Shown here one piece after another: positions 1 through 62,980 of a stretch of 62,980 nucleotides of DNA (position 1 is the stretch's first letter; every line of letters begins with the position of its first letter). This DNA is from Oryzomonas sp. (GTDB taxonomy: Bacteria; Desulfobacterota; Desulfuromonadia; Geobacterales; Pseudopelobacteraceae). The DNA is taken from the NCBI GenBank assembly GCA_031292255.1, contig JARLHN010000019.1:1-62980 (forward strand). Reading direction: 5' to 3'. The position numbers and the translations under genes were made by a program. The notes below the pieces were generated by a model. That model was not told the DNA's origin. It did not search any database and saw nothing but the letters and a program-made list of their open reading frames with translations.

Positions 1-1
1 C

Positions 2-172
2 AGCGACACGCTGTATGGCGGCTACCTGACCTGCGCATCGTGCCATGACGTCCACAACACGAACAACGCGAAAAACGATCCTTCGATCAGCAATCCCAAC
101 TTCACGCCGAACTATTTCGTGTGGGCCAAGGAAACGAACTCTGCACTGTGCCTTTCATGCCACGTGAAATAA
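2..172 (+). CDS. C-terminal end of a multiheme c-type cytochrome (5' end outside window)
   Basis: An open frame enters at the left edge and stops at TAA 170-172, giving 56 visible residues. It holds two CxxCH heme-binding motifs, CASCH followed by DVH, and CLSCH three residues from the end. Spacing and composition (Asn/Thr/Ser rich, few charged residues) match periplasmic or outer-surface multiheme cytochromes. The gene lies 58 bp upstream of the large cytochrome gene on the same strand, so the two may be co-transcribed. The number of hemes and the export signal cannot be seen because the gene is cut. Confidence 0.85.
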   Translation, partial: SDTLYGGYLTCASCHDVHNTNNAKNDPSISNPNFTPNYFVWAKETNSALCLSCHVK

Positions 173-230
173 CGTACCAAAAGTGTTGCCTGATGATTTT
201 AACAGAGATTGATGAAAGGAGTTGCTACAC

Positions 231-3200
231 ATGCATAAAAGAATACTGGCAATCTTAACCCTGCTCTGTGCCATCCCGCTGCTGGCATTTGCGGGAACGG
301 GACAGCAGCAAATCAACACATGGGTTAGATCGGCGGGCGGTACTCTACAGGTGGATTCCTATCCTTCGACTACGTCGAAGAACGGAAGCCTCTGGCAGTC
401 GTATTCGTCTTCAACGACTAACAACACAGTGACCATTACGCCTAGTGAAAATTATTTCGTCAACAGCCTGATCATCGACGGCGTACCACAAGATCTAACC
501 AGCCTCCAAGTAGCGGGCACGGTTTTGAATTCCTCTAATGTTTCCGCATTGGCGATCGGCGCTTCTGACGCCGCTCCATCCGTCTGGGTTGACTTCCTGA
601 GGAGCCAACTGAGCTTTACGGTGAACACAGGCGCCAACTACATCGTGTTCCCCAGCGGTGCGCAGCCTAACGTATATGCCGGAGCAACCTTCCGCGTATT
701 CGAATTCATCCCGGCCAAAGGTCAGTATATTTCGGCCATCAACACGACTGGGACCATCCGCTATACCACCCAGCCTTCTTCTCTTCCGGCAGCAGCCAAC
801 CAGAAGGTTATCGTCACGGTTTCCTCGATCACCACCAGCGGTACTCTTTCCGCGACCGTCGCCGGTACTGCGGCACAATCCAGTGTTCCGACAACTGCTG
901 CTACAATCGCCCAGGTCGGCCGTGCATGCGATGCCTGCCATATCGCACAGGGGCTTGATCCTAAACCGAGTGTTCCTGTTTTTGCATCATGGTCTGCCAG
1001 CGCACACAAAGCAGCAGGAGTTGCTTGTGCTGATTGCCACCAGGGAGCAAGTACCGGCGCGCATCCCGGCATCATCAACACCACACTCTGCCAAAACTGC
1101 CACGATACCGCTGCTTCCGGCGGCATCCCGACCGGCAATCCGCACAGCCCGTTAACCATCGGCCCTGCGGCGACGACATCAGGCCATCCGGCCGTACCTT
1201 TGTATACTTATGAAGAGGTCGGCATGCAGATGGCCGGCGGCGCAAAAGTACAGGTACAGGTGGACGCAAACGGCAAAGGCATGCCCTACAGCCCGAAACA
1301 GACCTGCGGCAGCACGAAAGGCTGCCACATATACAACAACGCAGACTACAGCTACGACAAGATCTCCGACACGGCATTCCACTCTCACGAGGGAAGAGCT
1401 GAGTACATGGACCTCAATAAAGGTAAGTTAATGCCAGGGCTTGACAAACCATGGGTGCAGTCGACAGCCATGGTTGGCAAGTGGTGACCTCCCTCTCTTC
1501 GCCAGGTGGCGAACTTAACGAACCAGAATTACAACAACCCTACCGGTCCTATTACAGCTCTTGATTACTCAAGCAATCTTACCAAGTTTTTAAATGGCGA
1601 TACCACCGCCACGGCAGCCAGCTCCGTCCTGCTTCAACCTGCCACAGTTACGTACACCAAGGTAGACCTTTCAATGTGGGATGAAGCCACGGAATGCGGT
1701 TTTTGCCATCCGGGCGGCGGTTTTGTCGAGAAAGACAGAAACGGCAAACGCTACAGCCAGATGAGTCCGACTACAGATGGCATGACACCTTTCAACGCGA
1801 CAGTATTTGAGTTGTATTCCACCACCACCGGACTGCCAAAGCATAAGGTCATCGTATCACCGTGGTCCTATCCGCTCTACCAGAATGGTGCGCCTGTTAT
1901 CACCCCTGGCGGTTGGGGGCAGACCGCGACCATGCAATTGCCTGACGGTAGCCCGATGCCGGTGTTTGCCGGTCAAGTAATGATGCCCAACGTCAAGGAA
2001 TTTGACTGCCTCGCCTGCCATTTCGAGGGGTACAGCAATCTGATGTCGTCCGTAATGAGCATGAGCGGCGGCCTTAACGCGGGTCCATCTTTTGGCGCCG
2101 GCTTCATGAACATGTTTACCCAGGCTTATGACTTCACAACAGGGATGTTGCAAAAGGATAGTAGCGGCAACGTATCCCTGACCCCGGCGTTCTTTACCAA
2201 AATGACGGCACAGCCTTCAAGCCAGAACTGCCGTAACTGTCATATGCCGTCCGGGCTCAAAGACCTTCCGGACATGATGAACGACTTCCTCTCGGGCGCT
2301 CCGATGGCCTACACCGGGAGCTTCACGCAATCGTTCACCGGTCTCGCCATGCCGGCTTTCGACTTTAACGCTCCCTTCGGCTACACATGGGATTGGACAG
2401 TGCAAGGCAGCACCTCCCCTACCCTGTACATGACCCAGACCGGCATCGGCAGCACGACCTCCTTCACCACTACGATACCGTCAGGATGGCCGTCCGCCCT
2501 GGGGATGACCCCATTCAACGCTGCCGCTTTATCAAATTTCTCTTCCGCCATGCCCGCCGGCTACAAGCAGTACTTCCTGGGCGGTGGCAACCCTGCAGGC
2601 TCCGGCCCGATCTACTTCCAGGCCACCATCCCCGGCTCCGGCGGCATGCAGGACCAAAACGCCCTCAAAAAAGGAATTCTTCCGTTCCCAAGGGCCGAAT
2701 GGTTCAAACGTGGCGATCTCTGGGCCGCGGATGCCGATGTTCATTACAGCCTCGAATGCTCCGGCTGCCACATGAATACCAACACGACAAAGGTGGACGT
2801 ATTTGCAGCGCCCACGAGCGCAAGCAACTCCAAGACCGTCTTCAACGGCAAGAGCCTTTGCGATCCGGGTAGAGGCTTCGACTGGTTGAGCGGCACCGAG
2901 GGCAATGCGGCCCTCAGGACGAAAGTCAACAGCCAGAACACCGTCAAGAAATGCGAGAACTGCCACCTCACCGGTCAAAACAGCGATGGCGTCGCCATCA
3001 ACACCTACGGCGCTCCCAATCCGACCGCCAAGCATCAGCAGTACGGCTTGCTGAGGAATGTCACCAACAAGGTCATTGCCACATCGGCTGCTGTCTTTAC
3101 CGCAGCGGGTGATGCCAATCCTAATGGCAGTCAAACGCTGGCCAGGGGCAATCACCTCGATGTCGTGGATTGCACTGTCTGTCACCTGTACCGGAAACAG

Positions 3201-4373
3201 ATGGCAGTCCGCATGCTCGACTCCTCCTCCGGCGCCCGCTTCCCGAACATGATCGGTTTCGATGCAAGCCGCGGCATGCTCGGAATGTTCTCCAACCCAA
3301 TGCCTGGTACGATTCCGGCAAACACCAACCTTCAAGAGTGGAAACCGGCCTACATCTGGCAAAAGTACGGCAACTACTGGAAGACCAACGATGACGGCAC
3401 CGTCAACAGTAATTGGAACCGTAAAATCTATCCGGTCAACTTCATCACCGCAAGCCTCTGGAACAACGTTGACCCAACTGTCGACGCCAACGGCGACGGC
3501 GTGAACGGCAGCCCGGAGATCGCCCATGTCGGCAATTATGCAAGTACTGACGGTGATTATCCCGGTTCCACGTCGACCGTCTACGACCCATGGATCTCCC
3601 GCGACCTGAAAGCCGGCATGAACTTCGGCCCATCCGGTTTTGCACCGATCCCGGTCGGTTTCGGCGGCAGTACCTATCAGACCGCCTATGACAGCAACGG
3701 AGCCTTTACCGGCGCCTGGCAGTTTGTAGGCGTCTACGGCGGGAACGTCGAGTTCTCGACCCCGGAAGAGATCTCTGCGTACAAGACCTATCGGACCCAG
3801 ATTTCAGGGGCTGTTGACGGCAAGAGCTGGAGCGGTACACAGATGACATTCATTGGAGCTCCTTTTGCCATGACGCATGGCGCAAGGGCGACATCAACCT
3901 ACGTGGTGGGCAAAAGCTGCACCGATTGCCACTCCACGACGTCGAATATGATAAACGTCTTTGCCGGGTCGGTCGACATGCTCGGCACGGCAATAAAGGC
4001 AACCGCAGGCAATCAATTCATGCAGTCCCCGGCCACGCAGTTCACCGTAGTCGGGGCCAAGGACGATATTGCGACGGGCGCCGAAGTGACCACCAAGCTT
4101 GGTTACTCCTATGAGCTCTCGTTCGAGCAGCTCTGCGACTGGAATTCAACAACCAAATCATGCACTCCCGATGCGAATGGTGCATACAAGCAGGTTACCC
4201 CGCTCGACCAATCCCAGGTTCTTTATCCGGTCGATACGGGCCAGGCCGGCATAACGCTGCCGTACGTTTACCAAGACGTCACGGGTGCCAGCTATGCCAA
4301 CAGGGCTGCGTGGATCAACTACATTACCGATCCAGCCGCCGTCAATGCGGTAGCGAACAAAGTGGCGCCCTGA
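231..4373 (+). CDS. Predicted selenocysteine-containing multiheme c-type cytochrome (read through TGA 1485-1487)
   Basis: One reading frame runs from ATG 231 to TGA 4371-4373 (1380 residues) with a single internal TGA at 1485-1487, residue 419. ATG 231 is chosen over TTG 222 because AAAGGAG (215-221) sits 9 nt upstream of it. Residues 1-24 are a signal peptide ending AFA. Heme motifs before the TGA are CDACH (233-237), CADCH (266-270), CQNCH (287-291) and a stretched C-x5-CH (359-366). After it come seven CxxCH motifs near residues 489, 592, 667, 843, 908, 981 and 1230. The part after the TGA has no signal peptide and no ribosome site of its own, so it could hold heme only if made as one chain with the first part. 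A SECIS-like hairpin follows the TGA, and selC and selB lie nearby. Likely role: extracellular or periplasmic electron transfer. The alternative is a nonsense mutation or two separate genes. Confidence 0.8.
1485..1513 (+). promoter_or_regulatory. Bacterial SECIS-like element: UGA codon plus hairpin
   Basis: The in-frame TGA (1485-1487) is followed after 10 nt by a perfect 6-bp stem, TTCGCC (1498-1503) with GGCGAA (1508-1513), closing a four-base loop AGGT (1504-1507). Known bacterial SECIS elements have a small apical loop about 16 or more nt after the UGA and a G among the first two loop bases; here the gap is 16 nt and loop base two is G. The only possible separate start of the second half, GTG 1506, lies inside this hairpin with no Shine-Dalgarno sequence before it. 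Confidence 0.75.
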
Positions 4374-4399
4374 TCTGTAATCAGCGCGCTGTAACCAGC

Positions 4400-4431
4400 G
4401 GATCCCGGCTCTCAAAGGAGAGCCGGGATCC
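4400..4431 (+). terminator. Strong hairpin after the cytochrome gene
   Basis: Perfect 14-bp stem (4400-4413 with 4418-4431) and a 4-nt AAAG loop, 27 bp after the cytochrome stop. There is no clear T run, so it may act as a terminator, as an mRNA 3'-end stabiliser, or both. Confidence 0.6.
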
Positions 4432-4505
4432 CGTAACAAAAGAGAATAAAGCAACGATGAATAAGGCTGGTAAGCAAGATTGGAAAATGACATGATATGA
4501 AATAG

Positions 4506-4529
4506 GCCCGGAGGCCTCTGCCTCCGGGC
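4506..4529. repeat. Second GC-rich hairpin before the Sel1-repeat gene
   Basis: Perfect 10-bp stem GCCCGGAGGC/GCCTCCGGGC with a CTCT loop and no T run. Together with the hairpin at 4400-4431 it separates the cytochrome from the downstream genes. Role unknown. Confidence 0.5.
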
Positions 4530-4575
4530 ATCGTCAAAGATAGGGGCTTTACCGGGTGTATAAAGGGCACAACAG

Positions 4576-5103
4576 ATGAAAGCGAGCAATTCCGGGATGA
4601 TGAAAAGAAATCTTGTAATCCTTACCCAGATGGTTTTTCTCTTTGCCGCCGGCATCCCCGCATGGGGATTTGACGGCATGGAGAATATCGCCCAGGTCAG
4701 GAAACTGGCGGAAAACGGGGATGCGGATGCCCAGTCGAAATTGGGCGTTTTCTACGCCTCGGGCGTGGGCATAACGATGGACAAGCAGGAGGCGGTCAAG
4801 TGGTATCAGAAGTCGGCCGACCAGGGATATCCGATCGGCCAGTGGAACCTGGCATTCATGTACGTGAAAGGGGAAGGGGTTGCGACCGACTACGATAAGG
4901 CGCGCGAACTGTTCCGTTCATCGGCGGAAAGCGGCTTTGCCAATGCCCAATACGATCTGGGCATGATGCTTCTGTACGGGCTGGGAGGCAAGCAAGACCG
5001 GAACGAGGCGGAAAAGTGGTTTCGCATGGCGGCGGAGCAGGGATACCGGGAAGCGAAAAAGGCCCTGAGTGAGCTTGATGCCAAACAACTGCCGAGCCCC
5101 TGA
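4576..5103 (+). CDS. Exported Sel1-like repeat protein
   Basis: A 175-residue protein with a hydrophobic signal segment (about residues 9-28). Three Sel1-like (SLR/TPR-related) repeats follow, marked by A-x-S-x-L-G..Y..G.G, A..WY.K.A.QG, and F..SAE.G.A.AQ..LG patterns, ending with EKWFRMAAEQG. Such repeats form helical scaffolds for protein contacts; no catalytic residues are seen. The start ATG 4576 has AAAGGG (4562-4567) 8 nt upstream. It lies between the cytochrome and the foldase lipoprotein on the same strand, which suggests an envelope assembly or scaffold role, but that is inference. Confidence 0.8.
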   Translation: MKASNSGMMKRNLVILTQMVFLFAAGIPAWGFDGMENIAQVRKLAENGDADAQSKLGVFYASGVGITMDKQEAVKWYQKSADQGYPIGQWNLAFMYVKGEGVATDYDKARELFRSSAESGFANAQYDLGMMLLYGLGGKQDRNEAEKWFRMAAEQGYREAKKALSELDAKQLPSP

Positions 5104-5212
5104 CGGCCAAAGGTCCGCCGTTACCGCCTTGCCGTGGGCGCGGCCCGTGCAGGGTCTCCCCGAAAATCACGCAACCAAGACAAAAAACAGCTTCTGTGGA
5201 GGAAAACCGAGT

Positions 5213-6226
5213 ATGTATTCAAAAAACACGTTGTCCAAATCACTCATCCTTATCGGTAGCATGCTGATGTTCATTTCTGCCTGCTCGCTTTCCTCGTCAA
5301 AAGGAACCTCGGCAGTGCCTGCCCCTGAATTCTCCGGCGCCGATGCCAATAAGACCGTCGCCAGGGTGAATGACAAAGAAATAACCGCTGTCGAACTCAA
5401 GCGGGCCGAAAAGATACTCATTGCCAACAAACCGGGCCTGCAAATCCCACCGACAATGCATAAAGAGTTCGAAAAGCAGGTTCTTAACCAAGAGATCACT
5501 TCGGAACTGCTTTTCCAGGAGAGCCGGAAACTCGAGATCAAGGATCTGGACAAGCAGGTGGAGGCAAAGATCGCCCAGGTGAAAAACGGGTTCCCGGACA
5601 GCGAGAAGTATGTCAAGCAACTCGGGAGCATCGGCCTGGACGAGAAAACGTTTGCCGATTCCGTCCGCCGCGACATTTCCATCGCCTATGTTGTCAAGAC
5701 GGAGATCGCCCCTGGTATTTCCGTCCGCGACGAGGAGGTTAAAAAGTTTTACGATCAGAATCCGGACAAGTTCCGCCAGGAAGAACAGGTACGGGCGAGT
5801 CACATACTGATCGGCGTTGACGCCAAGGCTGGGCCGGAAGCCCAAAAGGCGGCTCGCGACAAAGCGGAGAAACTGCGCGCCGAGCTGGTGAAAGGAGCTG
5901 CTTTCGCCACACTGGCCAAGGAGAATTCCACCTGCCCCAGCAGCAGACAGGGTGGGGACCTCGGTTTTTTCGGCAAGGGGAAAATGGTCCCGCCATTCGA
6001 ACAGGCCGCATTTGCACTTAAACCGGGAGAGTTGAGCCCGGTTGTGGAAAGCCAGTTTGGCTATCACATAATCAAGGTGGTAGAGCGGAAAAAAGCGGAA
6101 ACGATAACGTTTTCCGCTGCAAAAAACAAAATTGAAGAATACATAAAGGCTCAAAAAACCAATTTAGCCATAGATGTTTTTGTTGGCGAACTCCGCAAGA
6201 ATGCCAAGGTCGAAGTACTGTTGTAA
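5213..6226 (+). CDS. Parvulin-type peptidyl-prolyl isomerase lipoprotein (SurA/PrsA-like)
   Basis: A 337-residue protein starting at ATG 5213, with GGAGG (5198-5202) upstream. The N-terminal hydrophobic segment ends in an ISAC lipobox, so it should be lipid-anchored in the envelope. A SurA_N-like helical region (about residues 40-180) is followed by a rotamase domain (about 195-295) with the parvulin hallmarks ASHILI, GGDLGFF and FGYHIIKV. The family catalyses proline cis-trans isomerisation and acts as a chaperone for exported proteins. Its place just after a giant multiheme cytochrome suggests help with folding of exported cytochromes or outer-membrane proteins; this is inferred from position only. 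Confidence 0.88.
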   Translation: MYSKNTLSKSLILIGSMLMFISACSLSSSKGTSAVPAPEFSGADANKTVARVNDKEITAVELKRAEKILIANKPGLQIPPTMHKEFEKQVLNQEITSELLFQESRKLEIKDLDKQVEAKIAQVKNGFPDSEKYVKQLGSIGLDEKTFADSVRRDISIAYVVKTEIAPGISVRDEEVKKFYDQNPDKFRQEEQVRASHILIGVDAKAGPEAQKAARDKAEKLRAELVKGAAFATLAKENSTCPSSRQGGDLGFFGKGKMVPPFEQAAFALKPGELSPVVESQFGYHIIKVVERKKAETITFSAAKNKIEEYIKAQKTNLAIDVFVGELRKNAKVEVLL

Positions 6227-6235
6227 GGGGTTAAA

Positions 6236-6466
6236 ATGGCATGCGAATTATTGGCTTATTGCCGGTTTTTTGATGACAACATGAAAAATATGCCTGAAAC
6301 AGAGAATTACATAAAGCAGAAACTCTGCTTTGCTAATTATGCATCCTGCAGGAGATACATATTTTATAACGAGCATGATGGAAAAGACGTACCGAGTGAT
6401 CTTAATCCGGATTCCGAAGAAGTATTAAAGATCATACAGTGTATGCGGCAAAAATGGTCAAAATAG
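6236..6466 (+). CDS. Small four-cysteine protein of unknown function
   Basis: A 76-residue protein starting ATG 6236 with TAAGGGG 5 nt upstream, only 9 bp after the foldase gene, so probably in the same transcript. It has a Cys pattern C3, C9, C31, C38 in the form C-x5-C-x(21)-C-x6-C, followed by RRYIFYNE and a helical, acidic C-terminus. I recall similar small proteins (M.CE....C.FF ... C......C.RY) as common in this bacterial group, often with regulators; the four cysteines could bind a metal. No enzymatic function can be assigned. Confidence 0.7.
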   Translation: MACELLAYCRFFDDNMKNMPETENYIKQKLCFANYASCRRYIFYNEHDGKDVPSDLNPDSEEVLKIIQCMRQKWSK

Positions 6467-6657
6467 ATTGATTGATCCATCTGTTTGCTTAGAAATATCT
6501 ATTGTACTTTAGGTTATTGATATCAATGGAAGCACATCAGTCGCTGGTGGGCTGCCCGGTCTTCAAAACCGGTGAGGGGGATGAGAAATCTCCCTGGTGG
6601 GTTCGATTCCCATGTGCTTCCGCCATACGCAACCGGCCACAGCCGTCGAAGTAATAA
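6457..6657 (+). repeat. 201-bp direct repeat, copy 1 (contains tRNA-Sec copy 1)
   Basis: This stretch matches 8948-9148 at a constant offset of 2491 with four differences by eye: A6511/G9002, A6575/G9066 and CA6640-6641/TG9131-9132. It begins 7-10 bp before the end of the preceding small gene, so copy 1 carries that stop codon inside the repeat. It includes about 70 bp upstream and 30 bp downstream of tRNA-Sec. Confidence 0.9.
6528..6625 (+). tRNA. selC: tRNA-Sec (anticodon TCA), copy 1
   Basis: 98-nt tRNA with the features of bacterial tRNA-Sec: an 8-bp acceptor stem (GGAAGCAC/GTGCTTCC), discriminator G, encoded CCA (6623-6625), anticodon loop CTTCAAA with TCA at 6563-6565, a long variable arm (7-bp stem around TGAGAAA) and T loop GTTCGATTCC. 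It decodes UGA as selenocysteine with SelB. Unlike copy 2 it has no intrinsic terminator just downstream. It differs from copy 2 by A6575 in the variable arm. Confidence 0.95.
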
Positions 6658-6672
6658 TAACATGCTAGAAAT

Positions 6673-6819
6673 ATGGAGGTAATGATAGAGATTAAAACAA
6701 ATGGTCAACGTTGGTGGCGCCACGCCTTTTTTGCTGATCGCGTTGGCGTCTTTAAAGACATCTTCGGCCATGCATCAAAAAGTGAAGTCAGCTTTGAATC
6801 AATTCAGCAACGTATTTGA
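6673..6819 (+). CDS. Possible 48-residue remnant ORF between the selC copies
   Basis: Open frame ATG 6673 (or 6682 with GGAGGT directly before it, too close for good initiation) to TGA 6817-6819. The predicted peptide contains WWRHAFF and DIFGHAS. The RH..(about 16)..GH spacing loosely recalls the C-terminal box of tyrosine recombinases but is too short by about six residues. It could be a decayed integrase end, an unrelated small gene or chance. Confidence 0.25.
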   Translation: MEVMIEIKTNGQRWWRHAFFADRVGVFKDIFGHASKSEVSFESIQQRI

Positions 6820-6860
6820 AAGCAGACTGCAATTAGTGTAATATCAATAAACTTAATGAA

Positions 6861-6926
6861 TTACCCCGCCGCAAGCGGCGGGGTATCTGTAACCTGAGTT
6901 GATTCTCGAATCGCCCCAAGGGGCGG
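6861..6926. repeat. Pair of GC-rich palindromes (REP/BIME-like)
   Basis: Two palindromes with AA centres, ACCCCGCCGC-AA-GCGGCGGGGT (6863-6884) and CGCCCC-AA-GGGGCG (6912-6925), sit in AT-rich flanks just upstream of the kinase gene. The paired arrangement resembles REP-type intergenic repeats moved by IS200-like transposases; no second copy is seen in this window. The first could also terminate transcription entering from selC copy 1. Confidence 0.55.
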
Positions 6927-6971
6927 GGAATTTAACCCTCAGAGATTAAACAATCATATTCAGGGTTGAAG

Positions 6972-8873
6972 ATGATATATCTTTCTATAGTTTTGGTACT
7001 TATCGGCACAGCATTCCTCTTCAAGGGGCTTCTACATGCTAGAGGCATTTGGCGGAATGTACACGATGATCACCGAAGCAAGTGGTTAGTTATCCTCTAC
7101 CTGCTGATCTTTTTTCTCTTTGGATACCTGCTTTTTGATGCCATCCTTATCTTTAAATTGCCTTTACAGCCTGATCTAGTGACTAGCGTGGTATTTCTTG
7201 GCGGTGCTGTCTTCGTATTTATCATTATCAAACTTTCTCAAAGCACTATTAGTGCCCTACAAAAAACAGAGGAAAACATCAAATTAATCAACGATTCACT
7301 TGAATCTAAAGTCGAGGACCGAACAAAAGAACTTAAAAGCTCATATGATTTTAACCGTGTTGTGCTGGACAGCATTGTTGATCCCATTTCAATTATCGAT
7401 GTTAATTCGTTCCGAATTATAAATGCTAACTTGGCCTTTCTCAAAGATGTCAATCTTTCCAAGGAACAAATCATCGGCAGAACATGCTATGAGGTAACGC
7501 ATCAAAGTTCATCACCTTGTACTCCACCTTATGATTGCTGCCCTCTTATTGAAACCATATCCCATAATGACCATGCAGGATCGCAGCATGTTCACAAGAC
7601 TCCTTCAGGTGAAACACGATATGTTGAAATCGTTACCTCTCCGATCAAAGATGATCAAGGTAAGATTGTTCAGGCCGTTCATATACAGCGAGACATTACA
7701 GAGCGCGTTTTGGCGGAACAAGAGAAGCTCGCACTTGAACAGCAATTTCAGCAGGCTCAAAAACTAGAGAGCCTCGGTGTACTTGCTGGTGGTATAGCCC
7801 ATGATTTCAACAATCTCCTCACAATCATTATTGGAAATTGCCATTTGGCAAAGATGAGACCTGAAAGTGCCGATGACTGCATTTCCAAAACAGAAAAAGC
7901 TGCCACCCGTGCGGCGGAATTGTGCCGACAGATGTTAGCATACGCCGGCAAAGTACAAGTTTTTGAAACCCAAATCAATATGTGGATGCTGGTTGATGAG
8001 ATGGTCAAGATGCTTCAATCGACCATGCCTCCTAATGTAGTGATCACATCCGCTCTTCCTTCCCGTATTCCCTTAATAAGTGGCGATGCCGGCCAAATCA
8101 GTCAAATCATCATGAATCTAATAGTGAATGCATCGGAGGCAATTGGAGACATTCAGGGAGAAATCCGTGTATCGCTTATAAAAGCAATAATAGCAGATCA
8201 ATCAAGTAAAGATCATCAAGGCAATCCAATCCCGCCTGGTAGTTATGTCTGTCTGGAAGTTGCTGACAATGGCTATGGGATGAATGAGGAAACAAAATCG
8301 CGAATCTTCGAGCCATTCTACACCACCAAATTTACGGGTCGAGGTCTTGGGATGTCTGCGGTACTCGGTATCATTTCATCACATAAAGGAGCATTACAAC
8401 TCAATAGTCATCTTGGCGAGGGAACAACAATCAAGGTATACTTGCCAGTTCAAATGACTAATGTCGTTCTAACAAGGTCATTAAAACAGGGCGTTTCTAT
8501 ATCAACTTGGCAGGGTAGTGGCACAATATTGCTGGTAGAAGACGAAGAACAGGTCAGATCAATTGCGAGAGAGATGTTTCAACAACTTGGATTTGAGATA
8601 ATTGAATCCTCAAACGGCAAAGAAGCACTGGAGTTGTATAAAGAGAACGCCGCTGACATAACCATGGTTGTAACAGACATTGGCATGCCGCTTATGGATG
8701 GTTATACCTTGATTCGTGAACTGAAAAAACTCAATCCAGACTTACCGATTATAATTACTAGCGGTTTTGGGGAATTAGAGGTTGCATCCAGAACATCATG
8801 TAACGATATATCAGTTATAATAAATAAACCATATAACATTGACCAGCTGAGAGAACAGTTGAGTGGGTTGTGA
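6972..8873 (+). CDS. Membrane hybrid sensor histidine kinase (PAS, HisKA, HATPase, receiver)
   Basis: 633 residues from ATG 6972; TTG 6966 is a weaker alternative. Three predicted membrane helices (about residues 1-85) lead through a coiled coil to a PAS domain (about 115-230) with a CxxxxDCCPL-type cysteine cluster. The kinase core follows: H277 in GIAHDFNN, an N-box VNASEA, a G1 box DNGYGM and GRGLG. The C-terminal receiver domain has the acidic pair ED, phospho-acceptor D569 in VVTDIGMP and a conserved Lys in NKPYN. The ligand is unknown and no separate response regulator adjoins it. The gene is clearly more AT-rich than selB or the cytochrome and sits between duplicated selC copies, which suggests acquisition. 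Confidence 0.9.
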   Translation: MIYLSIVLVLIGTAFLFKGLLHARGIWRNVHDDHRSKWLVILYLLIFFLFGYLLFDAILIFKLPLQPDLVTSVVFLGGAVFVFIIIKLSQSTISALQKTEENIKLINDSLESKVEDRTKELKSSYDFNRVVLDSIVDPISIIDVNSFRIINANLAFLKDVNLSKEQIIGRTCYEVTHQSSSPCTPPYDCCPLIETISHNDHAGSQHVHKTPSGETRYVEIVTSPIKDDQGKIVQAVHIQRDITERVLAEQEKLALEQQFQQAQKLESLGVLAGGIAHDFNNLLTIIIGNCHLAKMRPESADDCISKTEKAATRAAELCRQMLAYAGKVQVFETQINMWMLVDEMVKMLQSTMPPNVVITSALPSRIPLISGDAGQISQIIMNLIVNASEAIGDIQGEIRVSLIKAIIADQSSKDHQGNPIPPGSYVCLEVADNGYGMNEETKSRIFEPFYTTKFTGRGLGMSAVLGIISSHKGALQLNSHLGEGTTIKVYLPVQMTNVVLTRSLKQGVSISTWQGSGTILLVEDEEQVRSIAREMFQQLGFEIIESSNGKEALELYKENAADITMVVTDIGMPLMDGYTLIRELKKLNPDLPIIITSGFGELEVASRTSCNDISVIINKPYNIDQLREQLSGL

Positions 8874-8947
8874 TTGGGACAATTTACAGTGTTCTTTAAA
8901 GTAAACACATTTATAGATTTAATCATATCGTGTATGTGGAAAAAAGA

Positions 8948-9148
8948 GTCAAAATAGATTGATTGATCCATCTGTTTGCTTAGAAATATCTATTGTACTT
9001 TGGGTTATTGATATCAATGGAAGCACATCAGTCGCTGGTGGGCTGCCCGGTCTTCAAAACCGGTGGGGGGGATGAGAAATCTCCCTGGTGGGTTCGATTC
9101 CCATGTGCTTCCGCCATACGCAACCGGCCATGGCCGTCGAAGTAATAA
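8948..9148 (+). repeat. 201-bp direct repeat, copy 2 (contains tRNA-Sec copy 2)
   Basis: Partner of 6457-6657. Recombination between the copies would delete 2491 bp including the kinase and leave one intact selC. This copy keeps a terminator and selB downstream, so it is probably the original locus. Confidence 0.9.
9019..9116 (+). tRNA. selC: tRNA-Sec (anticodon TCA), copy 2
   Basis: 98-nt tRNA identical to copy 1 except G9066 in place of A6575, which turns the first pair of the long variable arm from A-U to G-U. 8-bp acceptor stem, UCA anticodon and encoded CCA are intact. It lies 108 bp upstream of selB and is followed by a hairpin-T-run terminator. Confidence 0.95.
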
Positions 9149-9176
9149 AACCCGTTAGAAATGGCGGGTTATTTTT
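9149..9176 (+). terminator. Intrinsic terminator after tRNA-Sec copy 2
   Basis: AACCCG (9149-9154) pairs with CGGGTT (9165-9170), followed by ATTTTT. It lies 32 bp after the tRNA end and is missing after copy 1. Confidence 0.65.
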
Positions 9177-9224
9177 CTGTTTCCAATTCTTTTATTTATC
9201 CTTTGAATCCTTTTTGGAGCGATT

Positions 9225-11138
9225 ATGGCGAAGAATCTCATTCTCGGCACAGCCGGACATATCGACCATGGAAAGACATCCCTCGTCAGGGTGTTGACTG
9301 GTGTTGACACAGATCGGCTTCCTGAAGAGAAGGCCCGTGGAATAACCATAGAACTCGGGTTCGCCAATATGCTCCTACCTGGGGATATTCATTTAGGCAT
9401 CGTCGATGTCCCGGGGCATGAACGCTTTGTTCGCGCCATGGTGGCCGGCGTTGGCGGAATGGACATAGTGATGCTGGTGATCGCGGCTGATGAGGGTGTC
9501 ATGCCCCAGACGCGCGAGCATCTGGAAATCTGTCGCCTGCTCGGGGTGAAGCAGGGGCTTGTCGCACTTACGAAGTGCGACATGGTTGATTCGGACTGGC
9601 GCGGACTTGTTACCGAGGAGGTGCGCGACTTCGTCGCAGGGAGCTTCCTGGAGGGGGCGCCGATAGTTCCGGTATCAGCCCGCACCGGCACCGGAATAGA
9701 GCTGTTAAAGGAAGAACTGAGGATGATGTCCATCGGCCTTGATCAGAAGAGAAGCGATGGCCCCTTTCGGCTTCCGGTAGACCGGGCTTTTACGGTTGCC
9801 GGGTTCGGCACGGTTGTCACCGGTACTCTTTTGTCCGGCCAGATAAGAGTTGGAGATGAAGTAGAGCTATTTCCTTCGGGGATATACACTAAAATCAGGG
9901 GTATTCAGGCCCATGGCAGCAAAGCCGATGTCGGTTCAGCCGGCCAACGCCTCGCCCTCAACCTTCAGGGTGTTGACAACAACCAGGTGAAACGCGGGGA
10001 TGTTGTGGCCCCTCGTGGGATCTACAGGGCGACTAAAGTTACGGATGTTGAAATTACCTACCTGAAGACCGCGCCACGGCCGCTCAAGCATCGTTCCATA
10101 CTGAGCCTGCACTCGGCAACGTACGAAGTTGCTGCTCAGGTCATGCTTTTCAATAGAGAAAGCCTCGATCCGGGGGACAGCGCATTTGTGCAGTTGCGTC
10201 TCGATCACCCGGTTTTGCTGCTGAACGGAGACCCATTCGTACTGCGCACCTCTTCTCCATCTACTACGGTTGGTGGCGGGATTATACTGGACCCGTCTCC
10301 ACCCAGAAGACGGAGGAGGTCAGCCGAGGCGCTCGCGTTACTTGAGTCGATGTCTCTTGGTGATGAAGCGGAAATGGCAGAGCGTCTTGTTTCTGCGTCG
10401 CTTCTCTCGGGAATTTCATTCCACGACTTGACCAGACGCACCGGATTATCTGCAAAACGGCTGGATATGGCGCTATCTCTTCCCCTTTCTTCGGGCAACG
10501 TGATCCAAATGGTGCGTGACCCACGTTTGTTTTTAAGCCGTAAAAGTTTCAGCGACCTCTGTGAGACACTTTTCAAGGAACTTGAAACATATCTGTCAAA
10601 CAATCCTCTCAAAGACGGCATCGGCAGAGAGGAGTTGAAAACACGGCTACCGACTCGAAGTGACCCACGTTTTTTTACACCTTGTCTTTTGCATCTTGAA
10701 AGCGAACATAGGGTTGTTGCGGAGCGGGAACAGGTAAAGCTTCCGGGTAGAAAGGGAGCTGCCGTTGACAACGATGCCGGCATCCAGAAAAAACTGGAGG
10801 AAATGTTGACCAACAGAGGGTCTGAACCTCCCATGTTGAAAGAACTTTGCGATACACTCCTGCTGCCAGAAAAATTGGTGCTTGAGCACCTGAACCTGCT
10901 TGTCAGGGAAGGACGTGCCGTCAAGATCAAAAGTGACGTATTCTATGCTCTCGAACCTATACGGGTAATATCCCAGACCCTGGTCGAACATCTCCGCTCC
11001 AAGGGAGAGATAACGCCGCCGGAATTCAGGGAGCTTACGGGGCTCTCACGCAAATTCATGATTCCGCTTCTCGAATATTTCGATTCAATCAAAATCACGA
11101 TGAGAGTCGGAGATAAACGCGTGCTGCGGAGAAGATAG
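9225..11138 (+). CDS. selB: Selenocysteine-specific translation elongation factor SelB
   Basis: 637 residues. The GTPase domain has GHIDHGKT (residues 11-18), the RGITIELGF switch I region, DVPGHE and TKCD. EF-Tu-like domains II and III follow to about residue 340, with the [15 protein letters not shown] signature. The C-terminal 300 residues carry the winged-helix repeats that bind the SECIS hairpin. SelB delivers Sec-tRNA to UGA codons. ATG 9225 has TTGGAG 6 nt upstream. It is immediately downstream of selC; selA and selD are not in this window. A neighbour with a UGA-interrupted frame is the cytochrome at 231-4373. Confidence 0.97.
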
Positions 11139-11220
11139 CTGCGGCACAGAACTCCATGCTATTTTATGGTTTCTTATTGTTGTCTCGTTATGGTTCAAGT
11201 CGCAAAAGTAATCCTAAAAT

Positions 11221-11255
11221 AAAAGGCCGCATACGAGGTGTATGCGGCCTTTTTT
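11221..11255. terminator. Bidirectional terminator between selB and the small Ala/Lys protein gene
   Basis: 14-bp stem AAAAGGCCGCATAC with its complement at 11240-11253, GAGGT loop, with T runs in both directions. It serves converging selB (plus) and the minus-strand gene at 11280-11510. Confidence 0.9.
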
Positions 11256-11279
11256 CCGATCCTACAGGAGGAGCAGGGA

Positions 11280-11510
11280 CTACTTGGCAGCCGGAGCAGC
11301 AGGTTCAGCAGCAGGAGCGGCTTCTTTTTTCTCGGCTTTCTTGGCTTTCTTCGCTTTTTTGGCTTTCTTTGCCGGTTTTTTCACTTCTTTCTTTTCAACA
11401 GCCGGAGCAGCGGCGTCGGCAGCCGGAGCGGCGGCATCAGCAGCGAAAACAACAGCCGAGAAGGACAGGGCTACGAGAGCGGCAACGATGGTGGAGAGAA
11501 CTTTTTTCAT
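11280..11510 (-). CDS. Small exported Ala/Lys/Pro-rich protein
   Basis: 76 residues. A clear signal peptide (MKKVLSTIVAALVALSFSA, cleavage after VFA) is followed by AADAAAPAA repeats, a strongly basic block of KKAKKA units and an acidic/Ala-rich tail. The mature part is low complexity, about one third lysine, like histone-H1-like or AlgP-like tails but exported. GGAGG lies upstream of the ATG. A sigma-54-type promoter match is found upstream (11553-11568). Possible roles are binding polyanions such as LPS, extracellular DNA or peptidoglycan; none can be proved from sequence. Confidence 0.75.
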   Translation of the reverse strand: MKKVLSTIVAALVALSFSAVVFAADAAAPAADAAAPAVEKKEVKKPAKKAKKAKKAKKAEKKEAAPAAEPAAPAAK

Positions 11511-11552
11511 TTGTACTACCTCCGAGTAAATTATAAATCTGTCAGAACAATA

Positions 11553-11568
11553 AGCATAAGTGGTGCCA
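11553..11568 (-). promoter_or_regulatory. Candidate sigma-54 (-24/-12) promoter
   Basis: Minus-strand sequence TGGCACCACTTATGCT matches TGGCACGNNNNTTGCW at all positions except 7 and 12; the invariant GG and GC have the correct spacing. The expected transcript start lies about 30 nt before the start codon of the small exported protein gene (11510). Confidence 0.5.
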
Positions 11569-11955
11569 ATCGCAGTAACATTTTAAAACATAAGAATATC
11601 AGCGTATTATGTGCGATACTGAAGTCATGCCTATCGACGGAGCTACCTTCCGGACTGCCTCATATGGGGTGGTTGTCACCGCAAATAGGCTGCCGCTATA
11701 TAAACATAATAGAACAATAATGCTTGATGCCTCCATCCGCTTGACCGCTGGGCGGCTCTGGCGTACCATCTGTTCAGAGGGCCACCCTCAAGGACCATCA
11801 CTTAGGAGCTGGCAACACTAACATGAACTCCTTGCATCTCATCTTCCGGACATCCTTGACCGCAGCTCAATCACAAAATCCTCGACGTAGCCCTGCTACG
11901 CCTGCGGTTTTGTTCAATCAGTTATTGTTAACCTCCTAATGCCTGGAAAGCGGCC
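11569..11955. other. Intergenic region with a CCCTG-loop hairpin
   Basis: I see no convincing gene. The only structured part is CGTAG-CCCTG-CTACG (11886-11900) followed by CCTGCGGTTTT. Its core resembles the centre of the 160-bp elements at 19339-19498 and 27574-27733 and a hairpin at 13362-13378. Confidence 0.5.
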
Positions 11956-12447
11956 ATGAACGTTGTTCTCCACAAAAACGGTTCCGACATCTGGAGCCGG
12001 GCGCAAAGCGGGCATGGCCTGAAAAGCTGGCAGCGTCTTTGGCTGGTGACGGGGGGCACGTACCTGCTCATGCTTGTGGCGACAGGTTGGCTCCTCATGC
12101 CGGAGCGCAGACAGGTGGATAAGGCAATGGTGTTTGCCGTCACGGAAGAGGTGCGGAGATACGACGGCCTCGCCTTTGTAGGGGATTCCCCCGAGAAGGT
12201 CTTCGAGACCGCCCGTACCCAGGGGTATGCCCCATGGATCGCCCGTATCCGCAAAACCTACAACATCGGCAGGGTGGGGGATGACGGCTTTGGCAAGATA
12301 GAAAGAGACTATCGTCAGGCCATCGAGACCCTGACATCGAAGCGCCTGAAGCTATCGGGCCGGCTCTGCGTCGCCTGGGTCGTGCCCATGGGGTTCCTCT
12401 ATGCCGCGGGTGGCCTGATCGGCTGGATCAGGCAGGGAAAATCGTGA
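11956..12447 (+). CDS. Hypothetical membrane protein with two membrane segments
   Basis: 163 residues. Hydrophobic helices near residues 30-50 (LWLVTGGTYLLMLVATGWLL) and near the C-terminus (LCVAWVVPMGFLYAAGGLIGW) enclose a charged soluble domain of about 85 residues, probably periplasmic. No family is recognised. The stop overlaps the start of the next gene by four bases (GTGA), so the two are translationally coupled and may function together. Confidence 0.75.
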   Translation: MNVVLHKNGSDIWSRAQSGHGLKSWQRLWLVTGGTYLLMLVATGWLLMPERRQVDKAMVFAVTEEVRRYDGLAFVGDSPEKVFETARTQGYAPWIARIRKTYNIGRVGDDGFGKIERDYRQAIETLTSKRLKLSGRLCVAWVVPMGFLYAAGGLIGWIRQGKS

Positions 12448-13190
12448 CCTTCTCCAATGAGCCGAACCGGCGCCAACAGGCTCAACCGCATCGTGATGCA
12501 GTCGAATGTAACGGCATGGCGATCCCGTTCCAGTATTGCCGTTCCCGGCGCAGGACCCTGGGCATGACGGTCAGGCCGGACAAATCGGTGGTCGTCAGGG
12601 CTCCCTTGCACGCTTCCCTTGGGGATATCAGGGATTTCGTTTCCCGGCGTGCGGCATGGATTGCCAAGGTGTGGCGGGAATTCGACAGCAGGCCCCCCAA
12701 TCTTTCCCAGAGCTACGGCAGTGGCGCGACCTTTTTGTTCCAGGGCCGTGGGTATGCGTTGACCGTGGTACGGGGCGCGGCCGAATCGGTTGTGCTTAGA
12801 GGTGATTCGCTGGTGGTTGCCGCTCCGGACGAATTGGATGCGCTGAATATCCGCCGGCTTATCGACACCTGGTATCGCGATCAGGCGCTGAGCATATTCC
12901 GGGAACGTGAAATCGAGTGCCACCGGAGGATGGAGGCTGAAGGTTTCCCCCTCCCCCCCATAGTGATCCGCCTCATGAAGAGCCGTTGGGGAAGCTACTC
13001 GTACCGAACCGGCCGCATAACGCTTAATCTTAACCTCATCAAGGCATTACCGGCGTGCCTCGACTATGTGATCATCCATGAACTCTGCCACGTGAAGCTT
13101 CGGCACCATGGCCCTGATTTCTGGAGGTTCGTCGCGCGTTACGTGCCAAACCATGCCGGGTTGCGCAAACAACTCAACCGTATCGGTTAA
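12444..13190 (+). CDS. YgjP-type (DUF45/M48-like) zinc metallopeptidase
   Basis: 248 residues from GTG 12444, coupled to the upstream membrane protein gene. The C-terminal part holds the family signature: MKSRWGSYSYRTGRITLN, then IIHELCHVKLRHHGPDFW. HELCH is the HExxH zinc site and the His in RHHGPDFW is the likely third ligand. The N-terminal half (SRRRTLGMTVRPDKSVVVRAP) is the typical beta-rich region. Substrates of this family are poorly known. Pairing with a membrane partner suggests recruitment to the envelope, by inference. Confidence 0.88.
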   Translation: MTFSNEPNRRQQAQPHRDAVECNGMAIPFQYCRSRRRTLGMTVRPDKSVVVRAPLHASLGDIRDFVSRRAAWIAKVWREFDSRPPNLSQSYGSGATFLFQGRGYALTVVRGAAESVVLRGDSLVVAAPDELDALNIRRLIDTWYRDQALSIFREREIECHRRMEAEGFPLPPIVIRLMKSRWGSYSYRTGRITLNLNLIKALPACLDYVIIHELCHVKLRHHGPDFWRFVARYVPNHAGLRKQLNRIG

Positions 13191-13361
13191 TGCGGGATGG
13201 CTTGCTGTTTTCGTATACCGGAACGCACGTCGCCCTGCATTGACATCCGGAGCAGCAGTGATTACCCTCTGTACAAACCTGGATATTCCATTGGGCGGAA
13301 TTAAGCTCCTGCACGAGCCCTGCCGGGCATATTCCGGCATCATGCCGCCCGGTTTCCTCAC

Positions 13362-13378
13362 CAATAGCCCTGCTATTG
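13362..13378. repeat. CCCTG-loop hairpin in the 13.2-13.5 kb intergenic region
   Basis: CAATAG-CCCTG-CTATTG, a perfect 6-bp stem. The loop is the same as in the hairpin at 11886-11900 although the stem bases differ. The rest of 13191-13482 shows no gene. Confidence 0.45.
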
Positions 13379-13482
13379 TCTCGCAACCGGACGACAAGCT
13401 ACAAAGGAATGTGCCTCGGCAGCATCTCGTGCCCTGATGGAAAATCCGGGTTAAAGAAAAGCTTGATTAAAAAGGAGTCATG

Positions 13483-14463
13483 ATGAAAAATAAATCTCTA
13501 TTGGTGGTGATTTTCAGTCTGGTGGCCCTGCTTGCGGGCACGACACTCGCCGCCGTCAACGCGGAGGCCCGCGCCGGCGGCGGCGGATCGCTCGGCAGCC
13601 GCGGATCGCTCGGTAGCCGTGGGTCGCGCAGCTATTCCCAGCCGATATCACCCTATTCGCTGCCCGGCCGGAATCAGCAGGCTGCGCCCCAGCCATTCTC
13701 GCCGTCGCCTTACCAGAACCCCCTGCCCAGCGGCGGCGGTTTCCTGCGCAACATGGCCGGAGGCCTTGTCGGCGGCATGCTGGGCGGGATGCTGTTTCGC
13801 AGTCTCGGTTTCGGCGGCGGGATGGGAGGAGGCTTTGGCGGCGGGATCGGGCTGTTCGAGATCATCCTGATCGGCGGCATTATTTATCTGGTCTACCGGA
13901 TGATGAAGGGAAGGCTCAATGAATCCGCCCCCTACCAGAACCCCTCCGCCACGGGGGGGTACAATGAGCCGCAGGCGCCGCGGTCCATAACGCCCGCCTA
14001 CGCTGATACGGCCGGCGACCTTGCGGTGGGCCTCTCACAGATCAGGCAGATGGACCCGGGCTTTGACGAACAACGCTTCCCGGACGCGGTCATGGATATC
14101 TTTTTCAAGATCCAGGGCGCCTGGATGAATAGGGACCTTGGCGGTGTGAACTCGTTGTTGACCACGGAGATGCGGCGAATCTTCCAGGAGGACATCGACC
14201 GGATGCTGCGTGAACACAGGGTGAACCGGCTGGAGAATATAGCCGTGCGCAAGGTGGAGGTCAGCGAGGCGTGGCAGGAATCGGGCCGGGACTATATCAC
14301 GGCCCTGATCTACGCCAATCTGCTGGACTACACGACCGACGACTCGAGCGGCCAGGTAGTCGAGGGAAGCAAGACCGATCCGATAAAGTTCGAGGAGTTC
14401 TGGACGTTTACCCGGCCGGTGGGCAACAACCAGTGGCAGCTTTCGGGAATTAACCAAAAATAG
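13483..14463 (+). CDS. Exported/membrane Tim44-like domain protein
   Basis: About 326 residues. ATG 13483 is preferred over ATG 13480 because AAAGGAG (13471-13477) is then 5 nt away. A signal peptide is followed by a Gly/Ser/Arg and Pro-rich linker with GSLGSRGS repeats, a glycine-rich stretch (GGLVGGMLGGML, GFGGGMGGG) and a membrane helix (IGLFEIILIGGIIYLVYRMM). The C-terminal domain (about 175-326) fits the Tim44-like/TIM44_C fold seen in bacterial inner-membrane proteins. Bacterial function is unclear; envelope transport or stress has been suggested for relatives. Confidence 0.8.
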   Translation: MKNKSLLVVIFSLVALLAGTTLAAVNAEARAGGGGSLGSRGSLGSRGSRSYSQPISPYSLPGRNQQAAPQPFSPSPYQNPLPSGGGFLRNMAGGLVGGMLGGMLFRSLGFGGGMGGGFGGGIGLFEIILIGGIIYLVYRMMKGRLNESAPYQNPSATGGYNEPQAPRSITPAYADTAGDLAVGLSQIRQMDPGFDEQRFPDAVMDIFFKIQGAWMNRDLGGVNSLLTTEMRRIFQEDIDRMLREHRVNRLENIAVRKVEVSEAWQESGRDYITALIYANLLDYTTDDSSGQVVEGSKTDPIKFEEFWTFTRPVGNNQWQLSGINQK

Positions 14464-14470
14464 TAAGCGT

Positions 14471-14564
14471 TGTCCGGTTCGGTATTTGCAGTTAGCCCCC
14501 CTCCCGCAAGGGGAGAGGGGCTTTAGAACATGTTTTAAGTTGAATGCAATTTCCTAACCGGACA
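14471..14564. repeat. Short element with terminal inverted repeats, family B, copy 1
   Basis: Ends TGTCCGGTT (14471-14479) and AACCGGACA (14556-14564) are perfect inverted repeats, and similarity extends inward to about 20 bp (GGTATTTGC / GCAATTTCC). The centre is a C-run/G-run palindrome (CCCCTCCCGCAAGGGGAGAGG). The second copy is 55901-56096. No ORF; MITE-like. Confidence 0.7.
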
Positions 14565-14580
14565 TTACTGAGGCCGTCGG

Positions 14581-14632
14581 CCTGAATCCGCGATACTTTC
14601 ACGGCTTTCTCGCCCAGCGTCACGGATTCAGG
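14581..14632. repeat. Inverted repeat upstream of the L,D-transpeptidase gene
   Basis: CCTGAATCCG (14581-14590) and CGGATTCAGG (14623-14632), 10 bp perfect, with a 32-bp loop. Could be an operator, a terminator without a T run, or part of a repeat. Confidence 0.4.
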
Positions 14633-14820
14633 CTTTGGGAAAACAAGATGGGTAATTCCGATTAAAATCGCGAATGGACGACTTTGACCGAATGACCCAA
14701 TCATACCGTCCTATTAACAAGAGCCCTTTGAAACGCAACGAATCAATTGATCATCTGCTCAAGATCAGTACCACACAAAATGAGTCCAAAACCCATCATG
14801 TACACCGAAAGGGGCTCAGC

Positions 14821-16050
14821 GTGCGTCAAAACATAGAGGCCAGAGCTCGGAGCAATAAGGCAAGCAGTCTCGTCAAAGGCATTCTGGCCGGCGTATCTCT
14901 CGTCGCCCTTATCACCCATGGTGGATTTTCTTTTGCGGTTGAGCTCGATGTCCGCGCCCAAGCCCAGCAAGCGTTGGCCAGCCTCCATGAGGTTCAGATA
15001 CCATCGTCGAATTTGAGCGAACTGGAGAGTATCAAGGCGACCATGAATATCGCCGATGATTACCAGAGCGAGCAAATGGACGAAGAAGCGGGGATCTTTT
15101 ATACACTTGTAATCCAAAAAACCCAGGTACTGCTGCAGAAAGCCATTGTACCGCCAACGCCAACAGCCGCTATCCCGGATAAACCTGATGTTGCCTCCAT
15201 TTCCGCCCCTGCCGCATCATCATCATTTGCCATCCGGGGACTGGCCGGCGCCATGAGTGTCTATACCGCGGAAAAGGGTGATACCCTTCGCCTGATCGCC
15301 TCCAAGCTGGGAGTAAGCCGCCAGCACCTCATCACGATCAACCATCTTGGCAAGAAGACCGCGGTGAAGGTCGGGCAGCTGCTGAAATACGACAACCGCA
15401 GGATTATCCCCAAGATGATTCAAAAAGGGATTGTGATCAACATTCCGGACCGGACACTCTATTATTTTCAAAACGGGGCGCTGGTTCGGACCTTGCCCGT
15501 AGCCCTCGGCACCCCGACAAAATCCGACGACTTCAACTGGCAGACCCCAACCGGACGATTCAAGATCATCGAGAAGATCAGGAACCCGACGTGGACCGTC
15601 CCTCCTTCCATCCAGGCTCAAATGGAGTCGCAGGGCAAAGAGGTCATCACCAGTATCCCCCCGGGTCCGGAATGCCCCCTCGGCAAATTCGCGATCCGGA
15701 CATCGATCCCCGGCATCATGATCCACAGTACCACCAAACCAGGGTCGATCAATAGCTACTCAAGTCATGGATGCATCCGGGTGTTCCCGGCGAACATGGA
15801 ATCGTTCTTTAAGCAGATAGCGGTCAACACGCCGGGTGAGATCATCTACAAGCCGGTAAAGGTTACCGTTGGTGAAGCCGGCCGAGTTTTTCTCGAAGTC
15901 CACCGGGATGTGTATGACAAGAAGATCAACCTGGCTACCGAAGCACGCAATTTGATTGAAAAAAGAAAACTGTCCGATAAGGTGGACTGGCGGAAGATCA
16001 AGGATATCGTTAAAAGGCAGGATGGGACGATCGAAGATATCACCCTGTAG
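14821..16050 (+). CDS. LysM and L,D-transpeptidase (YkuD) domain protein
   Basis: 409 residues from GTG 14821, which has AAAGGGG 6-8 nt upstream and places a hydrophobic signal/anchor at the N-terminus. ATG 14674 would add 49 residues but has no ribosome site. A LysM domain (about residues 140-190: YTAEKGDTLRLIASKLGV) binds peptidoglycan. The catalytic domain (about 200-350) has the YkuD motif IHSTTKPGSINSYSSHGCIRVFP with nucleophilic Cys in HGC. It should form 3-3 cross-links or attach proteins to peptidoglycan in the periplasm. The C-terminal tail of about 60 residues is extra. Confidence 0.9.
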   Translation: MRQNIEARARSNKASSLVKGILAGVSLVALITHGGFSFAVELDVRAQAQQALASLHEVQIPSSNLSELESIKATMNIADDYQSEQMDEEAGIFYTLVIQKTQVLLQKAIVPPTPTAAIPDKPDVASISAPAASSSFAIRGLAGAMSVYTAEKGDTLRLIASKLGVSRQHLITINHLGKKTAVKVGQLLKYDNRRIIPKMIQKGIVINIPDRTLYYFQNGALVRTLPVALGTPTKSDDFNWQTPTGRFKIIEKIRNPTWTVPPSIQAQMESQGKEVITSIPPGPECPLGKFAIRTSIPGIMIHSTTKPGSINSYSSHGCIRVFPANMESFFKQIAVNTPGEIIYKPVKVTVGEAGRVFLEVHRDVYDKKINLATEARNLIEKRKLSDKVDWRKIKDIVKRQDGTIEDITL

Positions 16051-16375
16051 TCACGGCCATTCGCTGGTCCATTCGCCATCCCTGGGGATGCAGCCGTAAG
16101 GTCGCGTTTGGGCTTGGTGTCATATGTGTTGACGAAAGCGAAGGCCTTGGCGCCACCCCCGGTCTGGGCGCTCTTGCCGGCCATGGCTCCCAGCCAGATT
16201 CAATCAGTTTGCTAAATGCCCGCACCCATCGTTTGGGCACCTTGCCTGGACGGGGATTTTCTTTGATGTTCTGGAGATTAAGCGGCTATAAAAACATGTA
16301 TGGCCCGCAATGTCCCTTTTGGGGGAGTCGGCTGGCATTCAAATTACTTGTGGGGACGATGGTGGTCCGCGCATT
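16051..16375. other. Intergenic region without a recognised gene
   Basis: 325 bp. Short open frames occur on the minus strand (one beginning MAGKSAQTGG near 16184) but lack ribosome sites and conserved motifs. I see no hairpin-T-run terminator for either neighbour. Confidence 0.4.
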
Positions 16376-16726
16376 TTATCCCGCCGCATATTGTTGCCCC
16401 CAATCGCACATTTTTTCCAATATCGGGTAGATACTCCGTCCCTTATCGGTCAACGAATACTCGACTTTTGGCGGCACCTGGGGATAGACCTCCCGGTGTA
16501 CGAGGCCGTCGGCCTCCAACTCCCGCAATTGCTGAGTCAGCATCTTGCGGGTCGTGTCGGGAAAAATCCGCTGCAAATCGGAAAAACGAAGCGTGCCCGG
16601 CGCCAGATGCCAGAGGATCGACGACTTCCACTTTCCGCCCACCACCGCCAGGGTGACGTCGATGCCGCACCTGTATTCCTTTTCCCGGTAGACCATACAA
16701 TTGTCCGTTGCCTGGTTGTTTTCCAT
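16376..16726 (-). CDS. HxlR-family transcriptional regulator
   Basis: 116 residues with the HxlR winged-helix pattern: C19 ([22 protein letters not shown]), then LRFSDLQR and ISR-type recognition helix [22 protein letters not shown], then [10 protein letters not shown]. The cysteine before the first helix is where several relatives sense electrophiles or disulfide stress. It is divergent from the flavoprotein gene at 16887 and very likely controls it and itself through the palindrome at 16775-16793. Confidence 0.9.
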
Positions 16727-16774
16727 CGTGCATCCTTTTTGCCAGACAGATTGCTATGTACCTTTTTAGTTACT

Positions 16775-16793
16775 ACGTACCATATAAGTACGT
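16775..16793. promoter_or_regulatory. Candidate HxlR operator
   Basis: ACGTAC-CATATAA-GTACGT, a perfect 6-bp inverted repeat with a 7-bp spacer, lies between the divergent hxlR-type and flavoprotein genes. Additional GTAC half-sites (ATGTACC at 16756-16762) flank it, which fits cooperative dimer binding. Confidence 0.55.
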
Positions 16794-16886
16794 TATTGAC
16801 TAATTATTACCTATGGAAAATAATAGCTCAAAAGCTTAAAAAAATACAACTGGATTCTCAAAAGCAATTAAGGCAAAGGAGGGGTT

Positions 16887-17522
16887 ATGCACGTAGTCGC
16901 GTTCAATGGCAGTCCCAACAAGGAAGGCAACACTTGGAATGCTTTGAAGATGGTCACGGCGGAGCTTGAAGCCGAGGGGATCGATACCGAGATTGTCCAT
17001 GTCGGCAACAAGGCGATCAGGGGGTGTGTAGCCTGCTACCAGTGTGTGAAGAACAAGAATGAGCAGTGCGTGCAGTCGGGTGATGAGGTCAACGGCTGGA
17101 TTCAAAAGATGAAGCAGGCTGACGGCATTATTATCAGTTCGCCGGTGCATTACGCGGCCATAGCTGGAACCATGAAATCCTTTCTGGACCGGGCATTCTT
17201 TGTTACCGGCGTCAACGACAGTTTGCTGCGCCATAAGGTGGGAGCTTCGGTCGTCGCTGTGCGGCGTTCCGGCGGGATGCCTACTTTTGACCAACTGAAC
17301 AATTTCTTGAACTATGCCGAGATGCTTATCCCAACCTCGAATTATTGGAATGTGATTCATGGCCGGACTCCGGGGGAGGTGGCTCAGGATCTTGAGGGGG
17401 TGCAGATCATGCGGGTCTTGGGTAAGAACATGGCCTGGCTGATGAAACTTGTTGAGCATGGCAAAGGAACAATTGCGGCTCCGGAACGTGAGCCGAAGAC
17501 CATGTTCAGCTTTATTCACTAG
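16887..17522 (+). CDS. Flavodoxin-fold NAD(P)H-dependent FMN reductase / iron-sulfur flavoprotein-like
   Basis: 211 residues. The N-terminal phosphate loop GSPNKEGNT binds FMN, and CVACYQCVKNKNEQC resembles the compact cysteine motif of archaeal-type iron-sulfur flavoproteins, so an Fe-S cluster is possible. ISSPVHYAAIAGTMKSFLDR is the second FMN contact region. AAAGGAGG lies just before ATG 16887. Divergent pairing with an HxlR regulator suggests induction by quinones or electrophiles, with a quinone- or metal-reductase role. Confidence 0.85.
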   Translation: MHVVAFNGSPNKEGNTWNALKMVTAELEAEGIDTEIVHVGNKAIRGCVACYQCVKNKNEQCVQSGDEVNGWIQKMKQADGIIISSPVHYAAIAGTMKSFLDRAFFVTGVNDSLLRHKVGASVVAVRRSGGMPTFDQLNNFLNYAEMLIPTSNYWNVIHGRTPGEVAQDLEGVQIMRVLGKNMAWLMKLVEHGKGTIAAPEREPKTMFSFIH

Positions 17523-17794
17523 GAACCACGGAGAATACGACGAAACATTTCATGGTGTTGATCGGATGGCTCCTTGCGCGTAGCCCATGGGTTCAGTTGC
17601 CAAATGCACGTTACGTGGGTGTAGGCAGTGTAAACCTGTTCCCTGCTCGACCCCATTAAGAGAGTCTTCGTCACTACTGACCAAAAGCCATTGTTGGGTG
17701 AGTTGAAAAATTAATGAGACAGTGAGTGGTAAGATAGTTTGAACGCTGCTTTGCACTTGGTCGCACGAATGTTGGGGTTGGCCCAAGATCCGAA
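17523..17794. other. Intergenic region without a recognised gene
   Basis: Between the flavoprotein gene and the aldo-keto reductase terminator. Short frames occur on both strands, but none has a ribosome site and motif. It may hold a decayed insertion sequence, but I cannot identify ends. Confidence 0.4.
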
Positions 17795-17830
17795 AACGGC
17801 CCGACCAGTTAAGCGACTGGCCGGGCCGTT
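17795..17830 (-). terminator. Terminator of the aldo-keto reductase transcript
   Basis: AACGGCCCG and CCAGT pair with ACTGG and CGGGCCGTT across one mismatch, with a 6-nt loop. On the minus strand the hairpin is followed by TTTT. It lies 26 bp after the stop at 17856. Confidence 0.75.
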
Positions 17831-17855
17831 ATTGTTTGATGGGAGCGTTTTTGGC

Positions 17856-18806
17856 TTAAACCACGCGGATGAAAAACTCCGGGCATCCGGAACCGCAGTA
17901 GCCGCACAGCACGCAGGCCGCCTCGTCCACGACCGCTTTCCCGTCCACCAGCGACAGCGCCCTACTGCCGCAGATCTCGATGCATTTGCCGCATCCCTTG
18001 CAGAACCGATCCATGATCATCAGCCGGCGCCGCCGGCTTTCCAGCTCTTTCCAGACCGCGTCATCCATCACCTCGTGCTCGAAGAAGGCGATATTGGCGT
18101 CGATCTCCCGTTCGGAAAGCATGCCGACGGCAACCCCGTGGATGCCCGTGAGCCCGGCCACGAAGGCCAGACTCTGGCGCGCCTCGGATATAAGGTTGCC
18201 GCCCGCCAGGGCTTTCATTGCATAGACCCCCTGGCCGGAACAGGCGCAGGCGGCGATGGCCACGGCCATCTCCGCGGCAGTGCCGTCCAGGATGCCCATG
18301 CCGTTTTTGTTGATCAGCGGATGGACTACCTCGATTTCGGGGTGGGAAGCGGTTTTGCGGAAGGCCTCGATGTAATGTGAGGAGAACCCCACATGGGCGA
18401 CCTTACCTTCCTGTTTCATCGTGAGGAGCGCTTCCAGCACCGCTGCCCGTTCCGTAAACGGGTCGGCGACCCGCGTGCCGTGGATATGCACGATATCGAG
18501 CTGTTCCCGGCCCAGTTCCCGCAGGGCCTGTTCCACATGCTCACGGGCACCTGCCGCGTCGGCGGCATGGGTCTTTGTCGCGATGGTTACTTCACCCCGC
18601 CACCCCTTCAGCCCTTCCCGGACATGGGGATAGGTCCCGTACAGAGCCGCCGTATCGAGCATGGTAATTCCCTGCTCAAGGGCGTGGCGGATGAGCCTGC
18701 CCCCCTCCCGGGGAGCGATGCCGGCCTGGAGAGGGCCAAGGGGGAGGGTGCCGTAGATGAGCGGAAAGATGCCGATGCCGGTAGAGCCGAGTTGAACCCG
18801 CTTCAC
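17856..18806 (-). CDS. Aldo/keto reductase with C-terminal 2x[4Fe-4S] ferredoxin domain
   Basis: 316 residues from GTG 18806. The TIM-barrel part has DTAALYG (Asp and Tyr of the catalytic tetrad), KT in IATKTHA and HIHGTR. The C-terminal 55 residues carry CKGCGKCIEIC and CVLCGYCGSGCP, two cysteine clusters for [4Fe-4S]. This fused family is common in strict anaerobes; the electron carrier is probably ferredoxin-like, and the substrate is unknown. The start overlaps the ihfA stop by four bases, so it is coupled to ihfA. Confidence 0.88.
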   Translation of the reverse strand: MKRVQLGSTGIGIFPLIYGTLPLGPLQAGIAPREGGRLIRHALEQGITMLDTAALYGTYPHVREGLKGWRGEVTIATKTHAADAAGAREHVEQALRELGREQLDIVHIHGTRVADPFTERAAVLEALLTMKQEGKVAHVGFSSHYIEAFRKTASHPEIEVVHPLINKNGMGILDGTAAEMAVAIAACACSGQGVYAMKALAGGNLISEARQSLAFVAGLTGIHGVAVGMLSEREIDANIAFFEHEVMDDAVWKELESRRRRLMIMDRFCKGCGKCIEICGSRALSLVDGKAVVDEAACVLCGYCGSGCPEFFIRVV

Positions 18807-19099
18807 GCCGACTCCGGCTCCGTATCGCCGTTGATGGCTGCCCTCAGCAGGTTGCTCGGCTTGAAGGTGAGCACCCGCCTGGGATCGAGAATGATCGATT
18901 CTCCGGTCTGCGGGTTCCGGCCGCGGCGGGCATTCTTCTGTTTGACCTCGAACTTGCCGAAGCCCGAAATCTTTACTTCCTGGCCGGTTTCCAGGGTCGC
19001 CTTGACGATACTGAAAACCGATTCAACCAGGTCGTAGGACTCTTTTTTGGCGAATCCGCACGTTCTGGATACATTCTCCACGATGTCTGCTTTGGTCAT
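18803..19099 (-). CDS. ihfA: Integration host factor alpha-type DNA-bending protein (HU/IHF family)
   Basis: 98 residues with the IHF/HU fold: MTKADIVENV, the dimer core, and the DNA-intercalating arm region GRNPQTGESIILDPRRVLTFKPS, where the NPQTG proline is conserved. The IHF-alpha-like features ISGFGKFEVKQKNARRGRNPQTGE fit IhfA better than HU. It works as a heterodimer with IhfB (not seen here) in chromosome architecture and sigma-54 promoter activation. The aldo-keto reductase is translated from the same message. Confidence 0.88.
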   Translation of the reverse strand: MTKADIVENVSRTCGFAKKESYDLVESVFSIVKATLETGQEVKISGFGKFEVKQKNARRGRNPQTGESIILDPRRVLTFKPSNLLRAAINGDTEPESA

Positions 19100-19338
19100 A
19101 TTTGCCTCTCATCAGGGTAATCTTTCAGAAACATACACTAAATGCCTCACTTATCGCAAGCCCGGAGAGAGATTTTTTACAAATCAGGCAAACTTGACAT
19201 CCGGCTACCAGGTCATCTCCACTGCCTGGCGCTTGACGGGGAGATGGAACGTGAAAGAGAAATGAGCGGCGGTGTCAAAATAATGTTCTCCCCGCCAGGT
19301 CGCCCCGTTGCGCAACGGATAACTTTTGGTATCATTTA
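19100..19338. other. Upstream region of ihfA; no gene seen
   Basis: No convincing ORF. A small palindrome CCGTTG-CG-CAACGG lies at 19305-19318. The region should contain the ihfA promoter, but I could not single out a box pair. Confidence 0.4.
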
Positions 19339-19498
19339 GTGTCACGTGCGGTTAGTTCGTGTTCGTAATTCCGGCTTTTTTGACTGCTGCCGTCGTTGCG
19401 TCACCTTGATGTAGACACTGCTGCACCTACGTCGCCGTGCCTTCGCACCAGCCAAAACAGCAAAGGAATTACTGCCCACGACTAACCGCACGGGACAC
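19339..19498. repeat. 160-bp element with terminal inverted repeats, family A, copy 1
   Basis: Left end GTGTCACGTGCGGTTAGTTCG (19339-19359) is the near-complement of the right end, which reads GTGTCCCGTGCGGTTAGTCG on the other strand (right limit 19498). The copy at 27574-27733 has the same length, ends and interior, including GTAATTCCGGC, GCCGTCGTTGCG, TGATGTAGAC and AGCCAAAA. No ORF: a MITE-like nonautonomous element. Confidence 0.8.
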
Positions 19499-19587
19499 AA
19501 GCGCCGGCGCTCACCGGTGCTCCGAAATAGTGCCGCCACTTTATGGGCATGGACGGTAGTCAGCACAACTCGAAAGGAGAATACCTT

Positions 19588-20067
19588 ATGGACAGACGTA
19601 CCTTTCTAAAGGCAACGGCCATCGGTTCGATTGCGACCGGCATCGGTTCCACCCTGGCGGCGGCGGAGCGTTATTTTCCGGCCAAGGTGGACCCGTCGCT
19701 CTTTGAGGGGATCAACCGGGCAAAGGACCCGGCCAAGAAGACTCCTCTGGAAAAAACCCATGCCCCGGTTATTTCGGCGCCTGCCTCGATAAAGGCAGGT
19801 GAGCCGTTTACCGTTGAGGTCTCGGTCGGAGAAAGCCTGCATCCCATGGGGCCCACCCACTGGATCGAGTACATCGCGCTTGCCATCGGCAATGAACCGG
19901 CCGGTCGGATAGAACTTCAGCCCAGGGGGTTCCTGAAGCCCAAGGTCACGTTCGATGTGGTCATCCCCAAGGATGCGGCCCCGGCCGGCAAGGTCACCCT
20001 GGTTGCATCTCAGCATTGCAATCTGCACGGCACCTGGGAGTCAAGCCTGAATATCGCGGTTGCCTGA
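19588..20067 (+). CDS. Tat-exported class II superoxide reductase (neelaredoxin-like)
   Basis: 159 residues from ATG 19588, with AAAGGAG (19573-19579) upstream. The N-terminus MDRRTFLKATAIGS is a twin-arginine signal, so the folded iron protein is exported. The neelaredoxin core shows EKTHAP (lid Glu/Lys and first His), HPMGPTHWIEYI (two His) and SQHCNLHGTW (Cys and His), i.e. four His and one Cys for the catalytic iron. It reduces superoxide to peroxide. The next gene encodes a small c-type cytochrome that could donate electrons in the periplasm. Confidence 0.88.
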   Translation: MDRRTFLKATAIGSIATGIGSTLAAAERYFPAKVDPSLFEGINRAKDPAKKTPLEKTHAPVISAPASIKAGEPFTVEVSVGESLHPMGPTHWIEYIALAIGNEPAGRIELQPRGFLKPKVTFDVVIPKDAAPAGKVTLVASQHCNLHGTWESSLNIAVA

Positions 20068-20177
20068 TTAGGGATTGTTCCGGCGGTAAAGCACGTCGAA
20101 CGTCAGGGGCTGCGCTTCGCCCCTGACGTTGCAGGGCCTTGTCCGCCGGGGTTGCACACGATACGAGGGATCGTCAG

Positions 20178-20519
20178 ATGAAAAAATACATGGGAACGTT
20201 TGTTATGGCGCTCACGATGATGGGAGCGCCCTTGCTGCCGTCATTATCCGCCCATTGCTCGGAGGTAGCCCTTGAAAAGGGCAAAACGGCATTTCTGCAT
20301 AACTGCATTGCCTGCCATGCCGATGGCGGCAATGAGGTCAATCCGGAAAAGACATTCTCCAAAGCGGACCTGCAACGCAACAACATCAACACTCCCGCAG
20401 ATATCGTCAGGATCATGAGAAACCCCGGCCCCGGCATGCTGAAGTTCGACGCTGCCACGCTTCCGGATGAGGATGCCCACGCCATAGCGGTCTATATCCT
20501 GGCGACCTTTAACCAGTAG
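20178..20519 (+). CDS. Periplasmic monoheme cytochrome c
   Basis: 113 residues from ATG 20178 (GAGG 9 nt upstream). A signal peptide ends near SAHC/S; mature protein carries one CIACH motif and a distal Met candidate in GPGMLKFD, typical of class I (c6/c553-like) His-Met cytochromes. ADGGNEVNPEKTF after the heme fits the c6 group. It lies 110 bp after the superoxide reductase gene, a possible redox partner. Confidence 0.88.
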   Translation: MKKYMGTFVMALTMMGAPLLPSLSAHCSEVALEKGKTAFLHNCIACHADGGNEVNPEKTFSKADLQRNNINTPADIVRIMRNPGPGMLKFDAATLPDEDAHAIAVYILATFNQ

Positions 20520-20565
20520 TCGCGAACCCTCCGGCTACGTTACGGTTCATCCTCAAAACGGCAGT

Positions 20566-20701
20566 TCTGCCACAAGACGCAGAGACACGGACGGCAACAC
20601 AGGGTTTATTCAAATATTCTCAACTCCTTGAATGGTGGATGGAAATTAGACCAAAATATTGTATAACCCTTCGAAATGCTTATCCCTGCGTCTCTGTAGC
20701 C
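20566..20701. repeat. GAGACACGG/GTCTCTGT-type inverted repeat region
   Basis: Left arm contains GACGCAGAGACACGG (about 20575-20589) and the right arm contains CCCTGCGTCTCTGTAGCC (about 20684-20701). Related sequence occurs at 46004-46087 and about 56131-56160. Such sequences are common intergenic repeats in many bacteria. Confidence 0.5.
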
Positions 20702-20720
20702 AAAGCTTTTTCTCGGTTCA

Positions 20721-21818
20721 TCAACGATGGCCTCTGCCGCCGGAAGATCCGCCTCCATGGAATCCCGTACTCATCATCCCGCCCCCCCTGTAAGATCCAC
20801 CCGATATGCCGCTGTGCGCCATTGCTCTGCCGCCGCCCCAGCCGCTTCGATAGACGCTTCTCTGCTCACTGGCAGCCGTGTGGGGAGCCGCTGCCGAAGG
20901 TGCATTGAACGCCCCTCTCCCCCTGCCCCCATAGGGCGCACCGTGCATTCCACCCCCGCGGAAAGCCGGGACGCTGAACCTGCCGGGCGCCAGTCGCGAG
21001 GCGCTGACCGCCACGCCACCCCTCCTGCTGCCTCTTGATACCCCGGCAGGCGGCAGCCAGCTCCTCCCTGTTCCGCTGGTTGTCATCGCCGGTCTGCCCT
21101 GAAATCTCGCCACCGGATCAATACGCGCATAGCGATGCCCCCCGATGCCGTGGAAGTGGTTCGAGACGAATACGCCCCGGCCACCCATGAACACGGGCCG
21201 GTGGAAGTCATTCAGGATAAAGTAGCCGGGGAACCAGAAGTCGTAACACCAGAATGGGTACGGCACCCATGCGTACAGGTAGGAGTAGTCGGGAGGCGGG
21301 GAATAATAGGTAACCACCGGCGGACCTTCAGTGTAGTAATAGTCGTCGATGGCCGCCTCGCCGGGGGCGCTCGCGCTGCCCGCGTATGCGCCACTGCCTC
21401 CGCCCGCGGAAGAAGCCGTGGCCGACAGTCCTGCCTGCGCCATGACGTTGTTGAACCGCTCTAAAGCGCTCTCCTCGCTCAGCCTGATCTTCCCCACATC
21501 CGCGGCCGCACGCACCGCATTATATACCTCTCCCGAGATGTCCGGCGTAACGGGATAATCGGCGATCCAGCCGTTTCTTGGGCTGATGCCGGTTTCTGCC
21601 AGGCGGCTCTCCGCTTCAGTCTCGTTTCCAGCCGTTCCTATGCCTAACGCGGCCTCCAGTTGGACGGCAAAATCACCTTCACGCACCAGCACTCCCCCTA
21701 TGGGTGGCGGGCTGCTCGCGCCTGCCGCCTGGTTCGGGTCCCCGCGGCTCGCTGCCGGCAATAGCGTGATTGCGCCTGCGAAGACCGCGATCATCATTCC
21801 CAAGACCAGCCGTTTCAT
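20721..21818 (-). CDS. Exported Gly/Ser/Tyr-rich protein of unknown function
   Basis: 365 residues from ATG 21818 (GAGGAA 9 nt upstream). A signal peptide precedes a helical region (about 45-130), then a Tyr/Pro/Trp-rich central block (YYTEGPPVVTYYSPPP, WVPYPFWCYDFWFPGYFI) and a low-complexity Gly/Ser/Arg tail (HGGGSSGGRGHR at the end). The YxSPPPDYSYLYAWVPYPFWCYDFWFPGYF region is reminiscent of DUF3300-like or YXWGxxW-type surface proteins, but I do not recognise the family with confidence. Secreted or outer-surface location is likely. Confidence 0.7.
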   Translation of the reverse strand: MKRLVLGMMIAVFAGAITLLPAASRGDPNQAAGASSPPPIGGVLVREGDFAVQLEAALGIGTAGNETEAESRLAETGISPRNGWIADYPVTPDISGEVYNAVRAAADVGKIRLSEESALERFNNVMAQAGLSATASSAGGGSGAYAGSASAPGEAAIDDYYYTEGPPVVTYYSPPPDYSYLYAWVPYPFWCYDFWFPGYFILNDFHRPVFMGGRGVFVSNHFHGIGGHRYARIDPVARFQGRPAMTTSGTGRSWLPPAGVSRGSRRGGVAVSASRLAPGRFSVPAFRGGGMHGAPYGGRGRGAFNAPSAAAPHTAASEQRSVYRSGWGGGRAMAHSGISGGSYRGGGMMSTGFHGGGSSGGRGHR

Positions 21819-22094
21819 AGAGACCACTTCCTCTCCTCATGCCGGGCCTCCCACGAACCCTCTGCATCCCCAGAGGTGGCCCCGTGTCTGCTACTGACTA
21901 AATTATAAACCTTTCCCGTGATAGTGGTGCGTAAAGATTTACGTACAGACTTCGGAGGGATGGGACCGGCCGGCGGCTTCATCGTACCTTGACAACCTCT
22001 GCCCCCGGTTGTTTACTTATCGTAAGGTCATAAAGTGACAGTCATTATCCGGGACACCTCACCACGGATAGAGACGCCGAAGGGAGGAGCCGTC

Positions 22095-23180
22095 ATGTCG
22101 GTCTTACCTGTCTATATTCCGCCGGATTTCAGCCGGCCCGATTTGGCCTCTGCGCCGGCGGTTCGCGTCGAACCCGCTCCAGCCGACGGGGTGCTTCCCA
22201 GGGGTTTCCACGCCACCTCCAACCTGCCCGAGTACCTCCATCTGGGGGGCGGTGATTGGCTGCTCGCACGGGAAAGCCGTATGGACGCCGTTATGGTTCT
22301 GCGGGGCAGGGAGGTGGAAGTCATCGAGCCCAGGCAGGTGAAGCTGGGCGACCCGGTGGTGATCGGCAGGAGCGATGACGGCGAAGAGGGGATCTACGTG
22401 CATTCCTCCGGCTTTCCATGCCCAACGGCCGCTGCCGGCAAGTTCGTCTTCCGTTCCCGCGGCACCAGGGAGACACCCTTTTCCCGCTCCTACGACGAAC
22501 TCTACGCGGTGCTGCGGCATGATCGCGAGCAGGGTTACATCGTGTGGGTGCTCGGCCCGGCGATCGCCTTTGACAAGGACAGCCGCGACGCGATGCAGTT
22601 TGTGGTGGAGCACGGCTACTGCCATGCCCTGCTGGCGGGCAACGCCCTCGCCACCCACGACCTGGAGGCGGCCCGTTTCCGCACCGGCCTCGGGCAGGAC
22701 ATCTATACCCAGGCATTGCAGCCTCACGGCCACTACAATCACCTGGACATCATCAACGAGGTGCGCCTGCGCGGTTCGATCCCCCGGGCCATCCGGGAGT
22801 TGGGGCTGTCCGACGGCATCATCCCCGCGTGCGAGCGGCAGGGGGTCCCCTATGTGCTGGCCGGCTCCATCCGTGATGACGGACCGCTGCCCGGCGTCAT
22901 CTCAGATGCCTGTCGTGCCCAGGATGCCATGCGCGTCCACGCTCGCCGGGCAACCACGGTGATCGCCCTGGCGACCCAGCTCCATACCATCGCCTTCGGC
23001 AACATGACCCCCGGTTATCACGTCACACCAGAGGGAGCGGTGCGACCGGTATTCTTCTACGTGGTTGACATGACGGAGTTCAGCACCGACAAGCTGGCCA
23101 ACCGCGGGTCGGTGCAGGCGGTAGCCATCCTGACCAATGCCCAGGATTTCATGGTCAACCTGTGGCACAACCTGAAGTGA
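22095..23180 (+). CDS. Archaeal-type ornithine cyclodeaminase / LOR-SDH conserved-region protein
   Basis: 361 residues from ATG 22095, with GGGAGGAG (22083-22090) upstream; an upstream GTG (22035) lacks a ribosome site. The sequence fits the TIGR00300-type family that forms the C-terminal part of bifunctional LOR/SDH proteins and of arginine dihydrolase-type ArgZ/AgrE, whose stand-alone members convert ornithine to proline and ammonia. Seen motifs include LPEYLHLG, ALLAGNALATHD, QPHGHYNHLDIINEVR and GSIRDDGPLPGV. The adjacent arginase supplies ornithine, so the pair makes an arginine-to-proline route. Confidence 0.8.
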   Translation: MSVLPVYIPPDFSRPDLASAPAVRVEPAPADGVLPRGFHATSNLPEYLHLGGGDWLLARESRMDAVMVLRGREVEVIEPRQVKLGDPVVIGRSDDGEEGIYVHSSGFPCPTAAAGKFVFRSRGTRETPFSRSYDELYAVLRHDREQGYIVWVLGPAIAFDKDSRDAMQFVVEHGYCHALLAGNALATHDLEAARFRTGLGQDIYTQALQPHGHYNHLDIINEVRLRGSIPRAIRELGLSDGIIPACERQGVPYVLAGSIRDDGPLPGVISDACRAQDAMRVHARRATTVIALATQLHTIAFGNMTPGYHVTPEGAVRPVFFYVVDMTEFSTDKLANRGSVQAVAILTNAQDFMVNLWHNLK

Positions 23181-23212
23181 TGAGGGTTGACAACGATAGG
23201 GGAGAAGACGCA

Positions 23213-24103
23213 ATGAGCACGACCATTCAGATCATCGGGGTCCCGATCGACCTGGGCCAGACCCATCGCGGGGTTGACATGGGGCCGGGCGCCCTGCGCT
23301 ATGCCGGGCTGGCCTCCGGCCTGGCGGTGCTGGGGCATCATATCCGCGACACCGGCAATATCGCCGTCCCGATTCGGGAAACCCTGTCCGAGGAGCGGCA
23401 CCATCACTACCTCCCCGCAATCCGCCGGACATGCCAGGCCGTCTATGAAGCAGGGCGCAGGGCTGTGGAAGAGGGGGCTGTCCCTCTGTTCATCGGCGGA
23501 GACCATTCGCTCGCCATCGGTTCCATCGGCGGTGTCACCCATAACACGCCTGCGGGGCTGATTTGGATCGATGCGCATGCTGATTTCAACACCCCCGCCA
23601 CGACCCTGACCGGAAATATCCACGGCATGACCCTGGCCGTGCTGCTGGGCGAGGGGTATCCCGAACTGGTCGATGTTGGGCGCACCGGCCCAAAGCTGGG
23701 GCCGGGCGACGTGGTCGTGATCGGCATCCGCGACCTTGACTCGGGGGAGCGGACGCGCCTGGGGGAGAGTGGCATTGCGGTCTATACCATGCGCGACATC
23801 GACGAACGGGGGATGGGCGCCGTTACCCGCGAAGCCCTGGAGCGCCTTGAACACCGGGAGCGGTTGCATGTCAGCCTCGATATGGACTGCCTCGACCCCC
23901 TGGTCGGCCCCGGCGTCGGCACACCCTCGCCGGGCGGCCTCAGCTACCGCGAGGCCCAGTTGCTGATGGAGATCCTTGCCGACTCGGACCGGGTGCGCTC
24001 CCTGGATATGGTGGAGATCAACCCGATCCTCGACCAGCGCAACCAGACCGCCGCCATAGCGGTCGAACTGGCCTCATCGTTGTTCGGCAAGCGGATACTC
24101 TGA
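23213..24103 (+). CDS. rocF: Arginase
   Basis: 296 residues from ATG 23213 (GGGGAGAAG upstream), 32 bp after the ornithine cyclodeaminase-like gene. The ureohydrolase manganese ligands are all visible: GGDHS, DAHADFN and SLDMDCLDP, with [11 protein letters not shown] near the C-terminus. [11 protein letters not shown] and [14 protein letters not shown] are characteristic of arginase rather than agmatinase. Reaction: arginine + water to ornithine + urea. No urease is seen in this window. Confidence 0.93.
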
Positions 24104-24117
24104 TCGAAAACAGGCGG

Positions 24118-24415
24118 CGTCCCACCTGCCGCTTCCACCGTGCCCTGCTGCTGGCGGGCTGGATCGCCGGCATGGTTGCAGGTACGGCCATGGTGGCCGC
24201 TTCCGGCTTCAAATCCTCGATCTATACGATACATGTCGATCTCCGCCTGTGCCGGTGTGTTTGCCCTGGCGCTCAACCTGCTGGTTTCGATCGCCCTGAC
24301 CCCGATGTGCGACGCTTTCGGCATAAAACGCCTGGATGACACGACCAAGCCGGAGGAGTACGACGAGGAGGCGGTGGAGTTGCTCACAATGAATTCAGGG
24401 GGGCCTGCACGCTGA
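24118..24415 (+). pseudogene. Frameshifted C-terminal remnant of a sodium:solute symporter
   Basis: Frame 1 from about 24139 reads [30 protein letters not shown], then the match continues in the next frame from about 24230 as [38 protein letters not shown] up to TGA 24413-24415. Both parts look like the last helices and tail of an SSS-family (ActP/MctC-like) permease. No upstream part is present, so this is a decayed fragment with a frameshift. It directly follows arginase. Confidence 0.6.
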
Positions 24416-24485
24416 AGCCCGCTGCCATGCCCGGTGCCTCATCGGCACGGTTGACGCCGCCGGCTGGTTATGCTTTAATCGTACT

Positions 24486-24974
24486 GTGGAAACAGACGCC
24501 TATATTGCCCTTGGCTCAAACAGGGGAGACCGGGAGTTAAACCTGTTGCGGGCGGTGGCTGAGATCGGCAAGATGCACGGCTGCCGGGTGACGGGTGTGT
24601 CTGCGTTCTACGAAACGTCCCCGGTCGGGGTCATTGACCAGCCTTCTTTCTACAATGGTGTACTCAGGCTTGCTACCGAACTTCCCCCACGCGAACTGCT
24701 GGAACGGCTGCTGCACATTGAATTGGAGGTCTTTGGCCGAATACGGACCGTTCGATGGGGGCCGCGGTCCATTGATCTCGACCTGTTGCTCTACGGCTCA
24801 ATGATCGTCGAGGAGGAGGGGCTGATCGTTCCGCACCCGCGCATGGCAGAGCGGCGTTTCGTGTTGCAACCGCTCTGTGATCTGGCTCCCGGCCTGGCGC
24901 ATCCGGTCCTGGGGCAAACCGTTGCGGAGTTGCTGAAAACGCTGCGATCCGATGAGAGTGTGGTAAAAGTATAA
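24486..24974 (+). CDS. folK: 2-amino-4-hydroxy-6-hydroxymethyldihydropteridine pyrophosphokinase (HPPK)
   Basis: 162 residues from GTG 24486. The HPPK signature is present: IALGSNRGDRELNL at the start, SAFYETSPVG, QPSFYNGVL, and RWGPRSIDLDLLLYG with the two magnesium-binding Asp, then VPHPRMAERRFVLQPL. It transfers pyrophosphate from ATP to the pterin in folate synthesis. No folP or folB is adjacent. Confidence 0.94.
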   Translation: METDAYIALGSNRGDRELNLLRAVAEIGKMHGCRVTGVSAFYETSPVGVIDQPSFYNGVLRLATELPPRELLERLLHIELEVFGRIRTVRWGPRSIDLDLLLYGSMIVEEEGLIVPHPRMAERRFVLQPLCDLAPGLAHPVLGQTVAELLKTLRSDESVVKV

Positions 24975-24989
24975 ACGGGGGAAAGTAAC

Positions 24990-25247
24990 GTGATCAGGTT
25001 ATTGATCTGGGGACTTCTGATCTATATTGGCTACCGCGTCGTCATGTCGCTTGCAACCGGGAAAAAACCGGAAGTCAAGACATCGGAACAACGGGAAGCC
25101 GCTACGACGTATCGCGATCCGGTTTGCGGCGTCTATGTTTCCGAGGAAGACGCCGTGGTGGGCCGGCTCGAGGGCGAGCGCCACTATTTCTGCTCCATGG
25201 ACTGCCTGGAAAAGTTCCGCGAACAGCTTGACCATAAACCATCATAA
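24990..25247 (+). CDS. Membrane-anchored YHS/TRASH-type metal-binding protein
   Basis: 85 residues from GTG 24990 with GGGGGAAAG upstream, 15 bp after folK. An N-terminal helix (LLIWGLLIYIGYRVVMSL) anchors a YHS-like domain: YRDPVCGVYV, then HYFCSMDCLEKFRE. The Cys residues (C..F C..DC) suggest binding of a soft metal such as copper or zinc. It overlaps no neighbour but is closely packed with folK and the aldolase gene. Confidence 0.82.
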   Translation: MIRLLIWGLLIYIGYRVVMSLATGKKPEVKTSEQREAATTYRDPVCGVYVSEEDAVVGRLEGERHYFCSMDCLEKFREQLDHKPS

Positions 25248-25259
25248 ACGGAGGAACAC

Positions 25260-25904
25260 ATGAAGTTTTTCATCGACACCGCGGACGTCAACGAGATCCG
25301 CGCGGCCCACGACCTGGGGCTGGTGGACGGCGTCACCACCAACCCTTCGCTGATCGCTAAATCGGGACGTAAGTTCAAGGATGTCATCAAGGAGATCGTC
25401 TCCATCGTGGACGGCCCCATCTCGGCCGAGGTCATCTCGCTTGACGCCCCCGGCATGATCAAGGAAGCCAAGGAACTGGTCAAGATCCACAAGAACATCG
25501 TGGTCAAGGTGCCCATGACGCCGGAAGGGCTCAAGGCCACAAAGGCCCTGTCGGAAAAAGGGGTCAAGATCAATGTGACCCTGATCTTCACCCCCATGCA
25601 GGCGCTCTTGGCCGCCAAGGCAGGCGCCAGCTATGTCTCTCCCTTTGTCGGCCGGCTGGACGACATCTCCCAGGACGGCATGGGGATCATCGAAGAGATC
25701 CGCACCATCTTCGACAACTACGGCATTACCGCCGAGATCATCGTGGCCAGCGTACGCAACCCGATCCACGTCCTCAACTCCGCCCTGATCGGCGCCGACA
25801 TCGCCACGATCCCCTATTCGGTCATCATGCAGCTTGCCAAACACCCCCTGACCGACGCCGGCATCAAGAAATTTCTTGAGGACTGGGAAAACGTGCCCAA
25901 GTAA
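25260..25904 (+). CDS. TalC/MipB-type transaldolase or fructose-6-phosphate aldolase
   Basis: 214 residues; GGAGG lies just before ATG 25260. The short transaldolase subfamily is shown by [33 protein letters not shown] with the Schiff-base Lys, and [10 protein letters not shown]. Enzymes of this size act either as transaldolase or as fructose-6-phosphate aldolase; sequence alone does not decide, though transaldolase is usual in this bacterial group. Pentose phosphate interconversion in the cytoplasm is the likely role. Confidence 0.92.
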
Positions 25905-26043
25905 AAGAAGCCCATCGCGGTCACAGCGGTACGGGGACACTAAGTGAACCGGGAATATGGTTTGGACACCGGTTTTTCTCCGTGGCTCCGTGGCCCCTGT
26001 GACCCTGTGGCAGCTTGCCAGCTTGATATTCTCCGGAGTCCCC

Positions 26044-27564
26044 GTGAAGCCTTTACCCCACAAGCTCTCCATCCTCTTCTCCGCCTCCGAGGCCGCACCA
26101 TTCGCCAAGGAGGGGGGGCTGGGGGATGTAGTCGGCGCCCTGCCCAAATACCTGGCCCGCCTGGGGCACGATGTCCGCGTGGTCATTCCGCGCTATTATG
26201 CCGTCAACCGGGAAAAGTACGGCCTAAAGCTCCTGCCGGGTACCCTGGTGGTGCCCATGGGCATCATTGGCCGCATGTACTGCGGGGTCTACGAAGGGAG
26301 GCTGCCGGGGAGCGATGTCCCGATCTATTTCCTGGAGCATGAGCAGTTCTATGGCCGAGCCGGGGTCTACCAGCAGGACGGTAAGGGGTACCCGGACAAC
26401 GACAACCGCTTCGTCTTTCTCTCCAAGGCATCCCTGGAACTCTGCAAAATGCTGGAGTGGCAGCCGGACGTGATCCATGCCCACGACTGGCACACCGGCA
26501 TCATCCCGCTCCTGCTCAACACATCCTACCTGCACGACCACTATGTGGGCAACGCCGCCTCGCTTCTCTCCATCCACAACATGCAGCACCAGGGCAACTT
26601 CTATCCCGGCCTGATGGAGGTGCTCGGCACCGGCTGGAAACACTTCAATTACCTGGAACTGGAAAAGGACGACCAAGTCAACCTGCTCAAGGGGGGGATC
26701 TACCACGCCACCCTGCTCTCCACGGTCAGCGAGGGGTATGCCCGGGAGATCCGGACGGCGGAATACGGTTGGGGGCTGGAAGGCGTGGTGCGGGACCGGG
26801 CGTCCGATCTGTACGGCATCTTGAACGGCGTGGATTACGAGGAGTGGGACCCGGCCACCGACCACTGCATCGTCGCATCCTACACGGCCCGGACGGTGAA
26901 AAAGGGCAAGGCCGCCTGCAAGCGGGACCTGCAACAACGGCTGGGGCTTCCGCAGAGGGACGATGTGCCGCTGTTCGGCGTGGTATCCCGCATGGTCAAA
27001 CAGAAGGGGACCGACCTGATTGCCGAGGCCATCCCCCGGATCCTCGGGATGGACGTGCAGTTCGTGATGGTCGGCAACGGCGAACCCTGGGCGCACTTCT
27101 TCTTCGGTGACGTCGCCGCGGCCCATCCCGACAAATTCGCCTGTCACATCGGCTACAACGAAGAGCTGGCCCACAAGGTGGAGGCAGGCGCAGACTTTTT
27201 CGTCATGCCCTCGTCATTCGAGCCGTGCGGCCTGAACCAGATGTATTCGCTGGCCTACGGCACGCCGCCCATTGTGCGCGCCACCGGCGGTCTGGAGGAC
27301 AGCGTGGAGAACTTCGACGAGCAGGCCCTGACCGGCGACGGTTTCAAGTTCCACCACCATACCGCCGCCGCCCTGTTCGACACCATCGGATGGGCAGCCT
27401 GGACCTTCTTCAACAACCCCAAGGGGTTGGCGGCTCTCAGGAAGAACGGCATGAAAAAGCGTTTCACCTGGGAGGCGGCGGCGCTCAAGTACGATAAACT
27501 CTACCACCTGGCCGTCCGTCGGCGCCGCGGCGAGGAGTACTTCCGCAACCGTTTCGGCGATTGA
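26044..27564 (+). CDS. glgA: Glycogen synthase (ADP-glucose type, GT5)
   Basis: 506 residues from GTG 26044, chosen because GGAG (26034-26037) precedes it and the protein then begins close to the conserved KLSILFSASEAAPFAKEGGLGDVVGALPK region, whose KEGGLGD binds ADP-glucose. Other GT5 marks are HAHDWHTGIIPLLL, VSRMVKQKGTDLI and the C-terminal MPSSFEPCGLNQMYSLAYGTPPIV. It elongates alpha-1,4-glucan. No glgC or glgB is adjacent; a 160-bp repeat element follows. Confidence 0.93.
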   Translation: MKPLPHKLSILFSASEAAPFAKEGGLGDVVGALPKYLARLGHDVRVVIPRYYAVNREKYGLKLLPGTLVVPMGIIGRMYCGVYEGRLPGSDVPIYFLEHEQFYGRAGVYQQDGKGYPDNDNRFVFLSKASLELCKMLEWQPDVIHAHDWHTGIIPLLLNTSYLHDHYVGNAASLLSIHNMQHQGNFYPGLMEVLGTGWKHFNYLELEKDDQVNLLKGGIYHATLLSTVSEGYAREIRTAEYGWGLEGVVRDRASDLYGILNGVDYEEWDPATDHCIVASYTARTVKKGKAACKRDLQQRLGLPQRDDVPLFGVVSRMVKQKGTDLIAEAIPRILGMDVQFVMVGNGEPWAHFFFGDVAAAHPDKFACHIGYNEELAHKVEAGADFFVMPSSFEPCGLNQMYSLAYGTPPIVRATGGLEDSVENFDEQALTGDGFKFHHHTAAALFDTIGWAAWTFFNNPKGLAALRKNGMKKRFTWEAAALKYDKLYHLAVRRRRGEEYFRNRFGD

Positions 27565-27573
27565 TCTTCCCTC

Positions 27574-27733
27574 GTGCCCTGTGCGGTTGGTTCGTACTCG
27601 TAATTCCGGCACTTAAGGCTTTTGCCGTCGTTGCGGCTCCTTGATGTAGACCCTGCTGCGCCTGCGTCGCCGCGCCTCGGCAGCAGCCAAAATTGCAAAG
27701 GAACTACTTTCCACGACTAACCGCACGGGGCAC
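27574..27733. repeat. 160-bp element with terminal inverted repeats, family A, copy 2
   Basis: Left end GTGCCCTGTGCGGTTGGTTCG (27574-27594) and right end complementary to GTGCCCCGTGCGGTTAGTCG (limit 27733). Same length and internal blocks as 19339-19498. It starts 9 bp after the glgA stop and ends 26 bp before the next gene. Confidence 0.8.
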
Positions 27734-27759
27734 TGGCAGGGCTTTCCGGAGGTTCACCC

Positions 27760-29040
27760 ATGGCATCCGACCAGTATGACGTCATCATCATCGGCACCGG
27801 ACCGGCGGCCCTCGGGGCCGCATTCCATCTCACCGGCAAACTCCCCTCTCTCTCCATTCTGATGATCGACAAGGCGGCGATCTGCTCCGGCGGCCTCTTG
27901 AACGATTGCAAGCAGAACTATTCCTATCCCATCGGCTTTGCCGAAGAATACTGGACCAGGGAGGAGGCCGAACGGCTGCTGCCGCTCGTGGAGGAGAGGC
28001 TCAAACCGACCTTAAAGATGCAGAAGAACCTGGAAACCTACCGCAGGCGCGCCGAACGGGTTGGAGCGGTCCTCTACGACGTTCGCCAGGCCCATGTGGG
28101 CACCGACCAAAGCAAATTTCTGATCCAACGCCTGATGGATGAACTTGCGGGCCGCGGGGTCCGCATCCTGCTTGAGCGTGAGGTGACCGACGTGCGGGAG
28201 GGGGCTGGCGGGGCAGAGATAACCATAGGCGGGACGGAAAGCCTCCGGGCGGACACGGTGATCGTGGCGCCGGGCAGAAGGGGGTTCGACTTCCTGCGGC
28301 GTATCATGGAACAACTCGGCATCCCTTATATCGACAACATCGTGGATGTGGGCATCCGCGTCGAAACCCGGCTGGACAATTATCCCATCGTCAGGGACTA
28401 TTACGACCCCAAGTTCTATTTTCCCGAACGGGTGCGGACCTTCTGCACCAATTCGGGACATGCCAGGGTGGTGCTGGAGCATTACGAGGATTTCAGTCTC
28501 GTCAACGGCCATGCCCTGTCGGAGAAGAAGAGCAGCAACGACCTGGCCAATTTTGCGCTCCTCAAGACCATAGGGCTGAAGGACCCGGTCCGAAGCGGCC
28601 ACCAGATGGCCCTGTTTCTAGGCCGGCTGGCCCACGAGATCGGCGGCGGCCGGCCGATCATGCAGCGGGTGGGGGATTTCAGGATGGGGAAGCGCTCCAC
28701 GGCCGAGACCTTCAACGACGATCTCTACTCATTCCGCCCCACCTGCCCCGTGACCGCCGGCGACCTGGGGCTGGCGGTCCCGGCCAAGATCATGCGCCAC
28801 ATCTGGGCGGCACTGAAGAAGCTCGACACCATCGTCCCCGGTGTCCTGCATCCCAGCACGATCATGTACTATCCCGAGATCAAGATGTACGCCAACAAGC
28901 CCTCGTTCATAGATACTCATTTTCGGGTCAGCCCCCATCTCTACATGATCGGGGACGGCGCCGGCACCTCCCGCGGCATAACCGGCGCCTGGGCCAGCGG
29001 GATCAGGGCTGCCGAGGGGATTGTGCAGGCGAGGAAGTAG
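27760..29040 (+). CDS. FAD-dependent dehydrogenase (COG2509-like)
   Basis: 426 residues. The N-terminal dinucleotide fold DVIIIGTGPAALGAAF binds FAD; the C-terminal GDGAGTSRGITGAWASGIRAAE is the second FAD contact seen in this group. CSGGLLNDCKQN carries two cysteines near the flavin. SGHARVVLEHYED and GRPIMQRVGDF are typical of the uncharacterised COG2509 dehydrogenases. The substrate is unknown. It lies downstream of the repeat element, with its ATG at 27760 and GGAGG about 10 nt upstream. Confidence 0.85.
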   Translation: MASDQYDVIIIGTGPAALGAAFHLTGKLPSLSILMIDKAAICSGGLLNDCKQNYSYPIGFAEEYWTREEAERLLPLVEERLKPTLKMQKNLETYRRRAERVGAVLYDVRQAHVGTDQSKFLIQRLMDELAGRGVRILLEREVTDVREGAGGAEITIGGTESLRADTVIVAPGRRGFDFLRRIMEQLGIPYIDNIVDVGIRVETRLDNYPIVRDYYDPKFYFPERVRTFCTNSGHARVVLEHYEDFSLVNGHALSEKKSSNDLANFALLKTIGLKDPVRSGHQMALFLGRLAHEIGGGRPIMQRVGDFRMGKRSTAETFNDDLYSFRPTCPVTAGDLGLAVPAKIMRHIWAALKKLDTIVPGVLHPSTIMYYPEIKMYANKPSFIDTHFRVSPHLYMIGDGAGTSRGITGAWASGIRAAEGIVQARK

Positions 29041-29146
29041 TTTTGCGGGGCTGCTGAAGAGGTTGTCCAAGCTGTTGCTCGGGGTAGATTTGAACGCGTT
29101 GGTGAAGCAGCAGGCAGCGTCGGATAGTAATAATATTTATGGACGA

Positions 29147-31597
29147 CTAACTGTTCAGCGCTTCGCGTACTTTGTCTGCTATGGATGATAGCGAGAATGG
29201 TTTTTGGATGAAATATACCCCCTCCTCCAACACAGACTCTTGGGTAATAATATCAGCGGTATACCCCGACATGAATAAGAGTTTCATATCGGGGCAGGTA
29301 GAAAGTATTTTTCTGGCCAGATCCCGCCCGTTCATCTTCGGCATTATCAAGTCTGTCACAAGCAGGTGAATCCCACCCGTGTGTTCCTTGGCCACCTGGA
29401 GTGCCTCATCTGGTGTGACCGCTGTCAGCACGGTATAGTTCAACGCCTCGAGCATCTTGGTAGCTGTGTCGACAATGCTCGGATTATCATCTACCAAAAG
29501 CAGGGTCTCACCTCGGCTTTTGGGAACTATATCTCTATCACGATGAAGATGTTTTTCCGGCTGTCCCATATAGCGCGGCAGGTAAATATTGAAAGTAGTC
29601 CCCAGCCCCGGTTCGCTGTAGCAGTTGATGAAGCCGTTGTTTTGCTTAACTACTCCGTAGACAGTTGACAAACCGAGGCCGGTTCCTTGGCCAGCATCTT
29701 TGGTTGTATAGAACGGTTCGAAGATGTGCGCTACCGTTTCCTTATCCATGCCGCACCCATTATCGCTTACTGCAAACAGCACGTACTCTCCAGGTACGTA
29801 TCCGATATTGTTGGTGCAAAATGTCTCGTCAAAAGTGATATTTCCCGTCTCAATGGAGATTTTGCCGACATCGGCAATTGCGTCACGGGCGTTGACGCAC
29901 AGATTTGCCAGAATCTGGTCGACTTGTGACGGGTCAAAATAAACTTTCCACAGATTTTTTGCGGGCAACCAGGCTAGCTGAATATTCTCGCCTATGAGCC
30001 GTTGCATTATCTTCAGCATTCCCGATACGGCGTCGTTCAGGTCTAATATTTTGGGCATGATGGTCTGCTTGCGAGCAAAGGCAAGTAACTGTCGTGTCAG
30101 ACCTGCAGACCGTTCAGCAGCTTTTTGGATTTCGATAAGGCAGTCTGCCAGCGGATCGGTTGCTTCCACCTTTCTCAGGGCCAATTCGGAACGACCAAGT
30201 ATGACGGTCAGCAAATTATTGAAGTCGTGCGCAATGCCTCCCGCCAGGCGGCCCACTGATTCCATCTTCTGCGCCTGCTGTAGTTGGGCTTCAAGTTTGT
30301 CTTTATCTTCCTCGGCCTTAATTGTATCTGTGATGTCGGCGTCTATTCCGATCATACGTTCAGAGGTGCCGTCCGATCCCATTTTGACCAAGCCATGCGC
30401 CTTGATATACTTTACCGTGCCGTCCGGGTGAAGAACTCTAAATACGGTATTATATTCTTGATCCCCACTAAGCACTGCCTGGAACTCAGCTATAGCCCTC
30501 TCCCTGTCATCAGGATGCAGGCCGTTCATCCACGCATCAACACAGCTTGGAAAGGCCTCGCGTGTAATGCCGTACATCTCGAACATCCGGTCGTCCCAGA
30601 CCATCGTATTCTCTCGGATATTCAAATCCCACACACCAAGCTGAGCTGACGAAGTTGCCAGTTGGAGTCGCTGCGAGAGGGTTCTCAATTGCCCTTCCGT
30701 CTGCTCCCGATCTGCAATTTCCTGTTCAAGTTGTGCCGTCTGCTCTTCAAGCGACTCTTGAGTTTGTTGCCGTTCTGCAACCTCCTCTTCGAGTTGTGCC
30801 GTCTGCTCTTCAAGCGACTCCTGAGCTTGTTGCCGTTCTGCAACCTCGTCTTCAAGTTTTGCAGCCTGTTCGTGGAGTCTTTCTTCACGTTCTCTAATCC
30901 CCTTGCACATATCAGCAAAGGCCTTGTATAATGTTCCAATTTCATCACGATCTTTTGCTTCAAGACAAAAAGTCAAGTCACCACCTTCCATCTTATGTGC
31001 GGCTTGAGCCAATGCTGATATAGAATTTGATATTCGTAGCGAGAAGATAATTGCTACTAGAAAACAAACGAACAGTACGCAGAGGATGACTGCAGTTATC
31101 CGGTATGTGATATTATGTACATCACTCCGGATTACCTCGCTTTTCATGCCTATATGCACTTCGCCAAATCCATTTCCCAATGACGGAATGGCGATGTCAT
31201 CAATACGTTTACCACCTGCAATAATCGGTTGAATACTTAAAGTACTTCCATTTGCCAAGTTATTAGCGGTGATTAGATCAATTGGGAATGAGTTTGCAAA
31301 AGTATGAGCAATGAGCTTTTTGTTCCGGTCAATGATAAAAATATATTCAAGGCTATCACTGTGCTCCCGCTTCATATCCACAATATTTAATTTGATAGAA
31401 CGAAAATCACCCGTCAGGATTGCATTGGCATTCGCCGATGCCATCTGTTCGGCAAACGCAATTCCAAGTTTTCTGAATTCATGTGAAAGTTTATTACTGA
31501 CAACGCTCTGTACGAAAACGGTTAACACGATCCCCATAAAAGCGGCCATTCCAACAATCACCAACAAAAATTTGGATCTTAATCGGAGAGAATTCAT
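29147..31597 (-). CDS. Membrane hybrid sensor histidine kinase (HAMP, PAS, HisKA, HATPase, receiver)
   Basis: 816 residues. A membrane helix (about 8-30), a periplasmic domain of about 135 residues, a second helix (about 168-190) and HAMP lead to a 21-residue coiled-coil module repeated three times (LEEEVAERQQTQESLEEQTAQ type). A PAS/PAC domain (about 320-430; WDLNIRENTMVWDDRMFEMYG) and the kinase core follow, with the phosphorylated His in GIAHDFNNLL, VNARDA, DNGCGM and GTGLGLS. The C-terminal receiver domain has DD, VTDLIMP and KPFS. It starts 4 bp after the stop of the PhnD-like lipoprotein gene, so the lipoprotein is probably its ligand-binding partner. Confidence 0.92.
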   Translation of the reverse strand: MNSLRLRSKFLLVIVGMAAFMGIVLTVFVQSVVSNKLSHEFRKLGIAFAEQMASANANAILTGDFRSIKLNIVDMKREHSDSLEYIFIIDRNKKLIAHTFANSFPIDLITANNLANGSTLSIQPIIAGGKRIDDIAIPSLGNGFGEVHIGMKSEVIRSDVHNITYRITAVILCVLFVCFLVAIIFSLRISNSISALAQAAHKMEGGDLTFCLEAKDRDEIGTLYKAFADMCKGIREREERLHEQAAKLEDEVAERQQAQESLEEQTAQLEEEVAERQQTQESLEEQTAQLEQEIADREQTEGQLRTLSQRLQLATSSAQLGVWDLNIRENTMVWDDRMFEMYGITREAFPSCVDAWMNGLHPDDRERAIAEFQAVLSGDQEYNTVFRVLHPDGTVKYIKAHGLVKMGSDGTSERMIGIDADITDTIKAEEDKDKLEAQLQQAQKMESVGRLAGGIAHDFNNLLTVILGRSELALRKVEATDPLADCLIEIQKAAERSAGLTRQLLAFARKQTIMPKILDLNDAVSGMLKIMQRLIGENIQLAWLPAKNLWKVYFDPSQVDQILANLCVNARDAIADVGKISIETGNITFDETFCTNNIGYVPGEYVLFAVSDNGCGMDKETVAHIFEPFYTTKDAGQGTGLGLSTVYGVVKQNNGFINCYSEPGLGTTFNIYLPRYMGQPEKHLHRDRDIVPKSRGETLLLVDDNPSIVDTATKMLEALNYTVLTAVTPDEALQVAKEHTGGIHLLVTDLIMPKMNGRDLARKILSTCPDMKLLFMSGYTADIITQESVLEEGVYFIQKPFSLSSIADKVREALNS
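30730..30855 (-). repeat. 63-bp tandem repeats encoding 21-residue coiled-coil units
   Basis: Units at 30730-30792 and 30793-30855 are nearly identical, and diverged partial units flank both sides (to about 30697 and about 30890). Each unit encodes three heptads, so unit number changes keep both frame and coiled-coil phase between HAMP and PAS. Confidence 0.85.
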
Positions 31598-31601
31598 CTC
31601 A

Positions 31602-32525
31602 TCACTTTCCTAAATGTTTTTTCGTCCAGGCAAGCATCTCTCTAATAGAATCGTAATCGTGATCGTTGGCGGCAACAAACCTGTCAATCATCATTCCTTT
31701 CAAAATTTCCTTCCCCTGTGGGTCCTGATGAGCATGTAGGAAAATCTCTGACAATTTCTTAGCTGTTTCAGGATCGACAGATTTGCTTACAACAACGGGA
31801 GGAATAGCATAGGGAGGCGATTTTTCAATGATCCTGGTTTTTGACGTAATTTCCGGTGACATTCGGTTCATATACGCCCAGATAAGGCTGTCCACAGCCG
31901 CTCCATCAACAAGATTTTCAGACGCCATCTTGATTGACAGGTCATGTTTTTGAGTATAGATGAGCTCCTTGAAGAATGACTTAGGCGTTTCGTTCATCTT
32001 TGCAAGCATGTAGACCGGAATAAGTGTCCCGGAATTTGACAACGGATCGGTAAAGGCAAAAGTTTTACCACGAAGTTCCTTGAAGCTTTTTAGCGAACTT
32101 TTGCTGTTGGCTATTATGAGTGAATTATATGTTTTCTTGCCGTTCACCTCAGGTGCCGCAAGCAATTGAAGCCCAAATTTAGCATGTCCGTCAACATAAG
32201 GTCCGCTGCACACGAAGGCAAAGCTTAGCTCGCCTGATTTCAGCAAACTGTTGATCTCGGCATAGCTTTTTTTGTCAATAATCTCGATCGGAATGCCCAA
32301 TTTTCTCTCTATGTATGAAATGAAGTCGCGATAATATATCATTCCTTCTTTTGGGGTAATCATCCCGCCAATAGCAACCTTTAAGGTTTTCTCCTTGGGA
32401 GCATCATTTGCCTCGATACCCACTTTTTTATCAATATCTACAATCTTGGCCTCTTGCTTTTGTGAGCATGCCATTATAATGAGCGATATGATTACGGTAG
32501 CGACTAAAACCAATGACTGTTTCAT
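31602..32525 (-). CDS. PhnD-like periplasmic substrate-binding lipoprotein
   Basis: 307 residues from ATG 32525. A signal peptide ends in the lipobox IMAC. The rest follows the phosphate/phosphonate-binding PhnD type: LKVAIGGMITPKEG, Y.DFISYIERKLGIPIEII, GELSFAFVCSGPYV, LRGKTFAFTDPLSNSGTL and DGAAVDSLIW. No permease or ATPase genes adjoin; instead a hybrid kinase starts 4 bp downstream. So it more likely serves as the periplasmic sensor of that kinase than as a transporter subunit. The ligand could be phosphite, phosphonate, phosphate or an unrelated anion. Confidence 0.88.
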   Translation of the reverse strand: MKQSLVLVATVIISLIIMACSQKQEAKIVDIDKKVGIEANDAPKEKTLKVAIGGMITPKEGMIYYRDFISYIERKLGIPIEIIDKKSYAEINSLLKSGELSFAFVCSGPYVDGHAKFGLQLLAAPEVNGKKTYNSLIIANSKSSLKSFKELRGKTFAFTDPLSNSGTLIPVYMLAKMNETPKSFFKELIYTQKHDLSIKMASENLVDGAAVDSLIWAYMNRMSPEITSKTRIIEKSPPYAIPPVVVSKSVDPETAKKLSEIFLHAHQDPQGKEILKGMMIDRFVAANDHDYDSIREMLAWTKKHLGK

Positions 32526-32733
32526 TTGGAGCCTCTTTAGTGTGCAGATTGTGAACGTCCGTAAGGGGGACATTGTGAGGCAGAGGTGTACGGGCAGCCA
32601 TAAAATAAATTATAAAACAGAGAAGGTAACAATAGCTTGGTTTGATGTAAACCCATGTAAATGATTAGATAACCAAACTATATAATCAAATTTAATGTAA
32701 ACACCAGTACAGTTGCCAACTTGTCAGCTCAAG

Positions 32734-33015
32734 TCATTGAAACTCTTGCGATATATCCTTTTCAAGTTTGAACCTTCCGAAAAACTGTTCCGTAACAGGC
32801 GGGTTCAAATCTAAAAAATGGCATGGCTTCATATTGGAGCCATTCGGGTTACGGATATTGTCTTCCGCGTTGGCGTGCATGTGAGGCGTATTCAAGGAAT
32901 TGCAAAGGGAGCTGATATCGGGATGATTTTCGCTGGCATGAAGGGGATTGACTTTAAAATATAAATCAAGGGCAAGTATTAGTTTGTCGTGCGTCCATTT
33001 TGGGTTTCTTGGCAT
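32734..33015 (-). pseudogene. Truncated N-terminal part of an HNH-type restriction endonuclease
   Basis: 93 residues from ATG 33015 (GAGGG upstream). MPRNPKWTHDKLILALDLYFKVNPLH, SSLCNSLN and RNPNGSNMKPCHFLDLNP match, from memory, the N-terminal domain of HNH endonucleases that begin ARNPKWTRDELILALDLYF. The frame ends just after this domain and the HNH catalytic part is absent downstream, where the DNA is very AT-rich. It is either a remnant or a stand-alone DNA-recognition domain. Confidence 0.6.
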
Positions 33016-33171
33016 TCATACCCTCATTCCTGTTGGCACACTCAAACATTTGATATTCTCAACGATAGGATGATTTGTGTGAAAAGTCAATGGACTCAAA
33101 TAAATCTTTGACTCAACTTTCGCGTTTGCAGATTTCTGAGAGTTAATAAAATTGACTCTTGTTGGAGGCCC

Positions 33172-34389
33172 TTACCATGCTTCTGGGGTCATCCCGGCAG
33201 GTAGAGTAGAGCACGCTTCCCTTGCTTGGCTCCTGTCAATTGACGTAACCCGGTTCCTGCCCCCACTTTTGGAGAGGTAGAGGGCCGTATCGGCCTGCTT
33301 CAGCAGGGGGCATATGTCTGCCGTTTCATCATCCAAATCTGCCACCCCGACAGAGACAGTCACATTTAGGCATTTACCTGCAGCGATGTTAAAATCGTAG
33401 TTCGCAACCTCTTGACGAATTCGCTCTGCCGCTTCCTTGGCGGTTGTAAGGTCGGAGTGCGGCAGCAGGATGGCAAATTCCTCCCCACCAATTCGGCCAT
33501 AAATGTCCGCTCCTCGCAGGTGCTGGTGACATATCTCGCTGAATTGCCGCAGAACGGAATCGCCGGCATCATGGCCATAAGAATCATTGACATGTTTGAA
33601 ATGATCAAGATCCATCATCAGTAATGAAAGCGACAGGTTATAACGCCGTGTACGCTCGATCTCCGTATTGCCAAGATGTATGAAAGATTTGCGGTTATAG
33701 GCACCGGTCAGCTCATCGAATGTTGCAGCGTGTTCTACCATGTCGTAAATATGGTTCACCAACTTCCGCAGCTTATTTGATAGCAGTAAGTAAGAAAACA
33801 GAGCCAAGACCATGAGTAAAACTAACATAAGCCTGTCTTGAGACACCTGGGTCCGACCCTCTTCCACGAAAAGATTTGCTCGTCCGCGGGCAAAAGTGAT
33901 TACATAGTCGATATCTGCCAGGATCTGATCGATATGAGGCGATGCCTGATACATGGCAAGACTTTCAGCAGCATCGAAATTACCGGCAACAAGATTGGCC
34001 GTGATCGGCACCCGGATCTTCTTCCAGATGTCCATTTCATCGATGATATTTTTCACCCTTGTCTGATCGCCTAAAAAATCTTTGCGTACTATTTCCAGAT
34101 GGCTGTACATTTGTTCTTCTAAGATATTAATTTTTGACAACTCTACTTTATCAACTCGTTTGCGGTATAGCATTGTCTCAAGCATGTACTTACGGAGCTC
34201 CAGCACATCAATTCTGAAATCCAACGCGGCGTTACTGACTGCAAATGGGTGCTGAAGGAGATTTTCAGTAATTTTATGTTGTTTTGACAAACCAAAAGAA
34301 TACATTAAGCTTACCAGTACAATGCCGATAATCGCTATAATCTTATCCAATAGTAGATATCGGTTGAGCTTGGCCTTTTGTTTAGTCAT
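33172..34389 (-). CDS. Membrane diguanylate cyclase (GGDEF domain)
   Basis: 405 residues. Helices at about 14-32 and 185-205 enclose a helical periplasmic sensor domain (about 150 residues, four-helix-bundle type). The GGDEF domain (about 225-390) begins DELTGAYNR and has the active-site GGEEF. RGAD lies five residues before it, an intact inhibitory I-site. It should make cyclic-di-GMP from GTP under control of a periplasmic signal and be feedback inhibited. It is separated from tRNA-Ala by a terminator and so has its own promoter. Confidence 0.92.
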   Translation of the reverse strand: MTKQKAKLNRYLLLDKIIAIIGIVLVSLMYSFGLSKQHKITENLLQHPFAVSNAALDFRIDVLELRKYMLETMLYRKRVDKVELSKINILEEQMYSHLEIVRKDFLGDQTRVKNIIDEMDIWKKIRVPITANLVAGNFDAAESLAMYQASPHIDQILADIDYVITFARGRANLFVEEGRTQVSQDRLMLVLLMVLALFSYLLLSNKLRKLVNHIYDMVEHAATFDELTGAYNRKSFIHLGNTEIERTRRYNLSLSLLMMDLDHFKHVNDSYGHDAGDSVLRQFSEICHQHLRGADIYGRIGGEEFAILLPHSDLTTAKEAAERIRQEVANYDFNIAAGKCLNVTVSVGVADLDDETADICPLLKQADTALYLSKSGGRNRVTSIDRSQAREACSTLPAGMTPEAW

Positions 34390-34437
34390 CGTTATTGGTA
34401 TCCTTTGTCCACTTTCCTTGCATGTGCCTCAAAGAAA

Positions 34438-34469
34438 AAAGGGGTTACAGCATCTGCCATAACCCCTTT
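34438..34469 (-). terminator. Terminator after tRNA-Ala
   Basis: Stem AAAGGGGTTA/TAACCCCTTT (34438-34447 with 34460-34469) with a 12-nt loop. On the minus strand it is followed by TTTTTTC. It lies 9 bp after the tRNA CCA end. Confidence 0.8.
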
Positions 34470-34477
34470 GTTTTATC

Positions 34478-34553
34478 TGGTGGAGCTGATCGGGATCGAA
34501 CCGACGGCCTATGCGTTGCGAACGCATCGCTCTCCCAACTGAGCTACAGCCCC
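34478..34553 (-). tRNA. tRNA-Ala (anticodon CGC)
   Basis: 76-nt tRNA on the minus strand with encoded CCA. The acceptor stem GGGGCTG/CAGCTCC includes the G3-U70 pair that identifies alanine tRNAs. The anticodon loop TTCGCAA, flanked by ATGCG/CGCAT, gives anticodon CGC, decoding GCG. Its 5' end is three nucleotides after the stop codon of the GAF kinase gene, so it probably matures from a shared transcript. Confidence 0.95.
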
Positions 34554-34556
34554 AGA

Positions 34557-35933
34557 TTATGTGATTCTAGTGTGTTCCGCCTGTTGCAACGTTACGGTGA
34601 ACATTGCCCCGTTGCCCTCGCTCCTCGCTTCGATACTGCCGCCATGATTCTGCAGGATGCGATTGACGATGGCAAGCCCCAAGCCGGTGCCTTGCGGTTT
34701 CGTTGTGAAAAAGGGGTTGAAGATCTTCGGCAGCATGTCGGCCGGTATGCCGCCGCCCGAGTCCTGTATGCTAACCAATATACATTTTTTGTCAAGGGAT
34801 ACTTTTTCGAGTGAAACGCTGAGTGCGCCCCCGTCAGGCATCGCTTCGCAGGCGTTCAACACGAGGTTCAGGAAAACCTGCTTGAGCTGGTGCGCATCGC
34901 CCAGGGTCATCCAGGGGCCTCCTTCGAACGTTTTGGCGAGCATGATGCCGTGGTCCTCAAGGGTCGTGGCGCAGCTGGCAAAACAATCGACCAGGATCTC
35001 GCCCACGTCGCAGATGTTGTAGCAGATGGTCGGCTTGCGCGAGAAGGCCAGGATATCGGCGAGCATCCGCTCCAGCCGGCCGATCTCCTTCACGATGGTG
35101 TCGGCGTACTGATGTTCGCGGGAATCTCTGGGGAGTCCCTTGACCAGGCGTCCGGCAAAGCCGCCGATGGTGACGATCGGGTTCTTGAGTTCATGGGCCA
35201 GGTTTGCCGCCATCGCGCCGATGGCGGCCAGACGCTCGCCGTGGACGAGGCGTTCGCGGGCTTCGCGCAGGCTGGTGTGGGCCTCTTCGACCCGGTTGTA
35301 GAGCATGGAGTTTTCGACCGCCATGCCGGCCTGATTGGCGATAAGCTGAAGAAAATTCAGGTCGTCGTGGTCGATCGCCTTGTTGGATACGGGGTTATCC
35401 ACGACAATGATCCCCAGTGCCCTGTCCCGGGCAACAAGGGGGGCAACGGCAAAGGCGGTGACGCCTAGACGGTGGGTAAAATCGCAGGCCTCGCAGACCT
35501 GGCAGCCCTCCTCGCCAGGGGCGTAGAGGCGGAGCTCGTGGATGACGCGCCGGATAATGGCGCAATCCATGCTGGCCTCGATGCGGGTCGCGCGGACGTG
35601 TTTCGAAAAGTCCGACGCCCGCTGGTTGGCAATGACATCATCATCGATATCCCAGCGGCTGCTGAGGGCGGTTTCTCCCCCCACTACCTTCAGTCCTTCG
35701 GCGGTATCCTGCGTAACGCCGAACATGCCCAGCAGCATTCCTGTTTTTTCGTTGCGCAAAAACAGCATGGCCTGCTCGAAGAGCATGGTTCTCCCGGAGG
35801 TGAGGGCGGTGAGAATGAGATGGGTCAGCTTGTTGAGGCGGATGGTGGACAACATGGTATTACTGAACTGGTAGAGGATCGTCAGTTCATCCAGTTGTTT
35901 TGCGGCCTGTTTGGGAGGGGTGCGGGCTTCCAT
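34557..35933 (-). CDS. Cytoplasmic GAF-domain sensor histidine kinase
   Basis: 458 residues with no membrane helices. A GAF domain (about 40-210) contains the cysteine pair group CQVCEACDF (about residues 144-152), possibly metal or redox sensitive. HisKA has phospho-acceptor His in LAHELKNPIV; HATPase has NLVLNACEAM, DSGGGI, GTGLGLAIV. It is downstream of dksA and radA on the same strand (41 bp after dksA), and no response regulator is adjacent. tRNA-Ala starts three bases after its stop codon. Confidence 0.9.
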   Translation of the reverse strand: MEARTPPKQAAKQLDELTILYQFSNTMLSTIRLNKLTHLILTALTSGRTMLFEQAMLFLRNEKTGMLLGMFGVTQDTAEGLKVVGGETALSSRWDIDDDVIANQRASDFSKHVRATRIEASMDCAIIRRVIHELRLYAPGEEGCQVCEACDFTHRLGVTAFAVAPLVARDRALGIIVVDNPVSNKAIDHDDLNFLQLIANQAGMAVENSMLYNRVEEAHTSLREARERLVHGERLAAIGAMAANLAHELKNPIVTIGGFAGRLVKGLPRDSREHQYADTIVKEIGRLERMLADILAFSRKPTICYNICDVGEILVDCFASCATTLEDHGIMLAKTFEGGPWMTLGDAHQLKQVFLNLVLNACEAMPDGGALSVSLEKVSLDKKCILVSIQDSGGGIPADMLPKIFNPFFTTKPQGTGLGLAIVNRILQNHGGSIEARSEGNGAMFTVTLQQAEHTRIT

Positions 35934-35974
35934 GTCGACACCTGCCGCAGGGTATGCGGGAATTGATCGTATGC

Positions 35975-36331
35975 CTATTTGCGACGTTCTTTCTCTTCTT
36001 CTTCCATTTTACAGTTGATGCAGAGTGTCGTCACCGGTCGTACCTTGAGGCGTGCTTCGCTGATCTCCTCGCCGCACTCTTCGCAGACGCCGAATTCGCC
36101 GTTATCGATGCGTTCCAGGGCATCCTTGATCTTGTTGATCAGCCTGCGTTCGCGGTCACGGATGCGCAGTTCGAAATTGCGGTCCGATTCCTGGGTGGCG
36201 CGGTCGGTGGGATCAGGAAAGTTGGCTGCATCGGAGGTCATTTCCGTAACCGTCTTGTCTGCCTCGCCAAGCAGTGATTTCATCTCTTCGACCAGAACAT
36301 TCCTGAAAAACTCAATTTTTTCCGCTTCCAT
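35975..36331 (-). CDS. dksA: DksA/TraR-family zinc-finger transcription factor
   Basis: 118 residues. The N-terminal coiled coil is followed by DPTDRATQESDR, matching the tip region that enters the RNA polymerase secondary channel, and a zinc finger CEECGEEI..RL.....TLCINCK. The ALERIDNGEFGVCEECG run is typical. DksA proteins alter open-complex stability at stringently controlled promoters with ppGpp. It lies between radA and the GAF kinase gene on the same strand. Confidence 0.88.
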   Translation of the reverse strand: MEAEKIEFFRNVLVEEMKSLLGEADKTVTEMTSDAANFPDPTDRATQESDRNFELRIRDRERRLINKIKDALERIDNGEFGVCEECGEEISEARLKVRPVTTLCINCKMEEEEKERRK

Positions 36332-36419
36332 TGCCTGCTCCTGGATTCATAAATGTATAGATTTTATAGGTTGCAGTAGTGCAAGTCCAGAAAAAAATGG
36401 CCGGGGGCCGGTCCGGCCG

Positions 36420-37769
36420 CTATTCCAGAACATGGCTCATGGCCTCCTCGACCGAAGAGACCCCCACCAGCTTGATCTTACCTTTCTTGAGCCTGCGCAG
36501 GTTGCCGGCAGGCAGGATGGCGGTACCGAATCCGAGTTTCTCCGCCTCGGCTATGCGCTGCTCCGGCTGGGTTACGGCCCGCACCTCTCCGGCAAGTCCC
36601 ACTTCGCCAAGGACAACGGTCTGGGGGGCGATCACCTTGTCAAGGTGACTGGAAGCCACTGCCATGATCATGGCCAGGTCGGCTGCCGGTTCGTTGAGAC
36701 GCACGCCACCGGCGGCGTTAAGAAAGATATCCTGCCCGCCCAGATGCAGCCCGACCTTCTTTTCCAACACCGCCACCAACAGCGCCAGGCGGTTATGATC
36801 CACCCCGATGGTGGTGCGTCGGGGGACGCCATAGGATGACTGGGTCACCAGGGCCTGGAGTTCCACCAACAATGGCCGGCTCCCCTCCAGCGAGGTCGTG
36901 ACCACGGAGCCGGGGACCCCCAGAGGCCGTTCGGCAAGAAAGAGCTCCGACGGATTGTCCACGCAGCACAGCCCCTCCTGTTTCATCTCGAACACGCCGA
37001 TCTCGTTGGTGGAGCCGAAGCGGTTTTTAACCGCCCGCAGGATGCGGAAGGGATGGCTGCCATCCCCCTCGAAGTACAGCACCGTATCGACCATGTGTTC
37101 AAGCACCCGCGGCCCGGCAATGGCACCGTCCTTGGTGACATGCCCCACAAGGAAAACCGGGATGTCGTGCCCCTTGGCCAGCAGCATCAACTTGCCGGCC
37201 GACTCTCTGACCTGACTGACACTGCCGGGGGCGGATTCCAGGGAGGATGTCCAGACCGTCTGAATGGAGTCCACCACCAGCGCCTGCGGCTTGATGGCCG
37301 TGGCATGGGCAATGATGGCCTCCAGCGAGTTTTCGGCCAGGACCAGGAGCCCCTTGTGAGAAACCCCCAGCCGTTCTCCCCGCAGGCGGGTCTGGGAGGC
37401 GGACTCCTCGCCGGACACATACAGCACCGGGCCGCCGTTGGCCGCCAGGCTGTGCATGGCTTGAAGCAGCAGGGTTGATTTGCCGATGCCGGGATCGCCC
37501 CCGATCAACACCAGGGAACCGGGGACGATGCCGCCCCCCAGCACCCGGTCAAGCTCGGCAATGCCACAGCTAATGCGCGTCTCCGACTGGGCCGGCACAT
37601 CGCAAATCGGCACCGGACGGGAGGCCCCGCCCGGCGGCAGACCATGCGCGGGTTTGGCGGCCGCCTCTTCGGCCATGCTGTTCCAGGCGCCGCAATCGGG
37701 GCATTTCCCCATCCATTTCGGTGACTGGCAGCCGCACTTCTGGCAGGTAAAAACGGTTTTGTGTTTCAC
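36420..37769 (-). CDS. radA: DNA repair protein RadA
   Basis: 449 residues from GTG 37769. The N-terminal zinc finger CQKCGCQSPKWMGKCPDCGAWN is followed by the RecA-like ATPase with Walker A GGDPGIGKST, VDSIQT (Walker B region) and the RadA motif KNRFGSTNEIGVF. A Lon-like C-terminal domain has GGVRLNEPAADLA. RadA drives branch migration in recombination repair. Full family length, no defects. Divergent from the HEAT/HD-GYP operon. Confidence 0.96.
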   Translation of the reverse strand: MKHKTVFTCQKCGCQSPKWMGKCPDCGAWNSMAEEAAAKPAHGLPPGGASRPVPICDVPAQSETRISCGIAELDRVLGGGIVPGSLVLIGGDPGIGKSTLLLQAMHSLAANGGPVLYVSGEESASQTRLRGERLGVSHKGLLVLAENSLEAIIAHATAIKPQALVVDSIQTVWTSSLESAPGSVSQVRESAGKLMLLAKGHDIPVFLVGHVTKDGAIAGPRVLEHMVDTVLYFEGDGSHPFRILRAVKNRFGSTNEIGVFEMKQEGLCCVDNPSELFLAERPLGVPGSVVTTSLEGSRPLLVELQALVTQSSYGVPRRTTIGVDHNRLALLVAVLEKKVGLHLGGQDIFLNAAGGVRLNEPAADLAMIMAVASSHLDKVIAPQTVVLGEVGLAGEVRAVTQPEQRIAEAEKLGFGTAILPAGNLRRLKKGKIKLVGVSSVEEAMSHVLE

Positions 37770-37822
37770 GGATCATCCCTCGATGCATGATAGATAGATA
37801 TGAAAGCGTCGCGGATTCAAGT

Positions 37823-37852
37823 TTGACAAAATTCCGCTATAATCCTTATAGT
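37823..37852 (+). promoter_or_regulatory. Candidate sigma-70-type promoter of the HEAT/HD-GYP operon
   Basis: TTGACA (37823-37828), spacer 18, TATAGT (37847-37852); a competing TATAAT at 37838 is too close. The next gene starts at 37890, leaving a leader of roughly 30 nt. Confidence 0.55.
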
Positions 37853-37889
37853 ATTGCATATTAACTCGGTATTCCACAAGGAACCGCAC

Positions 37890-39473
37890 ATGCAAGTCAC
37901 CACCACATCGCCCCCAGCTCTCCTGGAGGCCCTGGGCAACGTAAGCCGGGCGTTGCGTGCGTGGCAATTCTATCCCACAGGGCACCCCAGCCGCAAAATG
38001 AGCATCATCCAGGCACACCTCTCCCTGCTGCGGGCGCTGGACGGCAACGACCTTTCCCTGCGGTGCGGACGTACCGGGTTCAGCCTGCCGAACGGGGAGG
38101 CCCTCCCGGACAGCATGTGCGTTGCAGCTTCCCTCTCCTTCGAGCTTTTTGCCCGGCGCGCGCAAACGATCACCTTTCTCGGCGACCTGTTCCAGGAAGA
38201 TCTGCTGGATTTCATCGGGATCATCTCCCTGGCCCCCGACGACATCCAGCAGGCCGGCGGCCTGGAAAAAGTCATGCGGGAACACGGTATCCGCACCATC
38301 TGGGCCAATGAATTCGACCTCACGGTCATTCTGGGCAAACGCTACGAGATCGAATCACGTGGAGTGGTTCCAGCGGGACTGGACGAGATCGAAGAGGGCG
38401 GTCCGGACATCCCGGCCACACGGGAATCCGTCCCCCCTCCCGAAGATGCCGGCCCGGAACAGGCGCTGCACGCTCTTTTGAACCGCCTGGGAACCACTGT
38501 TGACGAAGACGTCTACCCGATGCTCGCCCTCCAGGGGGTTGCCTGTTGCGATACCCTCGTCACCCGCCATGAGCCGGCGCTCGTGCTCCCATTGGCGGAG
38601 CTGTTCGCACGGCATGCCGCAGACCCGGGGCGTGGGAAAAGGATCGCGGCTGCGGCGCGTCTCGGCCTTGAGAAGCTTGCGGGGCGGGATGAATTCCTCG
38701 CATTCGTCATGGAGAGTCTGGGCGCCGCAGACGGGGTTTCTTCCCAAGGCGCCCTGGCCGTTTTGGCTGCCGGCGGCCAGGCAGCCATCAGACGAGCCGT
38801 TGACAAGATGGCTGCAACCGAAAACCCTGCCGTACGTAAAAAGCTGACCCAGCTGCTGGTACGCCTGGGCGGATCGGCTGTTGCCCCGATCCTGTCGATA
38901 CTGGGCGACAGCCGCTGGTATATCGTCAGAAATCTGACCGCCATCCTGGGTGAGATCGGCAGCAGGGAAGCGGTTCCCGACTTGGAGAGATGCCTGTGGC
39001 ATTCCGATAGCAGGGTTGCCAAGGAGGCCATTCGCAGCCTGGCGAAGATCGGCGGACAGCAGGCGGAGGAGGCCATTATCGCCGTGCTGCTCGGCACTGA
39101 TTCGGCCTTGTGGCCCCAGGCGATCGCCTCGCTCGGCGGCATGAAGAGCGGCAAGGGTCTGGACGTGCTGCTACAGATTGTCTGCGATGACGACAGGTAC
39201 CTCCAGAACCTCGTCCTGAAATGCGATGCCCTGACGGCAATTGCCATGATCGGCGACCGACGGGCGACCCCCTGCCTGATACAGCTCCTTGATAGCAAAC
39301 ACCTGATCTCGCGCAACCGTTGGGCTTTGTTCAAGATTGCGATTGCCGCTTGTCTCGCCGGGCTTGGCGATGACCGAGCCCTGACGGCCCTGAGAAAGAA
39401 GGCCCGCGGCTCGGATGAGCTGGCCCGTGCCTGCACCGAAGCGCTTGGTGCCATCGAACGGACAAAGGACTGA
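37890..39473 (+). CDS. HEAT-repeat protein with a YP-x-x-HP N-terminal domain
   Basis: 527 residues from ATG 37890 (AAGGAA upstream). Residues 10-120 form a domain containing FYPTGHP, a hydrophobic helix, a short beta segment and FQEDLLDFIGIIS. Its pattern matches the N-terminus of the following HD-GYP protein. Residues about 230-520 are alpha-helical HEAT/PBS-lyase-type repeats such as GDSRWYIVRNLTAILGEIG and DSRVAKEAIRSLAKIGG. No catalytic site is seen; a scaffold or sensory partner for the HD-GYP protein is likely. The stop is 3 bp before the next start. Confidence 0.82.
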   Translation: MQVTTTSPPALLEALGNVSRALRAWQFYPTGHPSRKMSIIQAHLSLLRALDGNDLSLRCGRTGFSLPNGEALPDSMCVAASLSFELFARRAQTITFLGDLFQEDLLDFIGIISLAPDDIQQAGGLEKVMREHGIRTIWANEFDLTVILGKRYEIESRGVVPAGLDEIEEGGPDIPATRESVPPPEDAGPEQALHALLNRLGTTVDEDVYPMLALQGVACCDTLVTRHEPALVLPLAELFARHAADPGRGKRIAAAARLGLEKLAGRDEFLAFVMESLGAADGVSSQGALAVLAAGGQAAIRRAVDKMAATENPAVRKKLTQLLVRLGGSAVAPILSILGDSRWYIVRNLTAILGEIGSREAVPDLERCLWHSDSRVAKEAIRSLAKIGGQQAEEAIIAVLLGTDSALWPQAIASLGGMKSGKGLDVLLQIVCDDDRYLQNLVLKCDALTAIAMIGDRRATPCLIQLLDSKHLISRNRWALFKIAIAACLAGLGDDRALTALRKKARGSDELARACTEALGAIERTKD

Positions 39474-39476
39474 GCC

Positions 39477-40859
39477 ATGGAGGAAGTGGACAAGCAGCTT
39501 GCCTTACGAATAATCACCCTCTTTTCGGGGGCGGTCAAGGGAATGGCCCTCTACCCCGAATCCCATCCCGCCATCCGCCAGCCCCTGCTTGAGCTGGACC
39601 GACTCTTCGGCTCCGCCCTGGTCCGGGGTGCGGATATCGCCTGGGGCATCATCGACGGTACCATGTTCTTCGGGAAGCACCTCTTCATCACTCCCACGAC
39701 CGCTATTGCAGATCTGACCAGCCGGCTGACGGAAAAAGAGATCGACCGGATCGTCATGAGCGGCGGGCTTACCTTTGACGAACTGCAGGAGTTCGTGCGT
39801 CTTCTCTCCGGTAAATCCGCCGGATTCGACGAACTCCGCGCCCGGGTGCGGCAGAAGGAGATACGCCACATCCTGGTGGAGCGCCGAAAGGATGCGCCCT
39901 TGCCGAAGAAGCCGGATGACAGTGGTGATGAGGATAGTGACGGCCATGCACTGGTTGCCTACGGCCAGGCCCTGGGAGCGATCCGCGGTATTTGCCGCGA
40001 TATCGAGCATGGCCGGATCCCCAGCAGCGCCGGGGTGATCGGCGCGGTGGACCGGCTGGTGGGCATCACCTTGCGGGAGCCTTCCACCCTCCTGGGGCTG
40101 TCCATGATCAAGGACTACGACAATTACACCTTCAATCACTGTGTCAACGTGGGGGTCCTGGCCATCTCCCTGGGAGCCGCGCTCGGCTTGGACGCCGAAA
40201 ACATCAAGGAAGTCGGCATTGCCGGGCAATTGCACGACATCGGCAAGACCTTGATACCGAAGGAGCTTCTCAACAAACCGGGCAAGTTGTCCAGCGCGGA
40301 GTTCCATGAGATGAAACGCCATCCGGAACTGGGCGCCAGGATCATCCAGGAGATGGGAGGGCTCAATCCTCGGATCGCCCAGGCCGTATTGGGGCATCAT
40401 CTGCACTACAATCGCAACGGTTATCCCGAATGGGCCCGCAGTCTGGACTACGACCGGATGATAGATATCATTGCCATCGCCGACACCTACGATGCCAGCA
40501 CCACCCTGCGGGCCTACCAGCGCTCCCTCACCCCACGGGCCGCGCTGGCGGTGATGCAGAAACTGGCGGGAACCATCCTGAGCGACGACCTTGTGGTCCG
40601 CTTCACGGAGCTGATGGGCAAATATCCGGTAGGTACGCTGGTGCGCCTGGACAACAACGAGGTGGCGCTCGTCCACCGCCCCAATCCGTTGGATGAAGAG
40701 GCTCCTGTGGTCAGGATCGTGCTCGAACGGGACGGCTCGCGTCTCCAGCCGCTTCGTGAAAAGAGACTGGTGGAGCCTGACGGTTCAAGTTATGCCAGGA
40801 TCGTGGCGGAGGTGGACCCGCTGTTGAAGAATATCGATGTGGGCAGCCTGATCAATTAG
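39477..40859 (+). CDS. HD-GYP domain protein (probable cyclic-di-GMP phosphodiesterase)
   Basis: 460 residues. An N-terminal domain (10-115) has LYPESHP and the same layout as the upstream HEAT protein. The HD-GYP domain (about 200-380) includes HCVNVG, the HD pair in LHDIGKTLIPKELLNKPGKLSSAEF, MKRHPELGARII and HHLHYNRNGYP. The GYP motif is kept but the usual HHExxDGxGYP has changes (Leu for Glu, Asn for Asp), so activity should be tested. It probably degrades cyclic-di-GMP or binds it. It is translated from the same message as the HEAT protein. Confidence 0.88.
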   Translation: MEEVDKQLALRIITLFSGAVKGMALYPESHPAIRQPLLELDRLFGSALVRGADIAWGIIDGTMFFGKHLFITPTTAIADLTSRLTEKEIDRIVMSGGLTFDELQEFVRLLSGKSAGFDELRARVRQKEIRHILVERRKDAPLPKKPDDSGDEDSDGHALVAYGQALGAIRGICRDIEHGRIPSSAGVIGAVDRLVGITLREPSTLLGLSMIKDYDNYTFNHCVNVGVLAISLGAALGLDAENIKEVGIAGQLHDIGKTLIPKELLNKPGKLSSAEFHEMKRHPELGARIIQEMGGLNPRIAQAVLGHHLHYNRNGYPEWARSLDYDRMIDIIAIADTYDASTTLRAYQRSLTPRAALAVMQKLAGTILSDDLVVRFTELMGKYPVGTLVRLDNNEVALVHRPNPLDEEAPVVRIVLERDGSRLQPLREKRLVEPDGSSYARIVAEVDPLLKNIDVGSLIN

Positions 40860-40860
40860 G

Positions 40861-41063
40861 AGGTTGTTGAAAAACGGCCATCAGGCCTTCATCCTCGGAC
40901 GCCCCTTCGTGCGGCGTAGCGAAGCTCGCGCCTCCTCACGGCATTTAGCAGAACCGTTCCGGTTCTGTCCCTTCGGGATGAACTCCGCTGGCGCTCCGTC
41001 ACCGATAATCGCCTGAGGCGATTATACTGCGGGTGCGACGATCTGACTATTTTTGAACAACCT
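40861..41063. repeat. 203-bp element with terminal inverted repeats, family C
   Basis: The left end AGGTTGTTGAAAAA and the right end, read on the other strand as AGGTTGTTCAAAAA, match at 13 of 14. The interior contains small palindromes, e.g. AATCGCCTGAGGCGATT near 41007-41023. No ORF. It starts 1 bp after the HD-GYP stop and ends 8 bp from the HEAT gene stop; MITE-like, and may also carry terminator hairpins for both converging genes. Confidence 0.65.
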
Positions 41064-41071
41064 GAGTTTTC

Positions 41072-41698
41072 TTAGGGCGGGTTGTTATTTTGTCCCGGTT
41101 GTTGCGGGAAAAAGGTGAATTCCAGCGGCAGCAGGCTCAATGCCGTGGCGGCGGCCTGACGGGTGGAGGCATGGGGCGAGGCCAGGAGCGCCGTGATGCG
41201 CTCCTCCGACGCAAGATCTTTGAGCCGGGCCAGGGCCAGGGCCGCCTCCGCCTCCAAGGCGCCATCCGCCGCATCCAGAAACGGGCGCAGTCGTTCGTAC
41301 AAGAGCGGTGAGGGGGAAAATCCGGCCACAGCCGTAATTGCCCGCGCCCTGATGGCCGCATTCTGGTCATCGAGCCGATCCAGCAGCACCGGCAGCGTCG
41401 ACGGAACGGCCAGGCGGCCGAGCGCCTCCACGGCTGCGGAGCGGATGTCTGCCTCGGGCCGGCCGGCGCAGTAGACCAGTGGGGCAACCACCCTGTCTCC
41501 GCCGATCTCGCCCAAGGCAAAGATGGTGGCAACCCGCGAGCCCATGTTCCCGGTTTTCAGGGCGTGCAATAGCTCGTCGATGTTGCCGGTGGATTCCAGC
41601 CGTTCGATCGACCCGGCGGCGGCACTGCGAACGTCCGGGGCCGGGTCCTTCAGAAGCGGCCGCAAGGCATCGATTCTCGTCCGAACAATCTCGTTCAT
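41072..41698 (-). CDS. HEAT-repeat protein
   Basis: 208 residues from ATG 41698; a farther upstream start would add a segment with no family similarity. Five to six HEAT/PBS-type units are visible, e.g. LLKDPAPDVRSAAAGSIERL, VATIFALGEIGGDRVVAPLV, DIRSAAVEALGRL and NAAIRARAITAVAG. It ends in a Pro/Gln/Asn tail. Such proteins make helical scaffolds; no partner is certain, though a HEAT/HD-GYP operon converges on it. Confidence 0.8.
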   Translation of the reverse strand: MNEIVRTRIDALRPLLKDPAPDVRSAAAGSIERLESTGNIDELLHALKTGNMGSRVATIFALGEIGGDRVVAPLVYCAGRPEADIRSAAVEALGRLAVPSTLPVLLDRLDDQNAAIRARAITAVAGFSPSPLLYERLRPFLDAADGALEAEAALALARLKDLASEERITALLASPHASTRQAAATALSLLPLEFTFFPQQPGQNNNPP

Positions 41699-41754
41699 GA
41701 CTGAATTTGTAGCAGAACAGGGCCTCGGACACAACCCCCATCTTTTAATATAGT

Positions 41755-41779
41755 TTCCATCCGGAAACACCGGATGGAA
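41755..41779. repeat. TTCCATCCGG hairpin, copy 1
   Basis: Perfect 10-bp inverted repeat TTCCATCCGG-AAACA-CCGGATGGAA between divergent genes. The same arm TTCCATCCGGAAAC recurs at 58233-58246 with a distant complementary arm (58270-58279). Confidence 0.6.
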
Positions 41780-41790
41780 TCTAATATATC

Positions 41791-41819
41791 TTGTCCGAGG
41801 GAGAATGGTTTGCTATAGT
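41791..41819 (+). promoter_or_regulatory. Candidate promoter of the flavodiiron protein gene
   Basis: TTGTCC (41791-41796), 17-bp spacer, TATAGT (41814-41819). The ATG is at 41905, with GGAG-type sequence (AAAGGAG, 41889-41895) upstream. Confidence 0.5.
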
Positions 41820-41904
41820 AACGGACAAAAGTAGTCAAGAATGCGGTTATGCGACAGCGACGTCGTGGTTCACTGAATAAACGACGAAAAGGAGAACTGC
41901 CACC

Positions 41905-43098
41905 ATGCTTGGAACTGTTGAAATCAAACCGGGACTCTACTGGATCGGGTCGGAAGACCCGGGACTGCGCACCTTTGACGACCTGTTTCCCACCGAACAC
42001 GGCACCACCTACAACTCATACCTCCTCAAGGGGAGCGAGAAGACCGCCATCATCGACACGGTCAAGGCCAAGCGGGCCGATGAGTTCATGGACAAGGTCA
42101 AATCCCTGGTCGATCCGAAGACCATCGACTACATCATCGTCAACCATGCCGAGCCCGACCACTCCGGGTCACTCTCCTACCTGCTGGAGCACTGCCCCCA
42201 GGCCACGGTTGTATCGACCACTGCCGCCAAGACCTTTCTCACCAACCTGATGCACAAGCCGTTCACCTCGCAGGTGGTCAAGGACGGCGACACCATCGAC
42301 CTGGGGGGGCGCCGGTTGCGCTTTATCATGGCCCCCTTCCTGCACTGGCCCGACACCATGTTCACCCGCCTGGAGGAGGACAACATCCTCTTCACCTGCG
42401 ACGCCTTCGGCGCCCATTATTGCCGGCCGGGACACATCTTCAACGACGAACTGGAGGATATCACCACGGCACGCCAATTCTACTTCGACAGCATCATCCG
42501 TCCGTTTAAGGACAAGGTGCTGTCTGCGGTGGAAAAGATCCGCCACGATGTGATCGACATGATCTGTCCGAGCCACGGCCCGATCATCAGGCAGGACCCC
42601 TGGAAGGCGATCGAGCAATTCGAGAGCTGGAGCAAGCCGACGACCCTGGTGAAAAAGATCTTCATTCTCTACCTGTCTCCCCACGGCAACACGGAAAAAA
42701 TGGCAAAAGCCGTGTCAGACGGGGCCAGGACCGACGGGATCGAGGTCATAAGCTATCACATCAGCCATCTGAGCGCCGATGAGGTGCGCAACCTGATGGA
42801 AGAGGCCGAAGCCCTTATCTTCGGTATCCCCACCATCAACCGCGACATCCCCAAGCCGATGTGGGACGTGTTGGCCTACCTCAGCACCGTCAAGCTCAAG
42901 ACCGGTCTGGCAGCGGTGTTCGGCAGCTATGGCTGGAGCGGCGAGGCCTGCAGGATGGCCGAAGAGCGGCTGAAGGGGATGGGTTTCAAACTGGTGGGCG
43001 AGTCGGTTCGCGCGCCCTTCACCCCCAAGGAGGAGGTCTTGGAACAGTGCCGGGCCCTGGGCAAGGCCGTTGCCGAGGCGGTGCAGCAAAAGAACTGA
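41905..43098 (+). CDS. Flavodiiron protein (oxygen/nitric oxide reductase, FprA type)
   Basis: 397 residues. The N-terminal beta-lactamase-like domain has the diiron ligands HAEPDHSG and later His/Asp in LHWPDTMF, TCDAFG and PSHGPI. The C-terminal flavodoxin domain (about 250-390) begins KIFILYLSPHGNTEKMA and has GSYGWSGEA. The class A layout without a fused rubredoxin means an external donor is needed. It reduces O2 to water or NO to N2O in anaerobes. A terminator follows at 43122-43156. Confidence 0.94.
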   Translation: MLGTVEIKPGLYWIGSEDPGLRTFDDLFPTEHGTTYNSYLLKGSEKTAIIDTVKAKRADEFMDKVKSLVDPKTIDYIIVNHAEPDHSGSLSYLLEHCPQATVVSTTAAKTFLTNLMHKPFTSQVVKDGDTIDLGGRRLRFIMAPFLHWPDTMFTRLEEDNILFTCDAFGAHYCRPGHIFNDELEDITTARQFYFDSIIRPFKDKVLSAVEKIRHDVIDMICPSHGPIIRQDPWKAIEQFESWSKPTTLVKKIFILYLSPHGNTEKMAKAVSDGARTDGIEVISYHISHLSADEVRNLMEEAEALIFGIPTINRDIPKPMWDVLAYLSTVKLKTGLAAVFGSYGWSGEACRMAEERLKGMGFKLVGESVRAPFTPKEEVLEQCRALGKAVAEAVQQKN

Positions 43099-43121
43099 CA
43101 CGCGTCTTGCTCCACGAACCG

Positions 43122-43156
43122 AAAGGGGCGTACCGTCAATGGCGATACGCCCTTTT
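43122..43156 (+). terminator. Terminator after the flavodiiron protein gene
   Basis: AAAGGGGCGTA pairs with TACGCCCTTT (one bulged G), 13-nt loop, followed by TGTTTTA. It lies 24 bp after the stop. Confidence 0.7.
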
Positions 43157-43184
43157 GTTTTACTTTTGAGTCCCAAATACACGT

Positions 43185-44456
43185 TCATACCCCCTGAAGC
43201 CCCCTTAACCGCTCCAGCAAGCCACCCACATCGGCGGCGCCATTGCATGCGGCCCGCTCCAGCAGAGGCTTTACGGCCTGCTCCGGCGGGACACGCGGCC
43301 AGGCGCTGTCGCTTAAGTGGTGCAGCAAACGCATGGTGCGGAAGGCGTCGAACCAGCCGTGAAAAGAGACCATCAACCTGTTTTCATCGGGGTTGTGCCG
43401 CAGCAGGTTGTCCCAGGCCGCGCTGAAACCGGCTTGCTCCAGAAACCCCCGCAGATGGGACGAAATTCCGCCCGCACGATTCATCAAGTCGGCGCCGTCC
43501 GCGCCGCCGGACCTTGCCGCGCATTGTAACCATTCCCCCAGGATCTCGAACAGCATTGGCTGGTAAAAGAGCAGTCTTTCGCTCCCTTGCGCGAGCATAT
43601 CCCCCACCGCGCGGCCGGTGCCGAAGGGGACCCGATGGGATTGCCGGGGCGAAGGATGGACGATGGTGCCGGCCAGGGGCGCGACACCTGCCACCTTGTG
43701 CACCTGCTGGAGAAAGTAGAAGTCCTCGCCGGCCAGGCGGCGGTTCATCCCCCCGCTGGCGGCGTAGGCCGATGCCCGGCAGGCCATGGCACTACCCACG
43801 GTGTGGAAGGCATAGGGGGAACCGGCCTGCTCCAACCCCAGCACATAGGCCCGCAGGAACAGCTCGTAGCGGTCGATGGCCATCTGTCCGGCCGTATCGC
43901 AGGCCGGGCGATGACGATAGGGGATGCTCGCCCCCCCGGCAACGGTTTCGTTGAAATGCCCGGTGATGGCCGACAGATAGTCGGGTTGGACAACGGTATC
44001 GGCGTCGAGGCAGACCAACAGCGGATCGGCCGCGGCAAAATCCAGGTGCTCCAGGGCCAGGTCCAGGCCGATCTTGCGTGCCAGCCCCACCCCCTGTTTC
44101 GGCGGCAGTTCGTTGCCTGTTGAGGCGGCGTCCACCCAGTGCAGGTGCTCCAGCCCGTATTCCCGCTTCCAGGACGGCAACAGATCGAGGGTGGCCCCAT
44201 TATCGGCCCGTTCACCGGGTGAGGCGTCGCCACGCTGGTTGACCACCACCAGGAGCAGGAAACGGGAGAGGAACCCCGTCGGATTGGTTGCAAGGGAGCG
44301 CAAAGTTTGCGGAAGGTTGTTGCTTTCGGCAAGGGATGGGATGACCACGGCGCCGCGGAATGCCCCGGCCGGTTGTCCGGTGATCCGCCAGGGGGCGGCA
44401 ACGGCACGCCGGCGCAGGTAGGCGGCGATAGGGGTAGGCAGGTCCTGGCCGGGCAT
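43185..44456 (-). CDS. Family 2 glycosyltransferase
   Basis: 423 residues from ATG 44456; the open frame extends upstream over ubiX without a ribosome site and is not used. The GT2 pattern is clear: AVVIPSLAESNNLPQTL near residue 40, CLDADTVVQPDYL with DxD for metal/nucleotide, and LAGEDFYFLQQ. The C-terminal 150 residues are unassigned. It is the last gene of a run with ubiA and ubiX, 11 bp after ubiX, which is an unusual partner for quinone genes. Substrate unknown. Confidence 0.82.
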   Translation of the reverse strand: MPGQDLPTPIAAYLRRRAVAAPWRITGQPAGAFRGAVVIPSLAESNNLPQTLRSLATNPTGFLSRFLLLVVVNQRGDASPGERADNGATLDLLPSWKREYGLEHLHWVDAASTGNELPPKQGVGLARKIGLDLALEHLDFAAADPLLVCLDADTVVQPDYLSAITGHFNETVAGGASIPYRHRPACDTAGQMAIDRYELFLRAYVLGLEQAGSPYAFHTVGSAMACRASAYAASGGMNRRLAGEDFYFLQQVHKVAGVAPLAGTIVHPSPRQSHRVPFGTGRAVGDMLAQGSERLLFYQPMLFEILGEWLQCAARSGGADGADLMNRAGGISSHLRGFLEQAGFSAAWDNLLRHNPDENRLMVSFHGWFDAFRTMRLLHHLSDSAWPRVPPEQAVKPLLERAACNGAADVGGLLERLRGLQGV

Positions 44457-44467
44457 GGTGCGGGGCG

Positions 44468-45076
44468 TCAGCGATCGCCCCAGCGCTTGAAGAGGTCGTT
44501 GGAAATGTCCAGTTGGTCGAGGACCTTGCCGACAACGAAGTTCACCAGGTCGTCGATGGTCTCCGGCTGGTGGTAGAAGGCAGGCATGGCCGGGATGATG
44601 CGGACGCCGGCGCGGGAAAGCTTGAGCATGTTTTCCAGGTGGATCTCCGAGAGCGGCGTCTCGCGTGGAACCAGCAGCAAGGGACGCCGCTCCTTGAGCA
44701 TCACGTCCGCCGCCCGCTCGATCAGGTTGCCTGAGGTCCCGCCGGCGATGCGCGCCAGGGTGCCCATGCTGCACGGGGCAACCACCATGGCCGCCGGCGC
44801 GGCGGAACCGCTCGCGGCGCAGGCTAACAGGTTGTCGGCAGCAACCACCTCCACGCCCAACTTCACGCCGAGGTGGGCGCAGAGTCGTGCGGTGACGGCC
44901 AGCGTATCGCCGCTCAGGTCCAGGCCGGTTTCCTCACGGCAGACCAGTTGCCCGCTTTCGCTGGCCGCCACGGTGAGCAGAAAGCCCCGTTTGACAAGCT
45001 CTTCCATCAAACGGATGCCGTAGATCGACCCCGAAGCCCCGGACAGGGCGACGAATACCCTTTTTTGCGTGGTCAT
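44468..45076 (-). CDS. ubiX: UbiX-family flavin prenyltransferase (MqnM-type role likely)
   Basis: 202 residues from ATG 45076 (GAGG 6 nt upstream); it overlaps the ubiA stop as ATGA. Signature residues are ALSGASGSIYGIRL, VVAPCSMGTLARIAGG, LIERAADVMLKERRPLLLVPRETPLS and MPAFYHQP. UbiX makes prenylated FMN, the cofactor of UbiD-type decarboxylases. With a UbiD gene 1 kb away it most likely acts in menaquinone synthesis (futalosine route), since strict anaerobes of this type lack ubiquinone. Confidence 0.93.
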   Translation of the reverse strand: MTTQKRVFVALSGASGSIYGIRLMEELVKRGFLLTVAASESGQLVCREETGLDLSGDTLAVTARLCAHLGVKLGVEVVAADNLLACAASGSAAPAAMVVAPCSMGTLARIAGGTSGNLIERAADVMLKERRPLLLVPRETPLSEIHLENMLKLSRAGVRIIPAMPAFYHQPETIDDLVNFVVGKVLDQLDISNDLFKRWGDR

Positions 45077-45960
45077 GGCCACCTCACCAGCAGGTCTGCT
45101 GCCGTGAATGCCAGAATGACGATGCTGATATAGCCGTTCATGTTGAAAAAAGCCGCATCCAGCTTATCCAGTTTACCGCCCTTGAGCAGCAGGTGTTCAT
45201 AAAGCAGCATGGCGCCGGCCACCAGGATGCCGACCAGGAACGGCACCCCCAGGTGCATGGTGACGAACAGACCCAGGAGCAATCCCATCATCACCACGTG
45301 GAACAGGCGCGCCGCCCGGAGCGATCCTTTGACCCCCAGCGCCACAGGGATGGAATGGAGTCCGGCGGCGCGATCGAATTCAAGATCCTGGAGGGCGTAG
45401 AGGATATCAAAACCGGCAACCCAGAAAAGCACAACGCCCCCCAAGATCAGGGCGGGGGTGTCAATACTGCCGCGAATGGCGATCCAGGCACCCATGGGGG
45501 CCGCAGCAAGGCAGATCCCCAGCACCACGTGAGCCAGGGAGGTAAAGCGCTTGCAAAAGGAGTAAAGCACCAGGAAAAAGATGGCGACCGGAGACAGCCT
45601 CAGGCAGAGCGGGTTGAGCATCATGGCGGCAAAGAGCATCAGCAGTGTCGCTGAGGCAATGAAGACCAGGGTTGCGCCTTTGCCGATCAGGCCGGCCGGA
45701 ATGGCGCGGTTGGCGGTGCGGGGATTGCGGGCGTCGATCTCGGCGTCGATAAGGCGGTTCAGCCCCATGGCTGCCGTGCGGGCGCCGACCATGGCCAGGA
45801 TGATCCAGAGGAGTTGGCGTCCGCTGGGGAGGCCGTTCGCCGCCAGGAGTGCCCCGGTCAGGGCAAAGGGGAGCGCAAAGATGGTGTGGGAGAACTTGAT
45901 CATCTCCAGGAATACAGTGATCTTACGTATGAGTCTTGTTTCCGTTGCCATAGCTATCAT
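45073..45960 (-). CDS. UbiA-family prenyltransferase (probable MqnP)
   Basis: 295 residues from ATG 45960, with AGGAAGG 9 nt upstream; ATG 45951 is the alternative. About eight membrane helices. The two Asp-rich motifs are NRLIDAEIDARNPRTANR and ALQDLEFDRAAGLHSIP. It attaches a polyprenyl chain to an aromatic acid; in futalosine-route organisms the acceptor is 1,4-dihydroxy-6-naphthoate (MqnP). Overlaps ubiX by four bases and lies next to a ubiD homologue, completing the prenylation/decarboxylation set. Confidence 0.92.
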   Translation of the reverse strand: MIAMATETRLIRKITVFLEMIKFSHTIFALPFALTGALLAANGLPSGRQLLWIILAMVGARTAAMGLNRLIDAEIDARNPRTANRAIPAGLIGKGATLVFIASATLLMLFAAMMLNPLCLRLSPVAIFFLVLYSFCKRFTSLAHVVLGICLAAAPMGAWIAIRGSIDTPALILGGVVLFWVAGFDILYALQDLEFDRAAGLHSIPVALGVKGSLRAARLFHVVMMGLLLGLFVTMHLGVPFLVGILVAGAMLLYEHLLLKGGKLDKLDAAFFNMNGYISIVILAFTAADLLVRWP

Positions 45961-46003
45961 TCCGAATGACCTTCCTAAAATCAATCTTACCTAAAAATCA
46001 GTT

Positions 46004-46087
46004 TGCCACAGAGACACGGAGAAAATCCAAACCCTAATTGATTCTGTCTTTGTCTTTCTCTGTGCAGTTCTCTGAGTCTCTGTGGCA
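46004..46087. repeat. CACAGAGAC inverted-repeat element
   Basis: TGCCACAGAGAC (46004-46015) and GTCTCTGTGGCA (46076-46087), perfect 12 bp, enclose CT-rich sequence. It lies between the ubiA and ubiD homologues. Related sequence occurs at 20566-20701 and 56131-56160. Confidence 0.65.
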
Positions 46088-46098
46088 GATTCACATTT

Positions 46099-47496
46099 CT
46101 AAAACCCGTATTCCCGCCAGCGCCGCGCCACCTGCTCCGCAATTGCGCCGTCCATGGCAACCGGCTGCCGGGACAGGCGGCTGCCGGTTGCATCCAGCGC
46201 CACCCTTGTGCCGCTTTCGTCGCGGATCAGGCCGAGGCCGGCATCCGCCAGATTTATCCCGCGCCAAGCTGCCCGCGAAAGGTCCACCGGCCCGGTTTCC
46301 GCATCGACAAAGACCAGCAGGCGGGCCACGTCGAACCAGGGCGTATGCCAGAGCGTCTCTGCAATCTCCCTTACCATGCTCGGGTTCGGGTTTTCAAGGG
46401 AAATGATGGCACTCTGGTGGAAGACCCATTCCAGGGGAAAGCTGATTTCAGCGACCGGGGGCGCCAGCCGCTTCAAAAATGCCAGCAGCAGCCGCTCCCA
46501 GGCACCGGCCATCCGGCAATCCTCCATGGGGGGCGGCCCCACCAGCGTAGCCGGGATAATGGCATCCGCCCGATGACGGATGGCGGTCACCCGCACCAGG
46601 GCGGCGGGCGCAGCGGGCGCATAGAAGCCGGTGTGGTTGCCGAAAGGCCCCTCCATGACCGTTGCAAGCGGATCGGCATACCCCTCCATAACCACCTCGC
46701 ATCCGACAGGCACCCGCAACGGGACGCTCCGGCAAGCAGCCAGGACAAGCGGGGCGTCCCGTAAAAATCCGGCGAAGGTCATCTCGTCCAGGTTGCCCGG
46801 CAACGGCATCGCTGCGCTGAAGAGAGCCGCCGGGGCACCGCCCAGGCAGATCGCCACCGGCATTGGTTCGCCTCGGCGGCGGAATGCCTCGAAATGCCGC
46901 CCCGCGCCGCTGCACGGACTCCAGCGTACCGCCAGTTCACACGGTCCGCGCACCTGGCAGCGATACATGCCGCAATTGGGGCTGCCTCCATCCGGGGCAG
47001 CCGTGAACACCTGTGGCAGGGTGATGTAGCGCGGGTGTCCCTCCCCGGCACCGTCCCGCGGCCAGCTCTGGAGAAACGGGAACCTGCCCGGATCGGGTGT
47101 CTCCATCGCCACAAGCTCGGTGTCGTGCCCGGTAACGGGCATGAAGCGGGTGAACTCCGGCAGGGCGCCGATTTGGCGGTCGAGACGGGAGACATCCAAC
47201 TCCGGCACCAGGGCGAGCAGCGCCGCCATGCGTTCCGTCAGCCGGTCGAGGTTGTCCACGCCCAATGCAAGGCAAACCCGACGGTGGGAGCCGAACAGGT
47301 TGGTCGCCACGGGGAAGCTGCTTCCCGTGGGCTGCTCGAAGAGGAGTGCCCGGCCGCCGTCTGGTTGCTTGCAGACCCGGTCGGTAATTGCGGAGATCTC
47401 CAAAATGGGGTCGGCCTCGACCTGGATGCGACTGAGTTCGCCCCGCGTTTCCAAAAGAGAGACAAACTGGTGGAGGTTATGGATCGGTGCGGTCAT
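46099..47496 (-). CDS. UbiD-family decarboxylase (probable MqnL)
   Basis: 465 residues from ATG 47496 (AGAGGA just upstream). UbiD marks: NLHQFVSLLETRGELSRI, ATNLFGSHRRV, the prFMN-binding region SPNCGMYRCQVRG, AICLGGAPA and EGPFGNHTGFYAP. UbiD enzymes decarboxylate prenylated aromatic acids using prenyl-FMN from UbiX. Together with the UbiA and UbiX genes this fits the last steps of futalosine-type menaquinone synthesis. The residues at the catalytic Arg-Glu-Asp triad need checking by alignment. Confidence 0.9.
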   Translation of the reverse strand: MTAPIHNLHQFVSLLETRGELSRIQVEADPILEISAITDRVCKQPDGGRALLFEQPTGSSFPVATNLFGSHRRVCLALGVDNLDRLTERMAALLALVPELDVSRLDRQIGALPEFTRFMPVTGHDTELVAMETPDPGRFPFLQSWPRDGAGEGHPRYITLPQVFTAAPDGGSPNCGMYRCQVRGPCELAVRWSPCSGAGRHFEAFRRRGEPMPVAICLGGAPAALFSAAMPLPGNLDEMTFAGFLRDAPLVLAACRSVPLRVPVGCEVVMEGYADPLATVMEGPFGNHTGFYAPAAPAALVRVTAIRHRADAIIPATLVGPPPMEDCRMAGAWERLLLAFLKRLAPPVAEISFPLEWVFHQSAIISLENPNPSMVREIAETLWHTPWFDVARLLVFVDAETGPVDLSRAAWRGINLADAGLGLIRDESGTRVALDATGSRLSRQPVAMDGAIAEQVARRWREYGF

Positions 47497-47579
47497 TTCC
47501 TCTGTCCCGGTTTTAATGACGGTATACCATTCACGGGGGAGTGTAGCATGGGTTTTTAGAACACGTGCATGCAAATCGC

Positions 47580-48632
47580 CTATCGAGACTCGATCAGCCT
47601 GGTCGGAATCACATCACCGATGGACAGTTCGACTAACAGCGCTTTCGTCAGGAACGCCTCCACCTCTTTCAGCATGGCGAAGGGAACATTGTCCAGCTTG
47701 CCTCCCCCCATCATGACGTGTCCGCCGGCCGTTCCCCTGCCCACCACCAGCCGCCTGATGATCTCACCAGCATTGAGGAGATTGCTTGTCGTGCGCAGGG
47801 AGAGTATCACCTCATCGTTGTAATGCCCCATGCTCAGCACGGTCTCAACACCCTCCAGCCTGATAAGGTAGTCGGCCATCTCGGCCACCACCTCGGGAAT
47901 GCATATCGACATCAGGTTCACAACCAGCAGCTCCCCGTACATCATCGTGTTCTCAATCCCGCTGTGGATTGTCAGGAAGTGTTCCAGAGGCAGTTTGGGA
48001 TGGGTTATTTCATACAAAATCCGCTTGTTCGCCACGGGGAAGAGGCGAAGATACGCCTCCCGGTCGGGCCGGTTCGCCTCCCGGCCCAGGTCCTGAGTAT
48101 CAGATTTGATCGCGTAGAACAGGGCCGTGGCCAGTTTCGTACCGATGGTGATATTCTGCGCCATCAGATATTCATAAAGAATCGTTGCGGTCACGCCGTA
48201 ATCATCACGGATATCCACCCAGCGGCACCTTGCGGTCGCTTCACGCATGGGGTGATGGTCGATGACGATATCCACCCGGCAAGCCGGAGAAAGGGAATTG
48301 TTGCCCGTGCCCGGTTGGGTGTCGAGCATGCAGATTGCGCTGATCTCATTCAGATCGACCATTTCGAGGGGGGTGAGCGTAATTCCCAATTCCTTCGCCA
48401 TGGCGATGTTTTCACTGCGTCCGATCATGCCGGAAAAGGTGATGACCGCATCCCTGCTCAGTTTCATGGCGAGAAGATGGCGGAGCGCCATGGCCGAGGC
48501 CAGGCAATCGGGATCAGGATTGTCATGGATGACGATGATGGTCTTTCCCTTGCCCTGTAACCACTCCAAGATATCGTCGGAATGCTCCCTGGAGCGCCGG
48601 AGGTTTTCCGGCGCGAAGCTGTCAGCCGTCAT
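47580..48632 (-). CDS. DHH/DHHA1-family phosphoesterase (nanoRNase/pAp or cyclic-dinucleotide hydrolase type)
   Basis: 350 residues. The DHH domain shows IHDNPDPDCLAS, the Asp in CMLDTQPG, IDHHPM and IKSDTQDLG; the DHHA1 tail has GGHVMMGGGK. These fit manganese-dependent nanoRNase or GdpP-C-terminal-like enzymes that cut short oligonucleotides or linear dinucleotides such as pGpG. It lies 83 bp upstream of ubiD on the same strand. Given the cyclic-di-GMP genes nearby, pGpG degradation is a reasonable guess, not proved. Confidence 0.87.
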   Translation of the reverse strand: MTADSFAPENLRRSREHSDDILEWLQGKGKTIIVIHDNPDPDCLASAMALRHLLAMKLSRDAVITFSGMIGRSENIAMAKELGITLTPLEMVDLNEISAICMLDTQPGTGNNSLSPACRVDIVIDHHPMREATARCRWVDIRDDYGVTATILYEYLMAQNITIGTKLATALFYAIKSDTQDLGREANRPDREAYLRLFPVANKRILYEITHPKLPLEHFLTIHSGIENTMMYGELLVVNLMSICIPEVVAEMADYLIRLEGVETVLSMGHYNDEVILSLRTTSNLLNAGEIIRRLVVGRGTAGGHVMMGGGKLDNVPFAMLKEVEAFLTKALLVELSIGDVIPTRLIESR

Positions 48633-48828
48633 GGCGTTTCCCCTTCAAACATTTCTCTCCGAGGATGCTGTACCTATCATACCAAACCTGTGGCAAAGCG
48701 CCATGTACCATGTGGCCCGAGCCGCCATTCCGAAATATATCACGGCTCTTTCAAATGATTTCCATATCGAAGTAGCCCTGTCATGATATAGCTTGATTTT
48801 AGTTGTTGTCTAATGTATATGCAAATTT

Positions 48829-49158
48829 ATGAAGGTTTTTCTGAGAAAAAAATTGATGTTGTACGTCGTCCTGGTGATTCCCCTCCTCATGGTTTTTGGG
48901 GGAGCGCGGGTTCCGAATGCCGGAAATGTCTACGAACTAAGGCCACACCTTCATCATTGTAATTTGGCCGAAACAAGGCACAAAACGGTCGAAAAAAAGA
49001 TTAAGGAGGATTGTCGCGATTCCGAGGTTTACTCGCATCTTGTTTTACGAAATACTTCCCTATCGATTCCCCCTGTTTCCTGTCAGTTCAGAAAACCATA
49101 CGATGTAGCCCTGGCATGCATAACTCCCCCTAGAGCGCCCCCTGTGTATCTCGCCTGA
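48829..49158 (+). CDS. Small exported hypothetical protein
   Basis: 109 residues starting ATG 48829 without a clear ribosome site. An N-terminal hydrophobic segment (LMLYVVLVIPLLMVFGGA) may be a signal peptide. The mature part has scattered Cys and His, and the end TPPRAPPVYLA resembles, from memory, the tails of small proteins near metal-resistance genes. I do not recognise the family, and the start is uncertain. Confidence 0.45.
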   Translation: MKVFLRKKLMLYVVLVIPLLMVFGGARVPNAGNVYELRPHLHHCNLAETRHKTVEKKIKEDCRDSEVYSHLVLRNTSLSIPPVSCQFRKPYDVALACITPPRAPPVYLA

Positions 49159-49300
49159 CATTTGTCGTTTCCTACCGATAGTATCCGGTTGTTTGCAACG
49201 CAGTCATTGAATTGCGCAAAAGGGCAATAACGTCCATCACGCATCGTTTGCTTGGGCTTTTACCAGTGAATTCGAGTGGTTGAACATGGCCGACGTCATA

Positions 49301-49324
49301 TATCCATCATGTTTAATGGATATT
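49301..49324. repeat. Small hairpin upstream of pal
   Basis: ATATCCAT-CATGTTTA-ATGGATAT, perfect 8-bp stem about 90 bp upstream of the pal start. Possibly an operator. No gene is seen in 49159-49413. Confidence 0.35.
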
Positions 49325-49413
49325 GCGCATGCTCTCTTATTGCGACCAAAGAACCTGCTTAACTTTAAGTTGCTATTCATTAAATATTAAAAAGTTCAAG
49401 GAGAATTGCCGCT

Positions 49414-50001
49414 ATGAAAAACATGCTGAACCATTTTAAATTATTAAGCGTCAGTGTCCTTTTTGCGGCCGGATGCGCAAATCATGACATAGTAAAAAAA
49501 GATGAGTTGGTTCCGTCTGTTAATTCAAACAAGGCACCTGTCGTTGCCAATAAATCTGACGAATCGCCGGGTACAAAAGGGGATGTGAAAGAACCGGCCA
49601 AGACCGCTGCTGACGTACCGTCGGAGAACGGTAATAGCCACATTATACACAATGAAGCCCAATTACAGGCCGCACTACTGAAGATTTATTTTGATTTTGA
49701 TTCTTATTCGCTTTCAACAAATGCCCGTGACATGCTAAGTAAAAATTCAACACTGTTGAAGAAAACATCAGGCATTAAACTGCGCATAGAAGGGCATTGC
49801 GATGAGCGCGGCTCCGATGAATACAATCTTGCCTTAGGTGAAAAGCGTGCAAGGGCGGCAATGAATTATCTGGCCACTATGGGGATTCCGGCCGAGAATA
49901 TCTCCATACTCAGTTATGGGAAGGAAAAGCCCGCGGATCCAGGGCATAACGAAGATGCCTGGAGCAAAAACAGACGAGACGAATTCGTTATTGTTAAGTA
50001 A
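49414..50001 (+). CDS. pal: Peptidoglycan-associated lipoprotein (OmpA-like)
   Basis: 195 residues; AAGGAGA precedes the ATG. The signal peptide ends with the lipobox FAAGC. A Lys/Glu/Pro-rich linker (about 25-80) leads to the OmpA_C domain (about 90-195): IYFDFDSYSL, LRIEGHCDERGSDEYNLALGEKRARAA, ISILSYGKEKPADPG and NRRDEFVI. It binds diaminopimelate in peptidoglycan. The tol genes are not adjacent, so this may be a second Pal paralogue. Confidence 0.92.
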   Translation: MKNMLNHFKLLSVSVLFAAGCANHDIVKKDELVPSVNSNKAPVVANKSDESPGTKGDVKEPAKTAADVPSENGNSHIIHNEAQLQAALLKIYFDFDSYSLSTNARDMLSKNSTLLKKTSGIKLRIEGHCDERGSDEYNLALGEKRARAAMNYLATMGIPAENISILSYGKEKPADPGHNEDAWSKNRRDEFVIVK

Positions 50002-50450
50002 GAAGGTGCGGTAGGGAGGACTCATGTTATTCCTGCCGCAGCGTCGGGAATAATGGCTGTGAACTGGTTAAGCCCTCTCTGTGGAGACAGCCTGGGGCTG
50101 GTTTAACATTTAAATATTATCGACGATACTCTCCCCATGGCACGTAAACCACGCATGCACTTTCCTGGCGCGGTTTACGTGCCATCCTTCGCAGCAATGC
50201 AGGTCATCCTGCGATGCTGACAGTTGCCGCTATTACCTGCTTCATACGGGAATGACCGTTAAATTCGGTTATCGCGCCCATGTCTTTTGCTGTATGACAA
50301 GCCATATCCATATTGTGCTCCACATAGGGACACTACCGCTCTCAAGAATGTCTTGAACTCAACCAGTTAGCTGTGTTACGAATAGATAATTGATTTCATT
50401 GGAGTGTGACTGATGACACGATTATGGGTAGCGATTTATAAGGGGTGATT
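50002..50450. other. Intergenic region with a 14-bp perfect inverted repeat
   Basis: ATGGCACGTAAACC (50137-50150) and GGTTTACGTGCCAT (50172-50185) with a 21-bp loop. No T run follows, so it is more likely an operator or RNA structure than a terminator. No gene is seen in this interval, which is AT-rich. Confidence 0.6.
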
Positions 50451-50936
50451 ATGATGGAGAAAACATCAACACAACTTCCATTGACTGAAATCCACTTACT
50501 TGAGGAATGTTGCGCCATTGAGGAAAAGTGTGCCGACATTTACCGCCATTTCGGAAAAATATTTTCTGCCTCTCATGACATTAGCTCACTCTGGAACAAG
50601 GTTGCATCCGAGGAAGACCATCACGCCAACCTTTTCAGGATGGCGATACGAACCATTAAGCCGGGTAAGACCGATAAGGTTCCATGCAACAAAAACATGA
50701 AAGACATTATAAATGCTTTGGAATTGATCCATCAAGATGTTGAGACCAACCGCCCCCCACTTGCCGTTGCGTTTGAACTTGCTTTGAAGATCGAGAAATC
50801 GTTAGCCGAGTTTCATATTGATTGCATACTGAAATATTCCGATAGCGATATCTCAAAGTTATTTTTGCAAATGGAAAAACATGATCAGGGACATCTGGAG
50901 CTTCTTCAAAATGCGATTGCTTCTCTGAGGTATTAA
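50451..50936 (+). CDS. Ferritin-like/rubrerythrin-type four-helix protein
   Basis: 161 residues from ATG 50451 (AAGGGG upstream; GTG 50445 and ATG 50454 are alternatives). Helices carry Glu and ExxH patterns: EECCAIEEKCADIYRHF, ASEEDHHANLFRMAIR, ALKIEKSLAEFHID and MEKHDQGHLELLQNA. These match the two half-sites of a carboxylate-bridged diiron centre. There is no rubredoxin domain. Peroxide scavenging or iron handling is possible. The unknown gene 50998-51426 follows 61 bp downstream. Confidence 0.75.
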   Translation: MMEKTSTQLPLTEIHLLEECCAIEEKCADIYRHFGKIFSASHDISSLWNKVASEEDHHANLFRMAIRTIKPGKTDKVPCNKNMKDIINALELIHQDVETNRPPLAVAFELALKIEKSLAEFHIDCILKYSDSDISKLFLQMEKHDQGHLELLQNAIASLRY

Positions 50937-50997
50937 GAGCATGTCTCATCATTTCCACTGAGATAAAATCAACGATACGACATTACAGGGAAGGAAA

Positions 50998-51426
50998 ATG
51001 ACTACAGAGGAAACAAATAAATTCTTTTTAGATGCATTGAACTATGCGATAAATCAGCTTATTACCGAGGGTTCACTACCGGCAACGGCAGTGTTGATGA
51101 CTACGGCTGGAGAATATGTCGGCTGCAAATTGCAATTTACTAATGCAAAAAGCAAGTCTGAAGCTATAGCCATGTTCGTATCGGAACTGAAAGAGAAAAA
51201 ACCGCCGTGTGCCATGGTTGTGGTACCGATACTTGTGAGTGCAGGTAGGGGCAGAAAGCGTAAGACGTCCTTATGCGTGGCATTCCAGTCATCTCATAAT
51301 AAATTTGTCAGCATGGTTAACTACGAGAGGAAAAATGACGAGTTCGTTTTTGAACCGCCCTATTTCTGCGACGATAACGAGATTATCTTATGCGGCCATG
51401 AATATTTTGGAGATGCTTTCGAATAA
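50998..51426 (+). CDS. Protein of unknown function
   Basis: 142 residues; AGGGAAGG precedes the ATG at 50998. Predicted mixed alpha/beta fold without membrane segments or known motifs. It shows a run VVVPILVSAGRGRKRKTSLCVAFQSS and a conserved-looking C-terminus EIILCGHEYFGD. Located after the ferritin-like gene and before a good terminator, so the two may form an operon. Confidence 0.65.
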   Translation: MTTEETNKFFLDALNYAINQLITEGSLPATAVLMTTAGEYVGCKLQFTNAKSKSEAIAMFVSELKEKKPPCAMVVVPILVSAGRGRKRKTSLCVAFQSSHNKFVSMVNYERKNDEFVFEPPYFCDDNEIILCGHEYFGDAFE

Positions 51427-51459
51427 GGAGCAACCCCTGCATGTACAGGTTGAAAAGAT

Positions 51460-51495
51460 AAAGGCCGATCATCGCCTTGGCGATAATCGGCCTTT
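51460..51495 (+). terminator. Intrinsic terminator after the 50998-51426 gene
   Basis: AAAGGCCGAT and ATCGCC pair with GGCGAT and ATCGGCCTTT around a TT centre with one mismatch each side, ending in TTTTA. It starts 33 bp after the stop. Confidence 0.88.
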
Positions 51496-51585
51496 TATCG
51501 TTCCGGGGAAAAGCAATGTCTCCCTTTACCATTAGGTAACCCTATGTTTTTCATCCCGTATTTGAACTGCATCGACTAATAATTC

Positions 51586-51615
51586 TTGTAAATCAGGCAT
51601 GTGTTATTCTATAGT
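51586..51615 (+). promoter_or_regulatory. Candidate promoter of the HDOD gene
   Basis: TTGTAA (51586-51591), 18-bp spacer, TATAGT (51610-51615), about 50 bp before ATG 51665. Confidence 0.45.
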
Positions 51616-51664
51616 GAATTGCTAAAGAAATTGAATTTTCCAGGTTTAAGGAAACAATAAATTC

Positions 51665-52495
51665 ATGGCAGTACCTTTGACTATTCGTCGCATAATTTCA
51701 ATACAACCTATTGATTTGCCTGTTTTTCATCCGATCGCTCTCAGGTTGATCAATCTGCTGTCCGACATAAATTACAAAGTAATCGACCTTGAGAATACCG
51801 TCAACGAGGATCAGGTCCTTGCAGGGCATATCTTGAAGCTGGCAAACTCTACGACTCACATCGGTCGCGTGAAGGTTGAGACGATCAAAGACGCACTTAT
51901 CCGCCTCGGAGCACATCACGTATCTAATCTCGCCATGGCCGTATCACAAGCGGCACTGCACGTCTCGAAAAATGGGTTTGTCAATGATATCATGCAGGAA
52001 TTGTGGTTTCACTCCCATGCATGTGCGGTTGGCTGCCAGTGGGTTGCAGTGAATAAAGGACACCGGAACATTGCAGAACAAGCATACTTGGCAGGTCTGG
52101 TGCATGACGTTGGGAAATTGCATCTGCTCAAATCCTTGGAAAGACTGGTCAATGCGGGGATGGCTCAAGCGGCATTGGAACGGGACCTGCTTCTTGAGAT
52201 ATTCACCGAGTTGCATGTCGAGCAGGGTACACGCTTAATGGAGCACTGGAATATGCCGGCGGTCTACCGCAATGCATCATCCAGGCACCATGACCCGGAA
52301 ATCAGCCCTGACGACGTAGCTCTTGCCATTGTGCGCTTCGTCAATATTGCCACACGCAAATGCGGCCTGAGCCTCAGTATGGAACCGGTCCAGAATCTTT
52401 TAGAACTTCCCGAAGCAGCAATGCTAAGAATGAATGAAGATAATATTGTCGAGTTAGAGCATGTAATTAATAAGTCTAAGGACATTGTTTTCTAA
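51665..52495 (+). CDS. HDOD-domain signalling protein
   Basis: 276 residues. The HDOD domain covers about residues 14-230: L..L.....I....LA..ILKLANS, IKDALIRLGAHHVSNLAM, LWFHSHACAVGC and AGLVHDVGKLHLL, where the HD pair is present. HDOD proteins usually signal without enzymatic activity and associate with cyclic-di-GMP or two-component networks. It is monocistronic, between two terminators. Confidence 0.88.
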   Translation: MAVPLTIRRIISIQPIDLPVFHPIALRLINLLSDINYKVIDLENTVNEDQVLAGHILKLANSTTHIGRVKVETIKDALIRLGAHHVSNLAMAVSQAALHVSKNGFVNDIMQELWFHSHACAVGCQWVAVNKGHRNIAEQAYLAGLVHDVGKLHLLKSLERLVNAGMAQAALERDLLLEIFTELHVEQGTRLMEHWNMPAVYRNASSRHHDPEISPDDVALAIVRFVNIATRKCGLSLSMEPVQNLLELPEAAMLRMNEDNIVELEHVINKSKDIVF

Positions 52496-52587
52496 GTATC
52501 ATTGATTGTTGTCTGCGGCAAAATGCGGGACAGATTGATTTTACACTCTACCTGAATAACGGATAAATATACGTTGAAGTTACAAAA

Positions 52588-52622
52588 GGAAAGGGCCGAG
52601 ACAAAACATCCCGGCCCTTTCC
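52588..52622. terminator. Bidirectional terminator between the HDOD and Spy-like genes
   Basis: GGAAAGGGCCG (52588-52598) pairs with CGGCCCTTTCC (52612-52622), 13-nt loop, with TTTT on both outgoing strands. Confidence 0.9.
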
Positions 52623-52665
52623 TTTTACCTTTCAAGCAACCTGCTAACCTACCCCTTCGGATCGA

Positions 52666-53220
52666 TCACTTGCCCGATTCTTCGCCATGTTGGTGATGTT
52701 CGGACATCTCATGGTGCTCTTGCTCATGATGGCAGGCGGGGCCATCATGCTTGCCGAATTCTTCAGCCATCTTGTCAAACTTGTCAGCCTGCTCTTTTGT
52801 CATGACGGCTGCGATGCGCTTATGAACCCCTGCACGGTGGATCGCCAACGCTGCTATGGCATTGGCAAGTTTTTCCGACTGATCCTTTATGGCAGTCTGG
52901 CTACCCTGCAGCGAAACAACCATCAAGGCCTTGCGCTCCTTATGGATCGCCTCGAAAAGCGGTTTTGCCTTCGCATGCTCGGCTTCCATGATGTCGGAGA
53001 TCTCGCCCGCCTGTTTCCCGGTCAATCCCAGTTTCTTCTTGAGAATCCACGGGAATTTTTTGAAATCATGCCTCATCCCATCATGTCCGGCATGTTTCTG
53101 TTCGCACCCGCAACCATGGTGGTCGGAATGTTCAGCCCCCTCCGGTCCCATGGCGAAAACACCCGTGCTGAAGAGAGCGATCGTTCCGATGACTGCTGCC
53201 AATCTGGCCATGTGTCTCAT
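52666..53220 (-). CDS. Periplasmic Spy/CpxP-like, His-rich metal-stress protein
   Basis: 184 residues. A signal peptide (end VFA) is followed by a His/Cys-rich N-terminus (SDHHGCGCEQKHAGH) and a helical Spy/CpxP-type core with LGLTGKQ and VMTKEQADKFDKM, the two LTxxQ-like boxes. A His-rich tail (CHHEQEHHEMSEHHQH) ends it. Such proteins act as periplasmic chaperones or metal-binding sensors; the His-rich ends point to Cu, Zn or Ni. The gene stands alone, with GGAGAAA upstream of the ATG. Confidence 0.82.
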   Translation of the reverse strand: MRHMARLAAVIGTIALFSTGVFAMGPEGAEHSDHHGCGCEQKHAGHDGMRHDFKKFPWILKKKLGLTGKQAGEISDIMEAEHAKAKPLFEAIHKERKALMVVSLQGSQTAIKDQSEKLANAIAALAIHRAGVHKRIAAVMTKEQADKFDKMAEEFGKHDGPACHHEQEHHEMSEHHQHGEESGK

Positions 53221-53333
53221 ACTGTTTCTCCTTTAATTTTGAAGCGATGATTCACATTGTTCGAAAAGTAGACGGTTCGGGTGCGAAAATTGTTACAAAA
53301 TAGATTGTGAAAATAATGGAAGTCAGTATTTCA

Positions 53334-54902
53334 TCAAAGATTCCGGTCTTGTCGCGGTGAGTTTTTGGGAGAGCGGAAGTGGCGTTCTATCTCTTCGGAG
53401 AGGCATTCCAGGGTGGAACAGGGCGGCTCGATGTCAACCTTGAGCCCCAGTTCGCGGCAGGCCTTTGAGGTGATTGCCCCGATACTGGCCACCGCCACTC
53501 CCTTCAGCATGTCTGCCAAGAGGTCGCTGCCCAGCATGCGGGCCAGGTTGTGAACCGTGGATGAGGAGGTAAACGTGATGCAATCGATGGTGCGTTTTTC
53601 GAGGGCGAAGAAAGCTTCGGGCGGCAGCCTGTCCGGCATCACATTACGGTATGCCACCGGGCTGTCAACCTGGGCGCCCAGGCGCTTCAGCTCGCAGGGA
53701 ATGACCTCGCGGGCTTTATCGGCACGGGGAAACAGGACCCTGACGCCGCTCATGTCCAACTTGGCGAATTCCGCCACCACCCCTTCCGCCTTATAATCCG
53801 AGGGCACGAGGTCGGGGTGGATGCCGCAGGCGCGTATCGCCTCGGCCGTCTTTGGCCCCACCGCGCAGACCCGGCAGGTTCCCAATGCCCTGGCATCCAG
53901 CCCCAGCATGGCAAGGCGCTGAAAGAACCTGCGCACCGCATTGGCAGAGGTCAACACCAGCCAGTCATAACCACCAATGCCCCGGATGGCGGCATCCAGC
54001 GGTTCCCAGGATTCCGGGTCCACCAGCCTGATGGTGGGACATTCGATGGCTATCGCTCCATGGCCGGCCAGCAGGGCGGCGAATTCGCCGGCCTGATCGG
54101 CGGCACGCGTCACCAGTATCTTGCGGCCGAAAAGTGGACGATTGTCGAACCACGCCAGTTTGTCTCTCAGACCAACCACCTCGCCGACAATGGTCACGGC
54201 CGGCGGTTTGAAGTCGGCGGCCTCGGCCCGGTCGGCGATGTCGGCCAGGGTCCCGGTCAAAACCTGCTGAGACGGAACCGTTCCCCAGCGCACCAGGGCC
54301 ACGGGCGTCCGGGGGCTCCTGCCGTGCCGCAGCAAGCATTCCATGTTCCGGCGCAAGGTGGTGACGCCCATATAAAAGACCACCGTGCCGTTGCCCAGGG
54401 AGAGGCGATCCCAGTCAATGGCCGAACCGTCCTTGTTCTTTCCCTCATGGCCGGTGACAAAGGCCACCGAGGCGGTGAAATCCCGGTGGGTCAGGGGGAT
54501 GCCGCTGTAGGCCGCCGCACCCACGGCGGCAGTGACCCCCGGCACGACCTGGAAGGGTATCCCTGCCTGGCTCAGCGCCTCGCATTCCTCGCCCCCCCGC
54601 CCGAACACGAAGGGGTCGCCCCCCTTGAGGCGGACCACGACCTTCCCTTCGAGCCCCTTTTCCACCAGCAGGCGGTTGATCTCTTCCTGGTCCTGGTTGT
54701 GGCGGCCCCCGATCTTGCCGGCGTAGATCAACTCCGCATCATCCGGCGCATGGGCCAGGAGCTGTTCATTGGCCAGGTAATCGTAGATCACCACCTGGGC
54801 CCGTTGCAGGCACTCCATCCCCTTGAGCGTGATCAGCCCGGGATCGCCGGGTCCGGCTCCGACCAGGTAAATCATGCCGGTATGACGCGGCTTGTCGCTC
54901 AT
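53334..54902 (-). CDS. Fused uroporphyrinogen-III C-methyltransferase / uroporphyrinogen-III synthase
   Basis: 522 residues from ATG 54902, overlapping hemC as ATGA. The N-terminal domain (1-245) is the SUMT/CobA type: IYLVGAGPGDPGLITLKG, RLKGGDPFVFGRGGEE and GIPLTHRDFTAS. The C-terminal domain (about 255-510) is HemD-like: KILVTRAADQAGEFAALL, LTSANAVRRFF and IDCITFTSSSTVHNL. One protein therefore closes the tetrapyrrole ring and methylates it toward siroheme and cobalamin. The fusion is common in Geobacter and clostridia. Confidence 0.94.
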   Translation of the reverse strand: MSDKPRHTGMIYLVGAGPGDPGLITLKGMECLQRAQVVIYDYLANEQLLAHAPDDAELIYAGKIGGRHNQDQEEINRLLVEKGLEGKVVVRLKGGDPFVFGRGGEECEALSQAGIPFQVVPGVTAAVGAAAYSGIPLTHRDFTASVAFVTGHEGKNKDGSAIDWDRLSLGNGTVVFYMGVTTLRRNMECLLRHGRSPRTPVALVRWGTVPSQQVLTGTLADIADRAEAADFKPPAVTIVGEVVGLRDKLAWFDNRPLFGRKILVTRAADQAGEFAALLAGHGAIAIECPTIRLVDPESWEPLDAAIRGIGGYDWLVLTSANAVRRFFQRLAMLGLDARALGTCRVCAVGPKTAEAIRACGIHPDLVPSDYKAEGVVAEFAKLDMSGVRVLFPRADKAREVIPCELKRLGAQVDSPVAYRNVMPDRLPPEAFFALEKRTIDCITFTSSSTVHNLARMLGSDLLADMLKGVAVASIGAITSKACRELGLKVDIEPPCSTLECLSEEIERHFRSPKNSPRQDRNL

Positions 54903-55849
54903 GGATGCGAGGGGGTGGCAATCTCCCTCTCGTAGACCTCTTCGAGGATAGTCTTGCCCCCCTCGGCAAGAAGCCGGTCTGCCAGTTGGATGCCCAGTTT
55001 TTCGCATTCTCCGACCGGTCCGCTGATCTCGCCCCGCACGGAGCGCTGGCCGTCAACCGCGGCAATGAAGCCCACCAGGCGCAATGTGCCATCAATGACC
55101 GTTCCGTGGGCTGCAATGGGCACTTGGCACCCTCCCTCGCAGCGTTTCAGCAGGGCGCGCTCTGCGCGCACCGCATGGCTGGTGTCGGGGTGGTTGAAGA
55201 AACCGATGGTCTCCGTGACCACGGCATCGTCCAGGCGGCACTCGATCCCCAACGCACCCTGGCCGATGGCCGGGATGGAGAGGTCCGTGTCCAGGTACTC
55301 GGCGACTTTTTCGGTGAAGCCGAGCCGTTTCAGGCCGGCTGCGGCCAGGATGACGGCATCCAGTTTGTCGTCTTCCAGCTTGCGGATGCGGGTTTCCACG
55401 TTGCCGCGGATAATGACCATCTGCAGATCGGGACGCACCTTCAAAAGCTGGGCCTGGCGGCGCAGGGCGCTGGTGCCGATACGGGCTCCCCGGGGCAGAT
55501 CGCTGAACCCGACGTTGCGGGAGATGACGGCGTCGCGCGGGTCTTCCCGTTCGGTGATGCAGTGCAGCCCCAGGCCTTCCGGAAAGTCGGTGGGAACATC
55601 CTTCATGCTGTGCACGGCGATGTCGATCTCCCCGCGCAGCATGGCCTCTTCGATCTCCTTGACGAACAGCCCTTTGCCGCCGACCTGGGCCAGAGGCACG
55701 TCAAGGATCTTGTCGCCGATGGTCTTGATCTTGGTCAGGGTTACCTCCATGCCGGGGTATCGCTTCTCCAATTCGGACTTGACCCAGTTGGCCTGCCAGA
55801 GAGCCAGCTGACTGGCGCGGGTGCCTATGCGTAACAGTTTGGGGGGCAT
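54899..55849 (-). CDS. hemC: Hydroxymethylbilane synthase
   Basis: 316 residues. Porphobilinogen deaminase marks are RIGTRASQLALWQANWV, KTIGDKILDVPLAQVGGKGLFVKEIE, AVHSMKDVPT and the dipyrromethane-binding Cys in RCEGGCQVPIAAHG. It links four porphobilinogens into hydroxymethylbilane. Its start is 52 bp inside from the family B repeat element (55901-56096), so that element separates hemC from sfsA and hemA upstream. Confidence 0.96.
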   Translation of the reverse strand: MPPKLLRIGTRASQLALWQANWVKSELEKRYPGMEVTLTKIKTIGDKILDVPLAQVGGKGLFVKEIEEAMLRGEIDIAVHSMKDVPTDFPEGLGLHCITEREDPRDAVISRNVGFSDLPRGARIGTSALRRQAQLLKVRPDLQMVIIRGNVETRIRKLEDDKLDAVILAAAGLKRLGFTEKVAEYLDTDLSIPAIGQGALGIECRLDDAVVTETIGFFNHPDTSHAVRAERALLKRCEGGCQVPIAAHGTVIDGTLRLVGFIAAVDGQRSVRGEISGPVGECEKLGIQLADRLLAEGGKTILEEVYEREIATPSHP

Positions 55850-55900
55850 AATCTATCTCCATTTCTCGGGAAAATTCAAACATTCAATGTTTTTCAACGT

Positions 55901-56096
55901 TGTCCGGTTTGGTCTTTGCGGTTAGCTCCCCCTACCTTGACGGGAGGACCCTCAGGGGCCTAAAGGAGCTGGGGGGCAGGTGAAGCTGCCAACTGAGTCG
56001 CATGTGGCAATTCCCCCCCCTCCCCCTAACCCCACCCGCAAGGGGAGGGGGGATACTAGAGCCTGTTTCAGTCAACGCAATTTGCCTAACCGGGCA
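55901..56096. repeat. Element with terminal inverted repeats, family B, copy 2
   Basis: Ends TGTCCGGTT (55901-55909) and AACCGGGCA (56088-56096). Shares with 14471-14564 the outer 20 bp at each end and the GCAAGGGGAG.GGG centre, but carries about 100 extra bp in the middle. Followed by a CACGGAGACACGGAG stretch (about 56131-56160). The whole interval 55850-56176 has no gene. Confidence 0.7.
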
Positions 56097-56176
56097 TTGC
56101 TGAATACTTATCAAATGCTACATCTGCTACAGGGACACGGAGACACGGAGGTTCACGGAGAAAGGCTAAAGCGGCT

Positions 56177-56869
56177 TTACACGATAACCGGCAACCGCTC
56201 CGTCAGCCTGATCTCACAAGGCGTCACCAAGGCACGGTAAGCCAGAGCCTCCACACCATTGTCCAAGGCCAGCCTGAGCAGCCGTCCATATTCCGGGTCA
56301 ATGGCGTCGGCCGGGGAGACGCCGGCGCCGTCTCCACGCTGAACGGTGAAGAAGATCACACCCCGGTCCCCTTCCCTGACGACCCGCATTAATTCCCGGA
56401 GGTGTTTCTGGCCGCGGGTGGTGACGGCGTCCGGAAACAGGGCTTGGCCCCCTTCCACCAGGGTGACGTTCTTGACCTCCACAAAACAGCGCCCCTGCGC
56501 TCCTTCAAGCAGCAGGTCGATACGGCTGTGCTCGCCATAGGGCACTTCGCGGCGGATCGACCCGTATCCCTGCAACTCCGCAGCCGTACCGTTCTCGATC
56601 GCCTCCTGGGTCAGCCGGTTGGGCAGGGCGGTGTTGATGCCGGCCCAGTAGCCGTCGGCCTCGACAAGTTCCCAGGTGAAAGCCAGTTTGCGTCCCTTGT
56701 TCCCGCTGCGGGAGAGGTACACCCGGCTGCCGGGGGTCGCACATCCCTTCATGCTGCCGGAATTGGGGCAGTGGACGGTGACGACACCACCACCTTCCAA
56801 TTCAACATCCGCCAGAAAGCGTTTGTAACGCCTGACCAAGCGGCCTTCGACCAGCGGCGGTAGCCTCAC
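56177..56869 (-). CDS. sfsA: SfsA-family protein (sugar fermentation stimulation homologue)
   Basis: 230 residues from GTG 56869, overlapping the hemA stop as GTGA. Family marks are [54 protein letters not shown] and [17 protein letters not shown], which resemble a nuclease-like fold (DxD..ExK) with an OB-like N-terminus. The cellular role is unsettled. Translational coupling to hemA is notable because SfsA has no known tetrapyrrole role. Confidence 0.93.
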
Positions 56870-58167
56870 GCTTCAAGTTCCAGCTCTTCTGTCTCTTCGG
56901 GAGCGGCTTCCAGCTCGAAAAGCTGCCGCAATCCATCCACGTACAGATCGACGCGTCCCCCCTGGCCGGCCTTCTTCAGCACCGTTGTTGGGGTGTGGAG
57001 CAGCTTGTTCATCATGGCCATGGTCAGGGCTTCCAGGCGTTTTTCGCCGTCGTTTGGCAGATCCTTCCAATTGGCCAGGGTCTTTTCCAGTTCCGCCTTG
57101 CGGATCTCGTCGAAGTGGTTGCGCAGGGCAACGATGGTGGGCGTAACCTCCAGGGATGAGAGCCATTTGAAAAACTGGCCGATCTCCTGGCTGATGATCT
57201 CTTCGGCCTTCTCGGCCTCCAGGTTGCGCTGTGCCAGGTTGGCCTGGACGATCTCCTGCAGGTTATCGACCGTAAAGAGATAGGCGTTCTCCAAGTCGTC
57301 CACCTTGGGGTCGATGTCCCTCGGCACGGCGATGTCGATGAAGAACATGGGCTTGAATCTGCGCCGTTTGATCACGTCCTCCACGTCCTTGGGACCGATG
57401 ATGACATGGGGGGCGCCGGTGGAGGAGAGTACGATGTCGGCCCGATGGAGATGCTGGAAGAGTTCCTCGAAGCGCACCGCCTCGCCGTCGAATTCTTCGG
57501 CCAGGCGCTCGGCCCGCTCGAAGGTGCGGTTGGTCACCATCACGCCGCGGACGCCGCTGTTCAGGAAATGCTTGGCGGCCAGTTCGCACATCTCGCCGGC
57601 GCCGATCAGCATCACGGTCTTGTCAGACAGGTTCCCGAGGATCTTTTTGGCCAGTTCCACGGCCGCGAAGGCCACGGAAACGGCCGATGAGGCGATTTTG
57701 GTCTCGGTGCGCACCCGTTTGGCAACGGAAAATGCCTTGTGCAGAAAACGGTTCAGGATGATGCCGGAGGATTTGTATTCCGCGGCATAACCGTAGGATG
57801 TCTTGATCTGGCCCAGGATCTGAGGCTCTCCCACGACCATGGAGTCCAGGCTTGACGCAACCCGGAAGACGTGGCGGATAGCGGTTTCGGAGTGGTAGCT
57901 GTAGAGATGGGATTCAAGGATTCCAAACGGGATGTGATGGTACTCGGCCATGAAACGCTTGATCCGGGCGATGCCGCCCGCGATGTCGCGGGTCGTGGCA
58001 TAGATCTCGACCCGGTTGCAGGTGGAGACGATCACCCCTTCGACGATCTCGTCAAGGGATACCAGTTCGCGGAGCGGTTTCTCGATCTGATTGGGCGAAA
58101 AGGCCACTTTTTCCCGTATTTCAACGGTTGCGGTCTTATGGGAGAGGCCAACGACGATAATATTCAT
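56866..58167 (-). CDS. hemA: Glutamyl-tRNA reductase
   Basis: 433 residues. Conserved segments are [19 protein letters not shown], the active-site Cys in [49 protein letters not shown], and the NADPH fold [16 protein letters not shown]. It makes glutamate-1-semialdehyde, the first committed step of C5-pathway heme synthesis. Order ccsA-hemA-sfsA on the minus strand; ccsA ends 113 bp upstream. Confidence 0.96.
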
Positions 58168-58232
58168 TCAGCGAGCATTCCTTACAGCATGTAATACCTG
58201 CAAAAACGATGAGCCACGATATCCTGTTCAGC

Positions 58233-58279
58233 TTCCATCCGGAAACCAATAGGTTCTCATCCGTGGACTCCGGATGAAA
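58233..58279. repeat. TTCCATCCGG hairpin, copy 2
   Basis: TTCCATCCGG (58233-58242) and CCGGATGAAA (58270-58279) can pair with one G-T, with a 27-nt loop. It lies just after the ccsA stop, between ccsA and hemA. Shares 14 bp with the hairpin at 41755-41779. Confidence 0.5.
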
Positions 58280-58280
58280 A

Positions 58281-59096
58281 CTATTTATAACTGTGGAGGC
58301 CGGGCAGCCACAAGTTAACCCCGATAAAGGTAAACAGCATGATCAGAAATCCTGCGACGGAGAGCAGCGCGGCACGTTTTCCGCGCCAACCGGTGGTCAT
58401 GCGGCCGTGCAGAAGCGCGGCATAGATGAACCAGGTGATCAGCGACCACGTCTCCTTTGGGTCCCAGCTCCAGTACGTGCCCCAGGCCTTTTCGGCCCAG
58501 ATGGCGCCCGAGATGATGGCAACCGTCAGGAGCGGGAAACCGATGGTCAGGCAGCGATAGTTGATGTCGTCCAGGGTATCGAGGGAAGGGAGCTTCTGGA
58601 ACAGGGCGCCGAATTTCTTTTTCTTGAGAAAATGCTGCTGGATCAGATAGATCACGGCAGCTCCGAAAGCGATGGTGAAGGTCGCATAGCTGACGAAGGC
58701 CATGGTGGTATGTACCCATAGCCAGCCGCTCTTGAGGGCCGGGTTAAGCTCATGAATGGCCGACGGGAACGAACTGGATGCGATAATCATGAGAAGCGCC
58801 AGCGGGATGGTGAACGAGCCCAGGATGGCGATCTTGTACTTGCGCACGAACAGGAGGAATGTCCCAACAATGACCAGGCTGAAGAAGGAGAGGGACTCGT
58901 GCATGTTGGTGATCGGCAGGTAGCCGGCCGAATTGAAGCGATGGATGGTGGAGAGAGAATGGGTCACGAAACCGGTAGTGACCAGCCGGCTTGCCCAGGT
59001 CGCCATCCCCTGTGTCGTATGCAGCAGATAGCCCAGGTAGAGCGCTGTAGCACAGCCGTACAGCACAAGGGTGCAATAGAAGAAAATCTGGCTCAT
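58281..59096 (-). CDS. ccsA: Cytochrome c assembly protein (CcsA/ResC, heme-handling)
   Basis: 271 residues with about eight membrane helices. The heme-binding WWD-type motif reads WGTYWSWDPKETWSL near residue 205, and conserved His occur at HSLSTIHRF and WVHTTMAF. CcsA with CcsB/ResB carries heme across the membrane and attaches it to CxxCH proteins (System II). It overlaps met8 by four bases. The combination ties heme synthesis directly to cytochrome maturation. A ccsB/resB gene is not in the window. Confidence 0.92.
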   Translation of the reverse strand: MSQIFFYCTLVLYGCATALYLGYLLHTTQGMATWASRLVTTGFVTHSLSTIHRFNSAGYLPITNMHESLSFFSLVIVGTFLLFVRKYKIAILGSFTIPLALLMIIASSSFPSAIHELNPALKSGWLWVHTTMAFVSYATFTIAFGAAVIYLIQQHFLKKKKFGALFQKLPSLDTLDDINYRCLTIGFPLLTVAIISGAIWAEKAWGTYWSWDPKETWSLITWFIYAALLHGRMTTGWRGKRAALLSVAGFLIMLFTFIGVNLWLPGLHSYK

Positions 59097-59686
59097 GAAA
59101 TGTCCTTGCGTTCTGAAAGCTCGGCGATCAGGCGTCTCGCCTTCGCGCGTAAAAGCTTCTTATTGTATGTGGTGCCGTTCCCTTCCGTCAATAGCTTTTC
59201 TCGCTCGGCCGCCAGCTCTTCCACAAGACCGGCGTAATCATGCCCGATCATGCCGGCGATGGCGTCGCGCACCTCGGCTGCGAGAGCCGGACAGCGCCCA
59301 CCCGTCGAAACGGCGATCTCCAGCCCCCCCCGCCGCAGGATCGCGGGGAAATGGCAGTCTCCCGCCTCCGGTTGATCGGCAACGGCGACAAGGAGGCCTT
59401 TTTGCCCGGCCTCTGCCGCGACCCTTCGGTTCACGGCGGTGTCGTCCGTCGCGGCCACGACCAGTGCAACACCGTCCAGGTCAGCGGCTTCATAACACCC
59501 GATCCGAACCGTCACGGCGCCGGACGCTTCCTGCTCGCGTATCCCGGGTATCACCTCGGGGGCGACAACCCGGATGCGGGCCCCAGCCTCGCGCAGCGCC
59601 TGCAACTTGCGGGCTGCAACCGTGCCGCCCCCAACGATCAGTGCGGTCCGTTTCCGCATATCTATGTTCAAGGCAAGGTGCGGCAT
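59093..59686 (-). CDS. Precorrin-2 dehydrogenase / sirohydrochlorin ferrochelatase-like (Met8/CysG N-terminal type)
   Basis: 197 residues. LNIDMRKRTALIVGGGTVAARKLQAL is the NAD-binding loop, VVAATDDTAVNRRVA, VADQPEAGDCHFPAILRRGGLEIAVSTGGRCPALA are the family signature. It oxidises precorrin-2 to sirohydrochlorin and may insert iron, leading to siroheme or alternative heme d1-type products. First gene of the minus-strand tetrapyrrole run, coupled to ccsA by a four-base overlap. Confidence 0.93.
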   Translation of the reverse strand: MPHLALNIDMRKRTALIVGGGTVAARKLQALREAGARIRVVAPEVIPGIREQEASGAVTVRIGCYEAADLDGVALVVAATDDTAVNRRVAAEAGQKGLLVAVADQPEAGDCHFPAILRRGGLEIAVSTGGRCPALAAEVRDAIAGMIGHDYAGLVEELAAEREKLLTEGNGTTYNKKLLRAKARRLIAELSERKDIS

Positions 59687-59768
59687 GGGCTCTCTTCCGG
59701 GGGCCTGTCTCTTTTGATCGGAGAATTGACAACATACAACCTTTCGCCCGGTAATTCAACAAATGGGA

Positions 59769-59788
59769 CAATTTTGTTTGCAAAATTG
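59769..59788. promoter_or_regulatory. Perfect inverted repeat between met8 and trxA
   Basis: CAATTTTG-TTTG-CAAAATTG, an 8-bp perfect repeat in the divergent met8/trxA intergenic region, about 85 bp upstream of the met8 start. It could be an operator for either direction. Confidence 0.4.
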
Positions 59789-59849
59789 GACCGCGAAGGC
59801 GCCCGAAAGGTGAGGCCAACGGCCGAAGTCATAACCGCTGAGTTTATCC

Positions 59850-59877
59850 TTGATTTTTTCTCCGGCTGGTATATGAT
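59850..59877 (+). promoter_or_regulatory. Candidate promoter of trxA
   Basis: TTGATT (59850-59855), 16-bp spacer, TATGAT (59872-59877). The transcript would start near 59885, about 30 nt before ATG 59915. Confidence 0.55.
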
Positions 59878-59914
59878 TTTTTAAATATAAACTCAGCTAA
59901 AGGAGATGCTTGTT

Positions 59915-60244
59915 ATGTCCAGTGAAAAGATAGTTGCATTCACCGATGCCAATTTCGATCACGAGGTGATCCAGTCCGATATCCCGGTGCTTGTTGATTT
60001 CTGGGCAACATGGTGTGCTCCCTGCAAGGCCATCTCTCCACTCGTGGATGCCGTTGCCGACGAATATGCCGGCAAGGTCAAGGTCGGCAAGGTCAATGTG
60101 GATGAGAATCAGGCTACGCCCGCCAAATACGGCGTGCGCGGCATTCCCACCATCATCCTGTTCAAGGGCGGAGCCGTCATCGACCAGATCGTAGGGGCGG
60201 TCCCCAAGTCGCAACTGGACGCCCTGATCGCCAAGGCGCTGTAG
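59915..60244 (+). CDS. trxA: Thioredoxin
   Basis: 109 residues from ATG 59915, with AAAGGAGA 9 nt upstream; ATG 59906 overlaps the ribosome site and is not used. The active site reads WCAPCK (usual WCGPC; Ala replaces Gly), followed by the cis-Pro loop GIPTIILFKGG. Cytoplasmic disulfide reductant. It ends 6 bp before the exported TlpA-like gene, so the two are co-transcribed. Confidence 0.95.
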   Translation: MSSEKIVAFTDANFDHEVIQSDIPVLVDFWATWCAPCKAISPLVDAVADEYAGKVKVGKVNVDENQATPAKYGVRGIPTIILFKGGAVIDQIVGAVPKSQLDALIAKAL

Positions 60245-60250
60245 GTTGCC

Positions 60251-60769
60251 ATGAAACGCATCGGACCTGCCCGTCGGTTTGTCACGGGTCTTGCCCTGGC
60301 AGGACTCATGGCGCTTCTGCCGACCCAGCTTCTGGCGTTGCCCCGCCAGGGGCAGCCGGCTCCCGCGTTCAAGGTGGTCACCACGTCAGGGCAGTCGGTA
60401 TCCATGGACAACTATCAAGGCCGCGTGCTGGTGGTCGATTTCTTTGCGACCTGGTGCCAGCCCTGCCGGAAGTCCATACCCCACCTGGTAAGGTTGAACC
60501 AGAAATACGGAAAACAGGGACTGCAAATACTGGGCATGAGCGCCGATGAAGACGGGGAACGGGCCGTTAAATCATTTGCCGCGGAACAGCACATCAACTA
60601 TCCCGTCGCCCTGGCGGGAGAAACGGTTACCGACGCCTTTGGCATCCGCTCGGTTCCGGTCATGATCGTCATCGATAAGAAAGGCAGGATTGCCGGGGTG
60701 TTCAGAGGGTTTTCCGACGAAATCGCCGATTCCATGGAGTCATTGGTTAAAAAACTGCTGGCTGAATAA
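60251..60769 (+). CDS. TlpA/ResA-like exported thioredoxin-fold protein
   Basis: 172 residues. A signal peptide or N-terminal anchor (VTGLALAGLMALLPTQLLA) is followed by an AhpC/TSA-type fold with WCQPCRKSIPHL and the cis-Pro loop RSVPVMIVID. ResA-like proteins reduce the CxxCH cysteines of apocytochromes before heme attachment. This fits CcsA a few genes away. Its 3' end overlaps truA, coming from the other strand, by 23 bp, and its terminator lies inside truA. Confidence 0.9.
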   Translation: MKRIGPARRFVTGLALAGLMALLPTQLLALPRQGQPAPAFKVVTTSGQSVSMDNYQGRVLVVDFFATWCQPCRKSIPHLVRLNQKYGKQGLQILGMSADEDGERAVKSFAAEQHINYPVALAGETVTDAFGIRSVPVMIVIDKKGRIAGVFRGFSDEIADSMESLVKKLLAE

Positions 60770-61514
60770 CAGTGTCCTGCGGGTAAAAGACCTTCATCAG
60801 GCAGAGTCCACAGGCCGGCGCCGTTACGCCGGCCTTTTTTCTGTCCCGGTTCTGCAGCAGCCAGGCGATATGGTCCGGTGTAAAACGCCCTTTTCCCACA
60901 TCAACAACGGTCCCCACCATGATCCTGATCATGTTTTTCAGGAACCCCTCCCCAACGACGTCAATGAAGATGAAACCGTCCTCCCGGCTCAGGGCAACGG
61001 AATCGATCCGTCGCACCGTGGTTCTCGCTACGCAATTGGAGGCCCGGAACGCAGCGAAATCGTGCCGCCCCGCGAATACGGCCAGGGCCTCCTCCATGGC
61101 GTCCAAGTCGAGCTTTTCCTTGACGTGCCAGGCATGAAAACGGTGCAACGGCGAACGCACCTGGGAGACGCGGATGGTGTAACGGTAGTGTTTGGCCAGG
61201 GCATCTCCGATTGGTTTGAAACCGGGCCGGACTTCGCTGGCGTCGATGACGGCGATATCGTCCGGCAGAAACCGGTTGGTCCCCTCGACAAATGCGCGCA
61301 ACGGCATGTCCCGCTGCGTCACAAAGGCCGCCGCCATGCCGCGGGCATGCACGCCGGCGTCGGTCCGCCCCGACGATCGCAGCCGTACCCGCTCCCCGAG
61401 CAGGCGTTCCAGGGCCTCCTCGATGACCTGCTGTACGGCCAGACCGTTGGGCTGTACCTGCCAGCCGGAATAACGGGTGCCGTCGTATTCGATCGTCAGC
61501 TTGATGGTCCGCAT
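60747..61514 (-). CDS. truA: tRNA pseudouridine synthase A
   Basis: 255 residues. LTIEYDGTRYSGWQVQPNG, the catalytic Asp in SSGRTDAGVHA and IRIMVGTVVDVGKGRF near the C-terminus are the TruA marks. It modifies U38-U40 of tRNA anticodon arms. Starts 3 bp after the hslO stop, so the two form an operon. The last 23 bp overlap the tlpA-like gene. Confidence 0.96.
   Translation of the reverse strand: MRTIKLTIEYDGTRYSGWQVQPNGLAVQQVIEEALERLLGERVRLRSSGRTDAGVHARGMAAAFVTQRDMPLRAFVEGTNRFLPDDIAVIDASEVRPGFKPIGDALAKHYRYTIRVSQVRSPLHRFHAWHVKEKLDLDAMEEALAVFAGRHDFAAFRASNCVARTTVRRIDSVALSREDGFIFIDVVGEGFLKNMIRIMVGTVVDVGKGRFTPDHIAWLLQNRDRKKAGVTAPACGLCLMKVFYPQDTVIQPAVF
60812..60840 (+). terminator. Intrinsic terminator of trxA-tlpA, nested in the truA coding sequence
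   Basis: AGGCCGGCG (60812-60820), loop CCGTTA, CGCCGGCCT (60827-60835), then TTTTT. It starts 43 bp after the tlpA stop and lies in the antisense 3' part of truA. Confidence 0.85.
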
Positions 61515-61517
61515 GCA

Positions 61518-62408
61518 TCAGACCCCGGCCGATGCGCGGGATCGGGCTGAAAGCGCCTCCAACTCGGTCTCGTCGAAGCGGTATCGCCGCCGGCAGAACT
61601 CGCAGGTTACGTCGGCTCCGCGCTCTTTCTCGCGCATGTCGTTGATTTCATCCGGCCCCAGCGTCAGCAGTGCGCGCTCTACCTTGTCCCTGCCGCAGCC
61701 GCAGCGAAAAAATGCATCACGCGTCTCCAGCAGGTTGTAGGTCATGTCGTCGAAAAGTTTGCCCATGATCGCTTCTGCGCCCCCTTCCTGCAAAAGCGCA
61801 GAAAGCGGCGGCATTTCCGCAATCCTGGCCATCATACCGTCGATCTCGGCCGGATCCGCCTTCGGCAGCGCCTGCACCAGGAAACCGCCGCACAGCGAGA
61901 TGCCGCCTCCTTCATCCAGTGAGGCGCTGAGGCCGACAGCCGAAGGGATCTGTTCGGAGTCGGTCAGGTAATAGGCCAGATCATCGCCGATTTCACTGGT
62001 GCGCAGTTGTACCATGCCGTGGTACGGCTCCCCCCCCAGCCCGAGGTCCCTTGATACCGTGAGAAAGCCGGCATGCCCCAACACCCCCGGAACATTCCAT
62101 TTTCCGTTACACGGTTCAGCCTCGGCCGTGGGATTGCCGACGCATCCCCGCACCGCTCCGTCCCATTCCGCCTCGATGATCATCTTGCGCATGGGGCCGT
62201 TTCCCTCGAACTTGAGCGCCGTTCTCTGGCCTGGCTTGAGCGTGGTCCCCAGCAGTGCGCCACCTGCCAGCCCGCGGCCCAGGGCCACGCTTACCGTGGC
62301 TGACGCCTGTTGCAGCGAGCATATTTCGCGGGCAAGACTGCTGACGCTGCAGGTCAGTACGCGTATTCCGCCTGAGGCGCTCAATGCGCGGATGATGATA
62401 TCGGTCAT
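61518..62408 (-). CDS. hslO: Redox-regulated chaperone Hsp33
   Basis: 296 residues. The N-terminal core has QQASATVSVALGRGLAGGALLGTTLKPGQRTALKFEGNGP. The redox switch is in the C-terminal part: CGCG (about residue 240) and CEFC (about 275), a four-Cys zinc centre that opens on oxidative unfolding. It prevents aggregation under oxidative stress. Precedes truA by 3 bp. Confidence 0.96.
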   Translation of the reverse strand: MTDIIIRALSASGGIRVLTCSVSSLAREICSLQQASATVSVALGRGLAGGALLGTTLKPGQRTALKFEGNGPMRKMIIEAEWDGAVRGCVGNPTAEAEPCNGKWNVPGVLGHAGFLTVSRDLGLGGEPYHGMVQLRTSEIGDDLAYYLTDSEQIPSAVGLSASLDEGGGISLCGGFLVQALPKADPAEIDGMMARIAEMPPLSALLQEGGAEAIMGKLFDDMTYNLLETRDAFFRCGCGRDKVERALLTLGPDEINDMREKERGADVTCEFCRRRYRFDETELEALSARSRASAGV

Positions 62409-62704
62409 GGCATACTCCTCTTGTCAAAGGTATCAAGTTCTCGGCAGTGACGGCAACAATATTTTAAGCACGGGGCGGGGAATGGTGAATAATGAAAGAT
62501 TTATACATCCCCAACGAGCGCCATATTCCCTCAAAGCCCCATTTCAAGCCGTTTGGCGGAGCAAGGCGCACCGCCTGCCGTATAGGTATCATATACACCT
62601 CACCCCCATTTCCGCCTGGATCTACGGCTCTTTTCTTGCCAGTACAAAAAAATACGCCGTTGTACCAAATGGTTAGCATTACCTGGCAATATATATTTCC
62701 GCAT
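62409..62704. other. Intergenic region without a recognised gene
   Basis: Mostly AT-rich upstream of a partial gene. Short minus-strand frames exist but lack motifs. It ends in the sigma-54-type promoter at 62705. Confidence 0.45.
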
Positions 62705-62720
62705 TGGCACCGTCGATGCA
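62705..62720 (+). promoter_or_regulatory. Candidate sigma-54 (-24/-12) promoter
   Basis: TGGCACCGTCGATGCA (62705-62720) matches the TGGCACGNNNNTTGCW consensus except at positions 7 and 12, with GG and GC correctly spaced. The gene start is at 62774, so the leader would be about 40 nt. Confidence 0.5.
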
Positions 62721-62773
62721 AATTCATATTTACAAAAGGACAAGATCGCCACCACCAATCAAAGGAGGATGCC

Positions 62774-62980
62774 ATGAGAACGCTCGCTACCATCATCGGA
62801 ACAATCGCAGGTTTCGCACCTGTTGCCGCTTTTGCGGCCACCACGGGAACAATGGAACATACAGGGTTAATGGGTTGGATCTTCCTCGGCTTCGGCGCCA
62901 TGGTTATCATCGGGCAGGCGGTACCGGCAGTGTTGATGATGATCGGCCTTGTCAGGGGATTGGTCGGAAGGGAGACGAAC
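62774..62980 (+). CDS. Small membrane protein, 5' part (continues beyond window)
   Basis: 69 visible residues from ATG 62774, with AAAGGAGG (62761-62768) 5 nt upstream. A signal-peptide-like segment (ends AFA) is followed by a hydrophobic helix (LMGWIFLGFGAMVIIGQAVPAVLMMIGLV) and a basic LVGRETN. Unassigned; probably an integral membrane protein of the envelope. Confidence 0.7.
   Translation, partial: MRTLATIIGTIAGFAPVAAFAATTGTMEHTGLMGWIFLGFGAMVIIGQAVPAVLMMIGLVRGLVGRETN

Follow-up and report, generated by a model that had tools for sequence, protein, structure and literature searches.

A predicted selenocysteine-containing multiheme cytochrome from Oryzomonas with a core that is probably a remote relative of octaheme tetrathionate reductase

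Selenocysteine (Sec) is already known in cytochromes. The published Geobacter example is ExtKL (GSU2937-2936), whose in-frame UGA is predicted to encode Sec, and one entry of the octaheme tetrathionate reductase (OTR) family appears in a review table. The kind of protein described below is therefore not wholly new, as ExtKL has been published, and the mention of Geobacter selenocytochromes in the original prediction was correct. In OTR, heme 2 is reported to be the catalytic heme (PMC11024163). No account of the selenocytochrome family studied here was found in the open-access literature searched; its relatives with in-frame Sec occur in many bacteria of the phylum and are almost unstudied. 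We have analyzed one member, encoded in a window of 62,980 nucleotides (the whole stretch of DNA under study) from Oryzomonas sp.

Architecture of the gene

The selenocytochrome gene occupies positions 231–4373 of the forward strand, to which all features below also belong. It is preceded by a ribosome binding site that can be read directly in the sequence (GAAAGGAG, 214–221), and encodes 1380 residues with a signal-peptide-like start. The only in-frame stops are the TGA at 1485–1487, corresponding to residue 419 in the context GKW-U-PPSLRQ, and the gene's own terminator, also TGA. Three CxxCH motifs lie upstream of the internal UGA and seven downstream, with one additional CX5CH motif. The earliest possible restart after the UGA, GTG 1506, has no ribosome binding site immediately upstream, and the frame that it opens lacks a signal-peptide-like start. 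The locus had originally been described as two cytochrome frames in the same phase, separated by this TGA alone, of which the first carries a signal peptide and the second seven CxxCH motifs without signal peptide or ribosome site; all of this agrees with our reading, in which the signal peptides were judged by eye. We conclude that the UGA is almost certainly decoded as Sec (see below), giving what would be a single exported multiheme cytochrome.

The N-terminal module (residues 1–295; 231–1115) houses the three upstream CxxCH motifs and shares 73% and 69% identity with two further proteins of the same genome, whose contigs C2 and C16 open with similar modules. An origin of this module as an assembly chimera was rejected, as matches in other genomes also enter it (L044 from residue 21, L048 from residue 179 and L040 from residue 211); in the remaining 14 loci of that comparison, matches begin at residue 298 or beyond. 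The region that follows contains a heme-1-type motif, CGSTKGCH (residues 359–366; 1305–1328), whose spacing varies among relatives, and the heme 2 motif CGFCH at residue 489 (1695–1709), the putative counterpart of the OTR catalytic heme. Lys826 of a KRG motif (2706–2708) is invariant in alignments A1, A3 and A5 (A5 being that of the 974-residue core) and may correspond to Lys153 of OTR. His838 (2742–2744) belongs to a DVH motif ahead of heme 5 and aligns with the DVH of OTR.

Relationship to OTR and role of the selenocysteine

The window protein belongs to family A, for which families B, C and D are sister families. Families A and B align with a probability of 100 and an E-value of 1e-130, with Sec on Sec. 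Comparison with OTR gave 95.5 for the combined alignment of A, B and C (A3) and 98.9, locally, for the family D set. In both cases, the match takes in eight collinear hemes, heme 2 among them, and the Lys that follows heme 4. The Lys of FKRGD falls on that of VKHGD, and DVH on DVH. In a loose pattern search, 57 of 59 rows carried KxG in the interval from heme 4 to heme 5. Family A alone aligns with OTR with a probability of 33.6 over 18 columns only, and no scanned family A protein matches the OTR or MmcA model; the kinship is thus traced by way of families B, C and D. In family E, the stretch that was scanned (L103) gave no OTR match at an E-value of 0.1. The OTR model TIGR04315, with a cut-off of 375 bits, has no hit in the window protein at E-values up to 1 and reaches 31 bits in family B and 24 bits in family D, and the window protein is not filed as a member. 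Taken through its sister families, the core nevertheless very probably belongs to the OTR superfamily as a remote member.

The Sec residue falls in the interval from heme 1 to heme 2, the one that holds Cys64 in OTR; in 1SP3 numbering, counted on the alignment, Cys64 and Lys153 fall at the matching sites. The program hhalign does not itself pair Sec with Cys64: its local alignments start past Cys64, and the forced global alignment misplaces that loop. Among true OTRs of the phylum, the 29 best-scoring new loci, which lie above the family cut-off, include 13 with a UGA exactly at Cys64, and 11 of these 13 have a hairpin of their own, compared to 0 of 36 Cys-containing OTRs. Sec419 is the likely equivalent of Cys64. 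Given its place between hemes 1 and 2 and the UGA found there in OTRs, the residue probably serves catalysis beside a putatively Lys-ligated heme.

Comparison supports a single exported protein, in which SelB, tRNA-Sec and the adjacent hairpin decode UGA 1485, with a core past the N-terminal module that forms an eight-heme domain; the sister families to which this domain is homologous are in turn remotely related to OTR and MmcA. In the mechanism that we propose, Sec419 would sit in the pocket of heme 2, with Lys826 as iron ligand, and electrons would enter along the chain of other hemes, lengthened here by the three N-terminal ones. Beside heme 2, Sec could act both as nucleophile and as two-electron redox group. 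An S–S substrate (polythionate- or polysulfide-like) or an S- or N-oxyanion would most likely be cleaved by way of an intermediate of the Se–S type, to be reduced in turn by heme 2, which would make the protein an exported terminal reductase. The neighboring parvulin may aid folding. When selenium is absent, a fragment of 418 residues with three CxxCH motifs would be produced. We hold this explanation as a whole, which is built from sequence comparison, with good confidence; that the substrate has an S–S bond is possible but somewhat doubtful.

The original prediction placed the Sec in an electron-transfer cytochrome, possibly as a heme or metal ligand or as a redox centre. The Sec stands, while the better reading of the protein is an enzyme within the wider OTR superfamily whose Sec lies close to a putative catalytic heme with a Lys ligand. 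Alternatively, Sec might tune a heme for electron transfer as its structural or axial ligand, and the protein would then be a conductor and no enzyme. The related heptaheme cytochrome MmcA is described as an electron conduit (PMC11024163), and many relatives lack both Sec and Cys at that position. However, heme 2 and the Lys ligand are both missing from MmcA according to the same paper, whereas the family studied here retains both motifs; moreover, the position fits Cys64 of OTR, where Sec also occurs. A role in conduction is therefore unlikely.

The residue at the Sec column varies among farther relatives: UGA, Cys or Ser is found, and other residues in some lineages. We read 47 such loci in two sets. 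The set of 30 comprises 21 with UGA, five with Cys, two with Ser and two without the site. The other 17, picked because their matches span the site without a stop, comprise five with Cys and 12 with neither Sec nor Cys (Gln, Leu, Met, Trp, Phe or Ser). Cys thus occupies the column in ten loci (L090–L093, L095, L181–L183, L192 and L193), and one close pair differs by Sec and Cys (GGRW-U-SPAPLF in L114, GGNW-C-SPAPLY in L182). As the 12 relatives without Sec or Cys retain hemes 1 and 2, and Ser paralogues are present in the same clusters, the fold can do without the selenol or thiol. A tree of 59 rows (48 Sec, five Cys and six Ser), from which identical stretches and short rows were removed and in which the later-read 17 loci are absent, implies four residue changes; it is unrooted, with SH-aLRT support only.

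Decoding of the UGA codon

Across 141 genomes of the order, an internal TGA is present in all 28 long matches, including that of the window (coverage of more than 1000 of 1239 profile positions, with at most four candidates scored per genome), and its flanks are conserved. The window's row shows two TGAs because it extends to the terminator of the gene, and one genome (G125) has a broken gene copy in pieces, two of which contain a TGA. TGA is the only type of stop seen among matches that span the site. The alignment of homologues proposed in the original prediction shows that none of the 28 long matches is split into separate genes, with Cys or Ser at the same column in farther relatives; the part after the UGA is constrained rather than drifting neutrally, dN/dS by simple counts being 0.43 after the UGA against L048, higher than the 0.15 before it, and 0.20 after the UGA against L032.

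The SECIS-type hairpin that had been noticed after the UGA is present: a 6 bp stem (1498–1503 with 1508–1513) closes an AGGU loop and starts at the 11th base after the codon. Its folding energy is unremarkable, 40 of 200 shuffles folding equally well, so that its weight comes from comparison and the energy alone is not proof. After the codon, a hairpin whose loop reads AGGU or AGUU, with at least five of six stem pairs, is found in every distinct Sec context (58/58) and in no Ser or Cys homologue (0/12); outside these counts are L114 (Sec, other spacing), L116 (Ser) and one chance row (the second hit in L103). The stem shows compensatory changes: the third base of the Arg codon, a synonymous site, tracks its partner at pair 17/24 (CG 53, GC 2, UG 2, AU 1), and Leu is encoded by TTG in all 30 Sec rows that have this residue, compared to one of 12 controls. 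The covariation score of 0.298, against 0.123 for shuffled alignments, was reached in 0 of 500 shuffles. Two of the five covariation measures were no better than shuffles (further pair types, 496/500; pair changes on both sides, 37/500).

Two tRNA-Sec genes (6528–6625 and 9019–9116), which differ by one mismatch, and selB (9225–11138), encoding the Sec-specific elongation factor, are located within 8 kb of this UGA, in agreement with the original prediction. The genome carries SelA, SelD, SelB and tRNA-Sec, and SelD itself has an in-frame TGA. Among 24 loci, selB is near the gene in eight and tRNA-Sec in four. A Sel1-repeat protein (4576–5103) also adjoins the gene in L040, L044 and L048 (3/24 loci), and a PpiC/SurA-like parvulin with a lipoprotein-like start (5213–6226) has a relative in 17 of the 24.

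Sec insertion is thus strongly supported by the conserved UGA, the Cys and Ser variants in its column, the covarying hairpin absent from Ser and Cys homologues, and the complete Sec machinery; a UGA conserved or exchanged with Cys, a covarying downstream hairpin and SelA, SelB, SelC and SelD are the marks by which a bacterial selenoprotein is judged. Readthrough of UGA exists in bacteria in general, and insertion of Trp, Cys or Arg would be the alternative to Sec. However, selenium-free readthrough is at odds with a covarying hairpin at fixed distance that is missing where the codon is Cys or Ser, with TGA as the only stop at the site, and with the selB or tRNA-Sec genes beside several of the loci, and we regard it as very improbable. 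A true stop, leaving a three-heme cytochrome with a second gene behind it that is degenerate or translated on its own, is more improbable still: the frame before the UGA could stand alone as a small cytochrome and the hairpin by itself is ordinary, but the conservation of UGA and flanks, the constraint after it and the want of a signal-like start or ribosome site there speak against a pseudogene or two genes, which we rejected, as does the equivalent piece in seven other family A rows, which spans 126 to 200 codons from stop to stop and has no CxxCH.

Comparison with known systems

We lean towards the view that OTR-like octaheme enzymes form a wide group across many lineages of the phylum, in which Sec stands in for the reactive Cys64 of the active site, next to a catalytic heme with a Lys ligand, swaps with Cys during evolution and has been lost in some lineages, with giant exported forms of more than 1300 residues and two selenocytochromes per gene cluster. 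If so, the pairing of heme and selenol in a single site would be catalytically novel, a terminal reductase assisted by selenium that acts on sulfur compounds or other acceptors. With Sec at the Cys64 site, selenium and heme chemistry would share one active site, the role of the cysteine could be tested through the Sec, Cys and Ser variants found in nature, and a respiratory step in sediments and soils would be governed by the supply of selenium. Such exported enzymes of metal- and sulfur-respiring bacteria are easily overlooked because gene callers that stop at UGA split their genes.

ExtKL, Geobacter's published Sec cytochrome, is likewise a multiheme c-type cytochrome with an in-frame UGA predicted to encode Sec. 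It is, however, described as a pentaheme protein of about 49.5 kDa from the ext gene cluster, compared to 1380 residues and ten CxxCH motifs here, and an NCBIfam scan of the window protein gave no hit to its model NF040886 at E-values up to 1; membership in the ExtKL type was rejected as highly implausible. The MtrC/OmcA-type model PF22113 (gathering score 30) gives 15.1 bits for the window protein, below threshold, and reaches 48 in family B. A solved relative identified by sequence was also rejected, since nothing beyond collagenase PKD domains and weak hits came up.

MmcA, a methanogenesis cytochrome, is related to OTR, and its model TIGR04314 matches families B and D at E-values of about 5e-11. 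With a cut-off of 250 bits, this model reaches 42 bits in family B and has no hit in the window protein at E-values up to 1; the window protein differs from MmcA in having the heme 2 motif. TsdA, a thiosulfate dehydrogenase/tetrathionate reductase, offers a chemical model, since a reactive Cys at a heme attacks an S–S bond (PMC5146829), although it is a diheme protein and the analogy is one of mechanism only. Compared to OTR (Shewanella SO4144, PDB 1SP3), the family studied here scores far under the family cut-off, has long inserts, a CX4CH or CX5CH motif at heme 1 in most family A rows, and either a further heme module at the N-terminus or a PKD domain at the C-terminus. By way of families B and D, it shares with OTR the eight hemes in order, the Lys after heme 4, the DVH before heme 5, and a single Cys or Sec between hemes 1 and 2.

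A single frame and its selenocysteine machinery

The window gene (231–4373, forward strand) is one frame whose translation is broken only by TGA 1485–1487 and its own terminator. What the original prediction describes, two same-phase cytochrome frames separated by this UGA with selC and selB nearby, is correct in every main point, and its reading of the UGA as selenocysteine (Sec419) is strongly supported. The N-terminus, read by eye, resembles a signal peptide, and three CxxCH motifs lie upstream of the UGA and seven downstream. Read directly from the sequence, a motif of the heme-1 type, CX5CH, occupies residues 359–366 (1305–1328, forward strand), and GAAAGGAG precedes the start at 214–221 (forward strand). 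No counterpart of GAAAGGAG was seen ahead of GTG 1506, the first possible restart after the UGA, in agreement with the proposal that the second part lacks a ribosome site of its own. The heme-1 motif varies in length in the window gene and its relatives (CxxCH, CX4CH, CX5CH and longer), with C, C and H invariant in the alignments of families A, B and C (A3) and of the 974-residue core (A5).

Two tRNA-Sec genes (6528–6625 and 9019–9116, forward strand) and selB (9225–11138, forward strand) were found in the window. The tRNA-Sec copies, 2.4 kb apart, flank a PAS histidine kinase and differ by one mismatch; the 100 bases 5' of each are 90% identical to each other. SelA and SelD are encoded in the same genome, SelD with one in-frame TGA of its own. 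A weaker third tRNA-Sec match there (G000:C30:106276; 55 bits, over the cut-off) is a candidate; strong matches number three in genome G050 and two each in G052 and G053. The N-terminal module of the window gene, which has two Pfam heme models over the cut-off, recurs in two other genes of the window's genome, on contigs C2 and C16 (first 1.3 kb; 69% and 73% identity), near the contig starts as in the window, and repeats may have broken the assembly at these starts.

A relative of the adjoining PpiC/SurA-like parvulin is present at 17 of 24 loci; selB lies close to the gene at 8 of the 24 and a tRNA-Sec at 4 (in this set, five places are counted twice because they carry two locus names each). 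At L040, L044 and L048, where the match extends into the N-terminal module, the Sel1-repeat protein is again a neighbour.

Conservation of the UGA and of its hairpin

Among 76 genomes of the taxonomic family, the window's included, six others carry long homologues of the sequence that follows residue 298, each with one internal TGA. In the order, 45 of 141 genomes match an eight-row profile at E 0.001 (up to four candidates scored per genome), and all 28 matches covering more than 1000 of the 1239 profile positions have an internal TGA, including the window's own, whose row shows a second TGA that is the terminator. In genome G125 the copy is broken into pieces, of which two contain a TGA. The match ends between positions 1047 and 1064 in the window, G098, G119 and G129, before the PKD domain of the family A protein at L034. 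Two short peptide patterns recovered 17 loci from a named genome collection (Geomonas, Geomesophilobacter, a Geobacter and several MAGs), with up to three paralogues per cluster: the window's family A (GKW-U-xPSLRQ), B (GSW-U-PPSARQ and similar) and C (GKW-S-PxYNRQ and similar, Ser from TCN). An A and a B selenocytochrome occur together in the clusters of L034, L035, L036, L038, L047, L051, L055 and others, some of which also have the Ser paralogue; 6-heme and 11-heme cytochromes lie near that of L034. By simple counts, dN/dS against L048 is 0.43 downstream of the UGA and 0.15 upstream; against L032 the downstream value is 0.20.

The classical sign of selenocysteine is UGA exchanging with Cys. 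The A+B+C profile matches 87 of 395 genomes of the phylum, and 30 loci were read: 21 have UGA at the site, families D and E among them, five Cys (L090–L093, L095) and two Ser (L105, L116), and two do not reach it. Seventeen further loci, chosen as spanning the site without a stop, have Cys in five cases (L181, L182, L183, L192, L193) and Gln, Leu, Met, Trp, Phe or Ser in 12, within otherwise similar stretches. UGA and Cys are both found at the same position, as in the close counterparts L114 (GGRW-U-SPAPLF) and L182 (GGNW-C-SPAPLY). From the other residues at the 12 loci it is clear that entire lineages dispense with Sec. At L185–L188, L190, L191, L194, L195 and L197, GxYGKH or similar replaces GKW-U, hemes 1 and 2 being kept and Sec/Cys lost. 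An unrooted tree with long branches, built from 59 rows (48 U, 5 C and 6 S) before the 17 further loci were read, requires four changes of the residue; each of the families A–E is set apart from the rest by a branch with SH-aLRT 100.

The predicted SECIS-like hairpin is retained along with the UGA. Counting the T of TGA as 0, bases 13–18 pair with 23–28 around a loop of AGGU (28 Sec contexts) or AGUU (30), and at least five of the six pairs form in 58 of 58 distinct Sec contexts versus 0 of 12 Ser/Cys homologues, which encode a nearly identical peptide. At pair 17/24, where the third position of an Arg codon can change synonymously, that base tracks its partner (C-G 53, G-C 2, U-G 2, A-U 1), and Leu is TTG in all 30 Sec rows having Leu versus one of 12 controls. 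An alignment of 52 rows, 48 of them distinct, has 96.9% of its cells paired versus 86.7% when shuffled, and a covariation score of 0.298 versus 0.123, neither being equalled in 500 shuffles; the score drops when the partner is slid by one to three columns. Two measures do not stand out in the 52 rows: the number of pairs in which both sides have changed, equalled by 37 of 500 shuffles, and that of additional pair types, equalled by 496. RNAalifold, unaided, recovers the same hairpin; the folding energy of the window hairpin by itself is not unusual (z −0.83).

Probable kinship with octaheme tetrathionate reductase

The Sec part of the window protein has no NCBIfam or Pfam match at model cut-off, and two A-type proteins scanned gave none to the models of octaheme tetrathionate reductase (OTR) or of MmcA, an OTR-related heptaheme cytochrome. 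Families B and D match both below cut-off (MmcA 5e-11 in each; OTR 1e-7 and 1e-5, respectively); a stretch from family E (L103) matches neither at E 0.1. In profile comparisons, A is joined to B and C with a probability of 100 (E 1e-130), Sec aligned on Sec, and A+B+C to OTR with 95.5, over the stretch spanning hemes 4–7. Against OTR, the D set reaches 98.9; the local alignment spans hemes 3 to 7, and a forced global one also aligns hemes 1, 2 and 8. Family A by itself gives only 33.6 over 18 columns, so that its probable link to OTR passes through the sister families. In family D (L106, L109, L110, L111, L115), the Sec eight-heme domain is followed by a C-terminal stretch that, by eye, resembles a membrane b-type cytochrome.

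The Lys of FKRGD pairs with that of OTR VKHGD, and DVH with DVH, in the profile alignment; of 59 rows searched with a loose regex, 57 have a KxG motif in the interval from heme 4 to heme 5. Counting along the OTR chain (1SP3) on the alignment places Lys153 in VKHG and the active-site residue Cys64 in NNFC, in the interval from heme 1 to heme 2. The window family's Sec lies in the same interval; Sec419 is not directly paired with Cys64 in the profile alignment with OTR, and we infer that the two are counterparts.

An OTR family search matched 185 of the 395 phylum genomes, 69 over the cut-off, with one TGA inside many matches. The best 29 new loci, all over the cut-off, have U (13) or C (16) exactly at the NNF-C site, so that UGA substitutes for Cys64 in genuine OTRs. 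The hairpin GGUGC-AGGU-GCACC is present in 11 of the 13 Sec OTRs versus 0 of 36 Cys OTRs; at the remaining two, L143 and L144, a different hairpin folds. An extra Cys (NWCRC for NWPRC or similar) also occurs in 11 of 13 Sec OTRs (L139, L148, L149, L152, L154, L156, L159, L161–L163, L165) versus 0 of 36 Cys OTRs; the hairpin stem may dictate this residue, or it may serve Sec as a partner. Beside the OTR of L151 (near 1675–3129, forward strand), a 485-residue frame with 11 CxxCH motifs has an internal TGA before a GPPPP stretch, which may be a Sec codon or chance.

Possible function and comparison with known systems

Sequence comparison supports Sec insertion, an export signal and a core of eight hemes that includes heme 2 and has a conserved Lys; Sec419 would be located in the heme 2 pocket. 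A selenol should readily attack an S–S bond. The chemistry can be modelled on TsdA: according to PMC5146829, the Cys in its active site attacks the S–S bond of tetrathionate to give a Cys S-thiosulfonate, which is reduced by the hemes. From this chemistry and the reactivity of selenols, we favor an exported terminal reductase whose substrates would be S–S compounds or related oxyanions, the substrate being a guess, possible rather than probable.

Sec in a cytochrome is already published, for ExtKL of Geobacter, in line with the mention of Sec-containing cytochromes in Geobacter in the original prediction; it was proposed in PMC1914089 and is discussed in PMC5877670 and PMC6148476. A 2026 review (PMC13188914) includes ExtKL and also a GenBank-annotated OTR-family selenoprotein, without a motif. 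The deep-Sep paper does not use the word "cytochrome" in its main text, and the accessible portions of the open-access literature gave no account of the window's family or of Sec at Cys64. According to PMC11024163, catalysis in OTR takes place at heme 2, which has a conserved Lys ligand, and MmcA is without both; in contrast, the motifs of heme 2 and of the conserved Lys are present in the core of the window's family.
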